Source: a virus. From it: a DNA stretch of 61,469 nt. The position numbers were made by a program, and so were the translations under genes. The stretch covers positions 1 to 61,469 of IMG/VR virus record IMGVR_UViG_3300048838_000933. One strand, 5' to 3'. The notes below the pieces were generated by a model, which saw only the letters and a list, made by a program, of their open reading frames with translations, made no database searches and was not told where the DNA came from. Positions 1-61,469 of this stretch are shown in pieces (positions within the stretch are counted from its first letter, which is position 1; each line of letters starts with the position of its first letter).

Positions 1-185
1 GGCGACACTGCAGCGCGGCCCCGCGGTGCCGCGGTCACCTATCGCGACTCGTTCGTGGTCGATCCGTCGGCAGACCTCGCGGAGTCTCTCGCGTCGATCG
101 CTTCAATCGTTCGCGACGACGGACCAGGCAAATACCGTTGGCGCGTCGACGGTACAGACGCCGCGGGCACGATGACAGTTGACAA
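1..185. repeat. Left copy of 185-bp terminal overlap
   Basis: It matches 61285-61469. Positions 59-185 are identical; seven mismatches lie at 21, 30, 31, 33, 51, 57 and 58. Most are third-position changes and only two residues differ (A/T, V/I), so they look like natural strain variation rather than sequencing error. It indicates a circular or circularly permuted genome. Confidence 0.95.
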
Positions 186-276
186 GCGCGGCCGCGTCAG
201 CATCATCGGTGCAGGGTATGAAATCCGGCAGGCAACGTCGTTGGACGCGGTGCGCAGGCACCTCGCGAACGTCTGA
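1..276 (+). CDS. C-terminal part of join-spanning unknown protein
   Basis: This open frame has no start here. It continues the gene that begins at 60472, because the last 185 bases of the window repeat the first 185 in the same frame. Joined, the product is 362 residues. This part holds the C-terminal 91 residues, including DPSADLAESLASIASIVRDD, and ends in TGA just before a strong hairpin. I recognise no family. The gene lies between two control regions, each with two SOS-box matches, so it may be an SOS-controlled or early gene. Confidence 0.8.
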   Translation, partial: GDTAARPRGAAVTYRDSFVVDPSADLAESLASIASIVRDDGPGKYRWRVDGTDAAGTMTVDKRGRVSIIGAGYEIRQATSLDAVRRHLANV

Positions 277-280
277 CACT

Positions 281-322
281 CCCAACGGTCGCCGCGTCGA
301 ACATGGCGCGGCGACCGTTGGG
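281..322 (+). terminator. Strong hairpin terminator after the join-spanning gene
   Basis: Perfect 16-bp arms, CCCAACGGTCGCCGCG at 281-296 and its complement at 307-322, enclose a 10-nt loop. The hairpin begins 4 nt after the stop codon. No U-tract follows, which is common for terminators in GC-rich actinobacteria. Confidence 0.85.
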
Positions 323-347
323 CGTCCCGACTCGACTGGCCGGCGAC

Positions 348-361
348 CGAACACGCGTTCG
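348..361. promoter_or_regulatory. SOS (LexA) box 1
   Basis: CGAACACGCGTTCG fits the Gram-positive LexA consensus CGAACRNRYGTTCG at every position. Its centre is 30 bp from box 2. Confidence 0.75.
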
Positions 362-377
362 AACCCCGACCGGTTCC

Positions 378-391
378 CGAACACACGTTCG
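378..391. promoter_or_regulatory. SOS (LexA) box 2
   Basis: CGAACACACGTTCG is a full match to CGAACRNRYGTTCG. It lies upstream of the palindromes at 434 and 480 and of parS. Confidence 0.75.
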
Positions 392-433
392 ACCACGGGG
401 CGCATGAAATCCGACCGTCGTCCACCGCCTAAG

Positions 434-446
434 GTCATGTTATGAC
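434..446. promoter_or_regulatory. 13-bp palindrome, copy 1
   Basis: GTCATGTTATGAC is a perfect GTCAT-N3-ATGAC inverted repeat. The same element recurs at 480, 724 and 8800, and with one mismatch at 20565, 26262, 42579 and 52536. An ATG at 450 opens only 13 codons and ends inside copy 2. Confidence 0.7.
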
Positions 447-479
447 TCGATGACATCAGACCGTCACCTCGAGCCTGGG

Positions 480-492
480 GTCATATTATGAC
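480..492. promoter_or_regulatory. 13-bp palindrome, copy 2, with -10-like core
   Basis: GTCATATTATGAC contains TATTAT (484-489), a good -10 match for rightward transcription. No convincing gene starts directly after it; the next bases lead into parS. Confidence 0.65.
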
Positions 493-511
493 GTTGCCGT
501 GAAACTTGAGA

Positions 512-527
512 TGTTTCACGTGAAACA
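512..527. other. parS: parS centromere site (ParB-binding, chromosomal type)
   Basis: TGTTTCACGTGAAACA is the exact 16-bp palindromic parS consensus bound by chromosomal ParB in most bacteria. A chance match in a genome this size is very unlikely. I found no ParA or canonical ParB gene in the window, so the natural partner would be host ParB. It lies in a non-coding control region between SOS boxes and the first rightward promoter. Confidence 0.85.
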
Positions 528-704
528 ATCTGGCATTGCCGATGACGCTTCCCCGTCGTCCGACCCGTTGTATCGCCCCGTTTCTCGTTTCGTCAGGAGA
601 CGCCACACGCCGTTTTCCGCAGTTGAGGGCATGAGGACAGCACACCACCGGGGCTCTCGGTGTATACATGGCGTTTGCACGGTGTGGTGGGAACGTGGTT
701 GGTG

Positions 705-733
705 TTGACGGGGGCTACACCACGTCATATCAT
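705..733 (+). promoter_or_regulatory. Leaderless promoter for gene at 740
   Basis: TTGACG (705-710), a 17-nt spacer and TATCAT (728-733) give a near-consensus sigma70-type promoter. The last T of the -10 is at -7 from the ATG at 740, so the transcript should start at or next to the start codon. The -10 lies inside palindrome copy 3 (724-736). Confidence 0.8.
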
Positions 734-736
734 GAC
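724..736. promoter_or_regulatory. 13-bp palindrome, copy 3
   Basis: GTCATATCATGAC is a perfect palindrome and the exact reverse complement of the copy at 8800. It covers the -10 hexamer of the promoter at 705-733, the place for an operator or an activator-shaped promoter core. Confidence 0.75.
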
Positions 737-739
737 TTC

Positions 740-841
740 ATGGCCGATCCCACCGCTCACGAAGCCCTGCGCTATGCGCTCATGGCCGTCGTGTTGACCT
801 GCATCAACTCCATCGCCCTGCTGGTGGTGATCATGTCGTGA
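740..841 (+). CDS. 33-residue membrane protein
   Basis: A short gene opening the left rightward operon. The ATG sits 7 nt after the -10 TATCAT, with no Shine-Dalgarno sequence, which fits leaderless translation. Residues about 13-31 form one hydrophobic membrane helix (AVVLTCINSIALLVVIM). Its TGA overlaps the next GTG by 4 nt, implying translational coupling. The function is unknown. Confidence 0.65.
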   Translation: MADPTAHEALRYALMAVVLTCINSIALLVVIMS

Positions 842-1353
842 GCGAAGAACTGGAACGCGACATCATCCACGAATGGACCCTCGAGCGCGGCAACCATCAC
901 ACCACCCACCGGTTCCGGCTGCGTTGCACGGTCACCTCGCCGTTCCTGGAGCCGACCCGCCACGAGGTGCGTGACGCCCTCGCCCAAGTCCTCGACGAAG
1001 CCCTCGGGCTGGACCCGGTCGAATCCGACATCGGCGACTGGGTGGCCGAAACCTCCGAACTGCTCTACTCCGAGGAGGTGGAGGTCGACTTCACGTCACT
1101 GGATTGCGACCCTGCCGCCGACATCCTGCTCGTCTCCAACCTCCCCGAGCCCCAGCGCCAATCCTTCACGCAAGCGCTCCTCGAGCACTACGCGCCGTCC
1201 CGGCCGCCCATGGTCATCTTCGATGACGAGATCGAAGACCTCAGCTCCGTCGCTGTCTCCACGGCGATCGACGACATCCTCACCGTCCACCCCGACGTCG
1301 CCGGGCTCGAGGAAGTCATGGCTGCTCACGGGTGGGTGCGAAGGACCGAGTGA
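838..1353 (+). CDS. Acidic protein of unknown function
   Basis: 171 residues from a GTG that overlaps the previous stop. It is rich in D and E, with no signal peptide or membrane segment and no family I recognise. Its place directly behind the first rightward promoter suggests early expression. Confidence 0.75.
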   Translation: MSEELERDIIHEWTLERGNHHTTHRFRLRCTVTSPFLEPTRHEVRDALAQVLDEALGLDPVESDIGDWVAETSELLYSEEVEVDFTSLDCDPAADILLVSNLPEPQRQSFTQALLEHYAPSRPPMVIFDDEIEDLSSVAVSTAIDDILTVHPDVAGLEEVMAAHGWVRRTE

Positions 1354-1426
1354 CCTGGGAGCGAACCGGGTACACCCGGTCATGCGCTCGCCTCAACCGC
1401 CGCTCACCTGCCAGACTCGGCACTCA

Positions 1427-1855
1427 ATGGACGACGTCATCAATGCCTTCGCGCTGCTGCGCCGACCCCCGATCGTGATCTTCGCCATCTCCGCCTTCGC
1501 CATCCTGGCCGGGTTCACGTTCGCCCTGCGGCCCGATGTCGGAACGTCCGGGGCCTTCCAAGACGCCACCGGCTACATCCTGATCGCCGCTGGCGTCATC
1601 GGGGTGGCCTTGATCGGTATCCCCAACCATCGGCGCAACATCGCCCGGGTGGCACTGTCGATCTCGGGCTCGGTCATCGTCGTCGGGTTCGGGATGCGCG
1701 GCGCTTCGCTGTGGCAAGCCCTCGCCTTCAACGAACTCGGTTCGGCATGGTCGTACTACCTGGTCGGGGGGGCGCAATGGTTGGCGTTGGCGTACATGAC
1801 GATGGTGGCGTGGTTCGACGTCGCCTTGCCGTGGGTGTTGGCCCGCTCCCGGTGA
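1427..1855 (+). CDS. Multi-pass membrane protein
   Basis: 142 residues with about four hydrophobic segments (near 17-35, 47-63, 76-92 and 110-135 in this frame). An in-frame ATG at 1382 is an alternative start 15 codons upstream; neither start has a good ribosome site. The region before it carries the inverted repeat ACCGGGT-AC-ACCCGGT. The stop overlaps the next GTG. The function is unknown. Confidence 0.65.
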   Translation: MDDVINAFALLRRPPIVIFAISAFAILAGFTFALRPDVGTSGAFQDATGYILIAAGVIGVALIGIPNHRRNIARVALSISGSVIVVGFGMRGASLWQALAFNELGSAWSYYLVGGAQWLALAYMTMVAWFDVALPWVLARSR

Positions 1856-2208
1856 TCGCCCAAGACGCCGAAGCGCTGATCTCCTCGATCGGGGAATCGG
1901 GTGTGTCGATCGGTCTCGGCGCGGTTGCGCTCGTCATGTTGGGCTACCTGTTCCGCTCCTACTGGAAGCAGGGCGGCTACTGGGAGCAGTTGACGACGTC
2001 GGCTCGCACCGCCGAAACGCTGGCCCGTGCCGATGCTTCTGCTGCCCGTGCCGAAGCTGCCGCCGCTCACGTCGAAGCCGCCGCTGCTCGTCACGCCGCC
2101 GAGAAAGCCCAGGACGCCTTCGAGCATTGCGAATCGGAGCACGCACTCACCAAAGCGCGCCTCCAGCACCTCGAGGAACGCCTCCGGGAACTCGGATTCG
2201 ATGTGTAG
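1852..2208 (+). CDS. Membrane-anchored coiled-coil protein
   Basis: 118 residues starting at a GTG in a GTGA overlap with the previous stop. One hydrophobic segment (about 19-37, GVSIGLGAVALVMLGYLF) is followed by a long Ala/Glu-rich coiled coil with AARAEAAAAHVEAAAA-like repeats. This matches the build of some phage membrane or holin-accessory proteins, but the lysis genes are elsewhere, so I leave the function open. Confidence 0.65.
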   Translation: MIAQDAEALISSIGESGVSIGLGAVALVMLGYLFRSYWKQGGYWEQLTTSARTAETLARADASAARAEAAAAHVEAAAARHAAEKAQDAFEHCESEHALTKARLQHLEERLRELGFDV

Positions 2209-2246
2209 GGCGCATCACTAATGTGCATGAATCTGCAAGGCACCTA

Positions 2247-2276
2247 TTGACGCACATCTACGGCGCGCTGTATCAT
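2247..2276 (+). promoter_or_regulatory. Leaderless promoter for gene at 2284
   Basis: TTGACG (2247-2252), 18 nt, TATCAT (2271-2276): the same two hexamers as at 705-733. The ATG lies 8 nt after the last T and there is no Shine-Dalgarno sequence. Confidence 0.8.
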
Positions 2277-2283
2277 CACTGGT

Positions 2284-2655
2284 ATGCAAAATGATGAAGT
2301 GCGCGTATCGTTCGTCTTGGACCAAGCCACCGCAGACGCCCTCGACCGAGCCGCAGCGCTCAACGACCGCTCCCGCTCCGCCCACCTGAGACGCCTCCTC
2401 CGCCAAGGTCTCGGCCTCGAGGCGCCCGAAGGGTGGACTCCGACCGTGACAACCTCCTCGATGAGCGGCGTGGCCGGGAACCTGGATGTCGAAGCCTCTG
2501 TGCTCGTCCCGCCTGCCGACCCGACCATCTGTCCGGTCACGGGAACGGTCCACCGGCGCGGCGGCCCTTCATCAACCGCCAGCGGCCTGTTCCGGTGTAA
2601 GGACTGCGACCGACGACAGATCAATGGCGTCTGGCAGGCCGAGGAGGCATCATGA
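2284..2655 (+). CDS. Ribbon-helix-helix DNA-binding protein with C-terminal zinc knuckle
   Basis: 123 residues. Residues 5-45 (VRVSFVLDQATADALDRAAA...RSAHLRRLLRQGL) have the beta strand and two helices of an RHH/Arc-type DNA-binding domain. The C-terminal third carries CPVTG...FRCKDCD, a likely zinc site. RHH proteins usually act as dimers and regulate their own promoters, so it is a candidate regulator of the palindromic promoters. It starts its own transcript and overlaps the next gene by ATGA. Confidence 0.75.
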   Translation: MQNDEVRVSFVLDQATADALDRAAALNDRSRSAHLRRLLRQGLGLEAPEGWTPTVTTSSMSGVAGNLDVEASVLVPPADPTICPVTGTVHRRGGPSSTASGLFRCKDCDRRQINGVWQAEEAS

Positions 2656-2828
2656 CCGAACCAATCTCCCTCGACGAGCTGGCCGCCGAAGTTGAGCGCT
2701 GCCGCAACGAACTCCGCCAGCTCCGGTCATCCGAGACCGACATCAAGAACCAGATCATCAAAGCAGACCTGCGGCTCCGGGCCGCCTCCGATGCGTTCGT
2801 GGCTGCCGCAGCCAAGGTGACGAAATGA
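2652..2828 (+). CDS. Small coiled-coil protein
   Basis: 58 residues, ATGA overlaps at both ends. It is a single heptad-rich helix (LAAEVERCRNELRQLRSSE). Unknown function; probably translated by coupling with its neighbours. Confidence 0.6.
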   Translation: MTEPISLDELAAEVERCRNELRQLRSSETDIKNQIIKADLRLRAASDAFVAAAAKVTK

Positions 2829-3304
2829 TCCCTGCATCCTCCATCCACTTCAACGACGACGACACCGCGTGGTGGGTCGTGAAGCCCGTTCATCGGATGG
2901 GCGTCACGAACACGGCCGGTGACGACAACGACGACCCGTCATGGTTCATGTCGCTGGACCGCCCGTGCGACTGCACTCTTGGGAGGTCGGGAGCGATGAC
3001 CGACTGCGGTGGTACTGGTCGGCACACGTTCGACCTCGAAGTCTCGTTCGGCGCCATGACTCGCGGATTTCGCATCGTCCGCGCCTCAGTCGAGCCTGGC
3101 GTGGTGTTGCCGGTCGCCGACCAATGCCCGGACATGGACCCCCCGGATCACATCTGTCGGCCATATCGGGACGAGCAATGGGTTTGGCACCGGGATCTCG
3201 GCTCCGTTACCGGCTCCCTGGATGACCCCACCGAGATCCTGGTCGATCTCCCACCCGACGCCCGCCCTGGATTGTGGGCTGTGCTGCTGGAGGTCCACCA
3301 GTGA
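2825..3304 (+). CDS. Unknown protein
   Basis: 159 residues, soluble, with several Cys and Trp (CDCTLGRSGAMTDCGGTGRH). The frame is supported by tight overlaps with both neighbours. No family recognised. Confidence 0.7.
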   Translation: MIPASSIHFNDDDTAWWVVKPVHRMGVTNTAGDDNDDPSWFMSLDRPCDCTLGRSGAMTDCGGTGRHTFDLEVSFGAMTRGFRIVRASVEPGVVLPVADQCPDMDPPDHICRPYRDEQWVWHRDLGSVTGSLDDPTEILVDLPPDARPGLWAVLLEVHQ

Positions 3305-3474
3305 GCCGCTACTTGCGAATCTTCGTGCCGTGCATCGAGTGTGGCGGCGAGGGTGGTCAGGTCAGCGAACTGCTGGACGAGCGCCCCACCGACACCCCCG
3401 TCATCCAGCCCGGTGACGAGATGCCTGTGCTCCACTACGACAAGTCCGAGTTCGCCATCGAGGTGCCGTCGTGA
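3301..3474 (+). CDS. Small CxxC protein
   Basis: 57 residues from a GTG overlapping the previous stop. VPCIECGGEGG looks like half a zinc knuckle or DnaJ-type Cys motif. Unknown function. Confidence 0.6.
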   Translation: MSRYLRIFVPCIECGGEGGQVSELLDERPTDTPVIQPGDEMPVLHYDKSEFAIEVPS

Positions 3475-3734
3475 GCGAGTGGGTCGTGATCCGCTACGAC
3501 GAGGACGGCTGGCCGTCGCACCCCGACGAGGACCTGCCGCCCGACGGGGCGCGTGTTGAGATGTGGCGCGGCAACGGGCTGGAGTACCTGCGTAGCCGCG
3601 GGAGGGTTCGTCGCCACGAAGCCCAGGGTCGCCCGACCGCGACGATCGACAACTCCGACACGTTGGTCATGGCGGCACCGAAGGATCTGCCGGAAGCGCA
3701 CGGGCGCGCCGGCGTGGTCTGGAGGCTGGCGTGA
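3471..3734 (+). CDS. Unknown small protein
   Basis: 87 residues, GTG start with GTGA overlaps on both sides. Begins SEWVVIRYDEDGWPSHPDED. No family recognised. Confidence 0.65.
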   Translation: MSEWVVIRYDEDGWPSHPDEDLPPDGARVEMWRGNGLEYLRSRGRVRRHEAQGRPTATIDNSDTLVMAAPKDLPEAHGRAGVVWRLA

Positions 3735-4108
3735 AGCTGGTCGCCAAGTTCTCAGTCCGAGGCAACCCGGTGTCGAAGGCTCGGGCCCGTGTCGGCGAGC
3801 GGGGCGCATGGACGCCCGAAGCGGTCACGGCCCACGAAGACAAGACGCGCTGGGCGTTCCTCGAGCAGTGCAAGGGCGTCGAGGTGGATCACCGGGCCCG
3901 CTACCGGGTGATGATCGCCTACGTCGCCACCGACCGCATCCATCGCGACGTCGACAACCTGGCGAAGCTGACGCTGGATGCGCTGAACGGTCACATCTAC
4001 AAGGACGATTCCCAGATCGACGAATTGTCGGTGCGGCGGGTGTTCGTCAACGACAAGACGCTTGGACGCACCGACGTCGAGGTGTACCAACTGGAGGGAA
4101 CCGAATGA
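3731..4108 (+). CDS. rusA: RusA-like Holliday junction resolvase
   Basis: 125 residues. RusA dimers cut four-way DNA junctions and help phages resolve recombination and replication intermediates before packaging. The family signature is clear: HRDVDNLAKLTLDALNG (about residues 76-92) followed by YKDDSQIDEL, which hold the catalytic Asp residues and the conserved Lys. Length is normal. It is a GTG start inside the rightward operon. Confidence 0.85.
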   Translation: MKLVAKFSVRGNPVSKARARVGERGAWTPEAVTAHEDKTRWAFLEQCKGVEVDHRARYRVMIAYVATDRIHRDVDNLAKLTLDALNGHIYKDDSQIDELSVRRVFVNDKTLGRTDVEVYQLEGTE

Positions 4109-4299
4109 CATCCAAGACCGAAACCAACATCGAAGCGTGGCTCGGGCTCCAAGAGCTGCTCGGGCCGATGGTTGACGCCGTCGCCGGCCATCGGGCGAAA
4201 CTGGAGGCCGCCGGGTTCTCGCCGACGGCCGCCGAGATGATGGCGATCGACTTTCATCGCGGCCTCATCAACCAGACGTTCACGGGGCTGAAGAAGTGA
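4105..4299 (+). CDS. Unknown small protein
   Basis: 64 residues, ATGA overlap with the resolvase gene. Predicted mostly helical. No family recognised. Confidence 0.65.
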   Translation: MTSKTETNIEAWLGLQELLGPMVDAVAGHRAKLEAAGFSPTAAEMMAIDFHRGLINQTFTGLKK

Positions 4300-4514
4300 T
4301 CCACCGCCTGTGTGCAAGCTGTCGACGCGCCGGCGCCAAAGGTGCGCTGCCGTATGCCGTGGCCGTCATCGGTGAGGACGGCACCCGTCCCCTCGTGCTG
4401 TTGTGCGCGGACTGCGCCGATCCGGCCCGTTACTCCAGCGATGGACTCGCTGATGCGATCATCGCCGAGTTCGCCCGACAACTCCAACCCTCAACCAAAG
4501 GTTCAGACTCATGA
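4296..4514 (+). CDS. Small zinc-ribbon-like protein
   Basis: 72 residues. The pairs CASC (near 6-9) and CADC (near 37-40) form a plausible four-Cys zinc site. GTG start overlapping the previous stop. Confidence 0.65.
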   Translation: MIHRLCASCRRAGAKGALPYAVAVIGEDGTRPLVLLCADCADPARYSSDGLADAIIAEFARQLQPSTKGSDS

Positions 4515-5044
4515 CTCTCGTCGCCAAACTCGGGTGGGCTGCGCTCGCCGGACTCATCTTCGCCGTACTGGCGGGCGGGACGCTCGTTGACGCGTCCGCC
4601 GAAACCGACATCGGCCCCATCAACGGGCCCGCCACCGTTGAAGAAGACTGCTCGACCGGCGTCACCGACGAACGCGGCATCTGTCAGCCGGTCGGCTGCT
4701 GCGAAGAAGCGCCGACGGGAGAAGACGAATGGGTCGATGTGACCGTGACGACCGCGGTCGAGCCGGTCGACATCCCGGGCGATGTCTGCCTGCAACGCAA
4801 CGGAGTGATACTGCCTGAAGGGGGCTTCGTGACCGAGATGAGCTACGCCCCATTCGAGGGGAGCACTGGGACCATGAGGTACAGCTTCTTCACCTGTGGG
4901 CCGATCCTCGAGGCCACCGTGGCCGTCGCCGACCCGCCAACCGTGACGCTGCCCGCCACCGGCTCCGCCACCGCCATCCAGACGGCTCTGGCCGCCCTGC
5001 TGCTGATCCTCGGGCCCGCTGCACTGTGGGTGGCGCGCCGATGA
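4511..5044 (+). CDS. Secreted LPxTG wall-anchored protein
   Basis: 177 residues. The N-terminus is a signal peptide (Lys at 6, hydrophobic 8-22, cleavage likely after VDASA near 30). The C-terminus is a full sortase sorting signal: LPATG, a hydrophobic stretch (TALAALLLILGPAALW) and a basic tail ARR. Host sortase would cleave after Thr and link the protein to peptidoglycan. The exposed part contains several Cys (CQPVGCCEE). A virion role is unlikely because sorting needs a live cell. A role in changing the surface of the infected cell, for example blocking superinfection, is an inference. Confidence 0.8.
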   Translation: MTLVAKLGWAALAGLIFAVLAGGTLVDASAETDIGPINGPATVEEDCSTGVTDERGICQPVGCCEEAPTGEDEWVDVTVTTAVEPVDIPGDVCLQRNGVILPEGGFVTEMSYAPFEGSTGTMRYSFFTCGPILEATVAVADPPTVTLPATGSATAIQTALAALLLILGPAALWVARR

Positions 5045-5250
5045 GGCCGCTACCCGATCTCCCGCACCGCGACGACGAACCGGATGGGAACGCCGACATG
5101 GTGATCTGGTGCCTCGCGTTCTTGACGCTCGGCTCGCTGATCATCGCCAACCTTCCTGATCGAAGTGTCGGCATCTGGTTGGGGATCGCCGTGCTGTCAT
5201 TCAGTGTCGGCATCTGGTTCTTATTCCGCCTGATCGTCAGGAGAGGCTGA
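5041..5250 (+). CDS. Two-helix membrane protein
   Basis: 69 residues, ATGA overlap with the LPxTG gene. Two hydrophobic helices (about 22-39 and 46-64) are joined by a short NLPDRSVG loop. It may work with the LPxTG protein, judged only from the coupling. Confidence 0.65.
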   Translation: MRPLPDLPHRDDEPDGNADMVIWCLAFLTLGSLIIANLPDRSVGIWLGIAVLSFSVGIWFLFRLIVRRG

Positions 5251-5288
5251 TGTGCAACCGATACCGAGCAGGAAGGACCGAACTGTGA
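5250..5288 (+). CDS. Micro-ORF MCNRYRAGRTEL carrying the next ribosome site
   Basis: Twelve codons from a TGATG overlap, preceded by AGGAGAGG. Its sequence contains AGGAAGGA, the ribosome site for GTG 5285, and its TGA overlaps that GTG. A near-identical micro-ORF lies at 51777-51812 on the other strand. Confidence 0.45.
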   Translation: MCNRYRAGRTEL

Positions 5289-5455
5289 GAGACACAAGAT
5301 TCGGCCGCATCGGGGACGCATTCAGCGGAACCCTGATCTGCAAGTGGCCTGGATGCGGTGCCGAAATCTACACCGAGGCTGTCCGAGAAGACCAGGTTGC
5401 CGACGACCACTGGAACTGCCACGAGGCCAGCCCTGACCCGAAGGTAAGCGACTGA
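5285..5455 (+). CDS. Small zinc-finger-like protein
   Basis: 56 residues from GTG 5285, chosen for AGGAAGGA just upstream and the overlap with the micro-ORF; GTG 5252 in the same frame would add 11 residues. It contains CKWPGC and a later H..C pair (HWNCHE), so a C2HC-type zinc site is likely. Confidence 0.6.
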   Translation: MRDTRFGRIGDAFSGTLICKWPGCGAEIYTEAVREDQVADDHWNCHEASPDPKVSD

Positions 5456-5456
5456 G

Positions 5457-5870
5457 GTGGCAGGGTCGCGCCACTTCGTTCTGTTCACCGGCGGGCGCGA
5501 GCCGGACCCGTCCGTTCGCGACGACGTCGAAGCCACCTTGCGGCTACTGCGCGGACTCCACGGGGGCACCCTCAGAGTCATGCACGGCGCCGCCCAGGGT
5601 GTCGACACCTGGGTGGGTGAGTTGTGCGACGAGCTGGGGATCATCTCGAAGGGGTATCCCGCCGACTGGGGGCAGGGTCGGCGGGCCGGGTTGGACCGCA
5701 ACGTGAAGATGATCACGCTGCTGGTGTCATGGATGGGCGACGGACACACCGGGCAGGTCATCGCGTTCCCCGGTGGGGCAGGTACCGGCCATTGCGCTAC
5801 GACCGCCGAGAAGTGCGGGCTGGACGTGTCGTGGGTTGTCGCCACCGAACCCGGCCCACTCGCGTCGTAG
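5457..5870 (+). CDS. SLOG-family protein (DUF2493/YspA-like)
   Basis: 137 residues. The pattern FTGGREP...VMHGAAQGVDTWVGELCDELGI...YPADW...RNVKMI...VIAFPGG is the Rossmann-like SLOG fold that binds nucleotide-derived ligands. Such proteins are common in phages. Their biochemistry is poorly known; links to nucleotide or NAD-derived signals are suggested for the wider superfamily. Confidence 0.75.
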   Translation: MAGSRHFVLFTGGREPDPSVRDDVEATLRLLRGLHGGTLRVMHGAAQGVDTWVGELCDELGIISKGYPADWGQGRRAGLDRNVKMITLLVSWMGDGHTGQVIAFPGGAGTGHCATTAEKCGLDVSWVVATEPGPLAS

Positions 5871-5907
5871 CTTGCCGAAAGGGCAGGTCGGGTGCAAGGC
5901 TCATGTC

Positions 5908-6237
5908 ATGACCGACTTTGATGACACCGTCCACTTCGCTGAGCCCACCGACGATCCGCCTGTTGAGGCCGAGGAGGTCGTCTCGGATGAGGTCGAGCTG
6001 ACCGAGCCCGAGCCCGAGGTGGCGCCCGAGCCCGAGGAGAAGCCGAAGCGTCGTCGGGCCTCCAAGCAGGAGAAGTCACCGACCGGCACCTACGTGCTGC
6101 AGAGGGGCGACAACCCGTCCACGGTGGCGCGCCAACTGTTCGGGCGGGCGTCGCGCGGTCGCGAGATCGTCGCAGCGAACCCGGGCGTGAAGTGGCGTGA
6201 AGGCGTCGAGGTCGTGTTGCCGCAGGACGACTCGTGA
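5908..6237 (+). CDS. LysM-domain protein
   Basis: 109 residues. An acidic, Pro/Glu-rich N-terminal half (to about 60) is followed by a LysM domain (YVLQRGDNPSTVARQLFGRA...IVAANPGVKWREGVEVVLP, about 61-106), which binds peptidoglycan sugars. There is no signal peptide. It sits first in the lysis group and may be a tail or lysis accessory protein. ATG 5908 is chosen because the frame upstream runs through the previous gene. Confidence 0.7.
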   Translation: MTDFDDTVHFAEPTDDPPVEAEEVVSDEVELTEPEPEVAPEPEEKPKRRRASKQEKSPTGTYVLQRGDNPSTVARQLFGRASRGREIVAANPGVKWREGVEVVLPQDDS

Positions 6238-6536
6238 TCGCCGGCTTGAAGGCCTGGTACAACTCGCTGTCGCATCAGTGGAAGGCCACGATCCGCACGG
6301 CGTTGCAGACGATGCTCGGCGCGCTGTCGCTCGTCGTTGTCGCTCTGATCGCGTCGTTGACGAACATCGTGTCCGGCCAGGACGTCGACCTCGTCCAGGA
6401 CTTGTCGAACGCCGGTCGGGCTGCCGCTCTCGTGCTGCTCGGGTTGGCGTCGTCGGTGTGGGCGTTCATCATGAACCGGGCCAAGGGCGACTCAGACGAG
6501 TTGCCGCCGCCCGACCCGCCTGACGACGTGCCCTAG
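6234..6536 (+). CDS. Holin-like membrane protein
   Basis: 100 residues, GTG start overlapping the LysM gene. Two membrane helices (about 25-48 and 62-80) and a charged, proline-rich C-terminal tail are typical of phage holins, which open the membrane to end infection. Its place beside the amidase supports this. Identification rests on topology and context. Confidence 0.65.
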   Translation: MIAGLKAWYNSLSHQWKATIRTALQTMLGALSLVVVALIASLTNIVSGQDVDLVQDLSNAGRAAALVLLGLASSVWAFIMNRAKGDSDELPPPDPPDDVP

Positions 6537-6703
6537 CCTCGGATGAGGGTCCAGGCCGCGTAGCCGAGCGCCGCAGTGAGCACCCATGAGCCGACGAACA
6601 GTGTCGCGACGATGGCTACGTTCGCCCAGTCGATGCCGGGAGGCTGAGGCCGGCGGCGCGCTCTGGCCTCGGCCATTGATGTCACGGTCAATGGGTCGTC
6701 CAT
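6533..6703 (-). CDS. Small leftward membrane protein in the lysis group
   Basis: 56 residues on the opposite strand from its neighbours, with one strong membrane helix (VAIVATLFVGSWVLTAALGY, about 28-47) after a basic segment (ARARRRP). Its stop overlaps the holin-like stop by 3 nt. A leaderless-type hexamer TACTAT lies at -12 to -7. It could be an antiholin or other lysis modulator, or a spurious frame. The hydrophobic pattern and codon use favour a real gene. Confidence 0.5.
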   Translation of the reverse strand: MDDPLTVTSMAEARARRRPQPPGIDWANVAIVATLFVGSWVLTAALGYAAWTLIRG

Positions 6704-6709
6704 GTGCTG

Positions 6710-6715
6710 ATAGTA
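6710..6715 (-). promoter_or_regulatory. -10 hexamer TACTAT for leftward gene at 6703
   Basis: On the minus strand TACTAT occupies -12 to -7 of the ATG, the leaderless spacing seen elsewhere here. No clear -35. Confidence 0.4.
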
Positions 6716-6726
6716 GTCTCAAGGCC

Positions 6727-6852
6727 ATGGCTGACGACATCTACGACTTCGACGATTTCGACGACGACCCGGACGACTCCGAAGCGTTAGAGGCGTACGT
6801 CTCGGACGTGGTGGCAGTTGTAGAGGCGTTCGGTGTGGAGATTCCCGAATGA
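6727..6852 (+). CDS. Very acidic 41-residue protein
   Basis: About 17 of 41 residues are Asp or Glu (DDIYDFDDFDDDPDD). ATGA overlap with the amidase gene argues it is translated. Unknown function. Confidence 0.5.
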   Translation: MADDIYDFDDFDDDPDDSEALEAYVSDVVAVVEAFGVEIPE

Positions 6853-8774
6853 CATACGAATGGGCCTCATGGCAGCTTCCGGCGCTGCTCGCCGACCCGG
6901 TCGTCGCTCCGAAGGTCATCGTCGTTCCCGGGCACGAGACGCGCGGTCGTCCGCCGTCGCAGTTCTCGTTCTTCCCGTCCGGCATCCTCGAGCACCACAC
7001 GGCGTGCATGTGCCGCATCGGCCACGACCCGCAGTCGTGCATCGACGTCATCGTCAGCGGCCACGGAACCACGCCCGGCCCGATCTCACAGCTCCTCGGC
7101 ACGTTCACGCGTCCCGGCACGAAGTGGACGGGCTCGAACGCAGACCCCCACATCGTGGTGATCGCTGATGGTCGCGCGAACCACGCCGGCTCGGGCGAAT
7201 ACTCCTGGGGGGCCCCTTCGGGCAACGGCTCGTCGATCGGCGTCGAATGGTGTATTGAGGCAGGCACTCCAGTCGTCACCCGTCGCGGTCTCGTTCCGAT
7301 CGAAGACGTCAAGATCGGCGATCTGGTATGGACTCACCGAGGCCGATGGCGCCCAGTCTCGGCGGTACATGACCGCGGTGAGCGCGACACTGTCACCATC
7401 AAGGCGGTCGGAGCGCGGCCTGTCTCGACCCCGGAGCACGAGTGGTGGACCGGCAGGGACTTCGTTCGCGCCGACCGCCTTGGTCCCGACGACGCGCTCG
7501 TGTCTCCCGCCGTCACTGATGCGGCCGTCCCTGATCTGGACGGGTTCACCGTCACTCCCGAATTGCTCCGCTTCATCGGCGCCTATGTCGCCGACGGGTG
7601 TACGTCGATCATCGACCGACCCCGCAAACCGGGCCATCTCCGAAAGGACCATCGACTCATCGTTTACCCGCGGGCAGAGAAGGCTGAGGTGGTCGCCGGG
7701 TGGGCGCGAGCCGCCGGACTCAACATCCGCAACGAACATTCTCACGCCGACACAGCACGTCGCCTCACAGTCGAATCAAAGGCCCTCGTTGAGTTCGTCG
7801 ACTACCACTTCGGTAGCCGGGCCCTGAACAAGACTCTCCCCTCCTGGTTGCTCGCGAACGCCGACAAGTACGGAGAAGCGTTCCTCCACGGCTATCTCCA
7901 CGGCGACGGCCACTGGGACGAAGAACGCTCCGCGTGGCAGGTGGCAACATCCTCGCGTTGCCTCCATGTCGGTGTGGCGATGCTGGCTCGCTCTCTCGGC
8001 TGGACGGCCATCACTGCCAGCCGCCACATTGAGGGAGAGAAGATCATTCACGGAAGGATCACGCGCGGTAACGCCGACCGCTGGACGCAACGTCTCTACG
8101 CCCGCCCGGTGCGGCGCTGGTCCAGCAGTCAGCGCCGCGACAGTGACGCCACCCTGGCCCCGTTTCGTACCACCGAAGCGGCCGGTCTACGGCACGTCTA
8201 CGACATCACCGTCGACGACGACCACAGCTTCGTCGCAGACGGGTTCCTGACCCACAACTGCGGGCCTGTGGACGATTGGCCCGATGAGGTCATCGATTTT
8301 CGCGCCCACGTCACCGCAGCACTGCTGCGCAACCGGCGCTGGAACGTCGGCAATGTCGATACCCACTACAGCTATGCCCGCCCGATCGGCCGCAAGATCG
8401 ACCCGTCCGGCGCGTGGGCGGGGGAGCCCACCTTGGGACTCACTCAGCCGTGGGCGCGCAACACCTGGCGCAGTCAGGTTGATCGCGTTCTGAACGCCCC
8501 CGCACCGCCACCCCCATCACCCGACCCCGAACCACCGATCACCCCCAAGGAGATACCCGACATGCTGTTCATCGCCAAGCCAACATTCCCCGGCGCCACC
8601 ACATCCGACCCGTGGATCGTCTACTACGAGAACCCCGGCAACGCACCCAGGGCCGAGCGGGCAACGAACGCCCACGTCAAGGCCGCGGCCGTCCTCGGCG
8701 TGCCGGTCGTAGACCAGGACTCACGGGAGCAGTACCTCAACGCCCTCTCCACTTACGGCATCCCGCTCACCTGA
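6849..8774 (+). CDS. Endolysin: N-acetylmuramoyl-L-alanine amidase precursor with intein
   Basis: 641 residues translated, 305 after splicing. The extein is an Amidase_2-type lysin that cuts the bond between muramic acid and the stem peptide. EHHTAC (near 49-53) holds the first zinc His. HYSYARPIGRKIDPSG after the intein holds the second His and the Lys/Asp of the active site. The intein sits between SIGVEW and CGPVDD. A proline-rich linker (PAPPPPSPDPEPP) leads to a C-terminal domain of about 70 residues, probably wall-binding. Context is lysis. An internal start may also make the C-terminal domain alone. Confidence 0.85.
   Translation: MTYEWASWQLPALLADPVVAPKVIVVPGHETRGRPPSQFSFFPSGILEHHTACMCRIGHDPQSCIDVIVSGHGTTPGPISQLLGTFTRPGTKWTGSNADPHIVVIADGRANHAGSGEYSWGAPSGNGSSIGVEWCIEAGTPVVTRRGLVPIEDVKIGDLVWTHRGRWRPVSAVHDRGERDTVTIKAVGARPVSTPEHEWWTGRDFVRADRLGPDDALVSPAVTDAAVPDLDGFTVTPELLRFIGAYVADGCTSIIDRPRKPGHLRKDHRLIVYPRAEKAEVVAGWARAAGLNIRNEHSHADTARRLTVESKALVEFVDYHFGSRALNKTLPSWLLANADKYGEAFLHGYLHGDGHWDEERSAWQVATSSRCLHVGVAMLARSLGWTAITASRHIEGEKIIHGRITRGNADRWTQRLYARPVRRWSSSQRRDSDATLAPFRTTEAAGLRHVYDITVDDDHSFVADGFLTHNCGPVDDWPDEVIDFRAHVTAALLRNRRWNVGNVDTHYSYARPIGRKIDPSGAWAGEPTLGLTQPWARNTWRSQVDRVLNAPAPPPPSPDPEPPITPKEIPDMLFIAKPTFPGATTSDPWIVYYENPGNAPRAERATNAHVKAAAVLGVPVVDQDSREQYLNALSTYGIPLT
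7251..8258 (+). mobile_element. Class 1 intein with LAGLIDADG endonuclease in the amidase
   Basis: 336 residues. It begins with Cys1 (CIEAGTPVV, then LVPIEDVKIGDLVWT) and ends in FLTHN followed by Cys+1 of the extein, the standard splicing residues. TPEH gives the block-B His. FIGAYVADG and FLHGYLHGDGH are the two LAGLIDADG motifs with their acidic residues, so homing activity looks intact. The insertion interrupts a conserved part of the amidase between the zinc ligands, so the enzyme needs splicing. Confidence 0.9.
8562..8774 (+). CDS. Possible internally started C-terminal endolysin domain
   Basis: An in-frame ATG at 8562 is preceded by AAGGAG (547-552 of the 8000s) with a 9-nt spacer, one of the better ribosome sites in the region although it lies inside a gene. 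It would make a 70-residue protein (MLFIAKPTFPG...) equal to the domain after the Pro-rich linker. Internal starts producing free binding domains are known in some other endolysins. Confidence 0.5.
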   Translation: MLFIAKPTFPGATTSDPWIVYYENPGNAPRAERATNAHVKAAAVLGVPVVDQDSREQYLNALSTYGIPLT

Positions 8775-8778
8775 TTCG

Positions 8779-8812
8779 TGGACGCAGGGTCGTCGGCGTG
8801 TCATGATATGAC
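8779..8812 (+). promoter_or_regulatory. Leaderless promoter and palindrome copy 4 for gene at 8814
   Basis: TGGACG (8779-8784), 17 nt, CATGAT (8802-8807) with its last T at -7 from ATG 8814. The perfect palindrome GTCATGATATGAC (8800-8812) covers the -10 and ends 1 nt before the start codon, as in the copies at 20565 and 26262. Confidence 0.7.
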
Positions 8813-8813
8813 G

Positions 8814-9674
8814 ATGACCCACATCCTGCACCACGCCCACTGCCCGGACGGGCATGGCTCCGCGTACGTCGCCCAGAAGTTCCTGCCCGGCGCCCGCATC
8901 ATCCCCGTCTCGTACGGCGACCCGATCCCCGACAGCGTCGACGGCGAGGTCGTCTTCGTGCTCGACTTCTGCTTCCCGCCCGACCAGCTCCGCGAACTGG
9001 TCGGCCGCGCCGGCGCGGTCCGCATCCTCGACCACCACCACACCGCCGTCGGCTATCTGTCAGAGGTCGAAGACATCATCGACGTGTACACCGACCTGGA
9101 CGACATGCCCGCCGTGCTGTCGGACGCATGGGCGGTCATCGACCAGACCCACTCCGGGGTCGGGCTCGCCCAGCGATGGTTCGGGTTCGACCGCAAATGG
9201 TTGAACAACATCGAGGACCGCGACCTGTGGCGCTTCCACCTCGAGCACACATCCGACATCTTCGCCGCCGTCACCAGCCGCCCGTACACGATCGAAGCGT
9301 GGGACGAGATCGACGCCACCCCCTACGGCGAACTGGTGGCCGAAGGCCGGGCGATCAACCGCTACCGGGACCAGTTGATCGAATCGGCCGTGAAGGACTC
9401 GTGGGTCGTCGACATTCCCGGCATCGGCCCGACCCCGGTCACCCCGTGCCCGTACTCGGTCGGCTCGGACGTCGCCGGTGAACTCGCCAAGAACCACCCG
9501 GGCGGGATTGGGGCCTACTTCATGGTGAAGCAGGACACGGTGCGTTTCGGGTTGCGGGCCCGCAACGGCGGCCCGAACGTCGCTGATCTCGCCAAGGAGC
9601 TGTTCGGCGGCGGCGGCCATCCTGGCGCTTCCGGGTTTGAGGTCTCACGCGAGGAGTTCAACTCGTGGCACTGA
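8814..9674 (+). CDS. DHH/DHHA1 phosphoesterase (RecJ/NrnA-like)
   Basis: 286 residues. DHH motifs are in order: HHAHCPDGHGSA near the start, VLDFCFP (second metal Asp), ILDHHHTA (the DHH motif itself) and a DHHA1 motif GGGGHPGASGF near the C-terminus. Such enzymes hydrolyse short oligonucleotides or pAp with manganese and may recycle nucleotides or degrade small nucleotide signals. ATG 8814 is chosen by analogy with starts 1 nt after the palindrome; ATG 8808 lies inside it. Confidence 0.85.
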   Translation: MTHILHHAHCPDGHGSAYVAQKFLPGARIIPVSYGDPIPDSVDGEVVFVLDFCFPPDQLRELVGRAGAVRILDHHHTAVGYLSEVEDIIDVYTDLDDMPAVLSDAWAVIDQTHSGVGLAQRWFGFDRKWLNNIEDRDLWRFHLEHTSDIFAAVTSRPYTIEAWDEIDATPYGELVAEGRAINRYRDQLIESAVKDSWVVDIPGIGPTPVTPCPYSVGSDVAGELAKNHPGGIGAYFMVKQDTVRFGLRARNGGPNVADLAKELFGGGGHPGASGFEVSREEFNSWH

Positions 9675-9940
9675 TCCCGAAGGACGCTCCTATCATCCAG
9701 CTCGTCACCCCCGGCTGCTGGATGGCTGTGGATCGAGCCATCCACGACGTCGACACCGACCGGTTCCACCAGCGCATCTCTGGCGCCTGCCCGTTGTGCC
9801 TCACCATGGGCGAGAAGCTGGCCCGAGCGTTCCGAGACAACGTGCCGGGCTCGGACATCGCCCGTCAGGCCAAGGAGCGCATCGCGGCCCTCATGGACGC
9901 CCAAGACGACGCAGACCGACAAGGAAGTGAGGGGTCGTGA
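9665..9940 (+). CDS. Unknown small protein with CPLC motif
   Basis: 91 residues from a GTG with GAGGAG upstream inside the previous gene. One CPLC pair and several His suggest metal binding. No family recognised. Confidence 0.65.
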   Translation: MALIPKDAPIIQLVTPGCWMAVDRAIHDVDTDRFHQRISGACPLCLTMGEKLARAFRDNVPGSDIARQAKERIAALMDAQDDADRQGSEGS

Positions 9941-10353
9941 GCGTCATCCCCAACGTCCACTACGCCGTGCCGGGTGTTGACCAGAACACGTTCGCTGACT
10001 CACTGCACGGAGGCAACTGCCTCCAAGCGGCCGTGGCGACGATCCTTCGGGAGCCACTTGACGGCGTACCCAACTTCTATCTGTTCGGCCCCCTGTGGGT
10101 GGAAGCACTCAACTTGTATCTCGGCATATGGGCATTGTCTATTCAGCGAGATACTGACGAGTCGGGTCTGACGATCGCTGTTGGTCAGTCCGAGCGGGGA
10201 GTCAAACACTGCGTGGTGTGTGTCGATGGCGAAATGGTGCACGATCCGCACCCGAGCCGTGCGGGGCTGACCTCGATCGACTACTACCTCGGTCTGGCGG
10301 GCCACGACCTACCTTACGACGGCCGCGCCAACCCGAAGGTAAACGATGGCTGA
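9937..10353 (+). CDS. Papain-fold-like cysteine protein
   Basis: 138 residues. GGNCLQAAVATIL (Cys near 28), KHCVVCVDGEMVHDPHPS (His near 89, Asp near 100) is the order of a cysteine peptidase-like triad, a pattern I know from small phage proteins of unknown substrate. The catalytic call is inference from motif order. Confidence 0.55.
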   Translation: MSVIPNVHYAVPGVDQNTFADSLHGGNCLQAAVATILREPLDGVPNFYLFGPLWVEALNLYLGIWALSIQRDTDESGLTIAVGQSERGVKHCVVCVDGEMVHDPHPSRAGLTSIDYYLGLAGHDLPYDGRANPKVNDG

Positions 10354-11149
10354 ATGGGAGCTGCCGGATTCGATCTCGCCGTCGCGGATGTCGCTGTGGG
10401 CTCAATGCCCGCTCAAGTTTCGCGTGGAGTCGATGCAGAAGCTGCGGGGCGGAACGAACGCCGCGGCCGTCGCTGGCACCACCGCCCACCTCGCGCTGGA
10501 GTGGCTGATGCAGCTCGACGGGCCGGAGCGCACGCCCGAGATTCTGATCGACGAGTTGATCCCGAAGGCACTCGCGGAGATTCGCGAGACCGACGACTAC
10601 CAGTCACTCACCGAGGAGCAGCTCAAGGGCTTCGACGCGAAGGTGAAGCGGGTGACGCCGCGGGCGTTCGACATGCTGGACCTGCCCGGTCTCAAAGTCC
10701 GGTCGCCGGAAATGCGCCTCGAGGTCGACCTGGACGGATGGACGTTGCGGGGCATCATCGACCTGCTCGTCGGGAGCCCGGAGCGCCTCGGGGTGATCGA
10801 CTGGAAGTCCGGGAAGACGCCGTCGAAGCAGTACCAGGGCAAGGCTGCCGAAGGCATCTTCTTCTACGCCCTGATGATCCTGCTGCACCTCGACGTGATC
10901 CCGACCAAGATCGCGCTGGCCTACCTGGACTCGCGGACGACGATTGCGTTCCGACCAACGGCCCGCTCGGTGGACCAAACCAGGACGAAGGTGCTGCGGG
11001 TGCGTGACGAGATCGCCGAGGCGTGCAACACCGGCCACTTCGCCACGAAGACGTCCCGGTTGTGCGATTGGTGCCACCTGAAAGACGCGTGTCCGGCCCA
11101 CGGCGGCTCGGAAGATGACATTGCCGCCCTCGTTGCCGTACGTTCATAG
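10346..11149 (+). CDS. Cas4-like PD-(D/E)XK exonuclease
   Basis: 267 residues. SPSRMSLWAQCPLKFRV (first Cys near 22), GTTAHLALEWL, LEVDLDGWTLRGIIDLL and VIDWKSGK carry the nuclease core (His, Asp, D-x-K). The C-terminal CDWCHLKDACP supplies three Cys for the 4Fe-4S cluster. This fits a phage RecB/Cas4-family 5'-3' exonuclease used in recombination or end processing. Confidence 0.8.
   Translation: MAEWELPDSISPSRMSLWAQCPLKFRVESMQKLRGGTNAAAVAGTTAHLALEWLMQLDGPERTPEILIDELIPKALAEIRETDDYQSLTEEQLKGFDAKVKRVTPRAFDMLDLPGLKVRSPEMRLEVDLDGWTLRGIIDLLVGSPERLGVIDWKSGKTPSKQYQGKAAEGIFFYALMILLHLDVIPTKIALAYLDSRTTIAFRPTARSVDQTRTKVLRVRDEIAEACNTGHFATKTSRLCDWCHLKDACPAHGGSEDDIAALVAVRS
11115..11144 (+). promoter_or_regulatory. 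Leaderless promoter for gene at 11151
   Basis: ATGACA (11115-11120), 18 nt, TACGTT (11139-11144) with the T at -7 from ATG 11151. It lies inside the end of the nuclease gene. Confidence 0.6.
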
Positions 11150-11150
11150 C

Positions 11151-11324
11151 ATGACTTCGCATCCCCGCCACGACCGCGACCGACGCGTCGGCCAGGCCTA
11201 CTCCGTGTACCTGCACTTCGAGGAGAAGGACGCGCTCGACGCCGAAGCCGAACGGCGCGGCGTCACCGTCAACGCCCTTGTCCGTGAAGCGCTCAGGGAG
11301 AAGCTGGGTCTACCGGCGGCGTGA
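11151..11324 (+). CDS. Ribbon-helix-helix protein
   Basis: 57 residues. QAYSVYLHFEEKDALDAEAE and VTVNALVREALREKLGL match the strand-helix-helix of an RHH/CopG DNA-binding domain. The gene has its own predicted promoter and converges on a leftward group, overlapping its last gene by 32 nt. Probably a local repressor. Confidence 0.7.
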   Translation: MTSHPRHDRDRRVGQAYSVYLHFEEKDALDAEAERRGVTVNALVREALREKLGLPAA

Positions 11325-11532
11325 TGCCGACGTCCAGCGCGCCTTCGTTGAGCTGAACCCCGTGCGTGCGCCCGCACTCGCACCGCCAGGAGCGGCCCAT
11401 GGTGGACTCGGTGATCTCGGCTTCGGAAGCACACAGGAAGCAGGCCATCGCCAACGCTGGAGCGGGGGTCTTCGGCCGAACTTTCTTCACCACGGGGGGC
11501 TTCAGTGCTGTCGGCTCCCACTCGCCGGTCAT
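11293..11532 (-). CDS. Small zinc-finger-like protein
   Basis: 79 residues, ATGA overlap with the upstream gene. CFLC and CEC...H form a possible zinc site after a basic VVKKVRPKTP segment. Last gene of a three-gene leftward group. Confidence 0.6.
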   Translation of the reverse strand: MTGEWEPTALKPPVVKKVRPKTPAPALAMACFLCASEAEITESTMGRSWRCECGRTHGVQLNEGALDVGITPPVDPASP

Positions 11533-11810
11533 CGGTCGCCCGCCCGCTCGAATAGCAGCGGCCCGACCCTGGAGTAGTCGTGGATCACACTGCGAGTGAT
11601 CTCGAGGCGGGTCGGCATCGGATGGGTGGACTCCAGCGCCGCCCGATACGAGCCGTTCCATCGCCGCTCGACTTCTTCGGCCAGCTCCTCGTAGTCGTCG
11701 CCCCCGACCGCCCGCAGCTCTAGGGCCGCCTGCTCGGTTTCGGCCATCAGGCGCGCCAGCGACGGCGAGACAGCACCCGACGCGATGGCGTAACGCAGGT
11801 TCGCGCTCAT
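11529..11810 (-). CDS. Unknown helical protein
   Basis: 93 residues, ATGA overlaps at both ends. Ala/Glu-rich helices. No family recognised. Confidence 0.65.
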   Translation of the reverse strand: MSANLRYAIASGAVSPSLARLMAETEQAALELRAVGGDDYEELAEEVERRWNGSYRAALESTHPMPTRLEITRSVIHDYSRVGPLLFERAGDR

Positions 11811-12046
11811 CGGTCACCCGCTGGCAGCGTGGCTTCGATCCCTGAGGTCCACATCCCGTCCGCTCCGGCCGGTGACGACTCGTTGAGGCGCTGGTCGATG
11901 ACGTCTTGGACTTCGGGCTGATCGAACAGCCACCGAAAGAACTCACCCCACTGCCCGTCGGGGAAGGTGGAGCGCACCCGGTGGAGTTTTCGGTGGCTCG
12001 AAGCGGTGGTTCTGAACGAGATTACATGTGTCAGCTCTCTGGGCAT
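11807..12046 (-). CDS. Unknown protein, first of leftward group
   Basis: 79 residues from ATG 12046, chosen because a leaderless promoter places transcription there. It has a basic N-terminal part (ASSHRKLHRVRS) and may bind DNA. Unknown family. Confidence 0.65.
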   Translation of the reverse strand: MPRELTHVISFRTTASSHRKLHRVRSTFPDGQWGEFFRWLFDQPEVQDVIDQRLNESSPAGADGMWTSGIEATLPAGDR

Positions 12047-12052
12047 CAGAAC

Positions 12053-12082
12053 AGGGTATACGCACTGTCTACATGATTTCAA
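12053..12082 (-). promoter_or_regulatory. Leaderless leftward promoter for gene at 12046
   Basis: On the minus strand TTGAAA, 18 nt, TACCCT, with the last T at -7 from the ATG. Both hexamers are good matches. Confidence 0.75.
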
Positions 12083-12095
12083 GCCCGGAAAGGGA

Positions 12096-12126
12096 GAAGC
12101 CCCACCCTATTGACGGGCGGGGCTTC
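12096..12126. terminator. Hairpin between divergent units
   Basis: GAAGCCCC-A-CCC pairs with GGG-C-GGGGCTTC, 11 pairs with one mismatch and a 7-nt loop. It can stop transcription in either direction; the rightward promoter TTGACG begins in its loop. Confidence 0.6.
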
Positions 12127-12139
12127 TGCGACCTACTGT
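12110..12139 (+). promoter_or_regulatory. Rightward promoter for the replication genes
   Basis: TTGACG (12110-12115), 18 nt, TACTGT (12134-12139). The start near 12146 gives a leader of about 85 nt containing the inverted repeat AGCGAGC/GCTCGCT and a ribosome site AAGGAG before ATG 12231. Confidence 0.65.
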
Positions 12140-12230
12140 GCTTCTCCGGAGCTGTCACGACCCAAACGAAAGAACCAAGCAGCGAGCCGCATGGTAGCTC
12201 GCTCCAACGCAAGAATCAAGGAGAGCGAGT

Positions 12231-12971
12231 ATGAGCGTCGAGAGAATCTCTCAGGTGCTGAACTGTTCAACGGGACTGACGTCCACGCAGAAGTTGATCC
12301 TCATCGGAATCGCCAACCACGACGGAGACGGCGGCGCCTGGCCTTCGATCGCCACACTGGCGCGCTACGCGGAGGCGTCTGAACGGACCGTCCAGAGGGC
12401 CATTGGCGACATGGTGGACGCTGGGGTTCTGGCTGTTGAAGTGCGGGGCGGGGGGACGCACCGGACTCGAAATGACCGGAGGCCGAACCGCTACGAAATA
12501 CATCTCGACGGGGTGACATCCACGGCAGACGCCCCAGGACGGGGTGACATCCAGGGATCGGACGGGGTGACATCCAGGGCCCCACGGGGTGACATAGCTG
12601 TGTCACCCGAACCATCCTATGAACCGTCCCATGAACCATCCGACGAAACGCTCGCTGGCGCTCGCTTGACGAAAGCCGACGCTTTCGCCGAATTTTGGTC
12701 GGCGTACATCGGCGCATACGGGTCAAAAGCATCCGGCTCAAAGGGGGCAGCCTTCAAGGCGTGGCAGAAGATGGCGAAGCGCGACATGGCGTTGGCGATG
12801 GAGGCGGTGGAGCGCCAATCGCGAGCGAGGACCGAGCAACACGCCGTACCGCACGCCTCGACCTGGCTCAACAACTGCCGCTGGCTCGACGACGAACTCC
12901 AGGTCCGTCCCGGACGAGGCCCCGATCGGACGCAATCCAACCCGTTCACCGAGAGAGGACTGTTCGGATGA
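12231..12971 (+). CDS. Phage replication initiator (winged-helix, O-like)
   Basis: 246 residues with AAGGAG upstream. The N-terminal half is a winged-helix domain (STQKLILIGIANHDGDGGAW PSIATLARYAEASERTVQRA, about 18-65) as in phage O-type initiators. The C-terminal part (FAEFWSAYIGAYGSKASGSK, FKAWQKM, ASTWLNNCRW) resembles DnaD/loader-contact regions. The middle, about 95-125, is low-complexity because the DNA there holds iterons. Initiators of this type bind the origin in their own gene and recruit the host helicase through a loader. Confidence 0.8.
   Translation: MSVERISQVLNCSTGLTSTQKLILIGIANHDGDGGAWPSIATLARYAEASERTVQRAIGDMVDAGVLAVEVRGGGTHRTRNDRRPNRYEIHLDGVTSTADAPGRGDIQGSDGVTSRAPRGDIAVSPEPSYEPSHEPSDETLAGARLTKADAFAEFWSAYIGAYGSKASGSKGAAFKAWQKMAKRDMALAMEAVERQSRARTEQHAVPHASTWLNNCRWLDDELQVRPGRGPDRTQSNPFTERGLFG
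12507..12608. repeat. Iteron array, candidate replication origin
   Basis: Four direct copies of a GACGGGGTGACATCCA-type repeat start at 12507, 12538, 12561 and about 12583 (the last shortened), and an inverted copy TGTCACCC lies at 12601-12608 opposite GGGTGACA at 12587-12594. Spacings of 31, 23 and 22 put the copies in different reading frames, so the conservation is in DNA, not protein. Confidence 0.75.
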
Positions 12972-13495
12972 CCCACCAGCAAGCAATCCAGGCCGTCCTC
13001 GCGTTCCTCTACGACGCCTACCCGAACACCCCGCCACCAGCCAACCCAGAGCAACGCGTGGCCGTCTGGGCCGAGTCGCTGTCCGGCTGTGACCCGGACC
13101 GCATCCTCGCCGCAGCGAAGTCGTGGGTCGCTCGCGGCAACCGCTTCATGCCGAATCTCGGCGAAATGCACGAGACCATGCGCGACATCACATACGGGGC
13201 GCTGCCGTCCGAAGCCGAAGCATGGGCAGCCTGCACGGCTTCATCCGTCCACCCTGAGGTCCACCCGATGCTCCGCAAGGTGCTCCAGCTCACAGGCGGG
13301 CGCAACTCGCTGGCCTGGATGAACGAGACCGACGCCCGGCGCTCGGTGCGCGGCGCGTACTTCCAGGCCCTGCGGCAGTTCCAGATCGACAGCGAGCCCG
13401 ACGAACTCCCGCAGCGCTCGCTCGAGGAACGTCGCGGAGGCCAGCCTCAGCCGATCGGGTTCACTGGCGCCATCACCGACGGGGGACAGCGATGA
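12968..13495 (+). CDS. Helicase-loader-like protein 1
   Basis: 175 residues, ATGA overlap with the initiator. The pattern AIQAVLAFLYDAYPNT...W...L...DPDRILAAAKSWVARGNRFMPNLGEM resembles the N-terminal region of G39P-type phage loaders, which deliver the host helicase. Homology is tentative; position after the initiator supports it. Confidence 0.6.
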   Translation: MTHQQAIQAVLAFLYDAYPNTPPPANPEQRVAVWAESLSGCDPDRILAAAKSWVARGNRFMPNLGEMHETMRDITYGALPSEAEAWAACTASSVHPEVHPMLRKVLQLTGGRNSLAWMNETDARRSVRGAYFQALRQFQIDSEPDELPQRSLEERRGGQPQPIGFTGAITDGGQR

Positions 13496-14028
13496 CGCAC
13501 TCCGAAGCAGGGCAACTGATAGCGGTCCTGCACGGCGCGTACCCGGGCACCTACTTCGACGGCGCTGTCGCCGAAGTGTTCACGAACTCTCTGATGACCT
13601 CCGACTACGAACTGGCGAACACGGTCATCACCGAATGGGTGAACACCACCGACCGGTTCCCGACCGTCGCCGAAATCAACGGGGCGATGCGCCGCCATCG
13701 GGAACGCTCCAACGGTCAACGCGAACTGCCCCGCAGCCACTACGAGTCCGCCGACCGGGAACGGGCCGCCGAAGCGTTCTCTCGCGGCTACATCCGGGCC
13801 CGCACCGAAGCCGGTGACGACCTCGACGTCATCCAGCCGAAACTGGATCGCCTCCTGCAGCAGTGGAAGCTGAGCCCAGCCAGCGAAGCAGAGCCTCGCG
13901 AACGTACGGGTTCAGAGTCTCCGGCGGGCAGTCCATCAATGCGCCGGCCCGGGTATCTGCGAGCGAGTAGCGCGCCTCCAGTGGATCAACCGGCCTTTGA
14001 TGACTCGACCATTGACGAGCCTTGGTGA
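13492..14028 (+). CDS. Helicase-loader-like protein 2 (paralogue)
   Basis: 178 residues, ATGA overlap. Its N-terminal 60 residues parallel the previous protein (MTHSEAGQLIAVLHGAYPGT..., NTTDRFPTVAEINGAM), so the two are tandem paralogues. Its last 66 codons overlap a leftward gene over 200 bp; its C-terminal region is Pro/Ser-rich and probably disordered. Confidence 0.6.
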   Translation: MTHSEAGQLIAVLHGAYPGTYFDGAVAEVFTNSLMTSDYELANTVITEWVNTTDRFPTVAEINGAMRRHRERSNGQRELPRSHYESADRERAAEAFSRGYIRARTEAGDDLDVIQPKLDRLLQQWKLSPASEAEPRERTGSESPAGSPSMRRPGYLRASSAPPVDQPAFDDSTIDEPW

Positions 14029-14386
14029 GCGCCTCCGACTGTGTCGTCTCCGGTCCGATCTCGCCCGACTCCAGGGCTTCGACCAGCTTGCCTTGGGCGT
14101 ACGGCGCCAACGCGTAGAGGGCCTGCCACGGCAACGGGAGCTGCTGGACCTTCTCGGGCGGCAGCTCCCGGTAGGCGACGTGGATAGCGATCAACCGGCG
14201 GGCCTTGTCGTAGCCGAACGGCATCCGTTCCTCCACCCAGCGTTTGAACCCGGCCGGGTCCAATGCACGAGCCTCGGACAGCAGTTCACCGACTCGCAGA
14301 CACATCCGATCCAACGTCGAGTACACCTCGTCCTCGATCTCGGTGAGCCGTGACGTACTCTGTCGAAGGTGACTGACACTTCCCAT
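13829..14386 (-). CDS. DUF3102/ParB-HTH-like DNA-binding protein
   Basis: 185 residues. IEDEVYSTLDRMCLRVGELLSEARAL..FKRWVEERMPFGYDKARRLIAIHVAY..LP..WQALYALAPY..GKLVEALESGEIGPETT reads like the helical domain of DUF3102 and ParB/KorB-type proteins. A regulatory or partition-related DNA-binding role is plausible but unproven. It converges on and overlaps the loader paralogue. ATG 14386 is preceded by TAGCTT at -13 to -8. Confidence 0.6.
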   Translation of the reverse strand: MGSVSHLRQSTSRLTEIEDEVYSTLDRMCLRVGELLSEARALDPAGFKRWVEERMPFGYDKARRLIAIHVAYRELPPEKVQQLPLPWQALYALAPYAQGKLVEALESGEIGPETTQSEALTKARQWSSHQRPVDPLEARYSLADTRAGALMDCPPETLNPYVREALLRWLGSASTAAGGDPVSAG

Positions 14387-14399
14387 CAGCCCGAAGCTA
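14356..14399. promoter_or_regulatory. Divergent leaderless -10 elements
   Basis: TACTCT (14356-14361) ends 8 nt before GTG 14369 on the plus strand, and TAGCTT on the minus strand (14399-14394) ends 8 nt before ATG 14386. The two genes overlap at their 5' ends. No clear -35 boxes. Confidence 0.4.
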
Positions 14400-14848
14400 C
14401 ACAGATCGACTTCGCCGGGTATCGGGCCTGCCGCAACGAGCACTGCGACGAACTGGTCGTGCTCGAGGTCACGCAGCGCACCGGCGGACTCTGCACGACC
14501 TGCTTCCGAGGCGAACTGGGCAAGAACCTCGCCGAGATCGAAGTCCGCAACGCCGGACGCTCCCTGCGCATGTCGATGCCCGGCCGGACGCCGTCACGCG
14601 AGAAAGGCAACCGGTGGACACACATGGCCGGAACCAAGGCCCGGGCCCGCGCCGACAAGCGGCTCCGGCAGTTGTTCCGCGACCTCTACGACGTGATGCT
14701 CGCCGAAGAACGAGCCCGCCTCGGCCTGGAGCCATTCCCGTTGGAAACGGTCGTTCACGAACCGCCCGAGGCCGACGCATCCGAGACCATCGCATTCGCT
14801 CGTGTGTACGCTGCCCTCGACCAGCATGGAGTAGGCCTCGATGAGTAG
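14369..14848 (+). CDS. Zinc-ribbon-containing protein upstream of portal
   Basis: 159 residues. CRNEHCDELV...GGLCTTC gives a four-Cys zinc site near 20-47, followed by basic helices (TKARARADKRLRQLFRDLYD). The GTG overlaps the 5' end of the leftward gene. Function unknown; it may be a DNA-binding protein. Confidence 0.65.
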   Translation: MTDTSHQPEATQIDFAGYRACRNEHCDELVVLEVTQRTGGLCTTCFRGELGKNLAEIEVRNAGRSLRMSMPGRTPSREKGNRWTHMAGTKARARADKRLRQLFRDLYDVMLAEERARLGLEPFPLETVVHEPPEADASETIAFARVYAALDQHGVGLDE

Positions 14849-16376
14849 CTTGAAGTCCCGCCCGCCACTTGACCTGTCCGCAACAGCGGTCGAGGTCAAC
14901 CTCAACAACAACGACGACGGCGCCTACCTGCAGTCGACGGTCGCGTACGGGCAGCGGGCCGGTCGGGACGCCTGGAAGTGGTACAACGACATCGGCGAAG
15001 TCCACTACTCGATCTCGCGTTCGGCGCGCATCGGCGGCTACACCGAGTTCATCGCCGCCGAGTTCGGCCCAGACGGCAAGGTCGTCGAAACGATCGACAC
15101 TGGCCCGGCCGCCGAGATCGCCCAATCGTTCTACTCGGCCTACGGCGGCGTGCGCGGACTCGTGGAGCGCTACTACACGCTGCTCAAGGTTCCCGGCGAC
15201 ATGTACCTGATCGACATGGGCGACGGCTACCACCTGGCGTCGCCCGACGAACTCGACGTCCAGTCGTTCTCGTGGTGGTCGCGCCAGCGCGGTTCGTTGA
15301 AGGACGTTCGCCTCGTCACCGTGCCCACCGCCTACGGGGTCGGTGCGGCCGGTTCCGGCAAGGACCAGGAGCAGTTCTCGCGCACGATCAAAGCCGACCA
15401 GTTCATCGGGCGCATCTGGTCGCCGTCCAAGCGTTACGTCGACGTCCCCGAATCCGCCCTCCACGCGCTCGACACTGAATGCGAAGCCCTGCGCGACTTG
15501 ACGCTCAGCATCAAAGCGCAGCTCCGCTCCCGCTTCGCTCTCGCCGGACTCCTCGTGCTCCCGCCCGGCATGTCCATGGCGACATCGGCCAAGGGTGCCC
15601 GGGTCGCCGGCCAGATCACGCACTCCACCGTCGACCTGCTCGTCGCCGCGATGACCCGCAACGTGAAGAAGCTGGACGACGCTTCGGCGCTGCTGCCGAT
15701 CGTGATGACCGCCGCTCACCGTGATGACGCCGAGAAGATTCGCCACATCATCATGGACCGGTCCATCTTCGAGACCGACCTCCAGCTTCGCAGCGAACTG
15801 ATCGGGCGCATCCTGCAATCGCTGGACTCCAACCAGGACTCCGTCAAGGGCGGCACTGAGCAGTCTCACTGGGGGGCATGGTCGGCCGGCGACGACGAGC
15901 GGCGCGTCGCCATCGTCCCCGACATCGAATCGCTGTGCTGGTCAGCAACCCGGCTCCTCATGCAGCGCAAGCTGCCGGAGAACTTCCCCCGCAAGGGCAA
16001 CATCGGGTTCTGGTTCGACCTGTCCCGAGCGGCGATGCGTTCCAACATGCAGGAGGACGCCCGCCAGGCATTCGACCGCATCCTGATCGGCGATCCCGGG
16101 GCCCGGCGAATGTCCGGCATCCCCGAATCTGACGCCCCTTCACCCGAGGAGCGGGTGCGCGCCGTTGGCCGCCAGGTGAAGAACCCGCTGCTGATGCTCT
16201 ACGGTACGCCCGAATACAACACCATCGACTGGGACAAGGTCGCCAAGTTCGGGAAGTCAACCGGCCCGGCGCCCGATTCCCCAGCCGACGACCCTGAGTC
16301 CGGCCCCGGACAAGGTGATCCGGGCTCTCCGGACGACCAGGACCGAGACACGCCACGAACGGAGAGACCAGCATGA
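14841..16376 (+). CDS. Portal protein
   Basis: 511 residues, the dodecameric vertex through which DNA enters and leaves the capsid. Evidence: length, position just before protease and capsid genes, and actinophage-portal-like blocks (KWYNDIGEVHYSISRSARIG, FIGRIWSPSKRYVDVPESAL, GRILQSLDSNQDSVKGGTEQ) with a Pro/Asp-rich C-terminal tail. ATG 14841 overlaps the previous gene by 8 nt. Confidence 0.8.
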   Translation: MSSLKSRPPLDLSATAVEVNLNNNDDGAYLQSTVAYGQRAGRDAWKWYNDIGEVHYSISRSARIGGYTEFIAAEFGPDGKVVETIDTGPAAEIAQSFYSAYGGVRGLVERYYTLLKVPGDMYLIDMGDGYHLASPDELDVQSFSWWSRQRGSLKDVRLVTVPTAYGVGAAGSGKDQEQFSRTIKADQFIGRIWSPSKRYVDVPESALHALDTECEALRDLTLSIKAQLRSRFALAGLLVLPPGMSMATSAKGARVAGQITHSTVDLLVAAMTRNVKKLDDASALLPIVMTAAHRDDAEKIRHIIMDRSIFETDLQLRSELIGRILQSLDSNQDSVKGGTEQSHWGAWSAGDDERRVAIVPDIESLCWSATRLLMQRKLPENFPRKGNIGFWFDLSRAAMRSNMQEDARQAFDRILIGDPGARRMSGIPESDAPSPEERVRAVGRQVKNPLLMLYGTPEYNTIDWDKVAKFGKSTGPAPDSPADDPESGPGQGDPGSPDDQDRDTPRTERPA

Positions 16377-17635
16377 AGAAGCAGTACGGGGCACGCCTCA
16401 TGGACAAGCCTGATGGGATGCTCCGACCCATCTTCTTCCCAGCGCTCACATTCATGGACGTCTTCACCGGCGACCGCCGATACCTCAAGTCCGAGGGCGG
16501 CGGCACGCGTGAACTCCCGCAGACCATCTGGGCCCAGTTCACCCAGGACGGCGGCCACAACGGTGCCGTCATCGTCGGCGCGCTGCACGAGCTGACGTTC
16601 AACGACGACGGCGTCGTGTCCGGCTCGGGCTGGATTCTCGACGACGAGAACGGGCGCAAGCTGGTCATGTACGCCCAGACCCAGGCGCTGCGCGGCAACT
16701 CCGCCGACCTCGCCGACGTCCGCGCCGAGTACCAGTGGGACGACGAAGCCGACGACATCGCCATCGTGTTCTCCGAGTGGAACATCGCGGGCACCACCAT
16801 CGTCGGGCGCCCGGCGTTCAAGGACGCCAAGTATTCGCTCGACGAGGAACTGGTCGCGTCATGGATGGCCGACACCGACCCGCTCGTCATCGACCTGCCC
16901 ACCGTCATCAACGTCCTCTCGGCGCAGCCCGAGTTGACAGCGGACGCAGCGCAGCGCCCGGCATGGGATCTGTTCCACCAGGTCGAGCCCGACGTCCCGC
17001 AGCCGCAACGCATCGCCGAGGAGCCCGACGAGCGCGGCTTTCTTGCCGTCTCCGGCCACCTCGCACTGTGGAACGCGTGCCACGACGGCTACGACCAGTG
17101 CATCATCCCGCCCCGCCCGCTCGACAACTACGCAGGCTTCAACTCGGCGTCGGTGCTCACCGACAAGGGCCTCGTCGCCACCGGTCCGCTGTTCCTCAAG
17201 GGCGGCCACCCGAAGGCCGGTGAACTGGCGAAGAAGTCGGTCGAGGAATGCTACGGCTCGATCGAGAACGCCTGGGCCGACGTGCGCGTCATCCCGGGGC
17301 GCCTCGGCCCGTGGCTGTCCGGCTACGTCCGTCCCGGCACCCCCGAGGAGAACATCATCGCCGCACGCGCCTCCAAGCTGTCGGGCCACTGGCTCGGCGG
17401 TCGCCTGATGGCTGCGTGCTCGGTGAACGTGCCCGGCTACGAAGTCCCCGGCGGCGAATCGTTCTCGTTGGCCGCCGACGGCACCGTCGCCGAACTGGTC
17501 GCCAGCTTCCCGATCTGCGCCACCGAGGAGACCGGCGAAGTCGACGCCGCCGAGACCGACACGTCGACCGACGACAACTTCGACCTCGACGCCATCCGGT
17601 TCGAACTGGAGAAGCAAGACCTGCTCGCCGAGTAG
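16373..17635 (+). CDS. Prohead (capsid maturation) protease
   Basis: 420 residues, ATGA overlap with portal. Two parts look related to prohead-protease folds: an N-terminal unit (GAVIVGALHELTFNDDGVVSGSGW...) and a C-terminal one (FLAVSGHLALWNACHDGYDQ...ATGPLFLKGGHPKAG...WADVRVIPGRLGPWLSGYVRPG). Its place between portal and capsid fits a scaffold-cleaving protease. I cannot assign the catalytic residues with certainty. Confidence 0.7.
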   Translation: MKKQYGARLMDKPDGMLRPIFFPALTFMDVFTGDRRYLKSEGGGTRELPQTIWAQFTQDGGHNGAVIVGALHELTFNDDGVVSGSGWILDDENGRKLVMYAQTQALRGNSADLADVRAEYQWDDEADDIAIVFSEWNIAGTTIVGRPAFKDAKYSLDEELVASWMADTDPLVIDLPTVINVLSAQPELTADAAQRPAWDLFHQVEPDVPQPQRIAEEPDERGFLAVSGHLALWNACHDGYDQCIIPPRPLDNYAGFNSASVLTDKGLVATGPLFLKGGHPKAGELAKKSVEECYGSIENAWADVRVIPGRLGPWLSGYVRPGTPEENIIAARASKLSGHWLGGRLMAACSVNVPGYEVPGGESFSLAADGTVAELVASFPICATEETGEVDAAETDTSTDDNFDLDAIRFELEKQDLLAE

Positions 17636-17707
17636 GCGACTTGCGAATCACGCCCTTGCACAGCAAGAGTGTCCGACCAGAAGTGCTCAAGCCCTAGGAG
17701 GCCAATC

Positions 17708-19366
17708 GTGTTCCCCGAAATCCCCGAGAACTGGAAGTCGCTGAGCGCTTCCGAACTTCGTGCCCTCGCCGCCGAGATCAAGACCGCGTTCACGGAACTC
17801 GGTGACGACATCGACGCCGACCTGCGCACCAAGGCGCTCGCCGCCGTCGACGGCCGCCCCGCCCTGCTCAGCCTCGCCGCCGAGAAGGAGCGCGAGGCCG
17901 CCGCCAAGGCTGCGCTCGCCGCCGAGGAAGACGAGATCGACGAGTCCGCCGACGACTCGGCCGACGACTCCGACGAGGACGACCTCGGTGACGAGTCCGA
18001 CACCGACGACGACGCCGACGAGACCGACGCCGACGACCTGTCGTCGAAGACCCCGGTCCGCAAGTCCGGCACGTCCACCGACCTCGGCGCCGAGCCCGAA
18101 GCCAAGCCGGCCACCCCGGCGCTGCGCCCCGACGCCATCCTGGCTCGCGGTGGCGTCACCGACCGCAAGGGCGGCGAGCGCTTCGAGAGCTGGGGCGACC
18201 TCGCCCAGACGCTGCTCGAAGTCGCCGAGACCGTCTCGCCTTCCTCGACCGCCAAGCACCAGGTCGCCTACGTGGAAGGCAACTTCTCCGAGGCCCAGCA
18301 GCTCGGCCCGAACATGGTGTCCAACCTCAAGCGGTTCGACACCGAGGAACTGCAGGCAGCGTTCTGCGCACCCGCCACGCCGGTCTACGACATGGCGTGC
18401 TGGAACACCGACCGCCGCCCGGTCCGTGGCAGCCTCCCACAGTTCCGCCCCGACGCCCGCGGCTCGGTCAGCATCTTCCCGTCGCCGTCACTGTCGGACA
18501 TCACCGGCCAGTCGCCGGCCGGTGTCGGCATCTGGGACACCGACGACGACGACACGATCGGCACGACCGACCCGTCGTCGAAGGAGTGCGCGACGATCAC
18601 CTGCGGTTCGCCGACGGTGTACTCGCTGTACGGCGTGTGGCGCTGCCTCACCATCCAGAACTTGCTCGCCATGACCTTCCCTGAGCTGGTCGAGGCGTGG
18701 CTCAACCGCCTGGGCGCCGCCCACTCCCGTCTCGCCGAGACCCAGCTCCTTGAGGCCATGGGTACCGAGGCTGCAGCGGTCACCGGTGAGACCTTGGCCT
18801 ACGGCGCTTCGACGTCGGTCACCACCCAGATCCTCGAAGTGATCGCCCTCCACCAGGAGCAGGAGCGCTGGGACGGCGACCAGATGGAAGGCTGGATGCC
18901 TCGCTGGGTCCGCTCGGCGATGAAGATGGACATCATGCGTCGCCGCAGCGACTCGGGTCGCCCGTCGATGGTGACCGACGCGGAGATCGACACGATGTTC
19001 CGCAACGTCGGTGTCAACCCGCACTTCTTCATCGACACCCCGACCTGGGCCGCAGCCGTTCCGGCCGTCGCCACCGGCGGCAACAAGAACAACCTGCCCG
19101 CCACCATCGACATCCTGCTCGCCCCCCGGGGCAAGTTCGCCGTCATGGACCGCGGCCAGCTCAACATCGGCGTGACCGGCAACAACATCTACCGCGACAA
19201 CGCATCGAACGCCTCCAACCAGTTCACCATGTTCTGGGAGAACTTCGAAGGCATCGTGAACACCGACTCGTGCCCTGCGTACCTGCTCGAGTTCCCGGCG
19301 CTCTGCTACAGCGGCGTCCAGATCGCTGACCTGGCGATCGACTGCGACGGCACCCCGACCGTCTGA
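17708..19366 (+). CDS. Major capsid protein with long acidic N-terminal domain
   Basis: 552 residues from GTG 17708, chosen for the perfect AGGAGG 7 nt upstream, the strongest ribosome site in the head cluster. Residues 1-150 form a helical and then very acidic segment (EDEIDESADDSADDSDEDD), like the delta/scaffold domain removed by the protease. From about 170 the sequence fits an HK97-fold capsid of actinophages (QHSRLAETQLLEAMGTEAAA-like helix, RRRSDSGRPSMVTDAEIDTM, GKFAVMDRGQLNIGVTG). Confidence 0.85.
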   Translation: MFPEIPENWKSLSASELRALAAEIKTAFTELGDDIDADLRTKALAAVDGRPALLSLAAEKEREAAAKAALAAEEDEIDESADDSADDSDEDDLGDESDTDDDADETDADDLSSKTPVRKSGTSTDLGAEPEAKPATPALRPDAILARGGVTDRKGGERFESWGDLAQTLLEVAETVSPSSTAKHQVAYVEGNFSEAQQLGPNMVSNLKRFDTEELQAAFCAPATPVYDMACWNTDRRPVRGSLPQFRPDARGSVSIFPSPSLSDITGQSPAGVGIWDTDDDDTIGTTDPSSKECATITCGSPTVYSLYGVWRCLTIQNLLAMTFPELVEAWLNRLGAAHSRLAETQLLEAMGTEAAAVTGETLAYGASTSVTTQILEVIALHQEQERWDGDQMEGWMPRWVRSAMKMDIMRRRSDSGRPSMVTDAEIDTMFRNVGVNPHFFIDTPTWAAAVPAVATGGNKNNLPATIDILLAPRGKFAVMDRGQLNIGVTGNNIYRDNASNASNQFTMFWENFEGIVNTDSCPAYLLEFPALCYSGVQIADLAIDCDGTPTV

Positions 19367-19386
19367 CCAACCGAACGAACAACTGA

Positions 19387-19423
19387 ACGAGAGGCCGGGT
19401 CGTACGTCGGCCCGGCCTCTCGT
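19387..19423 (+). terminator. Terminator after capsid gene
   Basis: Perfect 13-bp arms (ACGAGAGGCCGGG at 19387-19399 with its complement at 19411-19423) and an 11-nt loop, 20 nt after the capsid stop. It would give capsid mRNA more copies than downstream genes. Confidence 0.85.
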
Positions 19424-19442
19424 CGTGTGAGAGGATGAGCCA

Positions 19443-20363
19443 ATGATCAACATGGAAGTCCCCATCCAGCTCCCGGCACCGACGCGGCGCTCGGGCGGCC
19501 TGTTCGTGGATGTCGCCACACCGATCGACACGAACTTCGGTGGGCGCGACCGGCTCGGCTCCGGGGTCGTTCATGTCCCGTGGGGATGCGACCAGGTGTT
19601 CCTCGGCAACGCCGAAATCTGCGTTGTGGACGGCGAGACCGTGATCTCCGGGGTCGACGGCATTGACGTCGGCGCCTCGGACCTGGTGTCGAAGGACAAC
19701 GCGATCCGCCCGATCCCCGACCAGGTGGCCCACCCGCCGTTCAAGGTTGTCGACGGTCTCGAATGCGGCGTGCTTTCGATGCCCCACGACACCACGCCGA
19801 GCGCCTCAATCGGCAACCGGCTCCGCTGGCGGATCACGACGCAACTGTCGAAGATGATGCTCGCCGAACTGGTTTCCGGCTCCGTCTCGGGCGGCCCGTC
19901 ACTCGCCTCGGAAGCCACCCCACTGACGGCGGCCACCGGCGTGTTCGGGGCGGCATTCCATGTTGAGACCTGGCTCGCCAGCGTCCTCCACAACGCTGTC
20001 GGCGCCATCGTGCTCCCGGTCGGCCTGCTGCCGCTCGCAGTTGAGTCCGGCTGGGTGAACGCGGCCACGATGCGGACCCTCACCGGCCACTACGTGATCG
20101 CGGACGCCGGGTTCACTGGCGACATCACCGATCCGACTTCGGCGACGCCGGCCACGTTCTCAGTATTCGGTATGGCGATCCCGGGCCACGCCTACTCCAA
20201 CCCGCGCATCTTGGAGGTCGCCTCCGGCCGCAGCCACGTCGACATCACCGACGACGTCATCCGCGAAATCATGGAGTCCTACGCTCAGCTCGCCTTCGAC
20301 CCGTGCTCGGTCGGCGAAGTCGACACGACGTTGGACTTCGACCAGTTGTTCTTGACGCCGTAA
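19443..20363 (+). CDS. Capsid-associated structural protein
   Basis: 306 residues with GAGAGGAT before the ATG. Beta-rich composition, no membrane segment. It directly follows the capsid gene, so a minor head or decoration protein is likely. The frame continues past its single TAA into a 65-codon domain that has no start codon of its own. Confidence 0.65.
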   Translation: MINMEVPIQLPAPTRRSGGLFVDVATPIDTNFGGRDRLGSGVVHVPWGCDQVFLGNAEICVVDGETVISGVDGIDVGASDLVSKDNAIRPIPDQVAHPPFKVVDGLECGVLSMPHDTTPSASIGNRLRWRITTQLSKMMLAELVSGSVSGGPSLASEATPLTAATGVFGAAFHVETWLASVLHNAVGAIVLPVGLLPLAVESGWVNAATMRTLTGHYVIADAGFTGDITDPTSATPATFSVFGMAIPGHAYSNPRILEVASGRSHVDITDDVIREIMESYAQLAFDPCSVGEVDTTLDFDQLFLTP

Positions 20364-20561
20364 GGAGACCCCGCGGCCCAGAAGGGCAAGCCATTCCCAA
20401 CGTACGTCGGCGAGGCCGCAGCGATCGGTACGCCTGCCGCCGACGACGAAATAGTTTGGCGAGACGCGTCCAGCAACGTCACCGCGCGTGAGACTTCGGC
20501 GGCGCTCGATGCGAGACTTGCTGCCAAGAATGGCCGCCGTACGTCCTGCCTGTTGAGATGA
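20364..20561 (+). pseudogene. Startless FPTYVGE domain in frame after TAA 20361
   Basis: Directly after the TAA, in the same frame, 65 codons encode KPFPTYVGEAAAIGTPAADD...WRDASSN...ETSAALDARL, closely matching the N-terminus of the tail protein at 39934. AGGAG lies upstream but the codon where ATG would be expected is GCG. Either the start codon was lost, or the domain is added to the head protein by stop-codon readthrough. Confidence 0.55.
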
Positions 20562-20564
20562 CGT

Positions 20565-20577
20565 GGCATGATATGAC
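20565..20577 (+). promoter_or_regulatory. Palindrome copy 5 with leaderless -10
   Basis: GGCATGATATGAC has one mismatch to the GTCAT-N3-ATGAC element. CATGAT (20567-20572) ends at -7 from GTG 20579. It is poised to transcribe the glycosylation cassette separately from the head genes. Confidence 0.6.
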
Positions 20578-20578
20578 G

Positions 20579-21325
20579 GTGCCTTTGGTCCACGTCACCA
20601 TCCCCACGTTCAAGACGCCGCCCGAGATGCTCCGACGGGCAGTCCTGTCAGTTCTCGAGCAGACACACCGAGACCTCCGGCTTATCGTGGTCTGCGACGG
20701 CGAGCCGATTCACCGCGCTCAAGAAGCGTTGGTGGGCCTGTCGGACGCGAGGATGAACTTGCTGAGCCACGAGGTCAACCAGGGTCGGTACGCGTGCGAC
20801 CACAACCTGGTCCGCTCAATCGCTCAACGCGAGCCCGGACAACTGTGGGCTCCACTCGACTCCGACGATTGGGCCGAACTGGACTGGCTGGAGAAGCTGC
20901 TGGCGTGGAAAGACGCGGCAGACGCGGACGTCGCGTTCTGCAACCACCGCATCCATCGCAGCAGCCGGGCCGGGCAACGCATCGAAGTGGCGAAGCCGTG
21001 GGACGGCACCGACCGGCTCGCATGGCACGCCCACCTGTCGGGGCTGTGGTCGGTCGACTTCGTCGTGCGCTGGGGGCTGACGAACCCACGCTGGAGAATC
21101 GGCTGGGACACGATCATGACCAGCGCTCCGTGGGTGCTCGGGCGGGCCACCATCTGCCCGCTGCCGCTCGTCAACCGTACCGTCCGGCCGAACTCACTCA
21201 CTACCGCCCGGGCCACCCGGTTCGGATCACCAGCCCGAGCCGAAGCGCGACGTCGCTGCCAGCAGGTCTGGTCAGAGATCGTCGCCAACCCGAATCTCGC
21301 ATCGGAGATACTCGACAATGCCTGA
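20579..21325 (+). CDS. Family 2 glycosyltransferase
   Basis: 248 residues. A GT-A fold with HVTIPTFKTPPEMLRRAVLS at the start and the metal-binding PLDSDDW motif near 100 (DxD-type), as in GT2 enzymes that move a sugar from a nucleotide-sugar. GTG 20579 is chosen from its position 1 nt after the palindrome; ATG 20573 inside it is the alternative. First of three sugar-modification genes inserted in the head cluster. Confidence 0.8.
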   Translation: MPLVHVTIPTFKTPPEMLRRAVLSVLEQTHRDLRLIVVCDGEPIHRAQEALVGLSDARMNLLSHEVNQGRYACDHNLVRSIAQREPGQLWAPLDSDDWAELDWLEKLLAWKDAADADVAFCNHRIHRSSRAGQRIEVAKPWDGTDRLAWHAHLSGLWSVDFVVRWGLTNPRWRIGWDTIMTSAPWVLGRATICPLPLVNRTVRPNSLTTARATRFGSPARAEARRRCQQVWSEIVANPNLASEILDNA

Positions 21326-22535
21326 ACTTCCCGCACTCAAGATTCGCAACCTCAAGCTCAACGACTGGGCGCTGTCAAAGGCGACGCTCGCCGAGCTGGA
21401 CGCCTACCTGCGACGCCACAACCCGATGAACATCGTCGAGTTCGGCTCCGGCCACTCCACAGTGATCCTGGCCCGCTACGCCTCGGAGACTGGAGCCAAC
21501 GTCACTACCTTTGAGCACGACCCGAAGTTCCTGCGCCAGACCCACCATCTCCTCGGCGGCCTCAGGGGCTACGTCGACCTGGAGTTGGCGCCACTGGCCG
21601 GCTCGCCCCCGATGTACAGCGCGAGGATGCCGGGGCTGTTCGACTTCGCCCTGATCGACGGACCACCGCAAGGCAAGGGCGGGCGGGCCGCGACGTTCCC
21701 GGCGCTGATGGACATCGACCACGGCGAGTACGCCGAAGTGTGGCTCGATGACGGATCGCGGCAGCAGGAATCTCTGGCGGCCGAGGAGTGGATGAAGACC
21801 TTTGCTGGGTGGTCGTTCGACTTCCACGGGTTGCCTCACGGGCTGCTGCGGTTCGGCAAGCACATCCGACCGCCACTGATCGACGGCACCGGGGTAACGA
21901 TCACCATGTTGACCGGTGCCCGCCCGGAGCTGTTCGCCGACACCTGGAACCACCTCCCCAGGTCGCTCGTCCAGTCGGCGGATTGCATCGTCGTGCTCGT
22001 CAACGGAGCCGACGTCGAGACCTTGCAGTTCGTTGAGGATCACATCGTCCCGCTCGGGCTCAACCTCGTGAAACTGACAACGACCGAGATCGAACCGATG
22101 GGCCAAGCCATGGGACGGTTCGTCGACCATGTCGAGTCACCCCTGTGGTTGCACCTCGAGGACGACTGGCGCTACGTCACCACCCACGACGGCTGGCTCA
22201 ACGAAGCACGGACGGTCCTCGCTGACGAGCCCGATGTCGCCCAGGTTCGTCTCCGTCACAGCTCGGAGTCCGTGCTCGACTACCACCAGCAGACCCGCAA
22301 GCCGCTCAACTGGCAGTCCCACCAGTTCGGGATGGTGTCGGAGAGTTCCCACCTGACCGCCAACCCGATGCTGGCGCGCACCGATCAGTGGGCATCGCTG
22401 TGGCCGTGCGTCGGTGAGAAGGCGATGCAGAGAACCGCCGTGTCCAAAGGGATGCACCGGGTGGTACAACTGCATCCTGGTGCGTTCACTCACACGGGAG
22501 ACTCAGATTCGCTCAGAGGGAAGTTGGGGCGTTGA
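21318..22535 (+). CDS. Two-domain methyltransferase / glycosyltransferase
   Basis: 405 residues. The N-terminal 190 residues are a class I SAM-dependent methyltransferase (NIVEFGSGHSTVILARYAS, TTFEHDPKF, FDFALIDGPP). The C-terminal half from about 195 looks like a GT-A transferase, with WLHLEDDWRYV as the acidic metal motif. Such a fusion could add a sugar and cap it by methylation. Overlaps the first transferase by 8 nt. Confidence 0.7.
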   Translation: MPELPALKIRNLKLNDWALSKATLAELDAYLRRHNPMNIVEFGSGHSTVILARYASETGANVTTFEHDPKFLRQTHHLLGGLRGYVDLELAPLAGSPPMYSARMPGLFDFALIDGPPQGKGGRAATFPALMDIDHGEYAEVWLDDGSRQQESLAAEEWMKTFAGWSFDFHGLPHGLLRFGKHIRPPLIDGTGVTITMLTGARPELFADTWNHLPRSLVQSADCIVVLVNGADVETLQFVEDHIVPLGLNLVKLTTTEIEPMGQAMGRFVDHVESPLWLHLEDDWRYVTTHDGWLNEARTVLADEPDVAQVRLRHSSESVLDYHQQTRKPLNWQSHQFGMVSESSHLTANPMLARTDQWASLWPCVGEKAMQRTAVSKGMHRVVQLHPGAFTHTGDSDSLRGKLGR

Positions 22536-23197
22536 GCATCGACGTCGTCATCCCCTGGTCTGGGAACTGTGTCTACAGGGCGTCTGCACGATCCTGGGTG
22601 GAATCGCAGTGGCGTTCGCTCGGCTTCAACGTGATCGTCGGCGAAATCGATGGCCAGTGGTCGAAAGCCCGAGCGGTCGCCGTCGCCCTCAAACAGTCCG
22701 ATGCGGACACCCTCATCGTGACCGACGCCGATCTTTGGAGCGAAGCAGCACCGGCTGCGGCCCTTTCGGTTGACACCACCGGCGGATGGGCAGTCCCGTT
22801 CTCCACGGTGCGCCGACTCGACCTGCCGTCCACCACCGAAGTCCTCAACGGCGGCCCGCTCGGCGGCAAGCTCGCCAGGCCACCGTTCCGGGCGGTCCCC
22901 GGCGGCGGGCTCACCATCCTGCGCCGGGACCTGTACGACCAAGTTCCACTCGACGCCCGCTTCATCGGCTGGAACTACGAAGACGTCGCATGGGGCCAAG
23001 CCCTCACGTTCGTCGCCGGGCGCCCGAAGATGTACAACGTGGCGCTGTGGCACCTCTGGCACCCACCGGCACCGAAAGGCCCGTCACCGGAGAGGACCAT
23101 CGGCACCGAACTGCGCGGCCGGTACTCGAAGGCCCGCCGCAACCCAGAAGCCATGGAAGCTCTGCTGTCCGAAGCCCGTGAAGCGCTCAGGTGCTAA
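22532..23197 (+). CDS. Glycosyltransferase, galactosyltransferase-like
   Basis: 221 residues from TTG 22532 in a TTGA overlap with the previous stop. IDVVIPWSG at the N-terminus, LIVTDADLW (acidic motif near 70), FRAVPGGGLTILRRD and FIGWNYEDVAWGQAL followed by HLWHP match the GT7/galactosyltransferase C-terminal pattern with its E-D pair. Last gene of the cassette. Confidence 0.75.
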   Translation: MSIDVVIPWSGNCVYRASARSWVESQWRSLGFNVIVGEIDGQWSKARAVAVALKQSDADTLIVTDADLWSEAAPAAALSVDTTGGWAVPFSTVRRLDLPSTTEVLNGGPLGGKLARPPFRAVPGGGLTILRRDLYDQVPLDARFIGWNYEDVAWGQALTFVAGRPKMYNVALWHLWHPPAPKGPSPERTIGTELRGRYSKARRNPEAMEALLSEAREALRC

Positions 23198-23200
23198 TCT
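23195..23200 (+). promoter_or_regulatory. Leaderless -10 TAATCT for gene at 23207
   Basis: TAATCT ends at -7 from GTG 23207, inside the end of the transferase frame. No clear -35 and no ribosome site. Confidence 0.5.
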
Positions 23201-23206
23201 GCGGCC

Positions 23207-23941
23207 GTGGTGTACCAACTCCGTGAAGCGTGTGAACCGTTTGCCGTCTTCGCGGACGTCACATGCGACTGCGAGGGGGTGGGCGAGGCCGAGGTCGACG
23301 AGATTCTCGCCCAGGCCACCGACGCCCTGGTCGCCATGAGCGGCTTCCAGTATCGGGGCCAATGCCTGGAGACCTTCCGCCCCCGCGGCCCGTCTGGCTG
23401 CTCGTGTCTCTCGACGACGGCATGGAACTGCCGGTGCTCCGACCTCGAAGGCTTCACGCTGCCGAGCCCGATCGCATTGAACTCAGACGGCGACCCCGAC
23501 ATCACCGTCACCATCGATGGCGACGTGTTCGTCGACTGGGTGCTCGTCGACGGCAACTTCCTGATGCGCTCCGATGGCCGGTCATGGCCCTCATGTCAGG
23601 ACGTCACGATCCCGGCCGGTGAAGTCGGGTCGTTTGAGGTCACCGTCAACTACGGCGATCCGCCGTCGCTGATCGCCCGCAACGCCGTCACCGAGATCGC
23701 CTGCCTGTTCCTGCGACGCAACCCGAACTCGCAACGCAACCTGCCGGCCAACACCCGCACCGCCTCGTCGCAGGGTGTCACGATCACGATGGAAACCTTG
23801 GAGAAGGAGATCGCGAACCGGGCCTTCATGCTCCCGTGGACGATCCGCTTCCTGACGATCCACGCGCCCCAGGGTCGCAACACCCCGTACGTCTATTCGC
23901 CCGAGCTGGACTCAGGGTTCGTGCTACATCGCGTCCAATGA
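23207..23941 (+). CDS. Head-to-tail connector-like protein
   Basis: 244 residues, Cys-rich N-terminal half (VTCDCEGVGE, GCSCLSTTAWNCRCSDLEG) and a beta-rich C-terminal half ending before FLTIHAPQGRN. Position between capsid and major tail genes suggests a neck protein. No specific motif confirms it. Confidence 0.6.
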   Translation: MVYQLREACEPFAVFADVTCDCEGVGEAEVDEILAQATDALVAMSGFQYRGQCLETFRPRGPSGCSCLSTTAWNCRCSDLEGFTLPSPIALNSDGDPDITVTIDGDVFVDWVLVDGNFLMRSDGRSWPSCQDVTIPAGEVGSFEVTVNYGDPPSLIARNAVTEIACLFLRRNPNSQRNLPANTRTASSQGVTITMETLEKEIANRAFMLPWTIRFLTIHAPQGRNTPYVYSPELDSGFVLHRVQ

Positions 23942-24306
23942 AGCGCACCGAGCTGATCCGCAAGACACCGCTGCGCCAGAAGAAGCCGATGAACCGCAGC
24001 GGGCGGGTCAAGCCCCGCTCCAAGAAGACGCTCGCCGAGATGCCCGAGCGGGCCCGGGTGCGAGACGCCGTGCTGGCCCGGGACCGCATCTGCCGGGGCC
24101 GAGGTCTGACACCCGTGGATTGCACCACGCACTCGAGCGATGTCCACGAGTTGAAGCGGGGCGCCAACCGGCGTGAGTGCTACCTGGACCCGGCGAAGTG
24201 CATCGGGCTCTGCCGCACCTGCCACACCTTCGTCACCGAGCACCCGGCCGAAGCCCGCCTGCTGGGGTTGGCGCTACGGAGCGGCGACCCGTTCCCGGCG
24301 TCGTAG
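23938..24306 (+). CDS. HNH endonuclease-like protein
   Basis: 122 residues, ATGA overlap. A basic N-terminus (KTPLRQKKPMNRSGRVKPRS) is followed by CTTHSSDVHELKRGA...CIGLCRTCHTFVTEHP, an HNH-type fold with its Cys pairs. Proteins of this build are common near phage packaging or connector genes and may help packaging; homing is the other option. Confidence 0.7.
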   Translation: MKRTELIRKTPLRQKKPMNRSGRVKPRSKKTLAEMPERARVRDAVLARDRICRGRGLTPVDCTTHSSDVHELKRGANRRECYLDPAKCIGLCRTCHTFVTEHPAEARLLGLALRSGDPFPAS

Positions 24307-24376
24307 CCATTCGACAATCAGCCATCGCGTCGGTGAAGATGTCGGCCAACAGCGTTTCTCGAAAGGACGACTCAAC

Positions 24377-25099
24377 ATGGCATCCGCACTTCCAGGCGAC
24401 ATCTGCGTTGGCGAACACTCCGTCTGCCTCGTGCGCGCAGCACTTCTCGGCGCAGACTGCACCCCCGTGGGTGGCGCCGACACCGGCATCGTCACCACCG
24501 GCATCATCACCGCGACCGCTTCGCCCGAGTTCATCGACGGCGCCTCGTTCGAGCCCCTGACCGGCTGCGGCCGCATCGCATGGGCCTACGAGACGAAGGC
24601 GCAGATTCGCCGGTGGAACATCTCCGGCGAACTCACCTACTTCGACCACGAGGCCATGTCGATCCTGTTCGGCGGCCAGATCGTCGTCGGCGAGGTGGGC
24701 ACGGCGTTTGCCGGAGACAACATCGGTTGGGCATCGCCGTTCTACACCGACACCGAAGTGTCCGACAACGTGTACCTCGAGTTCATCACCCTCACCGCCG
24801 GTGAAGGCGTCGGCGACTGCGGCAACCCGGGCGACCCGTTCCCCGCAGCCGTCGGCCACATCTTCCCGAAGGCGTCGCTCAACCCGGGCGAGCGCACGAT
24901 GGAGTTCGATGCGGCCACGCTCGCCTTTGAGGGCTTCTCGGTGAACAACCCGAACATCGGCGACGGCCCGTGGAACGACTGGCCCGGCGTCGGCAACATC
25001 CCGAACAGCGGCTACACCCGGGTCAGCTACAGCCAGGACGAGTACGACGCCATCCTGGCGCTCGCCGCCTGCGGCTTCCAGACCACGCTTACCCCGTGA
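24377..25099 (+). CDS. Major tail tube protein
   Basis: 240 residues with GAAAGGA before ATG 24377. Sequence is beta-rich with a repeated acidic/aromatic pattern (FEPLTGCGRIAWAYETKAQI, TLAFEGFSVNNPN). Position before the chaperones and tape measure and right before a strong terminator fits the abundant tail tube subunit. Confidence 0.75.
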   Translation: MASALPGDICVGEHSVCLVRAALLGADCTPVGGADTGIVTTGIITATASPEFIDGASFEPLTGCGRIAWAYETKAQIRRWNISGELTYFDHEAMSILFGGQIVVGEVGTAFAGDNIGWASPFYTDTEVSDNVYLEFITLTAGEGVGDCGNPGDPFPAAVGHIFPKASLNPGERTMEFDAATLAFEGFSVNNPNIGDGPWNDWPGVGNIPNSGYTRVSYSQDEYDAILALAACGFQTTLTP

Positions 25100-25126
25100 C
25101 CACAGCCCGCTGACGAAGCCCCCTCA

Positions 25127-25161
25127 CAGCACCCCCGGCCTACGTGCAGCCGGGGGTGCTG
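25127..25161 (+). terminator. Terminator after major tail gene
   Basis: Perfect 13-bp arms CAGCACCCCCGGC / GCCGGGGGTGCTG with a 9-nt loop, 28 nt after the stop codon. Confidence 0.85.
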
Positions 25162-25172
25162 CGCGTCTGCGG

Positions 25173-25178
25173 TAATGT
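25173..25178 (+). promoter_or_regulatory. Leaderless -10 TAATGT for gene at 25185
   Basis: TAATGT ends at -7 from ATG 25185. The -35 region is inside the terminator stem, so the terminator and restart overlap. Confidence 0.55.
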
Positions 25179-25184
25179 CCAGCC

Positions 25185-25772
25185 ATGCTCCCGAACAGCC
25201 AAGACTGCCTGCCCGGCCCGTTCGTCTGCTGCGACGTGCTGTTCACCGCCGGTGAGACCATCCTCAACGTCGCCCTCGACGCCATCAACAACGCCGACTG
25301 CTACCTCGACGAATGCCACGCCCCGAACATGGAAGGCATCGTCACGATCGGGCCCGCCTCCAACTATCCACACGCCGACCTGCTCACCGTGTCGATGGAA
25401 CGAATGAGGGCACGCCAAACCCAGATCGCCCAGGGCCGCACCCCGAACCCGAGCGCGCAGCTTTCGGTGTGGAACGTCGAGTTCATGGAGTCTGGCTGGA
25501 TCACCTTCGGCGAGGAAGGCGAGATTCCTGACCCGCAGTTCTTGCAGATGTTGGCGATGCACTCCTACGGCCACGCCGAGCAGATGTACCGCCGGCTCGT
25601 GAATGCCGTCGCCACCGGCACGATCGCCGAAGGCTGCAAGGGCGGTAACTGCGGAGCCTCCATCGGCGACCTGATCCCGATCGACCCTCGCGGCCACCTC
25701 GTCGGCTGGCGCACAACGGTCACTGTCCCCATCGACTTGAGCAAGGTGTGCGATGGTCCAACTCCGAGCTGA
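25185..25772 (+). CDS. Neck/tail completion protein
   Basis: 195 residues with paired Cys (CLPGPFVCC, CYLDECH, CKGGNCG). It lies between the major tail protein and an HK97-gp10-like gene, so a tail terminator or connector role is likely. No family is certain. Confidence 0.6.
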   Translation: MLPNSQDCLPGPFVCCDVLFTAGETILNVALDAINNADCYLDECHAPNMEGIVTIGPASNYPHADLLTVSMERMRARQTQIAQGRTPNPSAQLSVWNVEFMESGWITFGEEGEIPDPQFLQMLAMHSYGHAEQMYRRLVNAVATGTIAEGCKGGNCGASIGDLIPIDPRGHLVGWRTTVTVPIDLSKVCDGPTPS

Positions 25773-26229
25773 CATCGCCAACACGGGCGCCTTCCAGCGC
25801 GTCGTCCGCGAACGTATGGCGCTCGCCACCCGCGCTCGCCTACAGGGAATCGGACGCGACATGGTGAACCGGGCCAACTCGAAGATGGCCGCCAACTTCG
25901 ACCTCAACCGTCCAGCCGACCGCCGCCGCCATCCGGGCTCACGCCGGGCGAAAGGGGCGCTGGACTTCCAGATCGACGGCTCCGACTTCCCGATCACCAT
26001 CCAGTACCGGGTGCTCGGCGGCGACACGGTGCGTGATCGGATCATCTTCATGAACTGGGGCACCAGCCGCCACGACATCACCCCGAGCGGGGCAGCGGGC
26101 GGGAACGGCAACGTGTTGGCATGGCAGGACGGCGACGGCTGGGTGTACGCCGACGCCGTGGACCACCCCGGCCAGCGCGCCGTCAACTTCCTCGAGGAAG
26201 CGATGCAGGAGGCGTTCGACAACCTCTGA
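25753..26229 (+). CDS. HK97 gp10-like tail completion protein
   Basis: 158 residues. A basic helical N-terminus (VVRERMALATRARLQGIGRD) and C-terminal HPGQRAVNFLEEAMQEAF resemble gp10-type proteins that close the tail. It overlaps the previous frame by 20 nt. Confidence 0.6.
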   Translation: MVQLRADIANTGAFQRVVRERMALATRARLQGIGRDMVNRANSKMAANFDLNRPADRRRHPGSRRAKGALDFQIDGSDFPITIQYRVLGGDTVRDRIIFMNWGTSRHDITPSGAAGGNGNVLAWQDGDGWVYADAVDHPGQRAVNFLEEAMQEAFDNL

Positions 26230-26240
26230 GCACAGAGTGC

Positions 26241-26274
26241 TTCCCACGCGCCCGAATGCGTGGCATGATATGAC
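26241..26274 (+). promoter_or_regulatory. Leaderless promoter and palindrome copy 6
   Basis: TTCCCA (26241-26246), 17 nt, CATGAT (26264-26269) at -12 to -7 of ATG 26276. GGCATGATATGAC (26262-26274) is a one-mismatch palindrome ending 1 nt before the start. Confidence 0.6.
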
Positions 26275-26275
26275 G

Positions 26276-26662
26276 ATGCCAGCAGCACGCAAAGTCATCG
26301 ACATCGACGCACTCCTCTCCGAGCACCGCAGCAAGGTGCTCGCCGAGCGCAAGTACATCCCGGTCAAGCTGTTCGGGAGGGAGTGGCGCATCTCGAACCA
26401 GCTCAACAACTTCCTGGCGCTGCGCGCCGGCGAAGGGGACGTTGAAGCCTTCACCCAGTTCCTGCTGAACTGCACCCACGAAGACGAACGACACGACTTC
26501 CGCACCGCGCTGTACGAGGCCGACGTCATGGACCCCGAGGGGCTGCTGCTGGTCATCAACCACCTGATGGAAGCAGTCGCAGGAAACCCTACGAAGTCGT
26601 CTTCCGGTTCCTCTCCTTCGGGGCGGACCCAGGTCGCCAAGCCGAAGTCCGCGGCCACCTGA
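26276..26662 (+). CDS. Tail assembly chaperone, short form (gpG-like)
   Basis: 128 residues, helical (KVIDIDALLSEHRSKVLAER..., FTQFLLNCTHEDERHDF). It lies directly before the tape measure gene and shares its start with a -1 frameshifted longer product, the hallmark of phage G/GT chaperones that coat the tape measure during tail assembly. Confidence 0.8.
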   Translation: MPAARKVIDIDALLSEHRSKVLAERKYIPVKLFGREWRISNQLNNFLALRAGEGDVEAFTQFLLNCTHEDERHDFRTALYEADVMDPEGLLLVINHLMEAVAGNPTKSSSGSSPSGRTQVAKPKSAAT

Positions 26663-26961
26663 TCCGTGCGGGGCACGACCCCGCAGAGGTCTCCATCTCC
26701 GAATGGATCGACGTCGTCTGGTCGCTGATCCTCGAGGAAGGGCGTGGCGGGTTCATGGACTCGGGCAAGTACCGCAAGATCATGACCGATCTGTTCTTCC
26801 ACGGCGAAGTCCCGCCCGACGAGCCCGAGGAGAAAGGACCCCGTCCCAAGAAGGGGACGAAGACCGTCAAGCGTGCGCCCCGTCCGCCGAAGATGTCGAA
26901 GCTGGATGAGCTACGGGCCTTCAATCAGGCAATCGCGGCACGGAATGCGCCCGCCGAGTAG
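26276..26961 (+). CDS. Tail assembly chaperone, frameshifted long form (gpGT-like)
   Basis: About 228 residues. Translation reads from 26276 to the heptamer AAACCCT (26584-26590), in zero frame A AAC CCT, slips -1 and continues YEVVFRFLSFGADPG...ISEWIDVVWSLILEEG...ARNAPAE to the stop at 26959-26961. The second frame has no start of its own until 26755. Its basic C-terminal tail (KKGTKTVKRAPRPPKMSK) is typical of the T domain. Confidence 0.75.
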
Positions 26962-26973
26962 CCTCACCCAACG

Positions 26974-29900
26974 ATGGCCGACTTCGACTTCCAGGCTGGC
27001 GTCAAGTCAGACGGCTCCGAAGATCAGCTCGCCGCGTCCATCGCCAACGCTATCGACGCCGCCTTCAAGAAGCTGGGCCCCCGACTCGCCAAGGAGTTCG
27101 GCAACTCGTTCAAGCAGGCGTTCCGTCAGGCCTCCGGGGCAGACGACATCTTCGACGGGGCACGCCGTGGCGCCGAGGAGTTCTCCGACACCGTCCGCTC
27201 ACTGAGCGACCGCCTCGAATCGCTGGCTCGGGCCGGGGCAGCCCAGCGCAAAGCATTCGGGGAAGGATTCGACCCAAACACGCTCGACTCCTTCGAATCC
27301 TCCCTCAAGGACATCATCGAGCTGCAGGACGAGATTCGCCGGCGCGGCGGCGACCCGGGGTTGGAAGCCGAGTTCCGCAACCGCACCAACCTGATCCGCT
27401 CCGAGCTGACCGCAACCCGCACCGCCGCCCAGCAGGCCACACTCGCCAGCCGGGAGGCTCTGAATGCCCAGGCCCGCGACGCCAACCAGGTGTCCCGTGA
27501 ACGGATCGCCAACAAGCGCGCCGAGACCGCCCGCTTCGTCACCGAGACGCAGACGTCAGCGGCACGCGAACTCGCGATCATCCGCTCCAACGCTCAGGAG
27601 TCCGTCGCTCTCACCCAGGCCGCAGCGAAGCGCCGAGCCGCCACCTTCCAGCTCGTCGCCACCGCCGTCCGCTCCTCCGAGCGCGCCATCCGAGCCACAT
27701 TTGAGAACACGGCCCGAGTTGCTTCGGCCGCCCTGAACGGCATCACCCGCACTGCGTCGGCGGTCGCGTCCGGTCTCGGGAACGCATTCCGCAGCGCCAA
27801 CCGTTCGACGGTCAACAACTTCAACAGCGCCAACAGTCAGATCACCAACTCGTACAACCGGTCCTGGCGCCGCAACACCGACATCGTCAACAACGAACTG
27901 ACCCGACAGGAAGGTCGTGTCCGACAGTTCGCTCGCGAAGCAACCGAGGAAGTCTCGTCGATCGGTGTCGGACGCCTCGCCGGATTCGCAGCTCTCGGCG
28001 CGCTCGCCGGTCGCGCCCTGACCTCCGGCTTCCAGCGGGCCGCCACCCTCGAAGACTCAGAGCGGGCCCTCACCGCGCTGCTCGGCTCGGTGGAGCAAGC
28101 CCAGGAACTCCGCCAGCGTGTCCTCGACGTCGTCACCGGCACCCCGTTCGCCCTCGACCAGTTCGCCAACGCCGCCACCCAGCTCGTCGCATTCAACGTC
28201 GAAGCCGAGAAGGTGCCGCGCATCCTCCAGGCCGTCGGCGACGCCGCAGCCGTACGTGGCGGCGACGCAGCGCAAACCATCGAACGCCTCGTGCGAGTGT
28301 TCGGACAGATTCAGTCGTCGGGCCGCCTCACCGGCGAAGACCTCAACCAGCTCGCCGAAGCCGGAGTCCCGGCGCTGCAGATCCTCGCCAACGGGTTCGG
28401 TGAACTCACCGGCGACATGCGCGACCTCATCTCCGACGGTGCTGTCCCTGCCGAGCGGGCGCTCCAGCTCCTCACCGATGGCATCCTCGAAGGTTCCGAC
28501 GGCGTCAACGGCGCGACGGCAGCGTTCGGAGGGCTTGCCAAGGAACTCGGCACCACACTGCGCGGCTCGATCGGGAACTTCAACGCCGCCTTCGCCCGAC
28601 TCGGCGCCACCGTCATCACCAAGTTCCAACCCCTGCTGGTCAACATCGTCCGCTCCGGTACCGAAGCCGTTGACGTGCTCGCCTCGGCGTTCGCTTCGCT
28701 CGGTGACGCCGTCATCGCATCGCCCGTGTTTCGCATCGTCGGCTCAGCGTTCGAGCGCCTCGGCTCCCAGGTGGAGACAGCCGGGGAGAAACTCAAGCCG
28801 GTCTTCGACTTCCTCGCCGAAGGTCTCGTAGCGTTCGGCACCGCCGCCGGTGCGGTCGCCGGTATCCGCCGCCTGCCGCTGCTCATCAACGCCATCACCT
28901 TCGCGATCAGCCGACTGCTGACGCCGATCAACGTCCTCGTCGGTGCGGGAATCCTCGTCTCGGGCTTCATCTCCCGGCTGGTTCGCGACAACCCGACGCT
29001 CGCCTCATCGCTCAGCGCCCTCGGCGACTCGTTCGGTCGCATCGCCACCATCGTCGGCGACCTCGCATCCGACGTGTTCGGCACCCTCGCCGAAGTGCTC
29101 GACACGGTGGTCACGCCCGCCATCGGGTTCCTCGGCGACAAGATCGTCGAGATCGTGGTCCCCGCGCTCGAGCGGTTCAACGCGTTTCTCGTGGGCAGCG
29201 TCATCCCGGTGGTGCGCAACTTCGCCCGCTTCGTACGGTCTGAAGTCGTCCCGGTCGTCGGTGACGTGCTGTCGCGTGCCGTTGAGATCGGGCGCGACGC
29301 CTTTGAGGACATCTCGGACTTCATCCGCGACGAAGTCGTCCCGGTGGTCGGCCCGATCCTGCGCCGGGCGATCGACCTCGGGCGCGGAGCCTTCGAGCGG
29401 TTCTACGACTTCCTGTCCGGCACGCTGGTGCCATTCATCCGCAACAACCTGACCCCGGTCCTTGCCGGGCTCGGTGCAGCGCTCGGCGTACTCACCCTCA
29501 CCGGTGGCAACATCCCGCTCGCCGGTCTCGTTGGCGCCGGGGCGGGCATCGCCGCCGTCTTGACCAACGACGATCTGCGCACCCGCATCTCGGACTTCTT
29601 CGAGGAGGTCGTCGAGGACATTCGCGAGAAGTTCAGCAACATCTTCAACGCCCGCACACTCACCGATGTCACCGTCGCCGTGGCTCGGGTCGCCCGCACC
29701 ATCGGCCGGGTGCTGGCCGATGCCCTCAGCGATCGTCGCCTCCTCACTGCTGTGGCTGGTGTCGCCGCTGCTGCAGCCGCTGTCGCTGGAGCGTTCGTCG
29801 TCGGCTTCGGTGAAGGCCTCATCAACAATATCCCCGAGCTGGCTGACCTGCTCGGCGACGCCTTCGTGGCAGCCCTCAAGGCCATCGCCTCCGACGCTCG

Positions 29901-32900
29901 GATCGCCACCGCCGTCGCGGCAGCCCTGTTCGGCGCAGCGGTCGTCGCGAAGCTGGCTCTCGCTGCCCGTCAGACCGGGGCCGTGCTAGCCCAGGCGCTG
30001 TCCCAGGGAGCGGTCACTGCTGGCACCCAGGGCACCGGGGGTGGGGCCGGCGGCCTACTCAATGGCCTGCTGGGCGGACCAAGCGCGATTCGCGCCTCCG
30101 CAGCCCAGGCGGGCCAGCAGTACGGAGAGACCCTCACCCGAGCCATCCGCAACGAGGTGCGCGTCATCCAAAGGCTGGGGGGGAACCTCCCGGCCGACGC
30201 CCTCGGTCTGGGTCGGGTGGCCGGCGAGTCATTCGCTGACCAGAACCAACGCCTGTCCCGCACACTTCAAGAAGTCACCAGGGAAACGGGTCGCCTTGGA
30301 TCAGAGCTGGGGACGGCGGCTGTTAGCGGGGTGAGGCTGCGCGAGGGGCTCGGGCAGATCACCTCCGGCAACATCCGCCAGGGGTTCCAGCAACTGGGTA
30401 CGGCCATCCGGGAGTCAGGGCGAGAGATCGCGACCGGGGCGGGCATCGTCGCCGGCGGGGCGTTCGCAGCGTCCTTCATCGCTCAAGCCATCTTCGACGT
30501 CAACGCCTCCGGGTCGGACCGCCTGCAAGCTGGATTCGGACTGCTGGCGACATCCGTTGCCACCGGCGCATCCATCGGCGGCGGGGCTGGAGCTGCCGCT
30601 GGAGCGGCCGTAGGCGCCTTCGGCTTGGTTACCTCCGCGCTGCGATCCAACAGCGAGGCAGCAGAGGAAGCCCGTCAGCGGATCGACGACTACGCGCAGG
30701 CCATTCGTGACGCATCGAAGGAGGAGCTGCCGGACCTGTTCGCCGACACGGCCGAGTCCTCGGCGTTGGAGAACTTCTCCAGCAACGCCAAGCGGGCCCT
30801 CGCCGACATCGGGTTCAGCTTTGAGGAGTTCGGCCAAGCCATCGCCGAGGGGAACCTCGAGGAGCAGTTCGGAACACTCGAAGGCAGCGCTCTCTCCACG
30901 GCCTCCGCCGTCGCATCGTTCAGCCGAGGATTCGACCTCTCCGGCGCCACGTTCGGACTGAGGGAGCTGGCCGCCCTCAACCTGGGCGAACTCAGGACCA
31001 GCCTCATCGCTTCGGGCGCCTCCGCCGTCGTTGTCGACGAAATTCTGGCCGGCCTTCAAGCGACGGCCAGCCAGCTCGGAGCAGCCCAGGCGCGGGCCGC
31101 CGACGACATCAACCTTCTCGGAGCCGCAGGCGACCGCGCCGGTCGGGGGATGCAGTTCCTGCGCGATCAAACAGCGCTCACCGAAGGCGCCACAGGTGTC
31201 GCCGAGTCGGCCACCCAGGCGTACAAGGACAAGCTGGAGGAGCTGAACGACGTCCGCATCCAAGGGCTCGAAGATCAGGTCAACCGCTCCAAGAGCGCGC
31301 TGGACGCCGCCCGTGACGCCGCCGGTGAAGCGCTGTCTGCGTTGGAGAACTTCCTCAGCGGAGGTGACGCCCAGGCGAGCGGCAGCGTTGTCGACCAGGC
31401 CGTCGTGGACGTCGCCGGGCTCGCAAGAGACATCACCGGACTGGGGACGGTCGCAGAAGGTGCTGGCGCCGAAGTCCAGGCAAAGTTCAACCTCGCATTC
31501 GCCGAGGTTCGCACGAACGCCGCCGAAGTCCTCGCCCAAGGCATCTCCGACGGCACGGTCACGGATCAGGCCACCGCCGAAGCTGCGCTCGCACCGTTGA
31601 TCGCCGCCGCCGCCGAGACTGGTACGGCTGGTGGTGAAGCAGCACTTGCAGCGATCAATGAGGTCCTGGCCGGGTTCACCGGGCAGGAAGGCCAAAGCCT
31701 GCTCAGCGACATCTTCGACGCCAACGCGTTCCTGGAAGACGCCCAGACCCAGTTGACCGCAGCCAACGCCCGACTCAAGGTGGGACTCGAAGCCGACCCA
31801 GAGACGTTCGCCGGCTTCGAGGAGCAGGCCCGGGCAGCGTTCGTGACCGCTGGCGAGGAGTCCGCCGCCGGGTACGTGGAGGGCCTCGATTCCGAATCCA
31901 TGAAGACCGCCGCCACAGAGGCGGTCGCCGAAGCGCTCGCTGCGGCCAAGACCGAACTGGGCATCTCGTCGCCGTCCACCGCTTTCGCAGAGATCGGCCG
32001 GTTCTCCGCCCAAGGGTTCATCAACGGTGTCAAGAGCCTGCAACCCCAGGTATTCAACGCGGCACGCGACGTCGGCCGGTTCGCGATGCTCGGCTTCCAG
32101 TCCGGCATCGTCCAAGGAACCTCGGCTGTCCTGGCTGCGGCGCGAGGGGTGGCGGACCGTGCCGCCCAGGTCATGCGTGACGCCCTGGAGGTTGAGTCGC
32201 CGTCGCGGGTTACCCGGGAGATCGGCGAGTTCTTCGGTGAAGGCTTCGCCGACGGTATCGATGCGGGAGCAGCCAGCGCCACCGCCGCTGCGGTGCGTGT
32301 CGCCAACGCGGCGCTCGCCCCCTTGAACGAGGCTGGACGCAACGCGATCCGCGAGATCGGACGCGGGTTCGCCGAGGAGGGCTCGTCGTTCGCTGGTTCG
32401 GTGAGGGGCGTGCTCGATGATGCACTACGCGACGCCGAGTTCAAGCTCGACCAGTTCAAGTCGATCGGCCGCCAGATCGGCTCCGCCCTGTTCAGCCAGC
32501 TTCCCGGCTCCATCGGCGGGGCACCCGGAGCCGTCGATCTTGAGCGCGCATTCCTGGACATCCTCGGCAACACCGGTGGGTTCCAGGAGGCCCTCAAGAA
32601 GCAGACCGACCAGTTCGGCTTCTACGGCCTCACCTTTGATCGTCAGTTCGCCGTCGGGCGCGAGAACCGTACAGCGTTTCTCGAGGCCGGGCAGAACATC
32701 CGCGACTACGCACAGACGCTGATCGACGGCGGCCGTTCAGCGGCGTCCGCCGTGGGTGAGGCGAAGGTGTACCGGGACCAGTTGCTGGCGGTGGCGAAGG
32801 CGACCGGCCAGCCCGTGGCGATCTTCGAGGAGATGATCCGCCAGCTCGGGCTGTCTGATGATCAGCTCAACGCGTTCGTCGCCAATGTGGAGAAGACCAC

Positions 32901-33213
32901 CAAGGCCGCCAGTGCAGCCACCGATGCCGAGAGGGTGCGCATCCAGGCGGAGAATGATCGTCGAGCCGCAGAGGAGCGGGCGGAGGAGGCCGCACGGGCC
33001 GCCGAGGAGCGAGCAGAGAAGGCCGAGCGCGACGCCGAGCAGCGCCGACGCGAAGACGAGGATCGCCGGCGCGAGGCCGATGAGCGCGCCCGTCGCGAGT
33101 TCACGCTGCCGGGCCCGGCGTTCCGTGACCTGATCTTGCAGACCCCGACGTCGGACCCGGAGGCCGTGGCGTTGTACGTTGCTAATCAGGTTGCCATGCA
33201 GGTGAGAAGGTAG
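26974..33213 (+). CDS. Tape measure protein
   Basis: 2079 residues, the largest gene. It sets tail length; at about 0.15 nm per residue a tail near 310 nm is expected. N-terminal 350 residues are coiled coil; hydrophobic segments lie about 860-1050 (for example AVAAALFGAAVVAKLALAA). Near 1670 and 1750, SPSTAFAEIGRFSAQGF and SPSRVTREIGEFFGEGF are related units common in tape measures. The end is a long charged coil (AEERAEKAERDAEQRRRED). No lytic domain seen. Confidence 0.9.
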   Translation: MADFDFQAGVKSDGSEDQLAASIANAIDAAFKKLGPRLAKEFGNSFKQAFRQASGADDIFDGARRGAEEFSDTVRSLSDRLESLARAGAAQRKAFGEGFDPNTLDSFESSLKDIIELQDEIRRRGGDPGLEAEFRNRTNLIRSELTATRTAAQQATLASREALNAQARDANQVSRERIANKRAETARFVTETQTSAARELAIIRSNAQESVALTQAAAKRRAATFQLVATAVRSSERAIRATFENTARVASAALNGITRTASAVASGLGNAFRSANRSTVNNFNSANSQITNSYNRSWRRNTDIVNNELTRQEGRVRQFAREATEEVSSIGVGRLAGFAALGALAGRALTSGFQRAATLEDSERALTALLGSVEQAQELRQRVLDVVTGTPFALDQFANAATQLVAFNVEAEKVPRILQAVGDAAAVRGGDAAQTIERLVRVFGQIQSSGRLTGEDLNQLAEAGVPALQILANGFGELTGDMRDLISDGAVPAERALQLLTDGILEGSDGVNGATAAFGGLAKELGTTLRGSIGNFNAAFARLGATVITKFQPLLVNIVRSGTEAVDVLASAFASLGDAVIASPVFRIVGSAFERLGSQVETAGEKLKPVFDFLAEGLVAFGTAAGAVAGIRRLPLLINAITFAISRLLTPINVLVGAGILVSGFISRLVRDNPTLASSLSALGDSFGRIATIVGDLASDVFGTLAEVLDTVVTPAIGFLGDKIVEIVVPALERFNAFLVGSVIPVVRNFARFVRSEVVPVVGDVLSRAVEIGRDAFEDISDFIRDEVVPVVGPILRRAIDLGRGAFERFYDFLSGTLVPFIRNNLTPVLAGLGAALGVLTLTGGNIPLAGLVGAGAGIAAVLTNDDLRTRISDFFEEVVEDIREKFSNIFNARTLTDVTVAVARVARTIGRVLADALSDRRLLTAVAGVAAAAAAVAGAFVVGFGEGLINNIPELADLLGDAFVAALKAIASDARIATAVAAALFGAAVVAKLALAARQTGAVLAQALSQGAVTAGTQGTGGGAGGLLNGLLGGPSAIRASAAQAGQQYGETLTRAIRNEVRVIQRLGGNLPADALGLGRVAGESFADQNQRLSRTLQEVTRETGRLGSELGTAAVSGVRLREGLGQITSGNIRQGFQQLGTAIRESGREIATGAGIVAGGAFAASFIAQAIFDVNASGSDRLQAGFGLLATSVATGASIGGGAGAAAGAAVGAFGLVTSALRSNSEAAEEARQRIDDYAQAIRDASKEELPDLFADTAESSALENFSSNAKRALADIGFSFEEFGQAIAEGNLEEQFGTLEGSALSTASAVASFSRGFDLSGATFGLRELAALNLGELRTSLIASGASAVVVDEILAGLQATASQLGAAQARAADDINLLGAAGDRAGRGMQFLRDQTALTEGATGVAESATQAYKDKLEELNDVRIQGLEDQVNRSKSALDAARDAAGEALSALENFLSGGDAQASGSVVDQAVVDVAGLARDITGLGTVAEGAGAEVQAKFNLAFAEVRTNAAEVLAQGISDGTVTDQATAEAALAPLIAAAAETGTAGGEAALAAINEVLAGFTGQEGQSLLSDIFDANAFLEDAQTQLTAANARLKVGLEADPETFAGFEEQARAAFVTAGEESAAGYVEGLDSESMKTAATEAVAEALAAAKTELGISSPSTAFAEIGRFSAQGFINGVKSLQPQVFNAARDVGRFAMLGFQSGIVQGTSAVLAAARGVADRAAQVMRDALEVESPSRVTREIGEFFGEGFADGIDAGAASATAAAVRVANAALAPLNEAGRNAIREIGRGFAEEGSSFAGSVRGVLDDALRDAEFKLDQFKSIGRQIGSALFSQLPGSIGGAPGAVDLERAFLDILGNTGGFQEALKKQTDQFGFYGLTFDRQFAVGRENRTAFLEAGQNIRDYAQTLIDGGRSAASAVGEAKVYRDQLLAVAKATGQPVAIFEEMIRQLGLSDDQLNAFVANVEKTTKAASAATDAERVRIQAENDRRAAEERAEEAARAAEERAEKAERDAEQRRREDEDRRREADERARREFTLPGPAFRDLILQTPTSDPEAVALYVANQVAMQVRR

Positions 33214-33237
33214 GGAACATGTATTTCCATAAAGGAC

Positions 33238-33909
33238 TCATCTCGGTTGCTGCCGCGCCTCCCGCCGCTCCTTCGTCGCCCTTTGCGCCGCCGGGGTCTG
33301 CGACGGCCAAATTTTCCGGCAGGCCTTACATGACCTCGTCGTCGTCCCAGGTCTGGTGTAAGTGTTTTGCTCGTCAAAGGGGTGGCCGTTCTTGCAGTGA
33401 GTCTTGCGCAGATTGACCCCGGCTGGAGAGTTGGAATGGGGGGCTCGGCCGTTATCGCCCTGGGTGACGCAACGCAAATGCTCAACGTTGCAGCAAGACG
33501 GGTTGTTGCAGATGTGGTCCACAACGAGTCCATAGGGGATTGGTCCATGGGCCTGCTCCCACACCCAGCGATGAGGTCGGATGTATTGGCCGTTCAGCTT
33601 GAACCAGCCATACCCCTTCACGCGAGTCCCGGTCCACTCGATGCACCCGCCGCCGACCCTTTGCAGACGACCCGCAATCACGTCGGCTACGTTGTCCGCA
33701 TGGTGTCGAGGAGCGATACACAACCGGACCCCGCAAAGGCTCACCAGGTTGCGAATCAATGGCGGCCGTCCGTGGTGCCGCTCAAAGAGCAGCCGAGCCG
33801 GACTCTTGGACTTCCAGCAGGGTTGACCGGAAATCCGCACGGGCCCATCCCAGATGAGGCAGTCGCCTTCCTGGTGCGTAAGTTCGGCCGGGACGTAGGG
33901 TGAAGTCAT
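33238..33909 (-). CDS. Free-standing HNH homing endonuclease
   Basis: 223 residues, antisense to the tail genes. GYGWFKLNGQYIRPHRWVWE followed by HGPIPYGLVVDHICNNPSCC is the HNH_3 core with its metal-binding His/Asp/His and Cys pair. A C-terminal CKNGHPFDE...RSCKAC zinc module, seen in many actinophage homing enzymes, probably aids DNA binding. It fills the whole space between tape measure and next tail gene with a 1-nt gap at 33910. Confidence 0.85.
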   Translation of the reverse strand: MTSPYVPAELTHQEGDCLIWDGPVRISGQPCWKSKSPARLLFERHHGRPPLIRNLVSLCGVRLCIAPRHHADNVADVIAGRLQRVGGGCIEWTGTRVKGYGWFKLNGQYIRPHRWVWEQAHGPIPYGLVVDHICNNPSCCNVEHLRCVTQGDNGRAPHSNSPAGVNLRKTHCKNGHPFDEQNTYTRPGTTTRSCKACRKIWPSQTPAAQRATKERREARQQPR

Positions 33910-33910
33910 T

Positions 33911-35251
33911 GTGGTAAGTTACCATCAGGGGTGGTGCTACGTCGAAGACAACGACGGGCCGTGGCGCGAACTGTTCAACCACGCCCGCACCGCCGCCTAC
34001 CTCTCCAACTCCTCAACACTCGGATGCGGCCGCATCTACAACGTGCTCGAGGACGGAGGCTGCGAGGCATACCGATGGGCGCCCATCGCCGACGTGCTCA
34101 TCGACTCCGACGGCCTGCCGCTGTACGACGAGGGGTCCGAGGAATGGCTCATCGAAGGCGACGGCACCTCGCCGGTCGGATGGCTACGTCAGACGTTCGT
34201 CGACCCGATCAACGACCCGGCCCCCTGGTACAACCCGTCCTTCCCTGAATCCGGTCAGGCGCTCGGGTTCTGGATCACCGAATGGACCGGACTCGACTCG
34301 GGTGTCACTCAACGGCAGATGTCGGCTCGCGGCAACTACGGCGGCGGCGGGGTGTTCAGCGCCCTTGGCTCAACCGGACGCGAGATGGGCTTCGAAGTGA
34401 TCCTGCTCGGCGAATCCGAGGCCGCCCTCGACTACCTATACCGCTGGTTGGACTCAACGCTGTCGTCGGTGTGCTCCACCTGCTCGGCCGACACGATCGC
34501 GATCCGGCGCATCTGCCCGGACGTCGACTCCAGCGACCCCGACTCGGTCACCGACGGCGTCGTCGAAATGCGCAAGGTCGGCCTCGTCCAAGGCATGACG
34601 TGGGCGACCCCGCCGATCGAACGCGAGGGCTGCTACATCCGTTCGGTGAACTTCACGCTCGGCGCAATGGACCCGTGCATGTACGGCTTCTGCACCGACG
34701 TCGAGGTGACGCAGCCGATGAACTGGGACTACTGCTTCGCGGCGGCCAACTTGAGCGTCGACCGTGGCGAGTGTCGCCCGTCCTGCTCGGAGATACCCGA
34801 GGATTGCCGTCTCGTGTTCAACTACTCCGTCGATAACCCGTCCGCGGTCGCCCCGATCATCCATGTCGTCGCGCCGACGGACGCCGCCGGCTCTATCCCG
34901 ATGCGCATCCGCACCTACCGCAACCCGCTGGGGTTGCTGCCCGATCAACTGTGCGGCGCCCCGCTCGTCGGCGAGCTGTACCTGACGGACCTGCCGCCGT
35001 ACACCGAGATTCGCTACGACGTCGCCGGTCGCACCGTGCAGTACCGGTCGGCGGGCACCGGCGGGTTCATCGACGGGTTCGGCTTCGTCCAACCCAACGA
35101 GCCCGGCGTGCCGCGCTTCTTCTCGATGGGCTGCGACGACTACACGACGATCGTCGAGCCCGCTGACTTCTGCTACGACACGGCACCCGATTCGCTGCGT
35201 GAATACTCCGATGTCACCCTCCAGACCCAGACTCGGATGAACTGCGTCTGA
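33911..35251 (+). CDS. Minor tail protein (distal tail type)
   Basis: 446 residues from GTG 33911. Beta-rich and aromatic with WITEWTGLDSGVTQRQ and GSTGREMGFEVILLGES; position after the tape measure fits the distal tail (Dit-like) slot. The start has only a weak AGGG 10 nt upstream. A perfect palindrome TGGTAA-G-TTACCA covers codons 1-5. Confidence 0.7.
   Translation: MVSYHQGWCYVEDNDGPWRELFNHARTAAYLSNSSTLGCGRIYNVLEDGGCEAYRWAPIADVLIDSDGLPLYDEGSEEWLIEGDGTSPVGWLRQTFVDPINDPAPWYNPSFPESGQALGFWITEWTGLDSGVTQRQMSARGNYGGGGVFSALGSTGREMGFEVILLGESEAALDYLYRWLDSTLSSVCSTCSADTIAIRRICPDVDSSDPDSVTDGVVEMRKVGLVQGMTWATPPIEREGCYIRSVNFTLGAMDPCMYGFCTDVEVTQPMNWDYCFAAANLSVDRGECRPSCSEIPEDCRLVFNYSVDNPSAVAPIIHVVAPTDAAGSIPMRIRTYRNPLGLLPDQLCGAPLVGELYLTDLPPYTEIRYDVAGRTVQYRSAGTGGFIDGFGFVQPNEPGVPRFFSMGCDDYTTIVEPADFCYDTAPDSLREYSDVTLQTQTRMNCV
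33912..33924. promoter_or_regulatory. 13-bp palindrome at the start of a tail gene
   Basis: TGGTAAGTTACCA, perfect, 3 nt from the start of the divergent HNH gene. It may be the endonuclease recognition region or an operator. Confidence 0.4.
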
Positions 35252-36441
35252 TGGTCAACCCGAACGATGTCACACTCGGCTGCGCCGACGAGTACGAAGC
35301 GATCATCACCGCACGCGATCTGCAGACCTACGCGGCCCGTCTCGACTGGTCGCAGCTCTCGTGGTCACGCGTCCTCGACGAAGTCTCCACGGCGTCGGTG
35401 ACGGTGCCGGACATCTTCGGCGGGCTGCGCTGCAACATCGAACTGGGCTCGGCCATCGTGCCATGGAGGTTCGGGCTGCGCATCGAACGCAACGGCCAGC
35501 TCGTGTGGGCGGGCCCGATCACCAACGTCACCCGCCCGGTGCGCAACGGGGCGGGCGCCGACTACGTCGAGATTCAGGCATCCGACTCCATGGCCTGGAT
35601 GGGCAAGCGCACCACGACCGCCAGCGCGCTGTACTCGTTCGTCGACGGCGGCGAAGTCTTCAAAGGCGTCCTCGAGGACGGTACTTCCTCAGACAACCTG
35701 TTCGGTCTGGAATGCCCGGAGTTCACAACCGGCTTCACGATGACACGCGAAGTGCTCGCCCTCGACTTCGAGTACACCCTGGACATCCTCACCGAACTGG
35801 CGGGCTCGGCTGTCGACTACTTCATGTACGGCACCGAGCTGGCCGTGTACGACGTCAGCGATGGCGGCTGGTTCGTGGTTCGCGACGGCGCCAAGAAGCG
35901 TCTCGCACCAACGAGCGACCCGTTCGGCCGCTACATCTACGGGCTGTTCACCGACGAGGCGTACACCTCCCGACCTGGCTTCACCATCGACGGCTTCGCC
36001 CAAGGAAACAACGTTATCATCCCCGGCGCGGACTCCGGCGAAGCTGGCTTCCGTCGGCTCTGGACGGCCTCAGACGTCACCCTGCTCGACGGCGTGCTCA
36101 CCTACGTCGACGTCAACCCCCTGTACCGACCGCAGAGCGACGGCCCGATCGTCGCCGACGGCGTGTTCCAGCAGCGCGCCGACACCGTGCTCGCCATGCG
36201 TCGCAACGCCCCCGTCATCTTCTCCGGCGGCATCCTGTCACCGAGCGCCCCCGTGACGGTAGACACCCTGTTCCCCGGGTCGCTGTGGGCGATCGATCTC
36301 GCCGAAGTCGGCGTCTCCCAACTTCTCGATGTCCACCGGTTGAAGCGTGTTGATGTGACCGTCTCAGCCGGGTCCGGCGGCATCGTCGAGCAGGTGTCGC
36401 CCACCCTGATCCCGCTCGGTTCCGACGAATCTGGAGGCTGA
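35251..36441 (+). CDS. Minor tail protein (tail-associated, gp37-like)
   Basis: 396 residues, TGATG overlap. LDWSQLSWSRVLDEVSTASV...IFGGLRCNIELGSAIVPWRFGLRIERNGQLVWAGPIT is the usual start of the siphovirus tail base protein that follows Dit. Confidence 0.75.
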   Translation: MVNPNDVTLGCADEYEAIITARDLQTYAARLDWSQLSWSRVLDEVSTASVTVPDIFGGLRCNIELGSAIVPWRFGLRIERNGQLVWAGPITNVTRPVRNGAGADYVEIQASDSMAWMGKRTTTASALYSFVDGGEVFKGVLEDGTSSDNLFGLECPEFTTGFTMTREVLALDFEYTLDILTELAGSAVDYFMYGTELAVYDVSDGGWFVVRDGAKKRLAPTSDPFGRYIYGLFTDEAYTSRPGFTIDGFAQGNNVIIPGADSGEAGFRRLWTASDVTLLDGVLTYVDVNPLYRPQSDGPIVADGVFQQRADTVLAMRRNAPVIFSGGILSPSAPVTVDTLFPGSLWAIDLAEVGVSQLLDVHRLKRVDVTVSAGSGGIVEQVSPTLIPLGSDESGG

Positions 36442-36443
36442 CG

Positions 36444-36902
36444 ATGTCGGCACGCGACCTCGTCCTACCAGAGTCGGCGGCCCGACAGACTCTGGCGTTC
36501 ATCAGTGGCGACCTCAACTCGCTGGAACGCCGGCTCCGTTGGCCCGGCTCGGTCCGCTTCGCCCAGGAGGCATCGGTCGCCCTCACCGAGAGCGTGCCGG
36601 AGACGCTCGTCACCCTCACGCTCGATCCCGGCTCGTGGTGGGTGCTCGGCGGGACGCAGGCGTCCCTCGACTCGGCGGGTTCACTCTACTCGGTGACGCT
36701 CGACCTGTTCGGGGTCACCTCTGCGGGCATTGAGGTCGGGGGGGATTCCGAACCGATCGTCGGCGATCTCGACTCGATGACGGTGGTCGGCTATTCGAGG
36801 CTGACGACGACGACCGTGATTGAACTCGAACTGCTGTGGGTGACGGCCACACCGTCGTCGGGCACCGCCAACGACTGCTACCTGATCGCGATTCCTGCCT
36901 GA
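36444..36902 (+). CDS. Small tail protein, paralogue A
   Basis: 152 residues. Starts MSARDLVLPESAARQTLAFI and contains VTLTLDPGSWWVLGG. This TLDPG-W unit recurs in the two next genes, showing a tandem triplication of a small beta-rich tail protein, perhaps base-plate or fibre. Confidence 0.65.
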   Translation: MSARDLVLPESAARQTLAFISGDLNSLERRLRWPGSVRFAQEASVALTESVPETLVTLTLDPGSWWVLGGTQASLDSAGSLYSVTLDLFGVTSAGIEVGGDSEPIVGDLDSMTVVGYSRLTTTTVIELELLWVTATPSSGTANDCYLIAIPA

Positions 36903-37375
36903 TGGCATACCGTGGCTTCAACCCGCCGACGATGGCGTTCCAGGACGGCCTGTCGTCGCTGCGGGCCCGCATCCGCGCGCTGAACAAGCGCATCAAGTGG
37001 CCGGGCGCCGTCCAATCCTCGTTCCCCGATGACGTCAACGTCTCCGAAGACGTGGACACCCTGCTGGCGTCGATCACGTTGGACCCCGGCCGGTGGCTGG
37101 TCGCTGGGGGAACCTCATTCACGAACCCCGACGCCCAAGGCCCCGGCTACCGGGCGTACTGTTCGATCGTCGGCGGCCCGTTCGACGCCACGGTCGGAGG
37201 GATCGGTCCGACCACCCGCTCAGCCAATACGACAGACGGACTCACCGTGTTCTCGACTGGTGTCATCTCCTCGGAGACCGTGGTGGAGCTGCGTGGAACG
37301 TGGGGCGTGTTCGGGGCCTCCATCTATCCGACCTGCGTGGCGACACGCATCTTCCTGATCGCGACGCCCGCCTGA
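36902..37375 (+). CDS. Small tail protein, paralogue B
   Basis: 157 residues, TGATG overlap. Contains RIRALNKRIKWPGAVQSS (compare RRLRWPGSVRFA in A), LASITLDPGRWLVAGG and ends in FLIATPA (A ends YLIAIPA). Confidence 0.65.
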   Translation: MAYRGFNPPTMAFQDGLSSLRARIRALNKRIKWPGAVQSSFPDDVNVSEDVDTLLASITLDPGRWLVAGGTSFTNPDAQGPGYRAYCSIVGGPFDATVGGIGPTTRSANTTDGLTVFSTGVISSETVVELRGTWGVFGASIYPTCVATRIFLIATPA

Positions 37376-37884
37376 TGTCCGCCCGAGACCTACTCCTGCC
37401 ACGCACCGCCCTGCGCGACTTCCTGGACCGTTCCACCCGTCGCATCGAAGCGATTGAACGGCGCGCTGTGTGGTCCCCTGCCGTTGTCTCCGACGGCGTC
37501 GACTTCACCGGCAGTCCGTTCCTGGTCGTCGGGGGCATCCAGGACTCAACCGATCCGTCCTACCCGCAGCCGGGCACCGCGTTCGCAGGCGTCACCTTGG
37601 ACCCGGGCCGTTGGATCATCATGGCGAGAATCTGGGGCGAGTTGGCGATCACCGGTGGGGCTGGCGGCGAGATGGGGATGCACGTCACCCCGATCGACCT
37701 CTACAAGTCGAAGCGCTGGGGGTTCGCGTCGTTCACCCGCCAGCAGACGTTTGAGCACGCGTTCGAAGTGGTCGCCGAATCCGAGTACGACGCAACGGTC
37801 GGCATCTACGCTGGCGCCGAGCCCGGGTATTCGTCCGGGTTCCTGTACCTGTACTCGGCGTTGATCATCGCGTTCCCCGGGTGA
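37375..37884 (+). CDS. Small tail protein, paralogue C
   Basis: 169 residues, TGATG overlap. Starts MSARDLLLPRTALRDFLDRS and has AGVTLDPGRWIIMARI. It keeps the N-terminal helix of A and the TLDPGRW unit of A and B. Confidence 0.65.
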   Translation: MSARDLLLPRTALRDFLDRSTRRIEAIERRAVWSPAVVSDGVDFTGSPFLVVGGIQDSTDPSYPQPGTAFAGVTLDPGRWIIMARIWGELAITGGAGGEMGMHVTPIDLYKSKRWGFASFTRQQTFEHAFEVVAESEYDATVGIYAGAEPGYSSGFLYLYSALIIAFPG

Positions 37885-37916
37885 GAAACCAACCAACAGT
37901 CTGAGAGGATGGCATT

Positions 37917-38480
37917 GTGGGACTTTGCGGAGGATTCAGGTGCGGTTGCGGGTTGACGTCGACCCCGGCAACCGATGGAGCGATCAACGGTGAACTCCCG
38001 TCGATCGTGGTGTCGGGCTCGGGTGAGCCCGGCGACCCATTCGACATCACCCTGAATGACGCGTGGGCAGATGAGGTCGCCAGGAGCCCTAGGGGCGTAA
38101 TGGCTTACGCCGAGGAGACAGGCGATCAAAGCGGTGTGACGACCGTTGTGGACCTGACGGGCCTGTCGGCAACCTGGACTGCTGATCCGACCAGGGTCTA
38201 CCTGACAGTGCTTCACATCCCGCGACTGCTCAAGAACACTGCCGCCGGGACCGTGACCGGCTGGATCACCGACCCATCCAACTCCGCACTTACATCCTCA
38301 CTACTAACGCTTGGCGCCGCTGAGTATGGATTCATGGTGGTGCAAGTTCGCGAGGCCGGACTTTCCGGCGTCACCACGCGCAAGGGCAGAATCGCGACCA
38401 GCGGCGGCGGTGATCTGGATATCGAATCAGCGGTCGGAAGACCGTCGTTCATCATGGTCTCAGACGTCGGTGCCGCCTGA
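37917..38480 (+). CDS. Tail protein with CGC N-terminal adaptor, copy 1
   Basis: 187 residues from GTG with GAGAGGAT upstream. N-terminus MGLCGGFRCGCGLTSTPA...ITLNDAWADEVA is shared with the gene at 38843, while the C-terminal regions differ. Likely a fibre or tip protein with a common docking domain. Confidence 0.65.
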   Translation: MGLCGGFRCGCGLTSTPATDGAINGELPSIVVSGSGEPGDPFDITLNDAWADEVARSPRGVMAYAEETGDQSGVTTVVDLTGLSATWTADPTRVYLTVLHIPRLLKNTAAGTVTGWITDPSNSALTSSLLTLGAAEYGFMVVQVREAGLSGVTTRKGRIATSGGGDLDIESAVGRPSFIMVSDVGAA

Positions 38481-38638
38481 CGGGGCGTCCACGCCCGAGT
38501 GTTGCGTGTCGTTGAATGTGACGGCTGGACCCCCTGGCCCAACCAGAGCACCATATTTCGATCTTCCGCCCCCAGTGGCTAGCCGCCCGCCCGTCGCCCC
38601 GCAAACGGGCGTAGACACGGCGTATCCGCTCAACTAGG

Positions 38639-38833
38639 ATGTCGGGCGTGAGCGATCGCCTCGTCATCGTCCCGCAAGTGGCACTCGACGACCTGTGCGC
38701 GCTCGCCGAACGGGCCGCCGAACGCATCCAGGTGATGACCCCCGGCCCGACCGACTCGCTCGTGATGGCGCTGCGCGGCTCGGTTCGCGAGGTCCGGGTG
38801 CATAGCCTCCTCGATCCGACCCCTGTCGGCTAA
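38639..38833 (+). CDS. Unknown small protein
   Basis: 64 residues. VPQVALDDLCALAERAAERIQVM is helical. No family recognised. The 158 bases before it contain no convincing gene. Confidence 0.55.
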   Translation: MSGVSDRLVIVPQVALDDLCALAERAAERIQVMTPGPTDSLVMALRGSVREVRVHSLLDPTPVG

Positions 38834-38836
38834 CCT
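38831..38836 (+). promoter_or_regulatory. Leaderless -10 TAACCT for gene at 38843
   Basis: TAACCT ends at -7 from ATG 38843; no ribosome site is present. Confidence 0.5.
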
Positions 38837-38842
38837 GCTGGG

Positions 38843-39460
38843 ATGCCTCTTTGCGGGTCGTCATTTTGCGGTTGCGCCCTCAGCTCGGTGCCCGCCGACT
38901 TCGCCGAGATTGACGGGGCATTCCCAACCATCGACGTTGCCGGCAACGGCACCGGGGCGTCGCCCTGGAACCTCACGCTCAACGACGAATGGGCTGGAGC
39001 GGTGGCGGCCAAACCGGGGATTGAGCACGGCACCTACACCCCAACGCTGACCGGGATGGCGATAGGGACGGGCGGTGGAGCCGTGAACTCAGCGTCCTGG
39101 ACGTTCATTGGCGGCCCCAACCTCTCCGACATCGGCACGATGCAATGGGAATGGGAAATGGTGTTCGGCACGGCAGGACAAACCTTCCCAACCCAACCAA
39201 CGATAGCCCTCCCGGCGGGGTTCAATCTGGTGAACACATCCGACACCAGCTTCCCGATCGGGCGGTGTCTGTTCATCGACGTCACAGCATCGACCGCGAG
39301 CCGTTACGGGACTATAGCCGCCCACTCCGCCTCCGCCGTTCGGCCACTCATCAACGGAATCAGTGCTTCGATCTCCGCCATGACCACCACCACCCCGTTC
39401 GCGTGGGCGGCGTCGGACGAGATGCTTGGGTCGTTCACCGCTCGCGTGGTCCGCGTCTAG
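38843..39460 (+). CDS. Tail protein with CGC N-terminal adaptor, copy 2
   Basis: 205 residues. MPLCGSSFCGCALSSVPA...LTLNDEWAGAVA parallels the start of the protein at 37917. The rest is a beta-rich, Thr/Ser/Gly-rich domain typical of fibre tips. It is predicted to be expressed from its own leaderless promoter. Confidence 0.65.
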   Translation: MPLCGSSFCGCALSSVPADFAEIDGAFPTIDVAGNGTGASPWNLTLNDEWAGAVAAKPGIEHGTYTPTLTGMAIGTGGGAVNSASWTFIGGPNLSDIGTMQWEWEMVFGTAGQTFPTQPTIALPAGFNLVNTSDTSFPIGRCLFIDVTASTASRYGTIAAHSASAVRPLINGISASISAMTTTTPFAWAASDEMLGSFTARVVRV

Positions 39461-39535
39461 GGCGCAGCCCACTGGCGTCGTCGCTGCTGCGGGCCGCGCC
39501 GCACGGAAAGGGGTCGTCGCAGCTCTCGCGAGAAG

Positions 39536-39580
39536 TATGCTCGGCGCATGAGTCGGACCCTTGACCTGGGAGGGCAGTAG
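39536..39580 (+). promoter_or_regulatory. Leaderless -10 TATGCT with 10-codon leader
   Basis: TATGCT (39536-39541) ends at -7 from ATG 39548, which opens only ten codons (MSRTLDLGGQ) before TAG. The reading may be a leader peptide for the gene at 39631, or chance. Confidence 0.35.
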
Positions 39581-39630
39581 TCATCGGTTGAGGTGGGGCC
39601 AAGAACCGGGCGTCGTTGACGCCCAACTCG

Positions 39631-39894
39631 ATGAACCTGAAACGGACCTACGTCCACCCGGACGACTCGGGTGTGATCTCGCTGCAGGCGTACCCGGACG
39701 GCACCGAGCCGTACTCCGGCCCGTTCCGCAAGACGACCATCTTCGTCGTCGGCTACGGCACCGAACACGAGCAACTGTTCCGGCGCGCCGACCGCAACGC
39801 CGCCATCGCCGCCGCCCGAGAAAACCGTCTCACGTTCGATCAGGTGCCCGCAGGACAGATCTGCGCCGAGGCGGCTGAGGCGCTGTTCTCGTAG
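39631..39894 (+). CDS. Unknown small protein among tail genes
   Basis: 87 residues. RTYVHPDDSGVISLQAYPDG...FRRADRNAAIAAARENRL suggests a beta strand then helix. No good ribosome site; the TTG at 39616 in frame is an alternative start. Confidence 0.6.
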   Translation: MNLKRTYVHPDDSGVISLQAYPDGTEPYSGPFRKTTIFVVGYGTEHEQLFRRADRNAAIAAARENRLTFDQVPAGQICAEAAEALFS

Positions 39895-39920
39895 TCGGGA
39901 AGAACCCAATCTCGCTGGTG

Positions 39921-39926
39921 TATGTT
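39921..39926 (+). promoter_or_regulatory. Leaderless -10 TATGTT for gene at 39934
   Basis: TATGTT ends 8 nt before ATG 39934, the same spacing as at 2284. Confidence 0.45.
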
Positions 39927-39933
39927 TAGCGCC

Positions 39934-40518
39934 ATGGTGACACGAGGCAAGTCGTTCCCGACATATGTTGGCGAGCAACCGCCGATCGGTACGCCCGCCG
40001 CTGATGATCAACTGATCTGGCGCGACGCATCCGGCCAGGCTGCGGCCAGCGAGACCAACGCGGCACTGGCAGCGCGTCTTGGTGGTGGCGGGTCAGATGC
40101 TGCTGTGGCCGGCTACGTCGACGACCCGGTCTCGCTCACGACAGTCGCGCTTGCTGCCCAGTATCTGTCGCTTGTCGCTGGCGGTGCGTCGGTGGAGAAC
40201 GTCGGGGCCATCGAATCCAACGTCCAGACTGTAGGTGCGACGGGTGCGACCGAGACGTTGGACACGGCCACGTATGGCGTGTTCGACATGACGATGGATC
40301 AGGCGTGCGAGTTCACGTTCTCCAACCCGGCACCATCGGGCAAGAACACGACATTCGTCCTCGTCCTCCGAGGCGCATTCACGCCGACCCTGCCCGCTTC
40401 GGTGGACTGGTCCGGTGGTGTCGCTCCAACGTACACAACTCCGAGCGTGTACGTGTTCACGACGGTTGATGCCGGGACGACCTGGCTCGGCTCGCAGGTC
40501 GGGGCGGCGTTCGCGTGA
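39934..40518 (+). CDS. Tail protein with FPTYVGE N-terminal domain
   Basis: 194 residues. The first 45 residues (KSFPTYVGEQPPIGTPAADD, LIWRDASG, ETNAALAARL) match the startless fragment at 20364. The rest is beta-rich with a GGGG linker and a C-terminal head region. Probably a fibre adaptor for the LamG-like protein encoded next. Confidence 0.65.
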   Translation: MVTRGKSFPTYVGEQPPIGTPAADDQLIWRDASGQAAASETNAALAARLGGGGSDAAVAGYVDDPVSLTTVALAAQYLSLVAGGASVENVGAIESNVQTVGATGATETLDTATYGVFDMTMDQACEFTFSNPAPSGKNTTFVLVLRGAFTPTLPASVDWSGGVAPTYTTPSVYVFTTVDAGTTWLGSQVGAAFA

Positions 40519-41237
40519 CCCTGCCGAACTTTGCTCTACTGTCGGCGTCGGCCGGTGTAGTCGGCTTCCAGCCGACTGACATCACGGGGTGTATTGGCTG
40601 GTGGGATGCGGCAGATGCATCTGTGTTCACGTACTCATCGGGGACCCTGGTGAGTGAGTGGGCCGACAAGTCATCTGCTGGCGCTGACGTTTCGCAGGCC
40701 ACCACCACATCGCAGCCGACCCGCAGTGCGACGATCGGCGGCGTTGACGCCGTGCGCTTCTCCGCCGCGCGCCCCGACATTCTCAACACGGCCAACGCCA
40801 CGACCAGGGCGTTGCCGATGACGGTGTTCGCTGCTGCACGTTACCAGTCGGTGTCTGGCGGCGCATCGCAGGTGGTCCTCGGCACGAGGGATACGACAGC
40901 AACGCGATTGGCGTGCTATCACGCGGCCTCACAGATGCGCCTGTATGCGGGCTCGGTGTGGAATCCTGGCACGTCGGTGGCGGTCGACACCGATTACATC
41001 CAGCAGTGGACAGCCAACGGGACCACCGGCAACGCCATTCGCCGTTCCGGTGGAGCGTCGGCGGCCTCAGCGAGTATCGGCACGAACGGTGCCGACGGGT
41101 TCGCCATCGGCCGCGTGGTGACTGGCGACGTGGGGGAAGTCATCGTTTACAACTCGGCGCTGTCGCTGTCGGACATCAACACCGTCGGCGAATACCTCGC
41201 AGCGAAGTGGGGGATCACATGGACGACCGCAACATGA
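40515..41237 (+). CDS. LamG/concanavalin-like tail fibre protein
   Basis: 240 residues, GTGA overlap. ITGCIGWWDAADASVFTYSS at the start and IGRVVTGDVGEVIVYNSALS near the end are the framing strands of LamG-type beta sandwich domains. These bind sugars, so this is a good receptor-binding candidate. Confidence 0.75.
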   Translation: MTLPNFALLSASAGVVGFQPTDITGCIGWWDAADASVFTYSSGTLVSEWADKSSAGADVSQATTTSQPTRSATIGGVDAVRFSAARPDILNTANATTRALPMTVFAAARYQSVSGGASQVVLGTRDTTATRLACYHAASQMRLYAGSVWNPGTSVAVDTDYIQQWTANGTTGNAIRRSGGASAASASIGTNGADGFAIGRVVTGDVGEVIVYNSALSLSDINTVGEYLAAKWGITWTTAT

Positions 41238-41254
41238 GCGACAAGGGGCACTGA

Positions 41255-41899
41255 ATGTACGCACAGATCACCGCCAACACGATCACCGCCGAGTCGGCCC
41301 AGGTGCCACAGTCGGCCCGCCGCCTCGACACCGGCCAATGGGTGCTCGGTCTGCGTGACGCCAGCGTGGCGACGCAGCAGGCGTGCGGATGGTTCGCCGT
41401 CAACGACGTGGCCCGCCCCGCCGATACCGACACGACCACCCACGACCGCAGCGTAGAACTCGTCGCAGGTGCGCCGACCGTCGTATGGACCGAACGGGCC
41501 TTGAGTGACGACGAACTGGCCGCCCGTCGACTGGCCGAAGCGCCCGACCTGACAGCGACCGTCGTGGCCCGCCTCGTGGCCGCCGACAACGAGACCCCGC
41601 AACCCTGGAAGCAGCCGCAAGGGGCACATGACGCCTACCTGCCGGGCGTGATCGTCACCTCGAACGGCGACCGCTACCGCAACACGCTGACCGTGCCGAA
41701 CGTGTGGGGCTTGGACGTGTACGGCTGGGAGAACCTCGACGCCGTCACGCCGACCGACCCGCAGCCGTGGGTGCAGCCGACCGGAGCCCATGACGCCTAC
41801 AACATCGGGGATCGTGTCACTCACAACGGGCAGACCTGGGAGTCGACCGCAGCGAGCAACGTGTGGGCTCCCGGCGTGTTCGGCTGGGTCGTCGTTTAA
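41255..41899 (+). CDS. Tail protein with two chitin-binding-like repeats
   Basis: 214 residues with AAGGGG upstream. After a variable N-terminal region, two units of about 43 residues, PWKQPQGAHDAYLPGVIVTS...NVWGLDVYGWE and PWVQPTGAHDAYNIGDRVTH...NVWAPGVFGWV, match the CBM5/12 pattern (AYxxGxxVTxNGxxY...NVWxPGxxGW). They should bind N-acetylglucosamine polymers or wall sugars. Confidence 0.8.
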   Translation: MYAQITANTITAESAQVPQSARRLDTGQWVLGLRDASVATQQACGWFAVNDVARPADTDTTTHDRSVELVAGAPTVVWTERALSDDELAARRLAEAPDLTATVVARLVAADNETPQPWKQPQGAHDAYLPGVIVTSNGDRYRNTLTVPNVWGLDVYGWENLDAVTPTDPQPWVQPTGAHDAYNIGDRVTHNGQTWESTAASNVWAPGVFGWVVV

Positions 41900-41917
41900 T
41901 TCCAATAATGGTCGCCC

Positions 41918-42157
41918 TCAGCGGTCGGTCCAGCCGGGCCGCTGACGGATCAGTTCGCCGACCAGCAGGAACCCTTCGAGCGCGTCCAGTATCCGGCCGA
42001 CCTGGGCGTCGTCGAGCTGGCTCCACGAGGTGATGTCTCGTCGCAGGAAGACCTGGGCGAAGTCGATCCTCTCCTCGTCGGTGAGTCCGATCTGGTCCGA
42101 GTAGACGTGCATCTTGCGTCGCCGGGCAGCGAGGATGTCCCGTTGGTTGACGGCCAC
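41918..42157 (-). CDS. Unknown leftward helical protein
   Basis: 79 residues from a GTG. Helical with GLTDEERIDFAQVFLRRD and a C-terminal LIRQRPGW. It is divergent from the WhiB gene, with TAGGAT at -12 to -7 on its own strand. Confidence 0.65.
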   Translation of the reverse strand: MAVNQRDILAARRRKMHVYSDQIGLTDEERIDFAQVFLRRDITSWSQLDDAQVGRILDALEGFLLVGELIRQRPGWTDR

Positions 42158-42163
42158 CCGCCT

Positions 42164-42169
42164 ATCCTA
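42164..42169 (-). promoter_or_regulatory. Leaderless -10 TAGGAT for leftward gene at 42157
   Basis: On the minus strand TAGGAT ends at -7 from the GTG. No clear -35. Confidence 0.5.
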
Positions 42170-42176
42170 CGAGATT

Positions 42177-42590
42177 GTGCCAAGGGCTGCGTCCTACAGC
42201 GGATCGTTTGATGAGATGCCACTGTCGGTTCAGCGCGCCGCCGCCGTACCTCGCGACTACTACGCCCAGGCGTTGTGTCGGCCCGGAGAATCGTCGGTGC
42301 CGTCGATCGCGTGGACCGTCGAGCCCGGCAAGAAGAAGCACTCAGTGGCCGGCCACCTGTACGACGGAGACACACTCGTCGAGCTGGCGTTGACCACCTG
42401 CCGCATCTGCCCGGTGCAATGGGAATGCGCCGCCGCTGCGATCGCTGCCGAAGAAGCCGCTGGCATCTGGTCGGACCACCTCGACAACCTGCGCGTCTTC
42501 CGCCGCACACCGAATGTCCTGCTCGAGTTGAAGGCTCGTGGCGTTCCGGTGCAGGAGGCTGTACGCCGGGTCGCCGCTGGCATAACATGA
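42177..42590 (+). CDS. whiB: WhiB-family iron-sulfur regulator
   Basis: 137 residues from GTG 42177; ATG 42216 is an alternative. One Cys in YAQALCRPG and three in TTCRICPVQWEC make the WhiB 4Fe-4S site, followed by GIWSDHLDNLRVFRR, the G[VI]W turn and basic tail. WhiB proteins bind the housekeeping sigma factor and are limited to actinobacteria and their phages. Phage copies are known to interfere with host WhiB and cell division. Confidence 0.8.
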   Translation: MPRAASYSGSFDEMPLSVQRAAAVPRDYYAQALCRPGESSVPSIAWTVEPGKKKHSVAGHLYDGDTLVELALTTCRICPVQWECAAAAIAAEEAAGIWSDHLDNLRVFRRTPNVLLELKARGVPVQEAVRRVAAGIT

Positions 42591-42591
42591 C
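42579..42591 (+). promoter_or_regulatory. Palindrome copy 7 with leaderless -10 TAACAT
   Basis: GGCATAACATGAC has one mismatch to the palindrome. TAACAT (42583-42588) ends at -7 from ATG 42595. Confidence 0.55.
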
Positions 42592-42594
42592 GGG

Positions 42595-42888
42595 ATGCTC
42601 ACACTCAGCAAGTGCCACATCACCGGCCCAGACATGGACGACATCGAAGACGCCGTAATCGTCGTCTCGGGCGAGTCGCCGAACGCCACGATCCGTATCT
42701 CCGTGCCCGACCACGAGGTCCGCAAGTTCCGAACCGTCGACCGGCTCCTGAACGCCTCCATCAAAGGCAAGGGGAAGAACTGGACGATCGAAGGTGAATC
42801 CGAACAGCTCGCCACCGTCGTGCGCACCACCGACACGCTGGTGAAGATGAACGTGAAGTCCCTCGGTGGATGCCAGGGGTGCCGATGA
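42595..42888 (+). CDS. Unknown small protein
   Basis: 97 residues, beta-rich (DAVIVVSGESPNATIRISVP) with a C-terminal CQGC. It starts a transcript that may lead to the terminase genes. Confidence 0.65.
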   Translation: MLTLSKCHITGPDMDDIEDAVIVVSGESPNATIRISVPDHEVRKFRTVDRLLNASIKGKGKNWTIEGESEQLATVVRTTDTLVKMNVKSLGGCQGCR

Positions 42889-43199
42889 TGTTCGATCTCC
42901 TCATCCTCATCGTCGTGTTGTCGCTCGTCACCTATCGGCTGGGCCGCTTCGTGGTCCTCGACAGCATGTTCGAAGGCACTCGCGACAAGACGCTCGGCTG
43001 GATGCACCGGCGCGGCAACTTCTTCTGGGTGAAGACCGCCGAACTCCTCGGCTGCCCGTACTGCATCACGGTCTGGCTCGCCGCCGGCGCGTGCCTCGCG
43101 TGGCGGGTGTTTGTCGAATCGTACCCGGCACCCGTCTTCGTCTGGCTGGCAGTCTCCGCCGGCTCACTGATGGCCTGGCGCGTTGTAGATTCCGAGTAG
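42885..43199 (+). CDS. DUF1360 membrane protein
   Basis: 104 residues. An N-terminal helix (FDLLILIVVLSLVTYRLGRF), LLGCPYCITVWLA and a C-terminal helix pair match the DUF1360 family of small membrane proteins with a CPxC-type motif. The cellular role is not known. ATGATG overlap with the previous gene. Confidence 0.75.
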   Translation: MMFDLLILIVVLSLVTYRLGRFVVLDSMFEGTRDKTLGWMHRRGNFFWVKTAELLGCPYCITVWLAAGACLAWRVFVESYPAPVFVWLAVSAGSLMAWRVVDSE

Positions 43200-43202
43200 C
43201 CC

Positions 43203-43652
43203 ATGACCACAACCATGACGCGAGCCGAGGAGAAGCAGGCGGCACAACACACTCGCTTCTTCGAACGCGTCTTGGAAGGCTGCGGCCCGCTCAACGCCGC
43301 CATCGAGGTCGGCTGGTCGCCGGCCGAACTGGACCGCAAGATGAAGGACGCCGAGTTCGCCGAGACGGTCGGCATCGTGCTCGAACGCCGACTCGAAGGT
43401 GTTGAGGAAACCATCTGGGTGAAGGCACGCGAAGGCGTCCGGTGGGCAGCGCAGATGGTGGTCTACAACCAGCGCTCCGACCGATGGAAGGACGTGCGCC
43501 ACATCCGCACCGAAGTCTCCAACCAGCTCGACCCGGCCACCGTCACCTCGGTGAAGCAGGCCATGCTGGAAGTGTTGCGCGGCGACGTCGAATCCATCAC
43601 CGCCATGCAGCCCAAGTACATCGAGGCAACGGCAGTCGATGTCGACGACTGA
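43203..43652 (+). CDS. terS: Small terminase subunit (probable)
   Basis: 149 residues. FFERVLEGCGPLNAAIEVGWSPAELDR looks like the helix-turn-helix of a small terminase, followed by helical oligomerisation segments. It overlaps the large subunit gene by 14 nt. Confidence 0.7.
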   Translation: MTTTMTRAEEKQAAQHTRFFERVLEGCGPLNAAIEVGWSPAELDRKMKDAEFAETVGIVLERRLEGVEETIWVKAREGVRWAAQMVVYNQRSDRWKDVRHIRTEVSNQLDPATVTSVKQAMLEVLRGDVESITAMQPKYIEATAVDVDD

Positions 43653-46293
43653 GCAGGAGCTACTCGAGCAGGCCCGACGTGTCGCCCTGCCGTCACTGAT
43701 CGGCATGGAGATCGGCCACACGATCTGGGAAGGCGGCTGGCAGCCGTACCCGTTCATCCTCGACGCCGAACGCGAACTGGTGTCTGCTGCGGTCAGCCCC
43801 GAGCAGGAGTGGTACATCCTCAACGCCCCGAACCAGATCGGCAAGCTCCTGACGCTCGAAACGCCAATTCCGACTCCCAGTGGTTGGACCACGATGGGCG
43901 AGGTTCAGGTCGGCGATCGGGTACTTGGGGCGGACGGGAAGCCCTGCAACGTCACCAACGTGTCCCACATTCAGCGCGAGCGGATCCATCGCCTCGTCTT
44001 CGACGACGGCTCGACCGTGGAGGCTGGCCCGGAACATCTCTGGCAGACGTTCGATTTCGACAGCTTTCGCTCCTACTCCGGCAGCAAGCGGGGGGGCGAC
44101 CTGCGGATTGAGCACGACCCGGAATGGTGGGACTGGCGCAGTGCGGGCGGCAAAGGCTCCGAGGTTCTCCGCACCGACGAGATTCTCGCGACGCTGACCA
44201 ACAAGCGCGGCCAATCCAATCACTCAATCCCCAACACCTTCCCGCTGGAGCTACCGCGCGCTGACCTTCCGATAGAGCCGTGGGTGCTCGGCTACTGGCT
44301 TGGCAACGGTGGTCGGGGAAGCGGGTCAGTCACCACGGGCTCGCTGGCAGGGGACTTCGACGAGAAGCACGTTTGCGGAAAGCTGGATGATGCTGGATTC
44401 GGCTACTCGGTGAGGTCCGACGACGCCCGAGGGCAGTCCAGGATCCATGTTCGCGGGCTGATCTCCCAGTTGAAATCGCTCGGCATTGAACATAACAAGG
44501 CGGTGCCACCCGAGTATCTGCGAGCATCGAAGGATCAGCGCCTGGCGTTGCTGGCGGGCCTCATGGACTCGGACGGCGGGCCGGAGAACGCCAAGAAACT
44601 GAGCGGGTCAGTGTCGTTCTCCTCCAAGGATGAGCACCTCGTTGAAGCCGTCCAGGAACTCGCCCACTCGCTGGGGTGCAAGACGCGCCGGCTGGACCGC
44701 CAAGCGAAGCTGAACGGCAAGGACTGCGGGCCGTCGCATCGAGTGTTCTTCACGCCACCGTTCAACCCGTTCACCCTTCCCCGCAAGGCCGCTCTCTGGC
44801 AACCCAGCGAAGAGACCGGTCGGGCCATGCAGCGTCGAACCCGCCAGATCGTCGACATTGAGGTGCTTGAGGAGGTGGTGGAAATGCGATGCATCTCAGT
44901 CGACTCGCCCGGCAATCTCTATCTGGCTGGCGAACAGATGGTCCCCACTCACAACACCAGCTACGCGACGCTGTTCATCTTCTGGTTCATCGGCATGTTC
45001 CCGGACCGTCAAGTCATCTTCATCTCCTACTCGGAGGGCTACTCGTCGGAGATCGGCCGCAAGGTGCGCGACCTGTTCAAGATGCACGGCGAGCGACTGT
45101 TCGGGCTCGAGGTCGACCCTGACAACGACTCGCAGGGCGACTGGTCACTCAAGGGCCACCCGTCGGGCGGGATGCTGTCGGTGGGTTGGACCGGCCAGAT
45201 TCAGGGACGTCAAGGTCACCTGGTCTGGATCGACGACCTCCTCCGCACCATCATCGAAGCAGCGTCCGCCACCACGAAGGACGCTCAGTGGGCAGAATGG
45301 CAGGGCACCATCTGGGGCCGTCGTCAGCCGGGCTCGCTGTACGTCGTGTCGCAGACCCGTCTCGCCGAAGACGACCTGTCGGGGAGGCTGATCAAGCAGA
45401 TGGAGACCTCGGAGGCCGGCATCGGTTGGAAAGTGCTGTCCTACCCGGGCCTGTGTTGGGTGCCGGAGAGCTGGGAGGGCCCACCCGAGGAGTACCGGGA
45501 CCGCCTTGGTCGGGCCGCCGGGGAGCCGCTGATCACCCGCTTCTCCCGCCCCGACGACACCCCCGACAAGAACTGGTGGCTGCTCGCCAAACGCCAACTC
45601 GACAACCCGCAGGTGTTCGACTGCATGGTGCAGCAGAACCCCACCAACTCCGAAGCTGGCATGTTTCCCGAGGATCGCTGGGTGAAGCTACCGCGAGCCG
45701 AATGGCCGGAGCGCTTCGTCGCGACCCGCGTGTGGGACATCGCCGGCACCGAAGGGTCCGGCGACTTCACGGTCGGCGCGTACCTGTCCAAGGACTTCGG
45801 TGGTCGCTACTACATTGAGGGCCGCTATCGAGAACAGGTGGGCCCTGAGGAGGGGATTTCCCAGGTGAAGAAGCACGCAGAGGTCGACGGGCACGGCGTC
45901 ACCATCCTCATCGAGCAGGGCAAGTCCGGCTCAGAGAAGCAGCTCATCGAGTTCTACCAGCAGCACCTTCCCGGCTACACCGTCGAGCCAGCCAAGACCG
46001 ACGGGACCAAGGAGCAGCGCGCCCTGACCTACTCGGTGCTTCAACGGCAAGGCAACGTGGTGCTACCCGCCGACGAGGAGGACGCCGAGTGGGTGGAGAA
46101 GTGGATCAAGGAGCACAAGGGGATGATGGGCGACGGCAGACGCCCGCGCCACGATGACCAGATCGACGTGGGCGCCTACGCGGTCAGGTGGCTGGCCCAA
46201 CACGAATCATCGCAGTGGCGCGACCCGAACGACGACCTCGACCCCGAACGTCAGATGCAGTTGGAAGCCATGCTGGAGGCGATGGGCATCTAG
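43639..46293 (+). CDS. terL: Large terminase subunit precursor with intein
   Basis: 884 residues translated, 514 after splicing. The motor cuts and pumps DNA into the prohead. Walker A NAPNQIGK-TSYA is formed only after intein removal. Walker B is VWIDD, and nuclease acids are in VWDIAGTEG and RHDDQIDVGAYA. The gene lies after the tail genes and before the leftward operon. Confidence 0.9.
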   Translation: MSTTEQELLEQARRVALPSLIGMEIGHTIWEGGWQPYPFILDAERELVSAAVSPEQEWYILNAPNQIGKLLTLETPIPTPSGWTTMGEVQVGDRVLGADGKPCNVTNVSHIQRERIHRLVFDDGSTVEAGPEHLWQTFDFDSFRSYSGSKRGGDLRIEHDPEWWDWRSAGGKGSEVLRTDEILATLTNKRGQSNHSIPNTFPLELPRADLPIEPWVLGYWLGNGGRGSGSVTTGSLAGDFDEKHVCGKLDDAGFGYSVRSDDARGQSRIHVRGLISQLKSLGIEHNKAVPPEYLRASKDQRLALLAGLMDSDGGPENAKKLSGSVSFSSKDEHLVEAVQELAHSLGCKTRRLDRQAKLNGKDCGPSHRVFFTPPFNPFTLPRKAALWQPSEETGRAMQRRTRQIVDIEVLEEVVEMRCISVDSPGNLYLAGEQMVPTHNTSYATLFIFWFIGMFPDRQVIFISYSEGYSSEIGRKVRDLFKMHGERLFGLEVDPDNDSQGDWSLKGHPSGGMLSVGWTGQIQGRQGHLVWIDDLLRTIIEAASATTKDAQWAEWQGTIWGRRQPGSLYVVSQTRLAEDDLSGRLIKQMETSEAGIGWKVLSYPGLCWVPESWEGPPEEYRDRLGRAAGEPLITRFSRPDDTPDKNWWLLAKRQLDNPQVFDCMVQQNPTNSEAGMFPEDRWVKLPRAEWPERFVATRVWDIAGTEGSGDFTVGAYLSKDFGGRYYIEGRYREQVGPEEGISQVKKHAEVDGHGVTILIEQGKSGSEKQLIEFYQQHLPGYTVEPAKTDGTKEQRALTYSVLQRQGNVVLPADEEDAEWVEKWIKEHKGMMGDGRRPRHDDQIDVGAYAVRWLAQHESSQWRDPNDDLDPERQMQLEAMLEAMGI
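43846..44955 (+). mobile_element. Class 3 intein with LAGLIDADG endonuclease in TerL
   Basis: 370 residues inserted in the Walker A loop between GK and TSYA. The first residue is Leu (LLTLETPIPTPSGWTTMGE), not Cys or Ser. The W-C-T triplet of class 3 inteins is present: Trp two residues after the block B His (PEHLW), Cys in block F (EMRCISVDSPGNLYL), and Thr as the +1 residue after THN. VLGYWLGNG and LLAGLMDSDGG are intact LAGLIDADG motifs. Confidence 0.85.
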
Positions 46294-46820
46294 GCGAACG
46301 GCCAGTGCGACGCCTCGCTCAACAGCGGACGTTCCGGCGCCCGGGGCGCCTCGACCCACAGGGTGACTTTCTGGTTGCGGACCTGGCGCGATTCGGGTGC
46401 CAAGATCACGAACGGCAGCCCGAGACGCGGGTACGGCGCGTAGAACGTCGACGCCTCCGGAACCTCCAGCCGCCACGCTGGCACCAGCTCGCCGATCATC
46501 CCGATCGCACCGGTCCGGCTGAGGGCCGGGTGGCATTCCCGGACGTTGAGGGCGCGCCGGATCGACTTGGTGGCGTTCAAGTCCGTCGATCGAACACCTT
46601 TGGTGCGCATCCCCCGGTTGTCGAAGCAGTGATCGAACATGGTTTCGAACGTTCGCTTCCAAGCGATCGCCGGCATGGCGACGTCGACGCGATGCTTCGC
46701 TGCGTCGGTGACGTCGCGGTCCATCCATCCGAGCACGCCCTCGCGCCACCGCTCACCCATCTGGTCGGCCACGATCTCCATGACCCTCCCATGCTGGCGG
46801 CGCGTCAGGCGGACGATCAC
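46290..46820 (-). CDS. Unknown protein, last gene of leftward operon
   Basis: 176 residues from GTG 46820, in a GTGA overlap with the gene before it. A basic N-terminus (VRLTRRQHGRVMEIVADQMG) and a C-terminal beta region. Its stop overlaps the TerL stop by 4 bp, tail to tail. No family recognised. Confidence 0.65.
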   Translation of the reverse strand: MIVRLTRRQHGRVMEIVADQMGERWREGVLGWMDRDVTDAAKHRVDVAMPAIAWKRTFETMFDHCFDNRGMRTKGVRSTDLNATKSIRRALNVRECHPALSRTGAIGMIGELVPAWRLEVPEASTFYAPYPRLGLPFVILAPESRQVRNQKVTLWVEAPRAPERPLLSEASHWPFA

Positions 46821-47008
46821 CCGTCGCTTACCTTCGGGTATGGGTTCTCCATCGCGTCCAGCAACGAGTCGATGGCACTCCACAGCGTCGGCCATTCCGA
46901 ACGGTGACGCCGAAGCGTCTGCTGGTGAAACTCTGGCTGTGGGCCAGCGTTCGTGATCGCTTGGCGGATTGCGTGTGCGGCAACTTCCAGCGCCATGTTC
47001 TCGCCCAT
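46817..47008 (-). CDS. Unknown small protein
   Basis: 63 residues, AGGAAGGG before the ATG. Helical (ENMALEVAAHAIRQAITN). TGATG overlap with the upstream gene. Confidence 0.6.
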   Translation of the reverse strand: MGENMALEVAAHAIRQAITNAGPQPEFHQQTLRRHRSEWPTLWSAIDSLLDAMENPYPKVSDG

Positions 47009-47157
47009 CAGACGGCCCTTCCTGCTCGGTTTGCGTCGTCCTTGCTGGGTGCTCCGAAGCTCGCAAACCACTCGAGCACCGGGACCAAGGCATCGGTGAT
47101 TTCCCAGATCAGCACCTGGACGGCGGCGGGGAAGTAGTCGCGAAGGTCCGGCCTCAC
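47008..47157 (-). CDS. Small amphipathic protein
   Basis: 49 residues with a hydrophobic middle (YFPAAVQVLIWEITDALVPVLEWFA). Its C-terminal codons (NRAGRAV) contain the next gene's ribosome site, as in the NRYR micro-ORFs. Confidence 0.5.
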   Translation of the reverse strand: MRPDLRDYFPAAVQVLIWEITDALVPVLEWFASFGAPSKDDANRAGRAV

Positions 47158-47378
47158 GACAGGTCTCCGTTGCTGAGGAGGTAGGCCATGTTGCTGATCT
47201 GCCCGTCGATGTCGACGAGCGTCTCCGCGAGAGACACAGCCTCCTTCGGGTTGGCTTCGCACCAGTCGTACGGCGAGTCGAACCCGGCCCGCGACGACAA
47301 CGCCATCACTGCTCGGCGTAGATCTGGGTCGGTCTTCATGGATTCACGGATGATCGCTGCAGCTTCAACCGGAGACAT
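47154..47378 (-). CDS. Unknown small protein
   Basis: 74 residues, helical (PVEAAAIIRESMKTDPDLRR). Overlaps the LexA-like gene by 14 nt. Confidence 0.6.
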   Translation of the reverse strand: MSPVEAAAIIRESMKTDPDLRRAVMALSSRAGFDSPYDWCEANPKEAVSLAETLVDIDGQISNMAYLLSNGDLS

Positions 47379-47748
47379 TCTTCGCTCCCTTCATGTCGAT
47401 CTTCGATCCGACGACCCGGATCGTTCGGGCGCCGTCGCCCATCTCGATCACACCGTAGGCGACGAGCCGGTGTAGCGAGTTGTGTGCCGCCGAACCCGAG
47501 CACCCAACCCCATTGGACACTTCGGTCACCGATGGCGGCCAGCCGTTGTCGACGATGAAGTCGCGCACGAAGTCGTACACGTCGACGTCACGTTCGGTCA
47601 GAGTGAGCTTCCGGCTGATCCCGGCCCGGGCCAGTCGAGTCGACACAGTCCCGACCGACACGTCGAAGTGGGCGGCGGCGGCAGCATGGGTGGCTCCCGG
47701 GTTCTGGTCGAAGAACTCGGCCAGCTCGTCGAGCGTCAGATGTTGCAT
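47365..47748 (-). CDS. LexA-type winged-helix protein lacking the protease domain
   Basis: 127 residues with GGAG before ATG 47748. Residues 5-45 form a first HTH (LDELAEFFDQNPGATHAAAA...GTVSTRLARAGI). Residues 48-112 follow the LexA DNA-binding domain (VYDFVRDFIVDNGWPPSVTE, GVGCSGSAAHNSLHRLVAYG, RTIRVVG). LexA normally continues into a self-cleaving S24 domain, which is absent, so this protein could not be released by RecA in the usual way. The four SOS boxes near the join are candidate targets. Confidence 0.75.
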   Translation of the reverse strand: MQHLTLDELAEFFDQNPGATHAAAAAHFDVSVGTVSTRLARAGISRKLTLTERDVDVYDFVRDFIVDNGWPPSVTEVSNGVGCSGSAAHNSLHRLVAYGVIEMGDGARTIRVVGSKIDMKGAKNVSG

Positions 47749-47758
47749 GTGGTCTCCT

Positions 47759-48409
47759 TCACTGGTGCCTCTTGGATCGCCGGCCCGGTTTGCGCAGGAC
47801 CAGCAATCTCGAGGAGTTGGAACGTAGGTGCTTCTGCGTTGCGTGCTTCGGCTGCGGGCCGGGTTCGCCGAGGTGGACGGCGATGTCGTCAACCTTGAGC
47901 CCGAGGGACAGGGCGTGGTTGATGGTGTGGTACTCGCCCGGCCAGACCGAGCCCGACGAGATGTAGTTCGACACCTTGGCAAGAATCAGGCCCTGCGGGC
48001 GGAGCACTCGGGCGCATTCGGTGAGCCCGTCGTTGATGTACTGCTGGAGGGAAGCTGGCGACCGGTAGGCGAGATCGATCCCATATCGAGCGTTGAACTC
48101 AGGGATGGTCGAAGTTGCCTTGCCCCCGGTGGACACGTAGGGAGGGTCATAGGCCACAACATCGACGGACTCATCCGGCTCGGGCAGGGCTCGAAAGTCG
48201 ACGCCGTCGATCTTGAGGTCATGGGCGGTGAATCGCACCACGTACTCCTCGCGCCGCCAATGCCACCATGTGCCCCGCCCGAACGTCACGTCCATGACGA
48301 CTGGCCCGCCCGGCACCATCGCCCACGGCTTCGAGTTGACGTGAATCTCGAAGATCGCCTGGATCAACTCCGAGTTGGTGCGCCACTTCTGCACCTCGAG
48401 CCAGGTCAT
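47759..48409 (-). CDS. DNA methyltransferase, DPPY type
   Basis: 216 residues, ATGA overlap. VVAYDPPYVSTGGK is the catalytic DPPY motif of N6-adenine/N4-cytosine enzymes; VMDVTFGRGTWWH resembles the SAM-binding motif I region. No restriction partner is nearby, so protection against host restriction is likely. Confidence 0.75.
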   Translation of the reverse strand: MTWLEVQKWRTNSELIQAIFEIHVNSKPWAMVPGGPVVMDVTFGRGTWWHWRREEYVVRFTAHDLKIDGVDFRALPEPDESVDVVAYDPPYVSTGGKATSTIPEFNARYGIDLAYRSPASLQQYINDGLTECARVLRPQGLILAKVSNYISSGSVWPGEYHTINHALSLGLKVDDIAVHLGEPGPQPKHATQKHLRSNSSRLLVLRKPGRRSKRHQ

Positions 48410-48648
48410 TCGTTCTCCCATCTTCCTTCGAGTTCGGGGACCACCAGGTCGGCGGTCGGCAGGTCTTTGGTGCGGCGACGCATCGGGCCGTCGATGTCGA
48501 TGTGGACCTGGGTGCGCCCGCCGGCCACGCCCGTCATGCTCCAACGGGCGCGAGCAGGCTCCACATCCCATCCATGCACCAGCCCGGCCCGGTCGACGAC
48601 CAGCACCATGACGCGCCGAGCGTCGAACGACTGACCCGGCCCGCTCAC
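48406..48648 (-). CDS. Unknown small protein
   Basis: 80 residues, GTGA overlap. Beta-rich (RTQVHIDIDGPMRRRT). No family recognised. Confidence 0.6.
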   Translation of the reverse strand: MSGPGQSFDARRVMVLVVDRAGLVHGWDVEPARARWSMTGVAGGRTQVHIDIDGPMRRRTKDLPTADLVVPELEGRWENE

Positions 48649-48947
48649 AGGAACGACCTTCCTTGATAGCGGGGAGACGTGTCGCGGATCATTGGCACGA
48701 CGCCCACGCCGCCGCATTCCCAGCACGGCGCACCGCCAGGGCTCGGACCCCATCCGTCCGGCTGGATGCCGGGGCAGTCGGTCATGCACGACGGTTCTTC
48801 CCAACACCCGTAAGAGCATGTGGTGGTGCCGTTGTTGGCATTGAATCCGGCGAGAAAGTACGGGCAGTCACCGCGCCATCCGTCGTCGGTGCAGTGCTCG
48901 GGGTCCATCCCGAGGCACGATGCGCAGATCACCGAACGCTCACTCAC
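48645..48947 (-). CDS. Cys-rich small protein
   Basis: 100 residues with about twelve Cys (CASC, CPYF, CSYGC, CWECGG), so probably binds several zinc ions. The CWECGG pair resembles DnaJ-type zinc repeats. Confidence 0.65.
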   Translation of the reverse strand: MSERSVICASCLGMDPEHCTDDGWRGDCPYFLAGFNANNGTTTCSYGCWEEPSCMTDCPGIQPDGWGPSPGGAPCWECGGVGVVPMIRDTSPRYQGRSFL

Positions 48948-49291
48948 GCCGGCTCCAAGGCCATCTCGATCGAGGCCATCAGGGCGGGCTCGACGAGCGC
49001 ATGATCGCGCAGCGCCCGCACCGCCCAGAACGTCCCGAACCATCGCAGCGAATCCTCGGCGAACGGGTTGTAGTCGTAGCCGATAGCCACGACACCGTCG
49101 GCGTCGGTGATGCAGGCGGTGCGCCCGGCGAGCGGCGCCAGGCAGTAGCGGACAAACTCGTCGACCGCATCGACGAGCGCTTCGATGTTCGGCAGGTGTA
49201 GCCCGTCAGGCATCATCGACACACAGAACGACGGTCTCAGCTCCTGGGTGTAGGCCATGGGCAGCTTCACTCGTGGCGGGACGTGCGTCAC
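48944..49291 (-). CDS. Unknown protein
   Basis: 115 residues from a GTG in a GTGA overlap. Contains GRTACITDADGVVAIGYDYN. No family recognised. Confidence 0.6.
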   Translation of the reverse strand: MTHVPPRVKLPMAYTQELRPSFCVSMMPDGLHLPNIEALVDAVDEFVRYCLAPLAGRTACITDADGVVAIGYDYNPFAEDSLRWFGTFWAVRALRDHALVEPALMASIEMALEPA

Positions 49292-49782
49292 GACTTCACC
49301 TCGGGCTTGACGGGCTCGACAGCGATCTTCTTGCCCTTGCCGTCGAAGCGTCCGACGTCCGACTTGTCGATCCCCATCCGATCCAGCGCACCGGTCTTCG
49401 GCATGGCTGACGGCGACACGTAGCAGTCGGCCATCAGCTTGATCGCCTCCTCGGCAGCCTCGCCCGGCGAACGGACCTCGCCCGTCTCCAGGTCGACGAC
49501 CGCCCGCTTCTTCACTTCGGCCACCACCTTGTCGTGGTACGGCAGCCACCTGCCTTCGTTCGCGACCCGATACCGCTGGCCTCCGAACTCACGGGGGCTT
49601 TCCAGGATCGAGATGAGCTGGGTGTCGATCAGCCCGAGCAGCACGTTCGCCTTGCGGCGCAACTCGACGATCGACTCTCGCAGCACGATGGCGGATTCGA
49701 CGTCGAGCGAGTCGGTGTCCTCGACCATGTCCTCGAGCACGTCGGTCATCGCTGCGATGTCTGGATGTAGTTGTTCGATCAT
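49288..49782 (-). CDS. Unknown helical protein near recombination genes
   Basis: 164 residues with AAGGAGGG before ATG 49782. N-terminal helices (AMTDVLEDMVEDTDSLDVES) and GKGKKIAVEPVKPE at the end. Its neighbours (SSB, HIRAN) suggest a DNA metabolism role. Confidence 0.65.
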   Translation of the reverse strand: MIEQLHPDIAAMTDVLEDMVEDTDSLDVESAIVLRESIVELRRKANVLLGLIDTQLISILESPREFGGQRYRVANEGRWLPYHDKVVAEVKKRAVVDLETGEVRSPGEAAEEAIKLMADCYVSPSAMPKTGALDRMGIDKSDVGRFDGKGKKIAVEPVKPEVKS

Positions 49783-49979
49783 GACCCTCCTTGAGAGGTG
49801 AGATGCCAACCTCCGCACGCCGCGCATTCGTACACGCGAGCGGGCAGGGTTGGTCTGGTTGGATGGTTCTCCCGAATCGACTGGGCGACGAACGCCGCCG
49901 ATCCGTGGTCCTTGTAGCGGACCTTGTCCGGGTGGGCGTCGCAGGTGCGCTTGCCCGTCTTGCCGACGCGCCGCTTCAC
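49779..49979 (-). CDS. Small zinc-finger-like protein
   Basis: 66 residues. CDAHPDK...YECAACGGWH gives Cys/His ligands for one zinc. Basic start (KRRVGKTGKR), so nucleic-acid binding is plausible. Confidence 0.65.
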   Translation of the reverse strand: MKRRVGKTGKRTCDAHPDKVRYKDHGSAAFVAQSIRENHPTRPTLPARVYECAACGGWHLTSQGGS

Positions 49980-50422
49980 AGGTCCGTCATGTTGGCGTCA
50001 CGGAGGAACGGCTCCTCCTCCTCGCTGTAGGCCGGCGCCCGCCCGCCCGTAGTCCCGCCGGTTGAGCCGTCGCGCTGGATGCGTTCCACCGAACACTCGG
50101 CCCACTTGAGCGACGGGCCAGCATCGTCGAGAATCACCTCGGTGACCGAACGCTTGTTACCCTCTCGGTCCTCGTAGCTGCGCTGCGAGATGCGGCCCGT
50201 CACGATCACCCGGTCACCCTTGTGGAGTGAGGCGGCCAGATGTTCTCCCAGCTCGGCCCACGCGACCAGATTGATGAAGCTGGTCTCTTCCTGCCACTCG
50301 CCGTTCACCTGGTATCGACGGTTGACGGCCAGCCCAGCCGAAGCCACACCCCGCCCACTCGTCGTGTAGCGAAGATCCCAATCTTTTGTCAGGTTGCCTG
50401 ACAGCGTCACCGTGTTGTCCAT
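49976..50422 (-). CDS. ssb: Single-stranded DNA-binding protein
   Basis: 148 residues with GGAGAG upstream. The OB fold follows bacterial SSB: NTVTLSGNLTKDWDLRYT, SFINLVAWAELGEHLAASL, KGDRVIVTGRISQRSYEDRE. The tail has EEEEPF near the end but finishes in MTDL, so the usual terminal acidic tip that recruits host proteins is changed. Confidence 0.9.
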   Translation of the reverse strand: MDNTVTLSGNLTKDWDLRYTTSGRGVASAGLAVNRRYQVNGEWQEETSFINLVAWAELGEHLAASLHKGDRVIVTGRISQRSYEDREGNKRSVTEVILDDAGPSLKWAECSVERIQRDGSTGGTTGGRAPAYSEEEEPFLRDANMTDL

Positions 50423-50423
50423 G

Positions 50424-50816
50424 TCACTCTCCTCGCTTGAGTCGGATGGTGCATCCGACGATGTCGTCGTCTCCGACGATGTCTTCGACCCGACACAGCC
50501 ACTCGACACCAGCGTCGAGTTCGGGAGCCAGTCGGGCCGCAACCACCTTGTTGATGTGGCCGATCATGTGTCCGTCCCAGTGGACTTCGATGGCGTTCGA
50601 GTCGTACTGGTTCTTCGGGTTGCGCCGCAGCTTCAACCACATCGTGCTCGGCTCGGCCATCCGAAGTTCCTGCATGTCGAGCAACGTCTTGGGGTACTGC
50701 TCAACGAAGCTGACGCCCGCGATCTGGGTCGAGAAGGGCGACGTCAGCGGCTGCGGTTTGCGGCCCGCCTGTCGGGCGAGTTCGCGCTCTCGTTGTTCGG
50801 CTTGCTTGGACTGCAT
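50424..50816 (-). CDS. HIRAN-domain protein
   Basis: 130 residues with GGAGAG before the ATG. EPSTMWLKLRRNPKNQYDSN followed by AIEVHWDGHMIGHINKVVAA is the HIRAN OB-like fold that recognises DNA 3' ends, here without a helicase. It probably acts with SSB. Confidence 0.75.
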   Translation of the reverse strand: MQSKQAEQRERELARQAGRKPQPLTSPFSTQIAGVSFVEQYPKTLLDMQELRMAEPSTMWLKLRRNPKNQYDSNAIEVHWDGHMIGHINKVVAARLAPELDAGVEWLCRVEDIVGDDDIVGCTIRLKRGE

Positions 50817-50818
50817 GT

Positions 50819-51577
50819 TCACTCTCCTTGTTGGTTGGTTCGCTCTGAAACGATCGCTCGCAAGATCGGGCGGCACTCGTAATCCCATTCGACTTCTGAG
50901 CAGCCCGCCGGGTCGATGCCCTTGGAGGCCAACACCTTGAGGAACCGGCCGTACTCCTCATCGGTGAGCGCCGACTTCGCTCCGGCCCGCCAAGTGTTCA
51001 AGCGTTCGGAGTCGATGGCGTCGGTCAGCCCGTCGGAAGTGGGAGCAGCGGCGGGAGGCGGACCCGCCTGCTGCTCCCGGACCGGCGAGGCGGGCGGGCC
51101 CGCCGGTCGATCTGTGCGCTTCGGACGCGTCGTGAAGTGGACGAGCACCCGATACTTCTCGGTGCCGTCGTCATTCGCCTCCAAGGCTTTCCACACGACG
51201 ATCTCGTCGCCGGCTTCGAGTTGGTCGAGACGCTCCTTCATGTGTCGACCTTGGGCGCCGTCGGTGCGATGGGTGCGGATCGGCTCGACGCCGTCCGGGT
51301 AGTTCTTGGTTGGCTTGCCTATGTCGATGTGGACCAGGCAGCGGGTGCTGGACTGCTCGACTTCGTGGCTGACGTACGTGGCGACGAACACCGCTGCCTC
51401 CAAGACTTCGGTGGCGATCGCCCACTGGCGCGAACGGTCATTCATCATCGCCGCGATGCCCGGGATGGCCTGGTTGACCTTGCCCATCCACTGCCCTTCG
51501 TTCGAGCCCTTCGGCCCAGCCGACGCGATGGCCGCGCTCAGGATCAGCGGCACGAGTTCGTTGTTCGGTTCGGTCAT
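50819..51577 (-). CDS. Unknown protein, possible recombination function
   Basis: 252 residues with GGAGGA upstream. Conserved-looking N-terminal core (LVPLILSAAIASAGPKGSNE) with a Pro/Ala linker (GPPPAAAPTSDG) and a helical C-terminal domain. Placed with SSB and HIRAN genes. No family recognised. Confidence 0.65.
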   Translation of the reverse strand: MTEPNNELVPLILSAAIASAGPKGSNEGQWMGKVNQAIPGIAAMMNDRSRQWAIATEVLEAAVFVATYVSHEVEQSSTRCLVHIDIGKPTKNYPDGVEPIRTHRTDGAQGRHMKERLDQLEAGDEIVVWKALEANDDGTEKYRVLVHFTTRPKRTDRPAGPPASPVREQQAGPPPAAAPTSDGLTDAIDSERLNTWRAGAKSALTDEEYGRFLKVLASKGIDPAGCSEVEWDYECRPILRAIVSERTNQQGE

Positions 51578-51780
51578 GAGTCCTCCTCGGTGGTCGTTAC
51601 CTTCGGGTCAGCACCATCACGCAAGCCGTTGGCATACCCTCGGTCGTAGCCGTCGTGTGCTGCCTTGAGCGCCGACGCTCGGGTGTCGTCTGACCTGACG
51701 AAGCGGTGCTCGACTCCGTCATCGGTTGTCACGAGAACGACCCACGGCCGCCCCTCAGTGCTCTCGATTCGGACGATCAC
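51574..51780 (-). CDS. Unknown small protein
   Basis: 68 residues from a GTG with AGGAAGGG upstream, supplied by the overlapping micro-ORF. Beta strands then a helix. No family recognised. Confidence 0.6.
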   Translation of the reverse strand: MIVRIESTEGRPWVVLVTTDDGVEHRFVRSDDTRASALKAAHDGYDRGYANGLRDGADPKVTTTEEDS

Positions 51781-51812
51781 GGCGCGGCCCTTCCTGTTCG
51801 GTATCGGTTCAT
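51777..51812 (-). CDS. Micro-ORF MNRYRTGRAAP carrying the next ribosome site
   Basis: Eleven codons from an ATGA overlap. Near-identical at DNA level to the micro-ORF at 5250 on the other strand, and used the same way: it holds AGGAAGG and its TGA overlaps the next GTG. Confidence 0.45.
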   Translation of the reverse strand: MNRYRTGRAAP

Positions 51813-52075
51813 GCTGGGTTCCTGATCTCTATGACGAAGCGGATGGAGATGTAGTCGAACGACCAGCGCCGCTTGTCGCCCTTTGAGATCGGGCTCGTCT
51901 GGAGCATCTGCTCCCGGGTGGAGCGGATGTGCTCGAGCGCCGCCCGGTCGTACTTGTCGGCCTGCTTCTCCATCCCCTGGAGGTAGTCGCGCGCCCATTT
52001 CACTGCTGCTGACTGCGTGTCTTTGCGCGCCCCGAGCCCTAGTTCGTTCGGCGTGCCGTAGTGGACCTCGATCAC
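51809..52075 (-). CDS. Unknown small protein
   Basis: 88 residues, GTGA overlap. Helical middle (AVKWARDYLQGMEKQADKYD) and a beta C-terminus. No family recognised. Confidence 0.6.
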   Translation of the reverse strand: MIEVHYGTPNELGLGARKDTQSAAVKWARDYLQGMEKQADKYDRAALEHIRSTREQMLQTSPISKGDKRRWSFDYISIRFVIEIRNPA

Positions 52076-52515
52076 GGGAGGATCTCCGCAGCCAGAGCAC
52101 TCGGCTTCCACACGACCGCCGCCCGCCCCGACCCGGTCGGCCGGCGCAGGCCGGAGTCGGTGATCCAATTCTTGCGCATCAAGTCGTTGACCCGGGCCGA
52201 CACGGTCTGGTGTGGACGCCCGAGGATCTGTGTGAGCTGGTAGACGGTGAGCCCGCCAGCCAGGGCGATCTCGTCGAAGCAGATGCGGGCGAGCCCGGAG
52301 ATGTCGCCGAGGCTGGCGCCGGCTGCGGCCGAGGTCTCAGTCGAGTTGTTGCTTCGGGCGGCCCGTCGGCTGAGTTGTTCGAGCCCGAGGGTGCGGTGGT
52401 TGAGGACGGCCAGGTTCAGGTCGCGTGCTTGCTGCGGGCCCGGGTAGTCGTTCCAGCGGTAGGCGGCGTCGATGATTGCGTTCTCGGCGCGTCGCCTGGT
52501 CGATCGTTCAGTCAT
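52072..52515 (-). CDS. Winged-helix DNA-binding protein
   Basis: 147 residues with AAGGAG before ATG 52515. GGLTVYQLTQILGRPHQTVS followed by ARVNDLMRKNWITDSG and RAAVVW is a winged helix at about 87-140, preceded by a helical region. It is behind an internal promoter of the leftward operon, so it may regulate expression from here on. Confidence 0.75.
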   Translation of the reverse strand: MTERSTRRRAENAIIDAAYRWNDYPGPQQARDLNLAVLNHRTLGLEQLSRRAARSNNSTETSAAAGASLGDISGLARICFDEIALAGGLTVYQLTQILGRPHQTVSARVNDLMRKNWITDSGLRRPTGSGRAAVVWKPSALAAEILP

Positions 52516-52535
52516 GGCGTGACAGCTCTCCTTCG

Positions 52536-52548
52536 GTGATGATATGAC
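52536..52548 (-). promoter_or_regulatory. Palindrome copy 8 and internal leftward promoter
   Basis: GTGATGATATGAC (one mismatch). On the minus strand it contains TATCAT as the -10. Unlike the others it is 21 nt upstream of a start that has a ribosome site, so this transcript has a short leader. Confidence 0.55.
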
Positions 52549-52571
52549 TCTAGCGGATGTGCGTTTGCGAA

Positions 52572-52859
52572 TCAATCATTCTTGATGGTGATGACCAGCT
52601 CGTCGCCGATCGTCATGACGTCCGGCTCGACGCGCGCGCCGTCCACGAACGCGTGAATCGAGATCGCCACATGTCCGAGGTCCGTGCCCGCCGATGCGAC
52701 AGCGAACAGGGTCAGCCCCGAATGCTCGAAGTCTTCGTCGGTGGCGACGAACTGGACGTGCTGCGCGTGCGCCGGATTCTCGACGTGGTGACGGATCAGA
52801 CCCGTCCACTTCGCGGTGTGGACGTCGGCAGCTTCGGTGAAGTCGGATGCTTCGCTCAT
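52572..52859 (-). CDS. Unknown small protein
   Basis: 95 residues, ATGA overlap with the methyltransferase gene. Beta-rich (HVAISIHAFVDGARVEPDVM). No family recognised. Confidence 0.65.
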   Translation of the reverse strand: MSEASDFTEAADVHTAKWTGLIRHHVENPAHAQHVQFVATDEDFEHSGLTLFAVASAGTDLGHVAISIHAFVDGARVEPDVMTIGDELVITIKND

Positions 52860-53548
52860 TCAGTTCCTTCCGTGACTGGAGTCACAGGGTGGGATTTGGA
52901 TCGGATGCGCTCGGCGAGCTGGCGGCCGATGAACTCGGTGTAGGCCGGCGGGATCGACTGCGCCAGTTCAGCAACCGTCATCCAGTCGATCTGCATGGCC
53001 CTTTCGCGAATGGCCTGCTCGCCGGGATAGTTGAGGTGACCGTGGACTCCGACGACCGTCGCCAGCTTGCCCTTTCGGAAGTTCTTAATCGACAGGGAGC
53101 GGAAGCGCGGCGTCTGCCACGAGTGGTCGCAGGGGGGTGCGACCAGATTCCAGTTGGTCTCGAACAGGCGGTGTCGCCGGACATCCAGCCCGAACGACGA
53201 GCCGCACAGGCGAGCCGGATCGCGCATCTCTTTTCCAGCCCCCTCCACGTTCTCAATCACGTACGGCAGACCCGAAGCAACCAGTGCTTCACGCGTCTGC
53301 GGGATGAGGTTGACGTGCTTGCTCTTGTCGGCGGTCTGCGTTGAGAGCGCCTGGCATGGCGGCGAGGCGTGGATGGCGTCGAACTCGTTGAGATCAGCGC
53401 ACGCGAGATAGTCGAACACGTCCATCTGCACGAACGCGAACGGGTAGTTCTTCTGCGGGTGCAGGTCCACCCCGATCACGCTGAACCCGGCGCGGTGGTA
53501 GCCCATGGCGGCCCCACCGGCCCCACAGAACAGGTCGAGGATCATCAT
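52856..53548 (-). CDS. C5-cytosine DNA methyltransferase
   Basis: 230 residues. Motif I DLFCGAGGAAMGYHRAGF, motif IV ASPPCQ (catalytic Cys), motif VI IENVEG and RHRLFETN (motif VIII) are all present. It is shorter than typical family members and its target-recognition part is small. It methylates DNA, probably protecting phage DNA from host restriction. Confidence 0.85.
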   Translation of the reverse strand: MMILDLFCGAGGAAMGYHRAGFSVIGVDLHPQKNYPFAFVQMDVFDYLACADLNEFDAIHASPPCQALSTQTADKSKHVNLIPQTREALVASGLPYVIENVEGAGKEMRDPARLCGSSFGLDVRRHRLFETNWNLVAPPCDHSWQTPRFRSLSIKNFRKGKLATVVGVHGHLNYPGEQAIRERAMQIDWMTVAELAQSIPPAYTEFIGRQLAERIRSKSHPVTPVTEGTE

Positions 53549-53781
53549 TCGCGCAGCTCCTTCCACAGCGGTGCGATCTGCTCGGGCCGCCCCGAGATCG
53601 TGCAGGCGATCGAGTTGAGCCCGCCCACGTTCACAGTGTGGCGTCGGGCCCGCTTCCACAGCGTGCATCGGGCACCCTTCGGGACGCGGATCACGTTCTC
53701 GTGGTCGCCGTGGTCAACCCACAGTGTTCGGCCGCGCAGCTCGTAGCGGGCGACGTCGGTCAAGTCGACTTGGTAGCTCAC
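53545..53781 (-). CDS. Unknown small protein
   Basis: 78 residues, GTGA overlap. Beta-rich, then ISGRPEQIAPLWKELRE helix. No family recognised. Confidence 0.6.
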   Translation of the reverse strand: MSYQVDLTDVARYELRGRTLWVDHGDHENVIRVPKGARCTLWKRARRHTVNVGGLNSIACTISGRPEQIAPLWKELRE

Positions 53782-53972
53782 CAGGCCGGATGCTCCTCAA
53801 CATCGTCGCCGGGCTCGACCTCGAGCACGTCGTAGATCGACCGGGCCAGCAGCAACGCCTGGTCCTCGTACATCTGGAACGAGATGTTCTCCCACTCGAA
53901 GTGGACGACGACCGAGTTGGTGCCGTCGGTGTCCGGGACGATGTAGGTCGCCGGGACGGGCAGTTTCTTCAT
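53778..53972 (-). CDS. Unknown small protein
   Basis: 64 residues with AAGGAGG before ATG 53972. Acidic C-terminus (VEPGDDVEEHPAW). Confidence 0.6.
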   Translation of the reverse strand: MKKLPVPATYIVPDTDGTNSVVVHFEWENISFQMYEDQALLLARSIYDVLEVEPGDDVEEHPAW

Positions 53973-54121
53973 GATGGTTCCTCCTTGGTTCTTGGGATAC
54001 TGCGGGCCGGGCACGAGACGCGATGGTTCTCGGCGATCTGTTCCAGCGTGAACGTCCGGCTGTGGGCCGGCAGCTTGATGCGACCGTGGCAGCTCGGACA
54101 GATGATGTCGCGCTCAGCCAT
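53969..54121 (-). CDS. 50-residue zinc-ribbon-like protein
   Basis: ATG 54121 to a TGA overlapping the next ATG. IICPSCHGRI and a later VSCPAR give Cys/His ligands. Supported by close packing with both neighbours. Confidence 0.6.
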   Translation of the reverse strand: MAERDIICPSCHGRIKLPAHSRTFTLEQIAENHRVSCPARSIPRTKEEPS

Positions 54122-54479
54122 GGAGCCTGCGGTTCGCTACCTGGATGGCTTCGGTCAGCAGGTTGAAGTTGGCTGACTCGATCGGGTCGTCGGAATCCAT
54201 GCTGGCTCGCTGCCAGCCCGGGTTCCAGACGTCGCCTGCGTCCTCGTGGTACACCTCACCCCACTCCATCTCGGAGAACGGTGAGTCGTCACCGTTGATG
54301 TAGGTGGCCTCGAACTTCCAGGTGGACGACTCCTCGTCGAAATGGGCCACGACACCGAAGTGATACTCCTTGCCCTTCGCTCGGATGATGCCATCGCACG
54401 GCTCCTGGCATGGGCCGCCTTCTTCGATGCCGTCGTCGCGGTTGCCGGAACGTCCGCACGTCTTGCAGTACAGAGTCAT
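54114..54479 (-). CDS. Small zinc-ribbon protein
   Basis: 121 residues. LYCKTCGRSG...GGPCQEPCDG is a four-Cys zinc site at the N-terminus, then acidic and aromatic regions. Overlaps the next gene by 8 nt. Confidence 0.65.
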   Translation of the reverse strand: MTLYCKTCGRSGNRDDGIEEGGPCQEPCDGIIRAKGKEYHFGVVAHFDEESSTWKFEATYINGDDSPFSEMEWGEVYHEDAGDVWNPGWQRASMDSDDPIESANFNLLTEAIQVANRRLHG

Positions 54480-54646
54480 CCGCAATCTCCTCTCCCGGGT
54501 CGGTAGTTGGTCGGCATTGGCGCCGGGCACCATTCGGCGACGCGTCCGCGTGCTGCGGCGAAGTCGTCGCGGATCAGCTCGACCATGCGGGCAGAGATCG
54601 CCCACAGCTCACCGAGTTGACGGTCGACGTTCGGGTCGGCGGTCAT
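54476..54646 (-). CDS. Unknown small protein
   Basis: 56 residues. Helical (LWAISARMVELIRDDFAAAR). Overlaps at both ends. Confidence 0.55.
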   Translation of the reverse strand: MTADPNVDRQLGELWAISARMVELIRDDFAAARGRVAEWCPAPMPTNYRPGRGDCG

Positions 54647-54981
54647 CAGTTGTCCAGACCCATTGCTATCTCGTACGCGGTGGCGTTGCCCCACTCGGAT
54701 TCGTAGACCGGCCCCTCGGTTCGGTTGTCGACGAGCGTCGGCCCGTTGATCGTGTCGACGACGGTGATGTCGCCGCGCTCGACCTCGCCGTCCTCGATCT
54801 CGGCTTCGATCCACGCCTCCATGAGACCAGTGGCGTCGCCCGGCTCGCCGCAAACGATGAACAGGTCGGCCAGCGACTCCATCTCGGTCTGCGTCATGTG
54901 GCACGCGTTGTCGGATGCGGCGTAGCCGGCCCACGCGTTCACGAACTGCTGGGCGGCGTTGACGATCTTGTCGGTGTTCAC
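54646..54981 (-). CDS. Unknown acidic protein, YEIxMGLDN family A
   Basis: 111 residues from a GTG with GGAGGAG upstream. Ends in TAYEIAMGLDN, shared with the protein at 55162, so the two are paralogues at least in the tail. Confidence 0.6.
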   Translation of the reverse strand: MNTDKIVNAAQQFVNAWAGYAASDNACHMTQTEMESLADLFIVCGEPGDATGLMEAWIEAEIEDGEVERGDITVVDTINGPTLVDNRTEGPVYESEWGNATAYEIAMGLDN

Positions 54982-55151
54982 AGCTCCTCCGCTTCTAGGG
55001 CGGCGTTGATCAACTGTTGCGGCGTGACACCGAACAGGGTGAACTCGACCTGGTTGTCGAGGTTGCGGTCGTGGGCGATGATCGACGTCCAGCCATCGGA
55101 CGTCTGGACCGTGACGGTCTCGGTACCGAACACGGTGGTCTCGGTGTTCAT
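54978..55151 (-). CDS. Unknown small protein
   Basis: 57 residues with GGAGGA immediately before the ATG. Beta-rich (TVTVQTSDGWTSIIAHD). Confidence 0.55.
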   Translation of the reverse strand: MNTETTVFGTETVTVQTSDGWTSIIAHDRNLDNQVEFTLFGVTPQQLINAALEAEEL

Positions 55152-55161
55152 GGCTCCTCCT

Positions 55162-55326
55162 TCAGTTGTCGAGACCCATGACGATCTCGTAGTTGGTCCA
55201 TTGCTCTCGTTGGGCGAGCACCCATTCCGTGTAGCCGAGTCGGGTGTCGTCGTTGGCGACCTCTTCGCGCCAGTCCGATGACGGGAACTCCTCGTCGTCG
55301 ATCCAGTGGTTGACCCACTCAGCCAT
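55162..55326 (-). CDS. Unknown small protein, YEIxMGLDN family B
   Basis: 54 residues ending in TNYEIVMGLDN, the same ending as the protein at 54646. Confidence 0.55.
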   Translation of the reverse strand: MAEWVNHWIDDEEFPSSDWREEVANDDTRLGYTEWVLAQREQWTNYEIVMGLDN

Positions 55327-55795
55327 CGAAAGACTCCTCCCAGATGCGAGGCACACCGTTGGTGCCGAGAGCGTCGGCGACGTGTTCGATCGTCTCGGAC
55401 GTCCACTGCTCGCCGTCGTTGATGAGGATGTCGATGATCTCGGCGACAATCGTGTCGCAGTTGATGTCGTCCAGGTCGACGTCGTCGGATGATGGTGTGT
55501 CGGCGACAAGGAAGAACTCCCCGTCGAGCCAGGTCCAGTAGCCGCCCTCGGTGTGCTCGTTGAGTAGGTCCTCGAGCCGCTCGCCGGCCCAGACGTGGCG
55601 ATCCCATGCGTTCTCCGGCGAGACGTCGGATGCCTGCTCCCCGTCAGCGACGCGCCGCCAGTAGCGGGGGTCGTCGTTGTAGTCGAACGGGATGTCGAAC
55701 TCTTCGCAGATCTCGGCGAGCCGGTCGATGCCGTACTGGCCGCGATGGCCCTCGGCGTAGCAGCCCGGGTTCGCGTCTTGTCCGTTGACCTTCAC
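55319..55795 (-). CDS. Unknown acidic protein
   Basis: 158 residues from GTG 55795, GTGA overlap. Very acidic and aromatic. No family recognised. Confidence 0.6.
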   Translation of the reverse strand: MKVNGQDANPGCYAEGHRGQYGIDRLAEICEEFDIPFDYNDDPRYWRRVADGEQASDVSPENAWDRHVWAGERLEDLLNEHTEGGYWTWLDGEFFLVADTPSSDDVDLDDINCDTIVAEIIDILINDGEQWTSETIEHVADALGTNGVPRIWEESFDG

Positions 55796-56028
55796 TGGTT
55801 CCTCCTTGCGTTGACGACAGCCTGTTCGGCGTCGAGCTTGAGTTCGGTGAGCAGGAATCGCGCGTCGGCGATCGCTTGCTCCTCGTCGCGCAGCGCGTTG
55901 AGCGTGGCGACGGTCCGGTCCATCTCGGCGGAGACCGAGATGAGCGCCGCTTCGGTGTGTTCGATGTCTTTGGCGACCTCGGCCGCCCGGGTGTCGAGGA
56001 TGTAGCGGACTGAGTGGTGCAGCGTCAT
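55792..56028 (-). CDS. Coiled-coil protein
   Basis: 78 residues with AGGAGG before the ATG. One long heptad helix (AEVAKDIEHTEAALISVSAE). Unknown function. Confidence 0.6.
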   Translation of the reverse strand: MTLHHSVRYILDTRAAEVAKDIEHTEAALISVSAEMDRTVATLNALRDEEQAIADARFLLTELKLDAEQAVVNARRNQ

Positions 56029-56279
56029 GGTTCCTCCTGGAACATCTCGAAGTGGACGATGGCGTTCTCCAGCGCGGGCTCGTCGGCGTCGACGTACAAG
56101 AACACCGTGGGCACGCCGTCGTCGGAGCCGCCCGAGGGGTTGAGCATGATGTACTCGACCCGCCCGTCCGGGTGCGTCGCCCGGAGTCCGACCGCACCGC
56201 CGTCGTGCAGGCACGCGTCGTAGACCACGCCCGAGTCCTCGTCGACGGTCTCGTGTGGGGTGACGGTGAAGTAGGTCAT
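56025..56279 (-). CDS. Unknown small protein
   Basis: 84 residues. Beta-rich (VFLYVDADEPALENAIVHFE). ATGA overlaps. Confidence 0.6.
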   Translation of the reverse strand: MTYFTVTPHETVDEDSGVVYDACLHDGGAVGLRATHPDGRVEYIMLNPSGGSDDGVPTVFLYVDADEPALENAIVHFEMFQEEP

Positions 56280-56863
56280 AGCACTCCTTCGAGATTGTGG
56301 ATGTGGTCGTGGACGTTGACGATCAGGTGCCAGCCGACCGTGTAGGCGAAGCCGTCCTTCTCCCACTCGACCTGCTGGCGGAACTCGGCCCACGCCCGGA
56401 CGCGGTCGATGTCGGGGATGTCGTAGCCGTCGCAGTCCCAGTCGGTGCAGATGCCGTGTGCCTCGACGTGCTCGCAGGTGACGTCGGTCCACTCGTCAGG
56501 CGTCCCGATCCCATGGACGACCAGGTGCCCGCCCGAGCGGCCTTCGCCGTACACCTGGACGTAGTCGCCGAAGTGCTCGCGAGCGAACGCAATGACGTCA
56601 TCCCACCAGGTCTCGCGAGCGATCTCCTCGGCGGCGTTGAGCTGGTCGTACTCCTGGTCGTCGTCGAGGGCTTCGATCCACGCCTTGACGGTGTCGACGT
56701 TGTCGAACTCGTGGCGCAGCTCGTCCCAGGGGATGTCACGCGGGAACCACTTGCGGTTCTTCACGTCGATCGACGGGTAGCGCCGGCCACGGTTGTAGTA
56801 GGTCTCGTCGTCGAACTCCTGGCGGAGTGCCTCGGCGGCGATGAGTGCGAGTGGATGGGTCAT
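56276..56863 (-). CDS. Unknown protein
   Basis: 195 residues, ATGA overlaps. Contains HGICTDWDCDGYDIPDIDRV, a Cys/Asp-rich patch that may bind metal. No family recognised. Confidence 0.6.
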   Translation of the reverse strand: MTHPLALIAAEALRQEFDDETYYNRGRRYPSIDVKNRKWFPRDIPWDELRHEFDNVDTVKAWIEALDDDQEYDQLNAAEEIARETWWDDVIAFAREHFGDYVQVYGEGRSGGHLVVHGIGTPDEWTDVTCEHVEAHGICTDWDCDGYDIPDIDRVRAWAEFRQQVEWEKDGFAYTVGWHLIVNVHDHIHNLEGVL

Positions 56864-57066
56864 GATGTGAAGTCCTGGAATCCTTCCTGCTCGAGCCAGG
56901 CTCGGGCCTCGTTGTAGGTGGTGAACTCGACGGACTTGACCAGCCCGACAGCGGTGAGGTACCACTCGACGCGGTAGCGATCGCCGTCGCGGAAGGTGTT
57001 TGCTTCGGCTTCGGATTCCTCCTCGCCGTCGGGGATGCGCAGCCACACGTCGAGCGGTTCGGTCAT
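56860..57066 (-). CDS. DVWLR/GFQDFT protein, copy 1
   Basis: 68 residues. LDVWLRIPDGEEESEAEANT, YRVEWYLTAVGLV, GFQDFTS. It closely matches the product at 57946, with one other gene between them. Confidence 0.65.
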   Translation of the reverse strand: MTEPLDVWLRIPDGEEESEAEANTFRDGDRYRVEWYLTAVGLVKSVEFTTYNEARAWLEQEGFQDFTS

Positions 57067-57935
57067 GCGTAGACCTCCATGTTGCAGAAGTGGATGGGGC
57101 ACACCGGCCCCACCTGCTCGAAGTCGTCGTCGAAGACGTGGTCGGTGTCGTAGCGAATGTCGATGATCGGCGCCTGCTTGTCGGTGACGAACGAGCCGTC
57201 CGGGTCGCACCACTCGCCCTGGTGGTACCAGGTGCCGGAGCATTCACGGACGTAGGGCTTCTCGTCGAACAGCGTCGAGTTCGGATCGGCGGCCCACGTC
57301 TCGCATTGCGGGCAGTGGGCGGAGAACGAGTCGTAGTCGAACATCTCCCACGCGTCGCAGCGGTAGATCTTGAAGTCGGAGTACCCGCCTCGGGCGTCAG
57401 CGCCGTTGTGGGTCGACATGGCGACGTAGGAATCTTCGCCGAGAGGATGCTCGTCGGTGGTGGCGAACAGCCTGAACTGCAGGTCCTGGCTCAGCAGGTT
57501 CTCGCAGTTGTAGGTGTTGGTCCACCCACCGAACTCCGGGTGCTCCTCGGCCCACTCGCGGGCCACCATGCGATCGACCCAGTCGTCGATGGTGTCGGGT
57601 CCGTTGGTGAACGGCCCGTCGGCGTATGGCGAGCCACGCTCGGGATGGCGGGCTTCGATCCAGCCGAGATTGATCCACCGGTCGAGCCGGCTCTGCATCT
57701 CGGGCACGAAGTCGAGGCGTTCGGTCATCCAGTGGAACGTGGAGATCGTGACGCCGTAGCCGTCCCACCATGCGGCGGGTTGGGCCTTGAACATCTCGAG
57801 CACGGTCATCCCGTGTGCGGCGGCGCGGTCCTGGTTGCGTTGCCAGGCCCGTCCCCGAGCGCCACCGGAGTCACACATGTGCGTGCCAGTGTTCTCGGCG
57901 AGCTGGTTGGCGATCATCGTGTCGGTGTCGGTCAT
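57063..57935 (-). CDS. Conserved phage protein (NTGTHMCDSGG type)
   Basis: 290 residues. MIANQLAENTGTHMCDSGGA followed by RGRAWQRN is a conserved opening I know from proteins of unknown function in many unrelated phages. Several Cys pairs (CPQC, CPIHFC) suggest metal binding. Confidence 0.65.
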   Translation of the reverse strand: MTDTDTMIANQLAENTGTHMCDSGGARGRAWQRNQDRAAAHGMTVLEMFKAQPAAWWDGYGVTISTFHWMTERLDFVPEMQSRLDRWINLGWIEARHPERGSPYADGPFTNGPDTIDDWVDRMVAREWAEEHPEFGGWTNTYNCENLLSQDLQFRLFATTDEHPLGEDSYVAMSTHNGADARGGYSDFKIYRCDAWEMFDYDSFSAHCPQCETWAADPNSTLFDEKPYVRECSGTWYHQGEWCDPDGSFVTDKQAPIIDIRYDTDHVFDDDFEQVGPVCPIHFCNMEVYA

Positions 57936-57945
57936 GGCGCTCCTT

Positions 57946-58161
57946 TCAGCAGGTGAAGTCTTGGAACCCTTCGGCGGTCAGCCAGTCGCGGGCCGCTTCG
58001 TAGGTGGCGAACTGGACTTCGGTGACGAGCCCGACCGAGTTCAGGTACCACTCGACGCGGAATCCGTCGCCGTCGCGGTAGGTGTTGGCCTCGGCCTCGG
58101 CTTCTTCTTCGTCGCCGATGTGGCGGAGCCAGACGTCGATTGCGAGTTGTTCGCCGGTCAT
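57946..58161 (-). CDS. DVWLR/GFQDFT protein, copy 2
   Basis: 71 residues. IDVWLRHIGDEEEAEAEANT, FRVEWYLNSVGLV, GFQDFTC; paralogue of the protein at 56860. Confidence 0.65.
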   Translation of the reverse strand: MTGEQLAIDVWLRHIGDEEEAEAEANTYRDGDGFRVEWYLNSVGLVTEVQFATYEAARDWLTAEGFQDFTC

Positions 58162-58430
58162 CGGAGCCTCCAGTCCGCGCGCCGGGCTTCGGCGCGAGAG
58201 TTGACGAACGTGATGGGAACGCTGTTGAGGTCGTTGGTTCCGCCGTAGTCGTCGACCAGGCGGTAGAACGTCCCGTCGTTCATCGCGATGTAGTAGTTCG
58301 GATTGCCGTAGACGTTGAGCCACTTGTAGATGTCGCGGATGTCCGCAATGACGATCTCGTGCTTCTCGGGCCGCCCGGCGGTCGAGTGAGTGTTCTTGTA
58401 CGCGTAGCGTTCGACGGTGGTTGGTGTCAT
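58158..58430 (-). CDS. Unknown small protein
   Basis: 90 residues with GGGGGAG before ATG 58430. Tyr-rich (KWLNVYGNPNYYIAMNDG). Confidence 0.6.
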   Translation of the reverse strand: MTPTTVERYAYKNTHSTAGRPEKHEIVIADIRDIYKWLNVYGNPNYYIAMNDGTFYRLVDDYGGTNDLNSVPITFVNSRAEARRADWRLR

Positions 58431-58442
58431 GATCTCCCCCTT

Positions 58443-58670
58443 TCAGTAGGGCGACAGCGGCCCGTGGGGCGTGTCGTCGATGAAGAATTCCTCGGGGCGC
58501 CCGTTGACGGTCACGCCGTCCATCCAGGTGAGCCCGATGGCGTTGTCGTTGGAGACGCAGACGATGACGTACTCGTCGTTGATCGGCCAGTGGCGCACTT
58601 CGTAGCCGCGGTTCGACCAGCAGACGCGCTTGCCTGCTCGGACGGCATCCTTGATCTCGTCGAGGGTCAT
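58443..58670 (-). CDS. Unknown small protein
   Basis: 75 residues. Helix then beta (GYEVRHWPINDEYVIVCVSN). Last residues GPLSPY. Confidence 0.6.
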   Translation of the reverse strand: MTLDEIKDAVRAGKRVCWSNRGYEVRHWPINDEYVIVCVSNDNAIGLTWMDGVTVNGRPEEFFIDDTPHGPLSPY

Positions 58671-58852
58671 CGTTCGCTCCCGTCGGCGTTGAGGTTCCAG
58701 CGTTCCTGCAGCTCGGGGCTGTAGGCGCCGGCGATCGAAGCACATCCCCAGCATTCGTTGCGGTTGGGGTCGGAGGCGAGCCCGTCCCACATGGCCTGCC
58801 CGCACAGCGGGATCGCGCCATGGACGGTGTCGATGGTCATGAGGTGGATCAC
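58667..58852 (-). CDS. Small CxxC protein
   Basis: 61 residues from GTG 58852 by overlap; ATG 58840 is an alternative. CWGCASIAG pair plus one upstream Cys. Confidence 0.55.
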   Translation of the reverse strand: MIHLMTIDTVHGAIPLCGQAMWDGLASDPNRNECWGCASIAGAYSPELQERWNLNADGSER

Positions 58853-59031
58853 GAGTGGATGTCTCCTTCGGGCGAGCACCCGACGTAGATGGTTCCGACC
58901 CAGCCGGCGACCCACCCGTCGGGGAGGTCGAATTGGGGCGAGAAGTTGCGGACGTCGAAGTCGACGCCGTAGCGCTCGCACAGGTTGGAGAGCCGGGCCC
59001 GTTGGGCGTCGGTGAGCGTGGTGGTGGTCAT
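58849..59031 (-). CDS. Unknown small protein
   Basis: 60 residues. TDAQRARLSNLCERYGVDFD then an aromatic strand region. ATGA overlap upstream. Confidence 0.6.
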   Translation of the reverse strand: MTTTTLTDAQRARLSNLCERYGVDFDVRNFSPQFDLPDGWVAGWVGTIYVGCSPEGDIHS

Positions 59032-59261
59032 GCGAACTCCTGGAGCTGGGACACGTAGTCGGTCCACATGTCGGGGATCGAGTGCAGGGAGCGGCGTTGT
59101 TCGTTCTCGTATTCGTCGGCCAGGCGGGCGCAGAAGTACGAGAAGTCGGTGGAGAAGTCGGGCGCCCAGTCGGAGCGATTGTTCGCCCACCAGATGCCCG
59201 TGGCGAACCAGTAGGCGGATGCGCGGTAGCGCTCGCCCCGGCCCGTGAGAGGCGTATACAT
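59028..59261 (-). CDS. Unknown small aromatic protein
   Basis: 77 residues rich in Trp, Tyr and Phe (ASAYWFATGIWWANNRSDWA). No family recognised. Confidence 0.6.
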   Translation of the reverse strand: MYTPLTGRGERYRASAYWFATGIWWANNRSDWAPDFSTDFSYFCARLADEYENEQRRSLHSIPDMWTDYVSQLQEFA

Positions 59262-59279
59262 CGGGTCTCCGTTCGTGTG

Positions 59280-59504
59280 TCAGGGGATCAGGCGGACGGT
59301 TTCGGCGATGCCGATTCGGCACCATTGGAGGTTGTCGCGCCCGGCCCGCTCGAGGTTCCAGGTGATGTCGGCGAGCACCCAGACGAATCCGGGTTCGTTG
59401 TCCGGGTCGACCTGGCAGACGACCCCGGTGAGGCCGGTCCAGGTGAATCGGTCGCCGGCGGACAGTTCGCCGGGGTGGAGGCGTTCGAGGGTCGCTGTGG
59501 TCAT
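59280..59504 (-). CDS. Unknown small protein
   Basis: 74 residues, ATGA overlap. SH3-like strands (SAGDRFTWTGLTGVVCQVDP). Confidence 0.6.
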   Translation of the reverse strand: MTTATLERLHPGELSAGDRFTWTGLTGVVCQVDPDNEPGFVWVLADITWNLERAGRDNLQWCRIGIAETVRLIP

Positions 59505-59644
59505 CGGTGCGCCTTTCGGTGGTGTCGGACGGGGGCGGGTCGACGGTTCATGAGCCACAGGCCCAAGAGCACGGCGGCGACGCCGACGAGCCCGAAGAAC
59601 AACCAGACGAGCCCGAAGGCGAGAACCCATCGGAAAGCGGTCAC
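59501..59644 (-). CDS. Small membrane protein
   Basis: 47 residues from a GTG in a GTGA overlap. One long hydrophobic helix (VLAFGLVWLFFGLVGVAAVL) and a basic tail. Confidence 0.6.
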   Translation of the reverse strand: MTAFRWVLAFGLVWLFFGLVGVAAVLLGLWLMNRRPAPVRHHRKAHR

Positions 59645-59742
59645 GGCATCTCCTTCCATGGGGCATTGACGGATCGCCAGTGCCGGTAGGTGCGGATGGG
59701 ATGGAGGACCGGGAAGGCCCACCAGAGGAGCCGGCGGATCAC
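59641..59742 (-). CDS. 33-residue basic protein
   Basis: GTG overlapping the upstream TGA. Short hydrophobic start (RRLLWWAFPVLHPI) and basic end. Supported by GTGA coupling on both sides. Confidence 0.45.
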   Translation of the reverse strand: MIRRLLWWAFPVLHPIRTYRHWRSVNAPWKEMP

Positions 59743-59909
59743 CGGGTCTCCTGGGGGCGGGGGCGGAACGTTTCGCACCAGACGCCGTCGTGGTGTTCGG
59801 TGCGTTGGATCACCCCGGTCGGGGTGGGGATGCAGCATTGCTGGCGATCCCGGGTGATGGCGGCGGGGGCCCCGCAGTCGGGGCAGTCCCAGAGGGTCAC
59901 CGTATACAC
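59739..59909 (-). CDS. First gene of leftward operon: small zinc-ribbon protein
   Basis: 56 residues from GTG 59909 with a perfect AAGGAGG upstream. LWDCPDCGAPAAITRDRQQCC is a zinc ribbon. It opens the run of about 40 coupled genes to 46290. Confidence 0.65.
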   Translation of the reverse strand: MYTVTLWDCPDCGAPAAITRDRQQCCIPTPTGVIQRTEHHDGVWCETFRPRPQETR

Positions 59910-59975
59910 GGGGCCTCCTTTCGGTCGATGGTCGCCCCCGGGGGCCCTGGTTCATTTCTGGCACCAGGCGGGGGC

Positions 59976-59996
59976 CGTGTCGCAAGGCTCGACACG
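59976..59996. promoter_or_regulatory. Leader hairpin upstream of leftward operon
   Basis: CGTGTCG-N7-CGACACG perfect stem. With the CCTGGT/ACCAGG hairpin beside it and GGCGG/CCGCC next to it, the operon leader can fold strongly, so attenuation or mRNA protection is possible. Confidence 0.45.
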
Positions 59997-60152
59997 CAGC
60001 GTCCAAGGACGGCGGGCTACCGCCGGCCCCGGGAGGGAACTTCTCCCAAGGAGAGGAGAGGGACCCTGTAGGGGGGGGTGAGGGTTTTCCCTGAGAATGA
60101 CCCTGGGGGGGTGGGGTGGGGGTCAGACTGTTTCTGAGGCCATTTTTGGGCC

Positions 60153-60166
60153 CGAACAGGTGTTCG
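60153..60166. promoter_or_regulatory. SOS (LexA) box 3
   Basis: CGAACAGGTGTTCG matches CGAACRNRYGTTCG fully. Confidence 0.75.
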
Positions 60167-60200
60167 AGAGGTCGGCCGGCGATCGAACACACGCACGGAC

Positions 60201-60214
60201 CGAACAGGTGTTCG
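60201..60214. promoter_or_regulatory. SOS (LexA) box 4
   Basis: CGAACAGGTGTTCG, identical to box 3 and 48 bp from it. A weaker copy with two mismatches lies between them at 60184-60197. Confidence 0.75.
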
Positions 60215-60263
60215 ACCGGCACCTAGGTGAACGAACGATCACCGAACGAACGAACGTACGACG

Positions 60264-60341
60264 CCATGCATCGCATCGCATCGCCATGCACATTGTCGTG
60301 CACGATGCATCGCATCGCACTGCACTGCGCACTGCATCGCT
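60264..60341. repeat. ATCGC/GCATC short repeats
   Basis: ATCGC occurs three times in tandem, then twice, then once, with GCACTGCACTGC between. TGCAC-N6-GTGCA forms a small hairpin in the middle. The block is the kind of sequence found at origins or protein-binding arrays, but I see no DnaA box. Confidence 0.5.
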
Positions 60342-60399
60342 TCATACTCACTAGTTGCCAGGGACAGCAGATTAGGCGTCGTTCCGGTAGCGGTATCGC

Positions 60400-60428
60400 G
60401 TGACTCACGAATGTTCGTTTGCTAGCAT
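60400..60428 (+). promoter_or_regulatory. Rightward promoter for join-spanning gene
   Basis: GTGACT (60400-60405), 17 nt, TAGCAT (60423-60428) preceded by TGC, an extended -10. A palindrome ACGAA-TG-TTCGT (60407-60418) sits between the hexamers, a typical operator position. The transcript leader is about 37 nt. Confidence 0.6.
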
Positions 60429-60471
60429 GACGTTCGGCGCACTCCGCGCCCACTCACAGAATGGAGATGTC

Positions 60472-61469
60472 ATGACACTCACCTATGAACTACCGGAACC
60501 GCGAGGCGCTGAACGCGAGCGCGAGATCGCTCAAGCGCTGGCCGATGGAACGGACCCGCGACATCATGCCGATGTCGTTCGCGATGCGAACGTGCACGCG
60601 CTGCTCGATCCGACTCGGCGCGGCGACGCTGACACCTACACAACGGCCGCGCCGAGTCCGTTCGTTGCCACGACATCGGCGCGCAAGGTCAAGCGCGGCA
60701 AGAAAGGAACGTCCACAACGATCACGACCCGCGGGCAAGTGTGGACGGTAGGCGACTCTCAAGCGCTTGACGATCAGCTCACGCGCAACGGACGCGTGCC
60801 ACGCGTCGTGATCTCTCACGCCATCGATGAATTGCGCAACGGCTCACGTTTCGGTCACGTCGATGGCGACAAGCTGGCCGCGCTCACGACGCGGCTCTAC
60901 GACATCCCCGAGCTGATCGGCACCGATCATTGGTCGTGGTCGCAGTCGACGCCGGAGATCCCCTCAAGCGGTGCTGCGGTGTTGGCCGCGCAGACTTGCG
61001 GTCTGTCCGGTGGAGCGGTCCCCATGCTCGATCTTGCGCTCGCACCGGAGTACAAGTGCGCTGACGACGACCCGCGATGGTTCCCGACGTCGTGGCCGCG
61101 CAAGCCTCACATGAGGCGACAGACCACGCGGTTGCGTCTACCGGCCATTAGGGCCCGCAAGGCTGATCCGGCGCCATATGAGCACGTTCTGCGCGGTGTG
61201 TGGACATGGGAACACGTACGCGAATGCGTCGCACCGTCGGCCGATCCGTCGCACATGTTCCTAGGTCATCGACTAGTCAAGCGCGGCGACACTGCAGCGC
61301 GGCCACGCGGTGCGACAGTCACCTATCGCGACTCATTCGTTATCGATCCGTCGGCAGACCTCGCGGAGTCTCTCGCGTCGATCGCTTCAATCGTTCGCGA
61401 CGACGGACCAGGCAAATACCGTTGGCGCGTCGACGGTACAGACGCCGCGGGCACGATGACAGTTGACAA
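60472..61469 (+). CDS. N-terminal part of join-spanning unknown protein
   Basis: Starts at ATG 60472 with GGAG five bases before; an in-frame ATG at 60427 lies in the promoter and is unlikely. The frame is open to the end of the window and continues from position 1 of the next turn to 276, giving 362 residues. It is basic around residues 80-92 (ARKVKRGKKGTS). Codon use here (many cgc, gcg, acg codons) seems slightly different from the structural genes. No family recognised. Confidence 0.8.
   Translation, partial: MTLTYELPEPRGAEREREIAQALADGTDPRHHADVVRDANVHALLDPTRRGDADTYTTAAPSPFVATTSARKVKRGKKGTSTTITTRGQVWTVGDSQALDDQLTRNGRVPRVVISHAIDELRNGSRFGHVDGDKLAALTTRLYDIPELIGTDHWSWSQSTPEIPSSGAAVLAAQTCGLSGGAVPMLDLALAPEYKCADDDPRWFPTSWPRKPHMRRQTTRLRLPAIRARKADPAPYEHVLRGVWTWEHVRECVAPSADPSHMFLGHRLVKRGDTAARPRGATVTYRDSFVIDPSADLAESLASIASIVRDDGPGKYRWRVDGTDAAGTMTVD
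61285..61469. repeat. Right copy of terminal overlap
   Basis: Same 185 bases as 1-185 apart from seven substitutions in the first 58. One copy should be removed to give the circular unit of 61,284 bp. Confidence 0.95.

Follow-up and report, generated by a model that had tools for sequence, protein, structure and literature searches.

A perfect copy of the parS site of bacterial chromosomes lies in an apparently complete tailed-phage genome in which we found neither a ParA nor a ParB gene. We consider this site probably (at roughly 60%) to be a centromere mimic, that is, a putative loading site through which host ParB would hold the phage genome in position, tether it or partition it. The whole stretch of DNA analyzed, hereafter the window, is 61,469 nt long (IMG/VR record IMGVR_UViG_3300048838_000933). 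Positions 512-527 read TGTTTCACGTGAAACA, a palindrome that matches the chromosomal parS consensus at 16/16 bases, as an earlier note on this DNA had stated, and it is the sole match in the window when up to 3 mismatches are allowed. Shuffled sequence gave a mean of 0.07 matches at the same threshold, and Markov models of order 0 to 3, fitted to the GC-rich window, predicted 0.8e-6 to 5e-6 exact copies, or roughly one exact copy per million windows. An additional half-site, GTGAAAC, adjoins the full site at 499-505 (+ strand); it may be due to chance, and other copies of the same seven bases occur in the window at 22068 and 46925.

Positions 61285-61469 of the window repeat positions 1-185, giving a 185-bp end overlap, and a 362-aa ORF (+ strand), the first 332 codons of which occupy 60472-61469, spans the join to position 276 with either copy of the overlap. 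The map thus is circular or circularly permuted and its 'left end' is arbitrary, so that the 'left' placement previously given to the control region around parS does not hold. The window appears to represent a complete, circularly overlapping genome of ~61.3 kb, though the overlap fits a headful-packaged, circularly permuted genome as well as a circular replicon. The mismatches between the two overlap copies (1-57 versus 61285-61341) are few and confined to the first 57 bases, which suggests that two strains are present in the assembly.

Genes for a portal, head protease, capsid, tape measure and intein-bearing terminase are markers of a tailed phage, probably a siphovirus. The major capsid protein (17669-19366, + strand, phrog_777) has its best relatives in actinophages, mostly phages of Microbacterium, Gordonia, Streptomyces and Arthrobacter; these relatives, together with a domain match to a WhiB-like protein, an actinobacterial marker (42114-42590, + strand), point to an actinobacterial host. 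The replication genes comprise a RepO-like initiator (12231-12971, + strand, HTH_36 domain match), a helicase-loader-like gene, SSB and RusA, of which the first two fit the theta-type replication proposed earlier. The terminase ORF (43639-46293) contains an insert that resembles a LAGLIDADG homing endonuclease/intein; Hint/intein and LAGLIDADG domains also occur in a second ORF (6849-8774), which has a match to an endolysin. A search with the capsid protein returned only five contigs: two are distant, and the three close ones are fragments of 7-10 kb that do not include the parS region. The 362-aa protein, a 171-aa protein encoded near parS and the head protease, used as queries, gave no match covering the parS site, and a scan of bacterial genomes with the capsid protein found no prophage relative.

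The parS site is flanked by the end of the 362-aa ORF (276) on one side and by the starts of a 33-aa ORF (740) and the 171-aa ORF (838) on the other, and by its motifs this gap looks like a repressible, SOS-responsive control region. The SOS boxes and promoters that had been described beside the site were borne out as SOS-box-like sites and one promoter-like site nearby. Perfect SOS (LexA) boxes are present at 348-361 (CGAACACGCGTTCG, actinobacterial/Gram-positive type) and 378-391 (CGAACACACGTTCG), and another perfect box upstream of the 362-aa ORF (60153-60166) has an identical copy at 60201-60214. Two perfect operator-like palindromes of the GTCATNNNATGAC type, GTCATGTTATGAC (434-446) and GTCATATTATGAC (480-492), were also found, the latter 20 bp from parS, and a third (724-736) covers the -10 element of a sigma-70-like promoter, TTGACG-17-TATCAT (705-733, + strand). 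The 33-aa ORF (740-841, + strand) is membrane-like and, with its start ~7 bp past the -10 element, possibly leaderless; no relatives were found for the 171-aa ORF downstream (838-1353, + strand). The SOS boxes and operator-like palindromes around parS suggest a repressible stage.

Allowing up to 1 mismatch, 12 palindromes of the GTCATNNNATGAC type occur in the window versus 1.55 expected. Besides those at 434, 480 and 724, they lie near several gene starts (8800, 20565, 26262, 42579 and 52536) and possibly define a phage-wide regulon. An ORF on the - strand (47368-47985) has a LexA-type DNA-binding domain near its end and, given the four perfect SOS boxes flanking the 362-aa orphan gene, could encode a phage LexA mimic. 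The orphan itself, which adjoins the parS region, had no family, PDB, phage or plasmid relatives in our searches, and its predicted fold was uninformative (pLDDT 37).

Six-frame profile searches of the window found no ParB_N, no ParA-type AAA_31, no tyrosine integrase and no serine recombinase, and a Pfam scan of its 127 ORFs was likewise negative for ParB, ParA and both types of integrating enzyme, in agreement with the earlier note. The window shares the absence of an element-encoded ParB with mobile elements that borrow their parS (phi29, SGI1). Neither the phage-encoded ParA and ParB of phage-plasmids with their own parABS (RedRock, P1) nor the tyrosine or serine integrase of integrating temperate phages was detected in it.

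Perfect parS sites are found in many other phages. At least 120 IMG/VR contigs carry the exact 16-mer, compared with 1 for the reversed palindrome and 3 for a palindrome with one pair swapped. Among GenBank phage records, 400 matched a parS 30-mer and 13 and 24 matched two control versions, a comparison made by records rather than places because places in a palindrome are counted twice, once on each strand. ParB_N was absent in 46/50 of the IMG/VR carriers longer than 16 kb. Judged by these counts, the parS motif is under selection in phages, many of them without ParB. Escherichia and Klebsiella phages are plentiful in the GenBank collection sampled, and 60 evenly spread carrier records included no Escherichia, Klebsiella or Salmonella phage, as expected if the reader is host ParB; to our knowledge, these three hosts have no chromosomal parABS. 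The reader that the carrier hosts have in common would be chromosomal ParB.

In 12 carrier contigs, parS is located a short way upstream of the gene for a terminase of 481-494 aa. For an unbiased sample of this marine phage family, loci were collected by their terminase and not by the motif. An exact parS lies upstream of terL in 51 of the 76 loci with enough upstream sequence; of the other loci, one differs from it by 1 mismatch and one carries the symmetric variant TGTTCCACGTGGAACA, all others having at least 5 mismatches. The distance from parS to terL in the family is 40-311 bp. Among 19 members whose flanks are dissimilar, all 16 bases are invariant and most adjacent columns show 30-60% identity, though these 19 were picked for an exact parS, and the unbiased figure is 51/76. 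ParB_N was absent in 17/17 long contigs of the family, within which the motif has the pattern of a site maintained by selection. Some members have TGTTCCACGTGGAACA as a second parS variant, and GGGGCCCC/GGGACCCC-like palindromes lie directly before terL.

Exact parS sites also are present in cultured phages: two each in Arthrobacter phages Mimi, VroomVroom and Emotion (with variants in addition in the latter two), Gordonia phage Harambe and Lactobacillus phage LpeD, four in Bacillus phage vB_BcoS-136, three in Ruegeria phage DSS3P8, and one each in Listeria phage P100 and Spiroplasma phage 4. The carriers include microviruses and an inovirus, a filamentous phage of 6.2 kb (PQ006097.1) with six exact sites, mostly intergenic, and the phi29-like phage PZA has four parS-like sites with up to 2 mismatches. 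ParB_N was absent in 12/15 cultured carriers tested, including Arthrobacter, Gordonia, Bacillus, Listeria, Lactobacillus and Ruegeria phages, and was found as a 297-aa protein in three Microbacterium phages; the ParB-like proteins in this set are those of Quhwahvirus and Metamorphoovirus. In VroomVroom and Emotion, 6-7 dispersed sites share a 14-bp core, GTTTCACGTGAAAC, in a stoperator-like layout. Bacterial contamination was rejected as the main source of the IMG/VR carriers for the terL-linked family and for the cultured phage genomes; it possibly accounts for some carrier contigs, and the records 'Listeria phage LM 4-11-1' and 'LM 4-14-1' could be contigs of bacterial DNA.

Since no ParB gene accompanies the host-type parS of the phage, host ParB is the candidate loader. 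We infer that it would bind the phage parS, loading as CTP-bound clamps that slide over the adjacent phage DNA and tie the phage genome to the host ParA system and possibly to SMC. The most likely benefit would be that, with the lytic program held back, one or a few phage genomes are positioned, tethered or partitioned. Positioning or partition in a latent stage is plausible on the sequence, given the SOS boxes, the operators and the finding of neither integrase nor parAB. Of the plasmid-like prophage segregated by host ParB that the earlier note had envisaged, the borrowing of host ParB stands as the best explanation, in view of the motif enrichment and the conservation in phages without ParB. 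None of the results refuted it, though no relative that spans the site turned up. The plasmid-prophage part is unproven and does not follow from the site alone, since parS also occurs in phages regarded as virulent, among them P100 and LpeD, which we take to be virulent going by their family, as well as in microviruses and an inovirus. Such carriers make prophage partition incomplete as an explanation, and the single site in the window and the ParB-like proteins in some carriers (4/50; Quhwahvirus, Metamorphoovirus) also count against host-ParB partition.

This kind of borrowing, which the earlier note did not know as an established one, has precedents in phi29 and SGI1, and thus the parS of the window is not a new kind of arrangement. 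For phi29, host Spo0J/ParB serves spore entrapment of the phage genome (Meijer et al., 2005, as cited in PMC9437464). By that secondary account, the handling of the phi29 genome involves host ParB. The phi29-like PZA, in which no ParB was found, resembles the window phage in carrying host-type parS-like sites without its own ParB. In contrast, PZA has several imperfect sites and the window a single perfect one within a regulatory region; the benefit described for phi29 in the same account is spore entrapment, whereas the likely host of the window phage is an actinobacterium that may or may not form spores. SGI1 carries parS mimics that are read by the ParB of an IncC plasmid and gains stability from them (PMC10954446). 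It too is a mobile element with a centromere mimic for the ParB of another replicon, with the stability gain demonstrated, but it is a mobilizable island rather than a phage and the ParB is plasmid-encoded.

Two further systems share features with the window. Extrachromosomal prophages of the mycobacteriophage RedRock type have their own ParA and ParB and a parS consisting of an array of 8-bp direct repeats (PMC7157519). Like the window, they are actinobacterial phages without integrase, and they partition as plasmids; unlike the window, they encode parABS, and their parS is not the chromosomal 16-mer. The chromosome of Corynebacterium glutamicum has ten parS sites, clustered near oriC (PMC7083940), which belong to the same 16-bp Bacillus-type consensus class as the site in the window but are read by the ParB of the same chromosome.

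The main rivals to host-ParB partition are local transcriptional control and a role in lytic growth. For the former, host ParB would also bind, but the clamps, as they spread, would silence or tune promoters up to a few hundred bases away and so couple phage gene expression to the state of the host chromosome. The location of the window parS between operator-like palindromes and a promoter would suit such control, as would the sites close upstream of terL in the marine phages and the Mimi site, which is intergenic, with genes 44 and 45 diverging from it on either side. Pseudomonas aeruginosa ParB, moreover, represses the promoters adjoining parS3 and parS4 (PMC5521831). However, the distance to terL is variable, from 40 to 311 bp, and in the Microbacterium phages parS lies inside a coding gene, for a helix-turn-helix protein, where it is retained although the flanks differ between genera. 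We regard a transcriptional benefit as possible but unlikely.

A role in lytic growth rather than latency appears distinctly unlikely to us. Host ParB would then bind and load SMC, or be titrated, with the result that phage DNA is compacted or kept separate or that the segregation of the host is upset. Such a role is consistent with parS in carriers regarded as virulent, in a phi29-like phage, in microviruses and in an inovirus, but with a single site in each genome ParB would be titrated only once replication was extensive, and no feature of the window specifically favors a lytic role. We give little credence to the 16-mer being the operator of a phage regulator, identical to parS by coincidence. 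Some Arthrobacter phages do have dispersed sites in a stoperator-like arrangement, and the window encodes potential regulators (RHH, LexA-DBD and WhiB), but it holds one site only, and unrelated phages whose hosts span many phyla have the same 16 bases, a pattern better explained by one conserved reader in the hosts than by many regulators encoded by phages. Least credible is a chance occurrence or functionless leftover of host DNA, which would accommodate a single copy but is at odds with the ~1e-6 copies expected and with a map that closes on itself and so has no host flank.

Host-centromere borrowing itself is known, being documented for phi29 in the account cited above. The extent of borrowed parS among phages appears unreported in the literature searched: this took in few subscription journals and no preprints, and we found in it no account of the prevalence of perfect parS sites in phage genomes. 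The comparison made here suggests that such borrowing is found repeatedly in different phage groups and hosts, with virulent and single-stranded DNA phages among them. To this the window adds a perfect single parS in an apparently complete actinophage genome with SOS boxes and with neither integrase nor parAB detected, the situation in which a phage would profit most from borrowed partition. We see about even odds that host-centromere borrowing is a general viral strategy, in which temperate and virulent double-stranded DNA phages, microviruses and inoviruses of many ParABS-bearing hosts carry perfect parS sites, in most tested cases without a ParB of their own, and clamps of host ParB-CTP load on phage DNA as it enters or replicates; in non-sporulating hosts, the role would be other than spore entrapment. 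If host ParB does load on the genomes of these carriers, ParABS would be a direct interface between phage and host.
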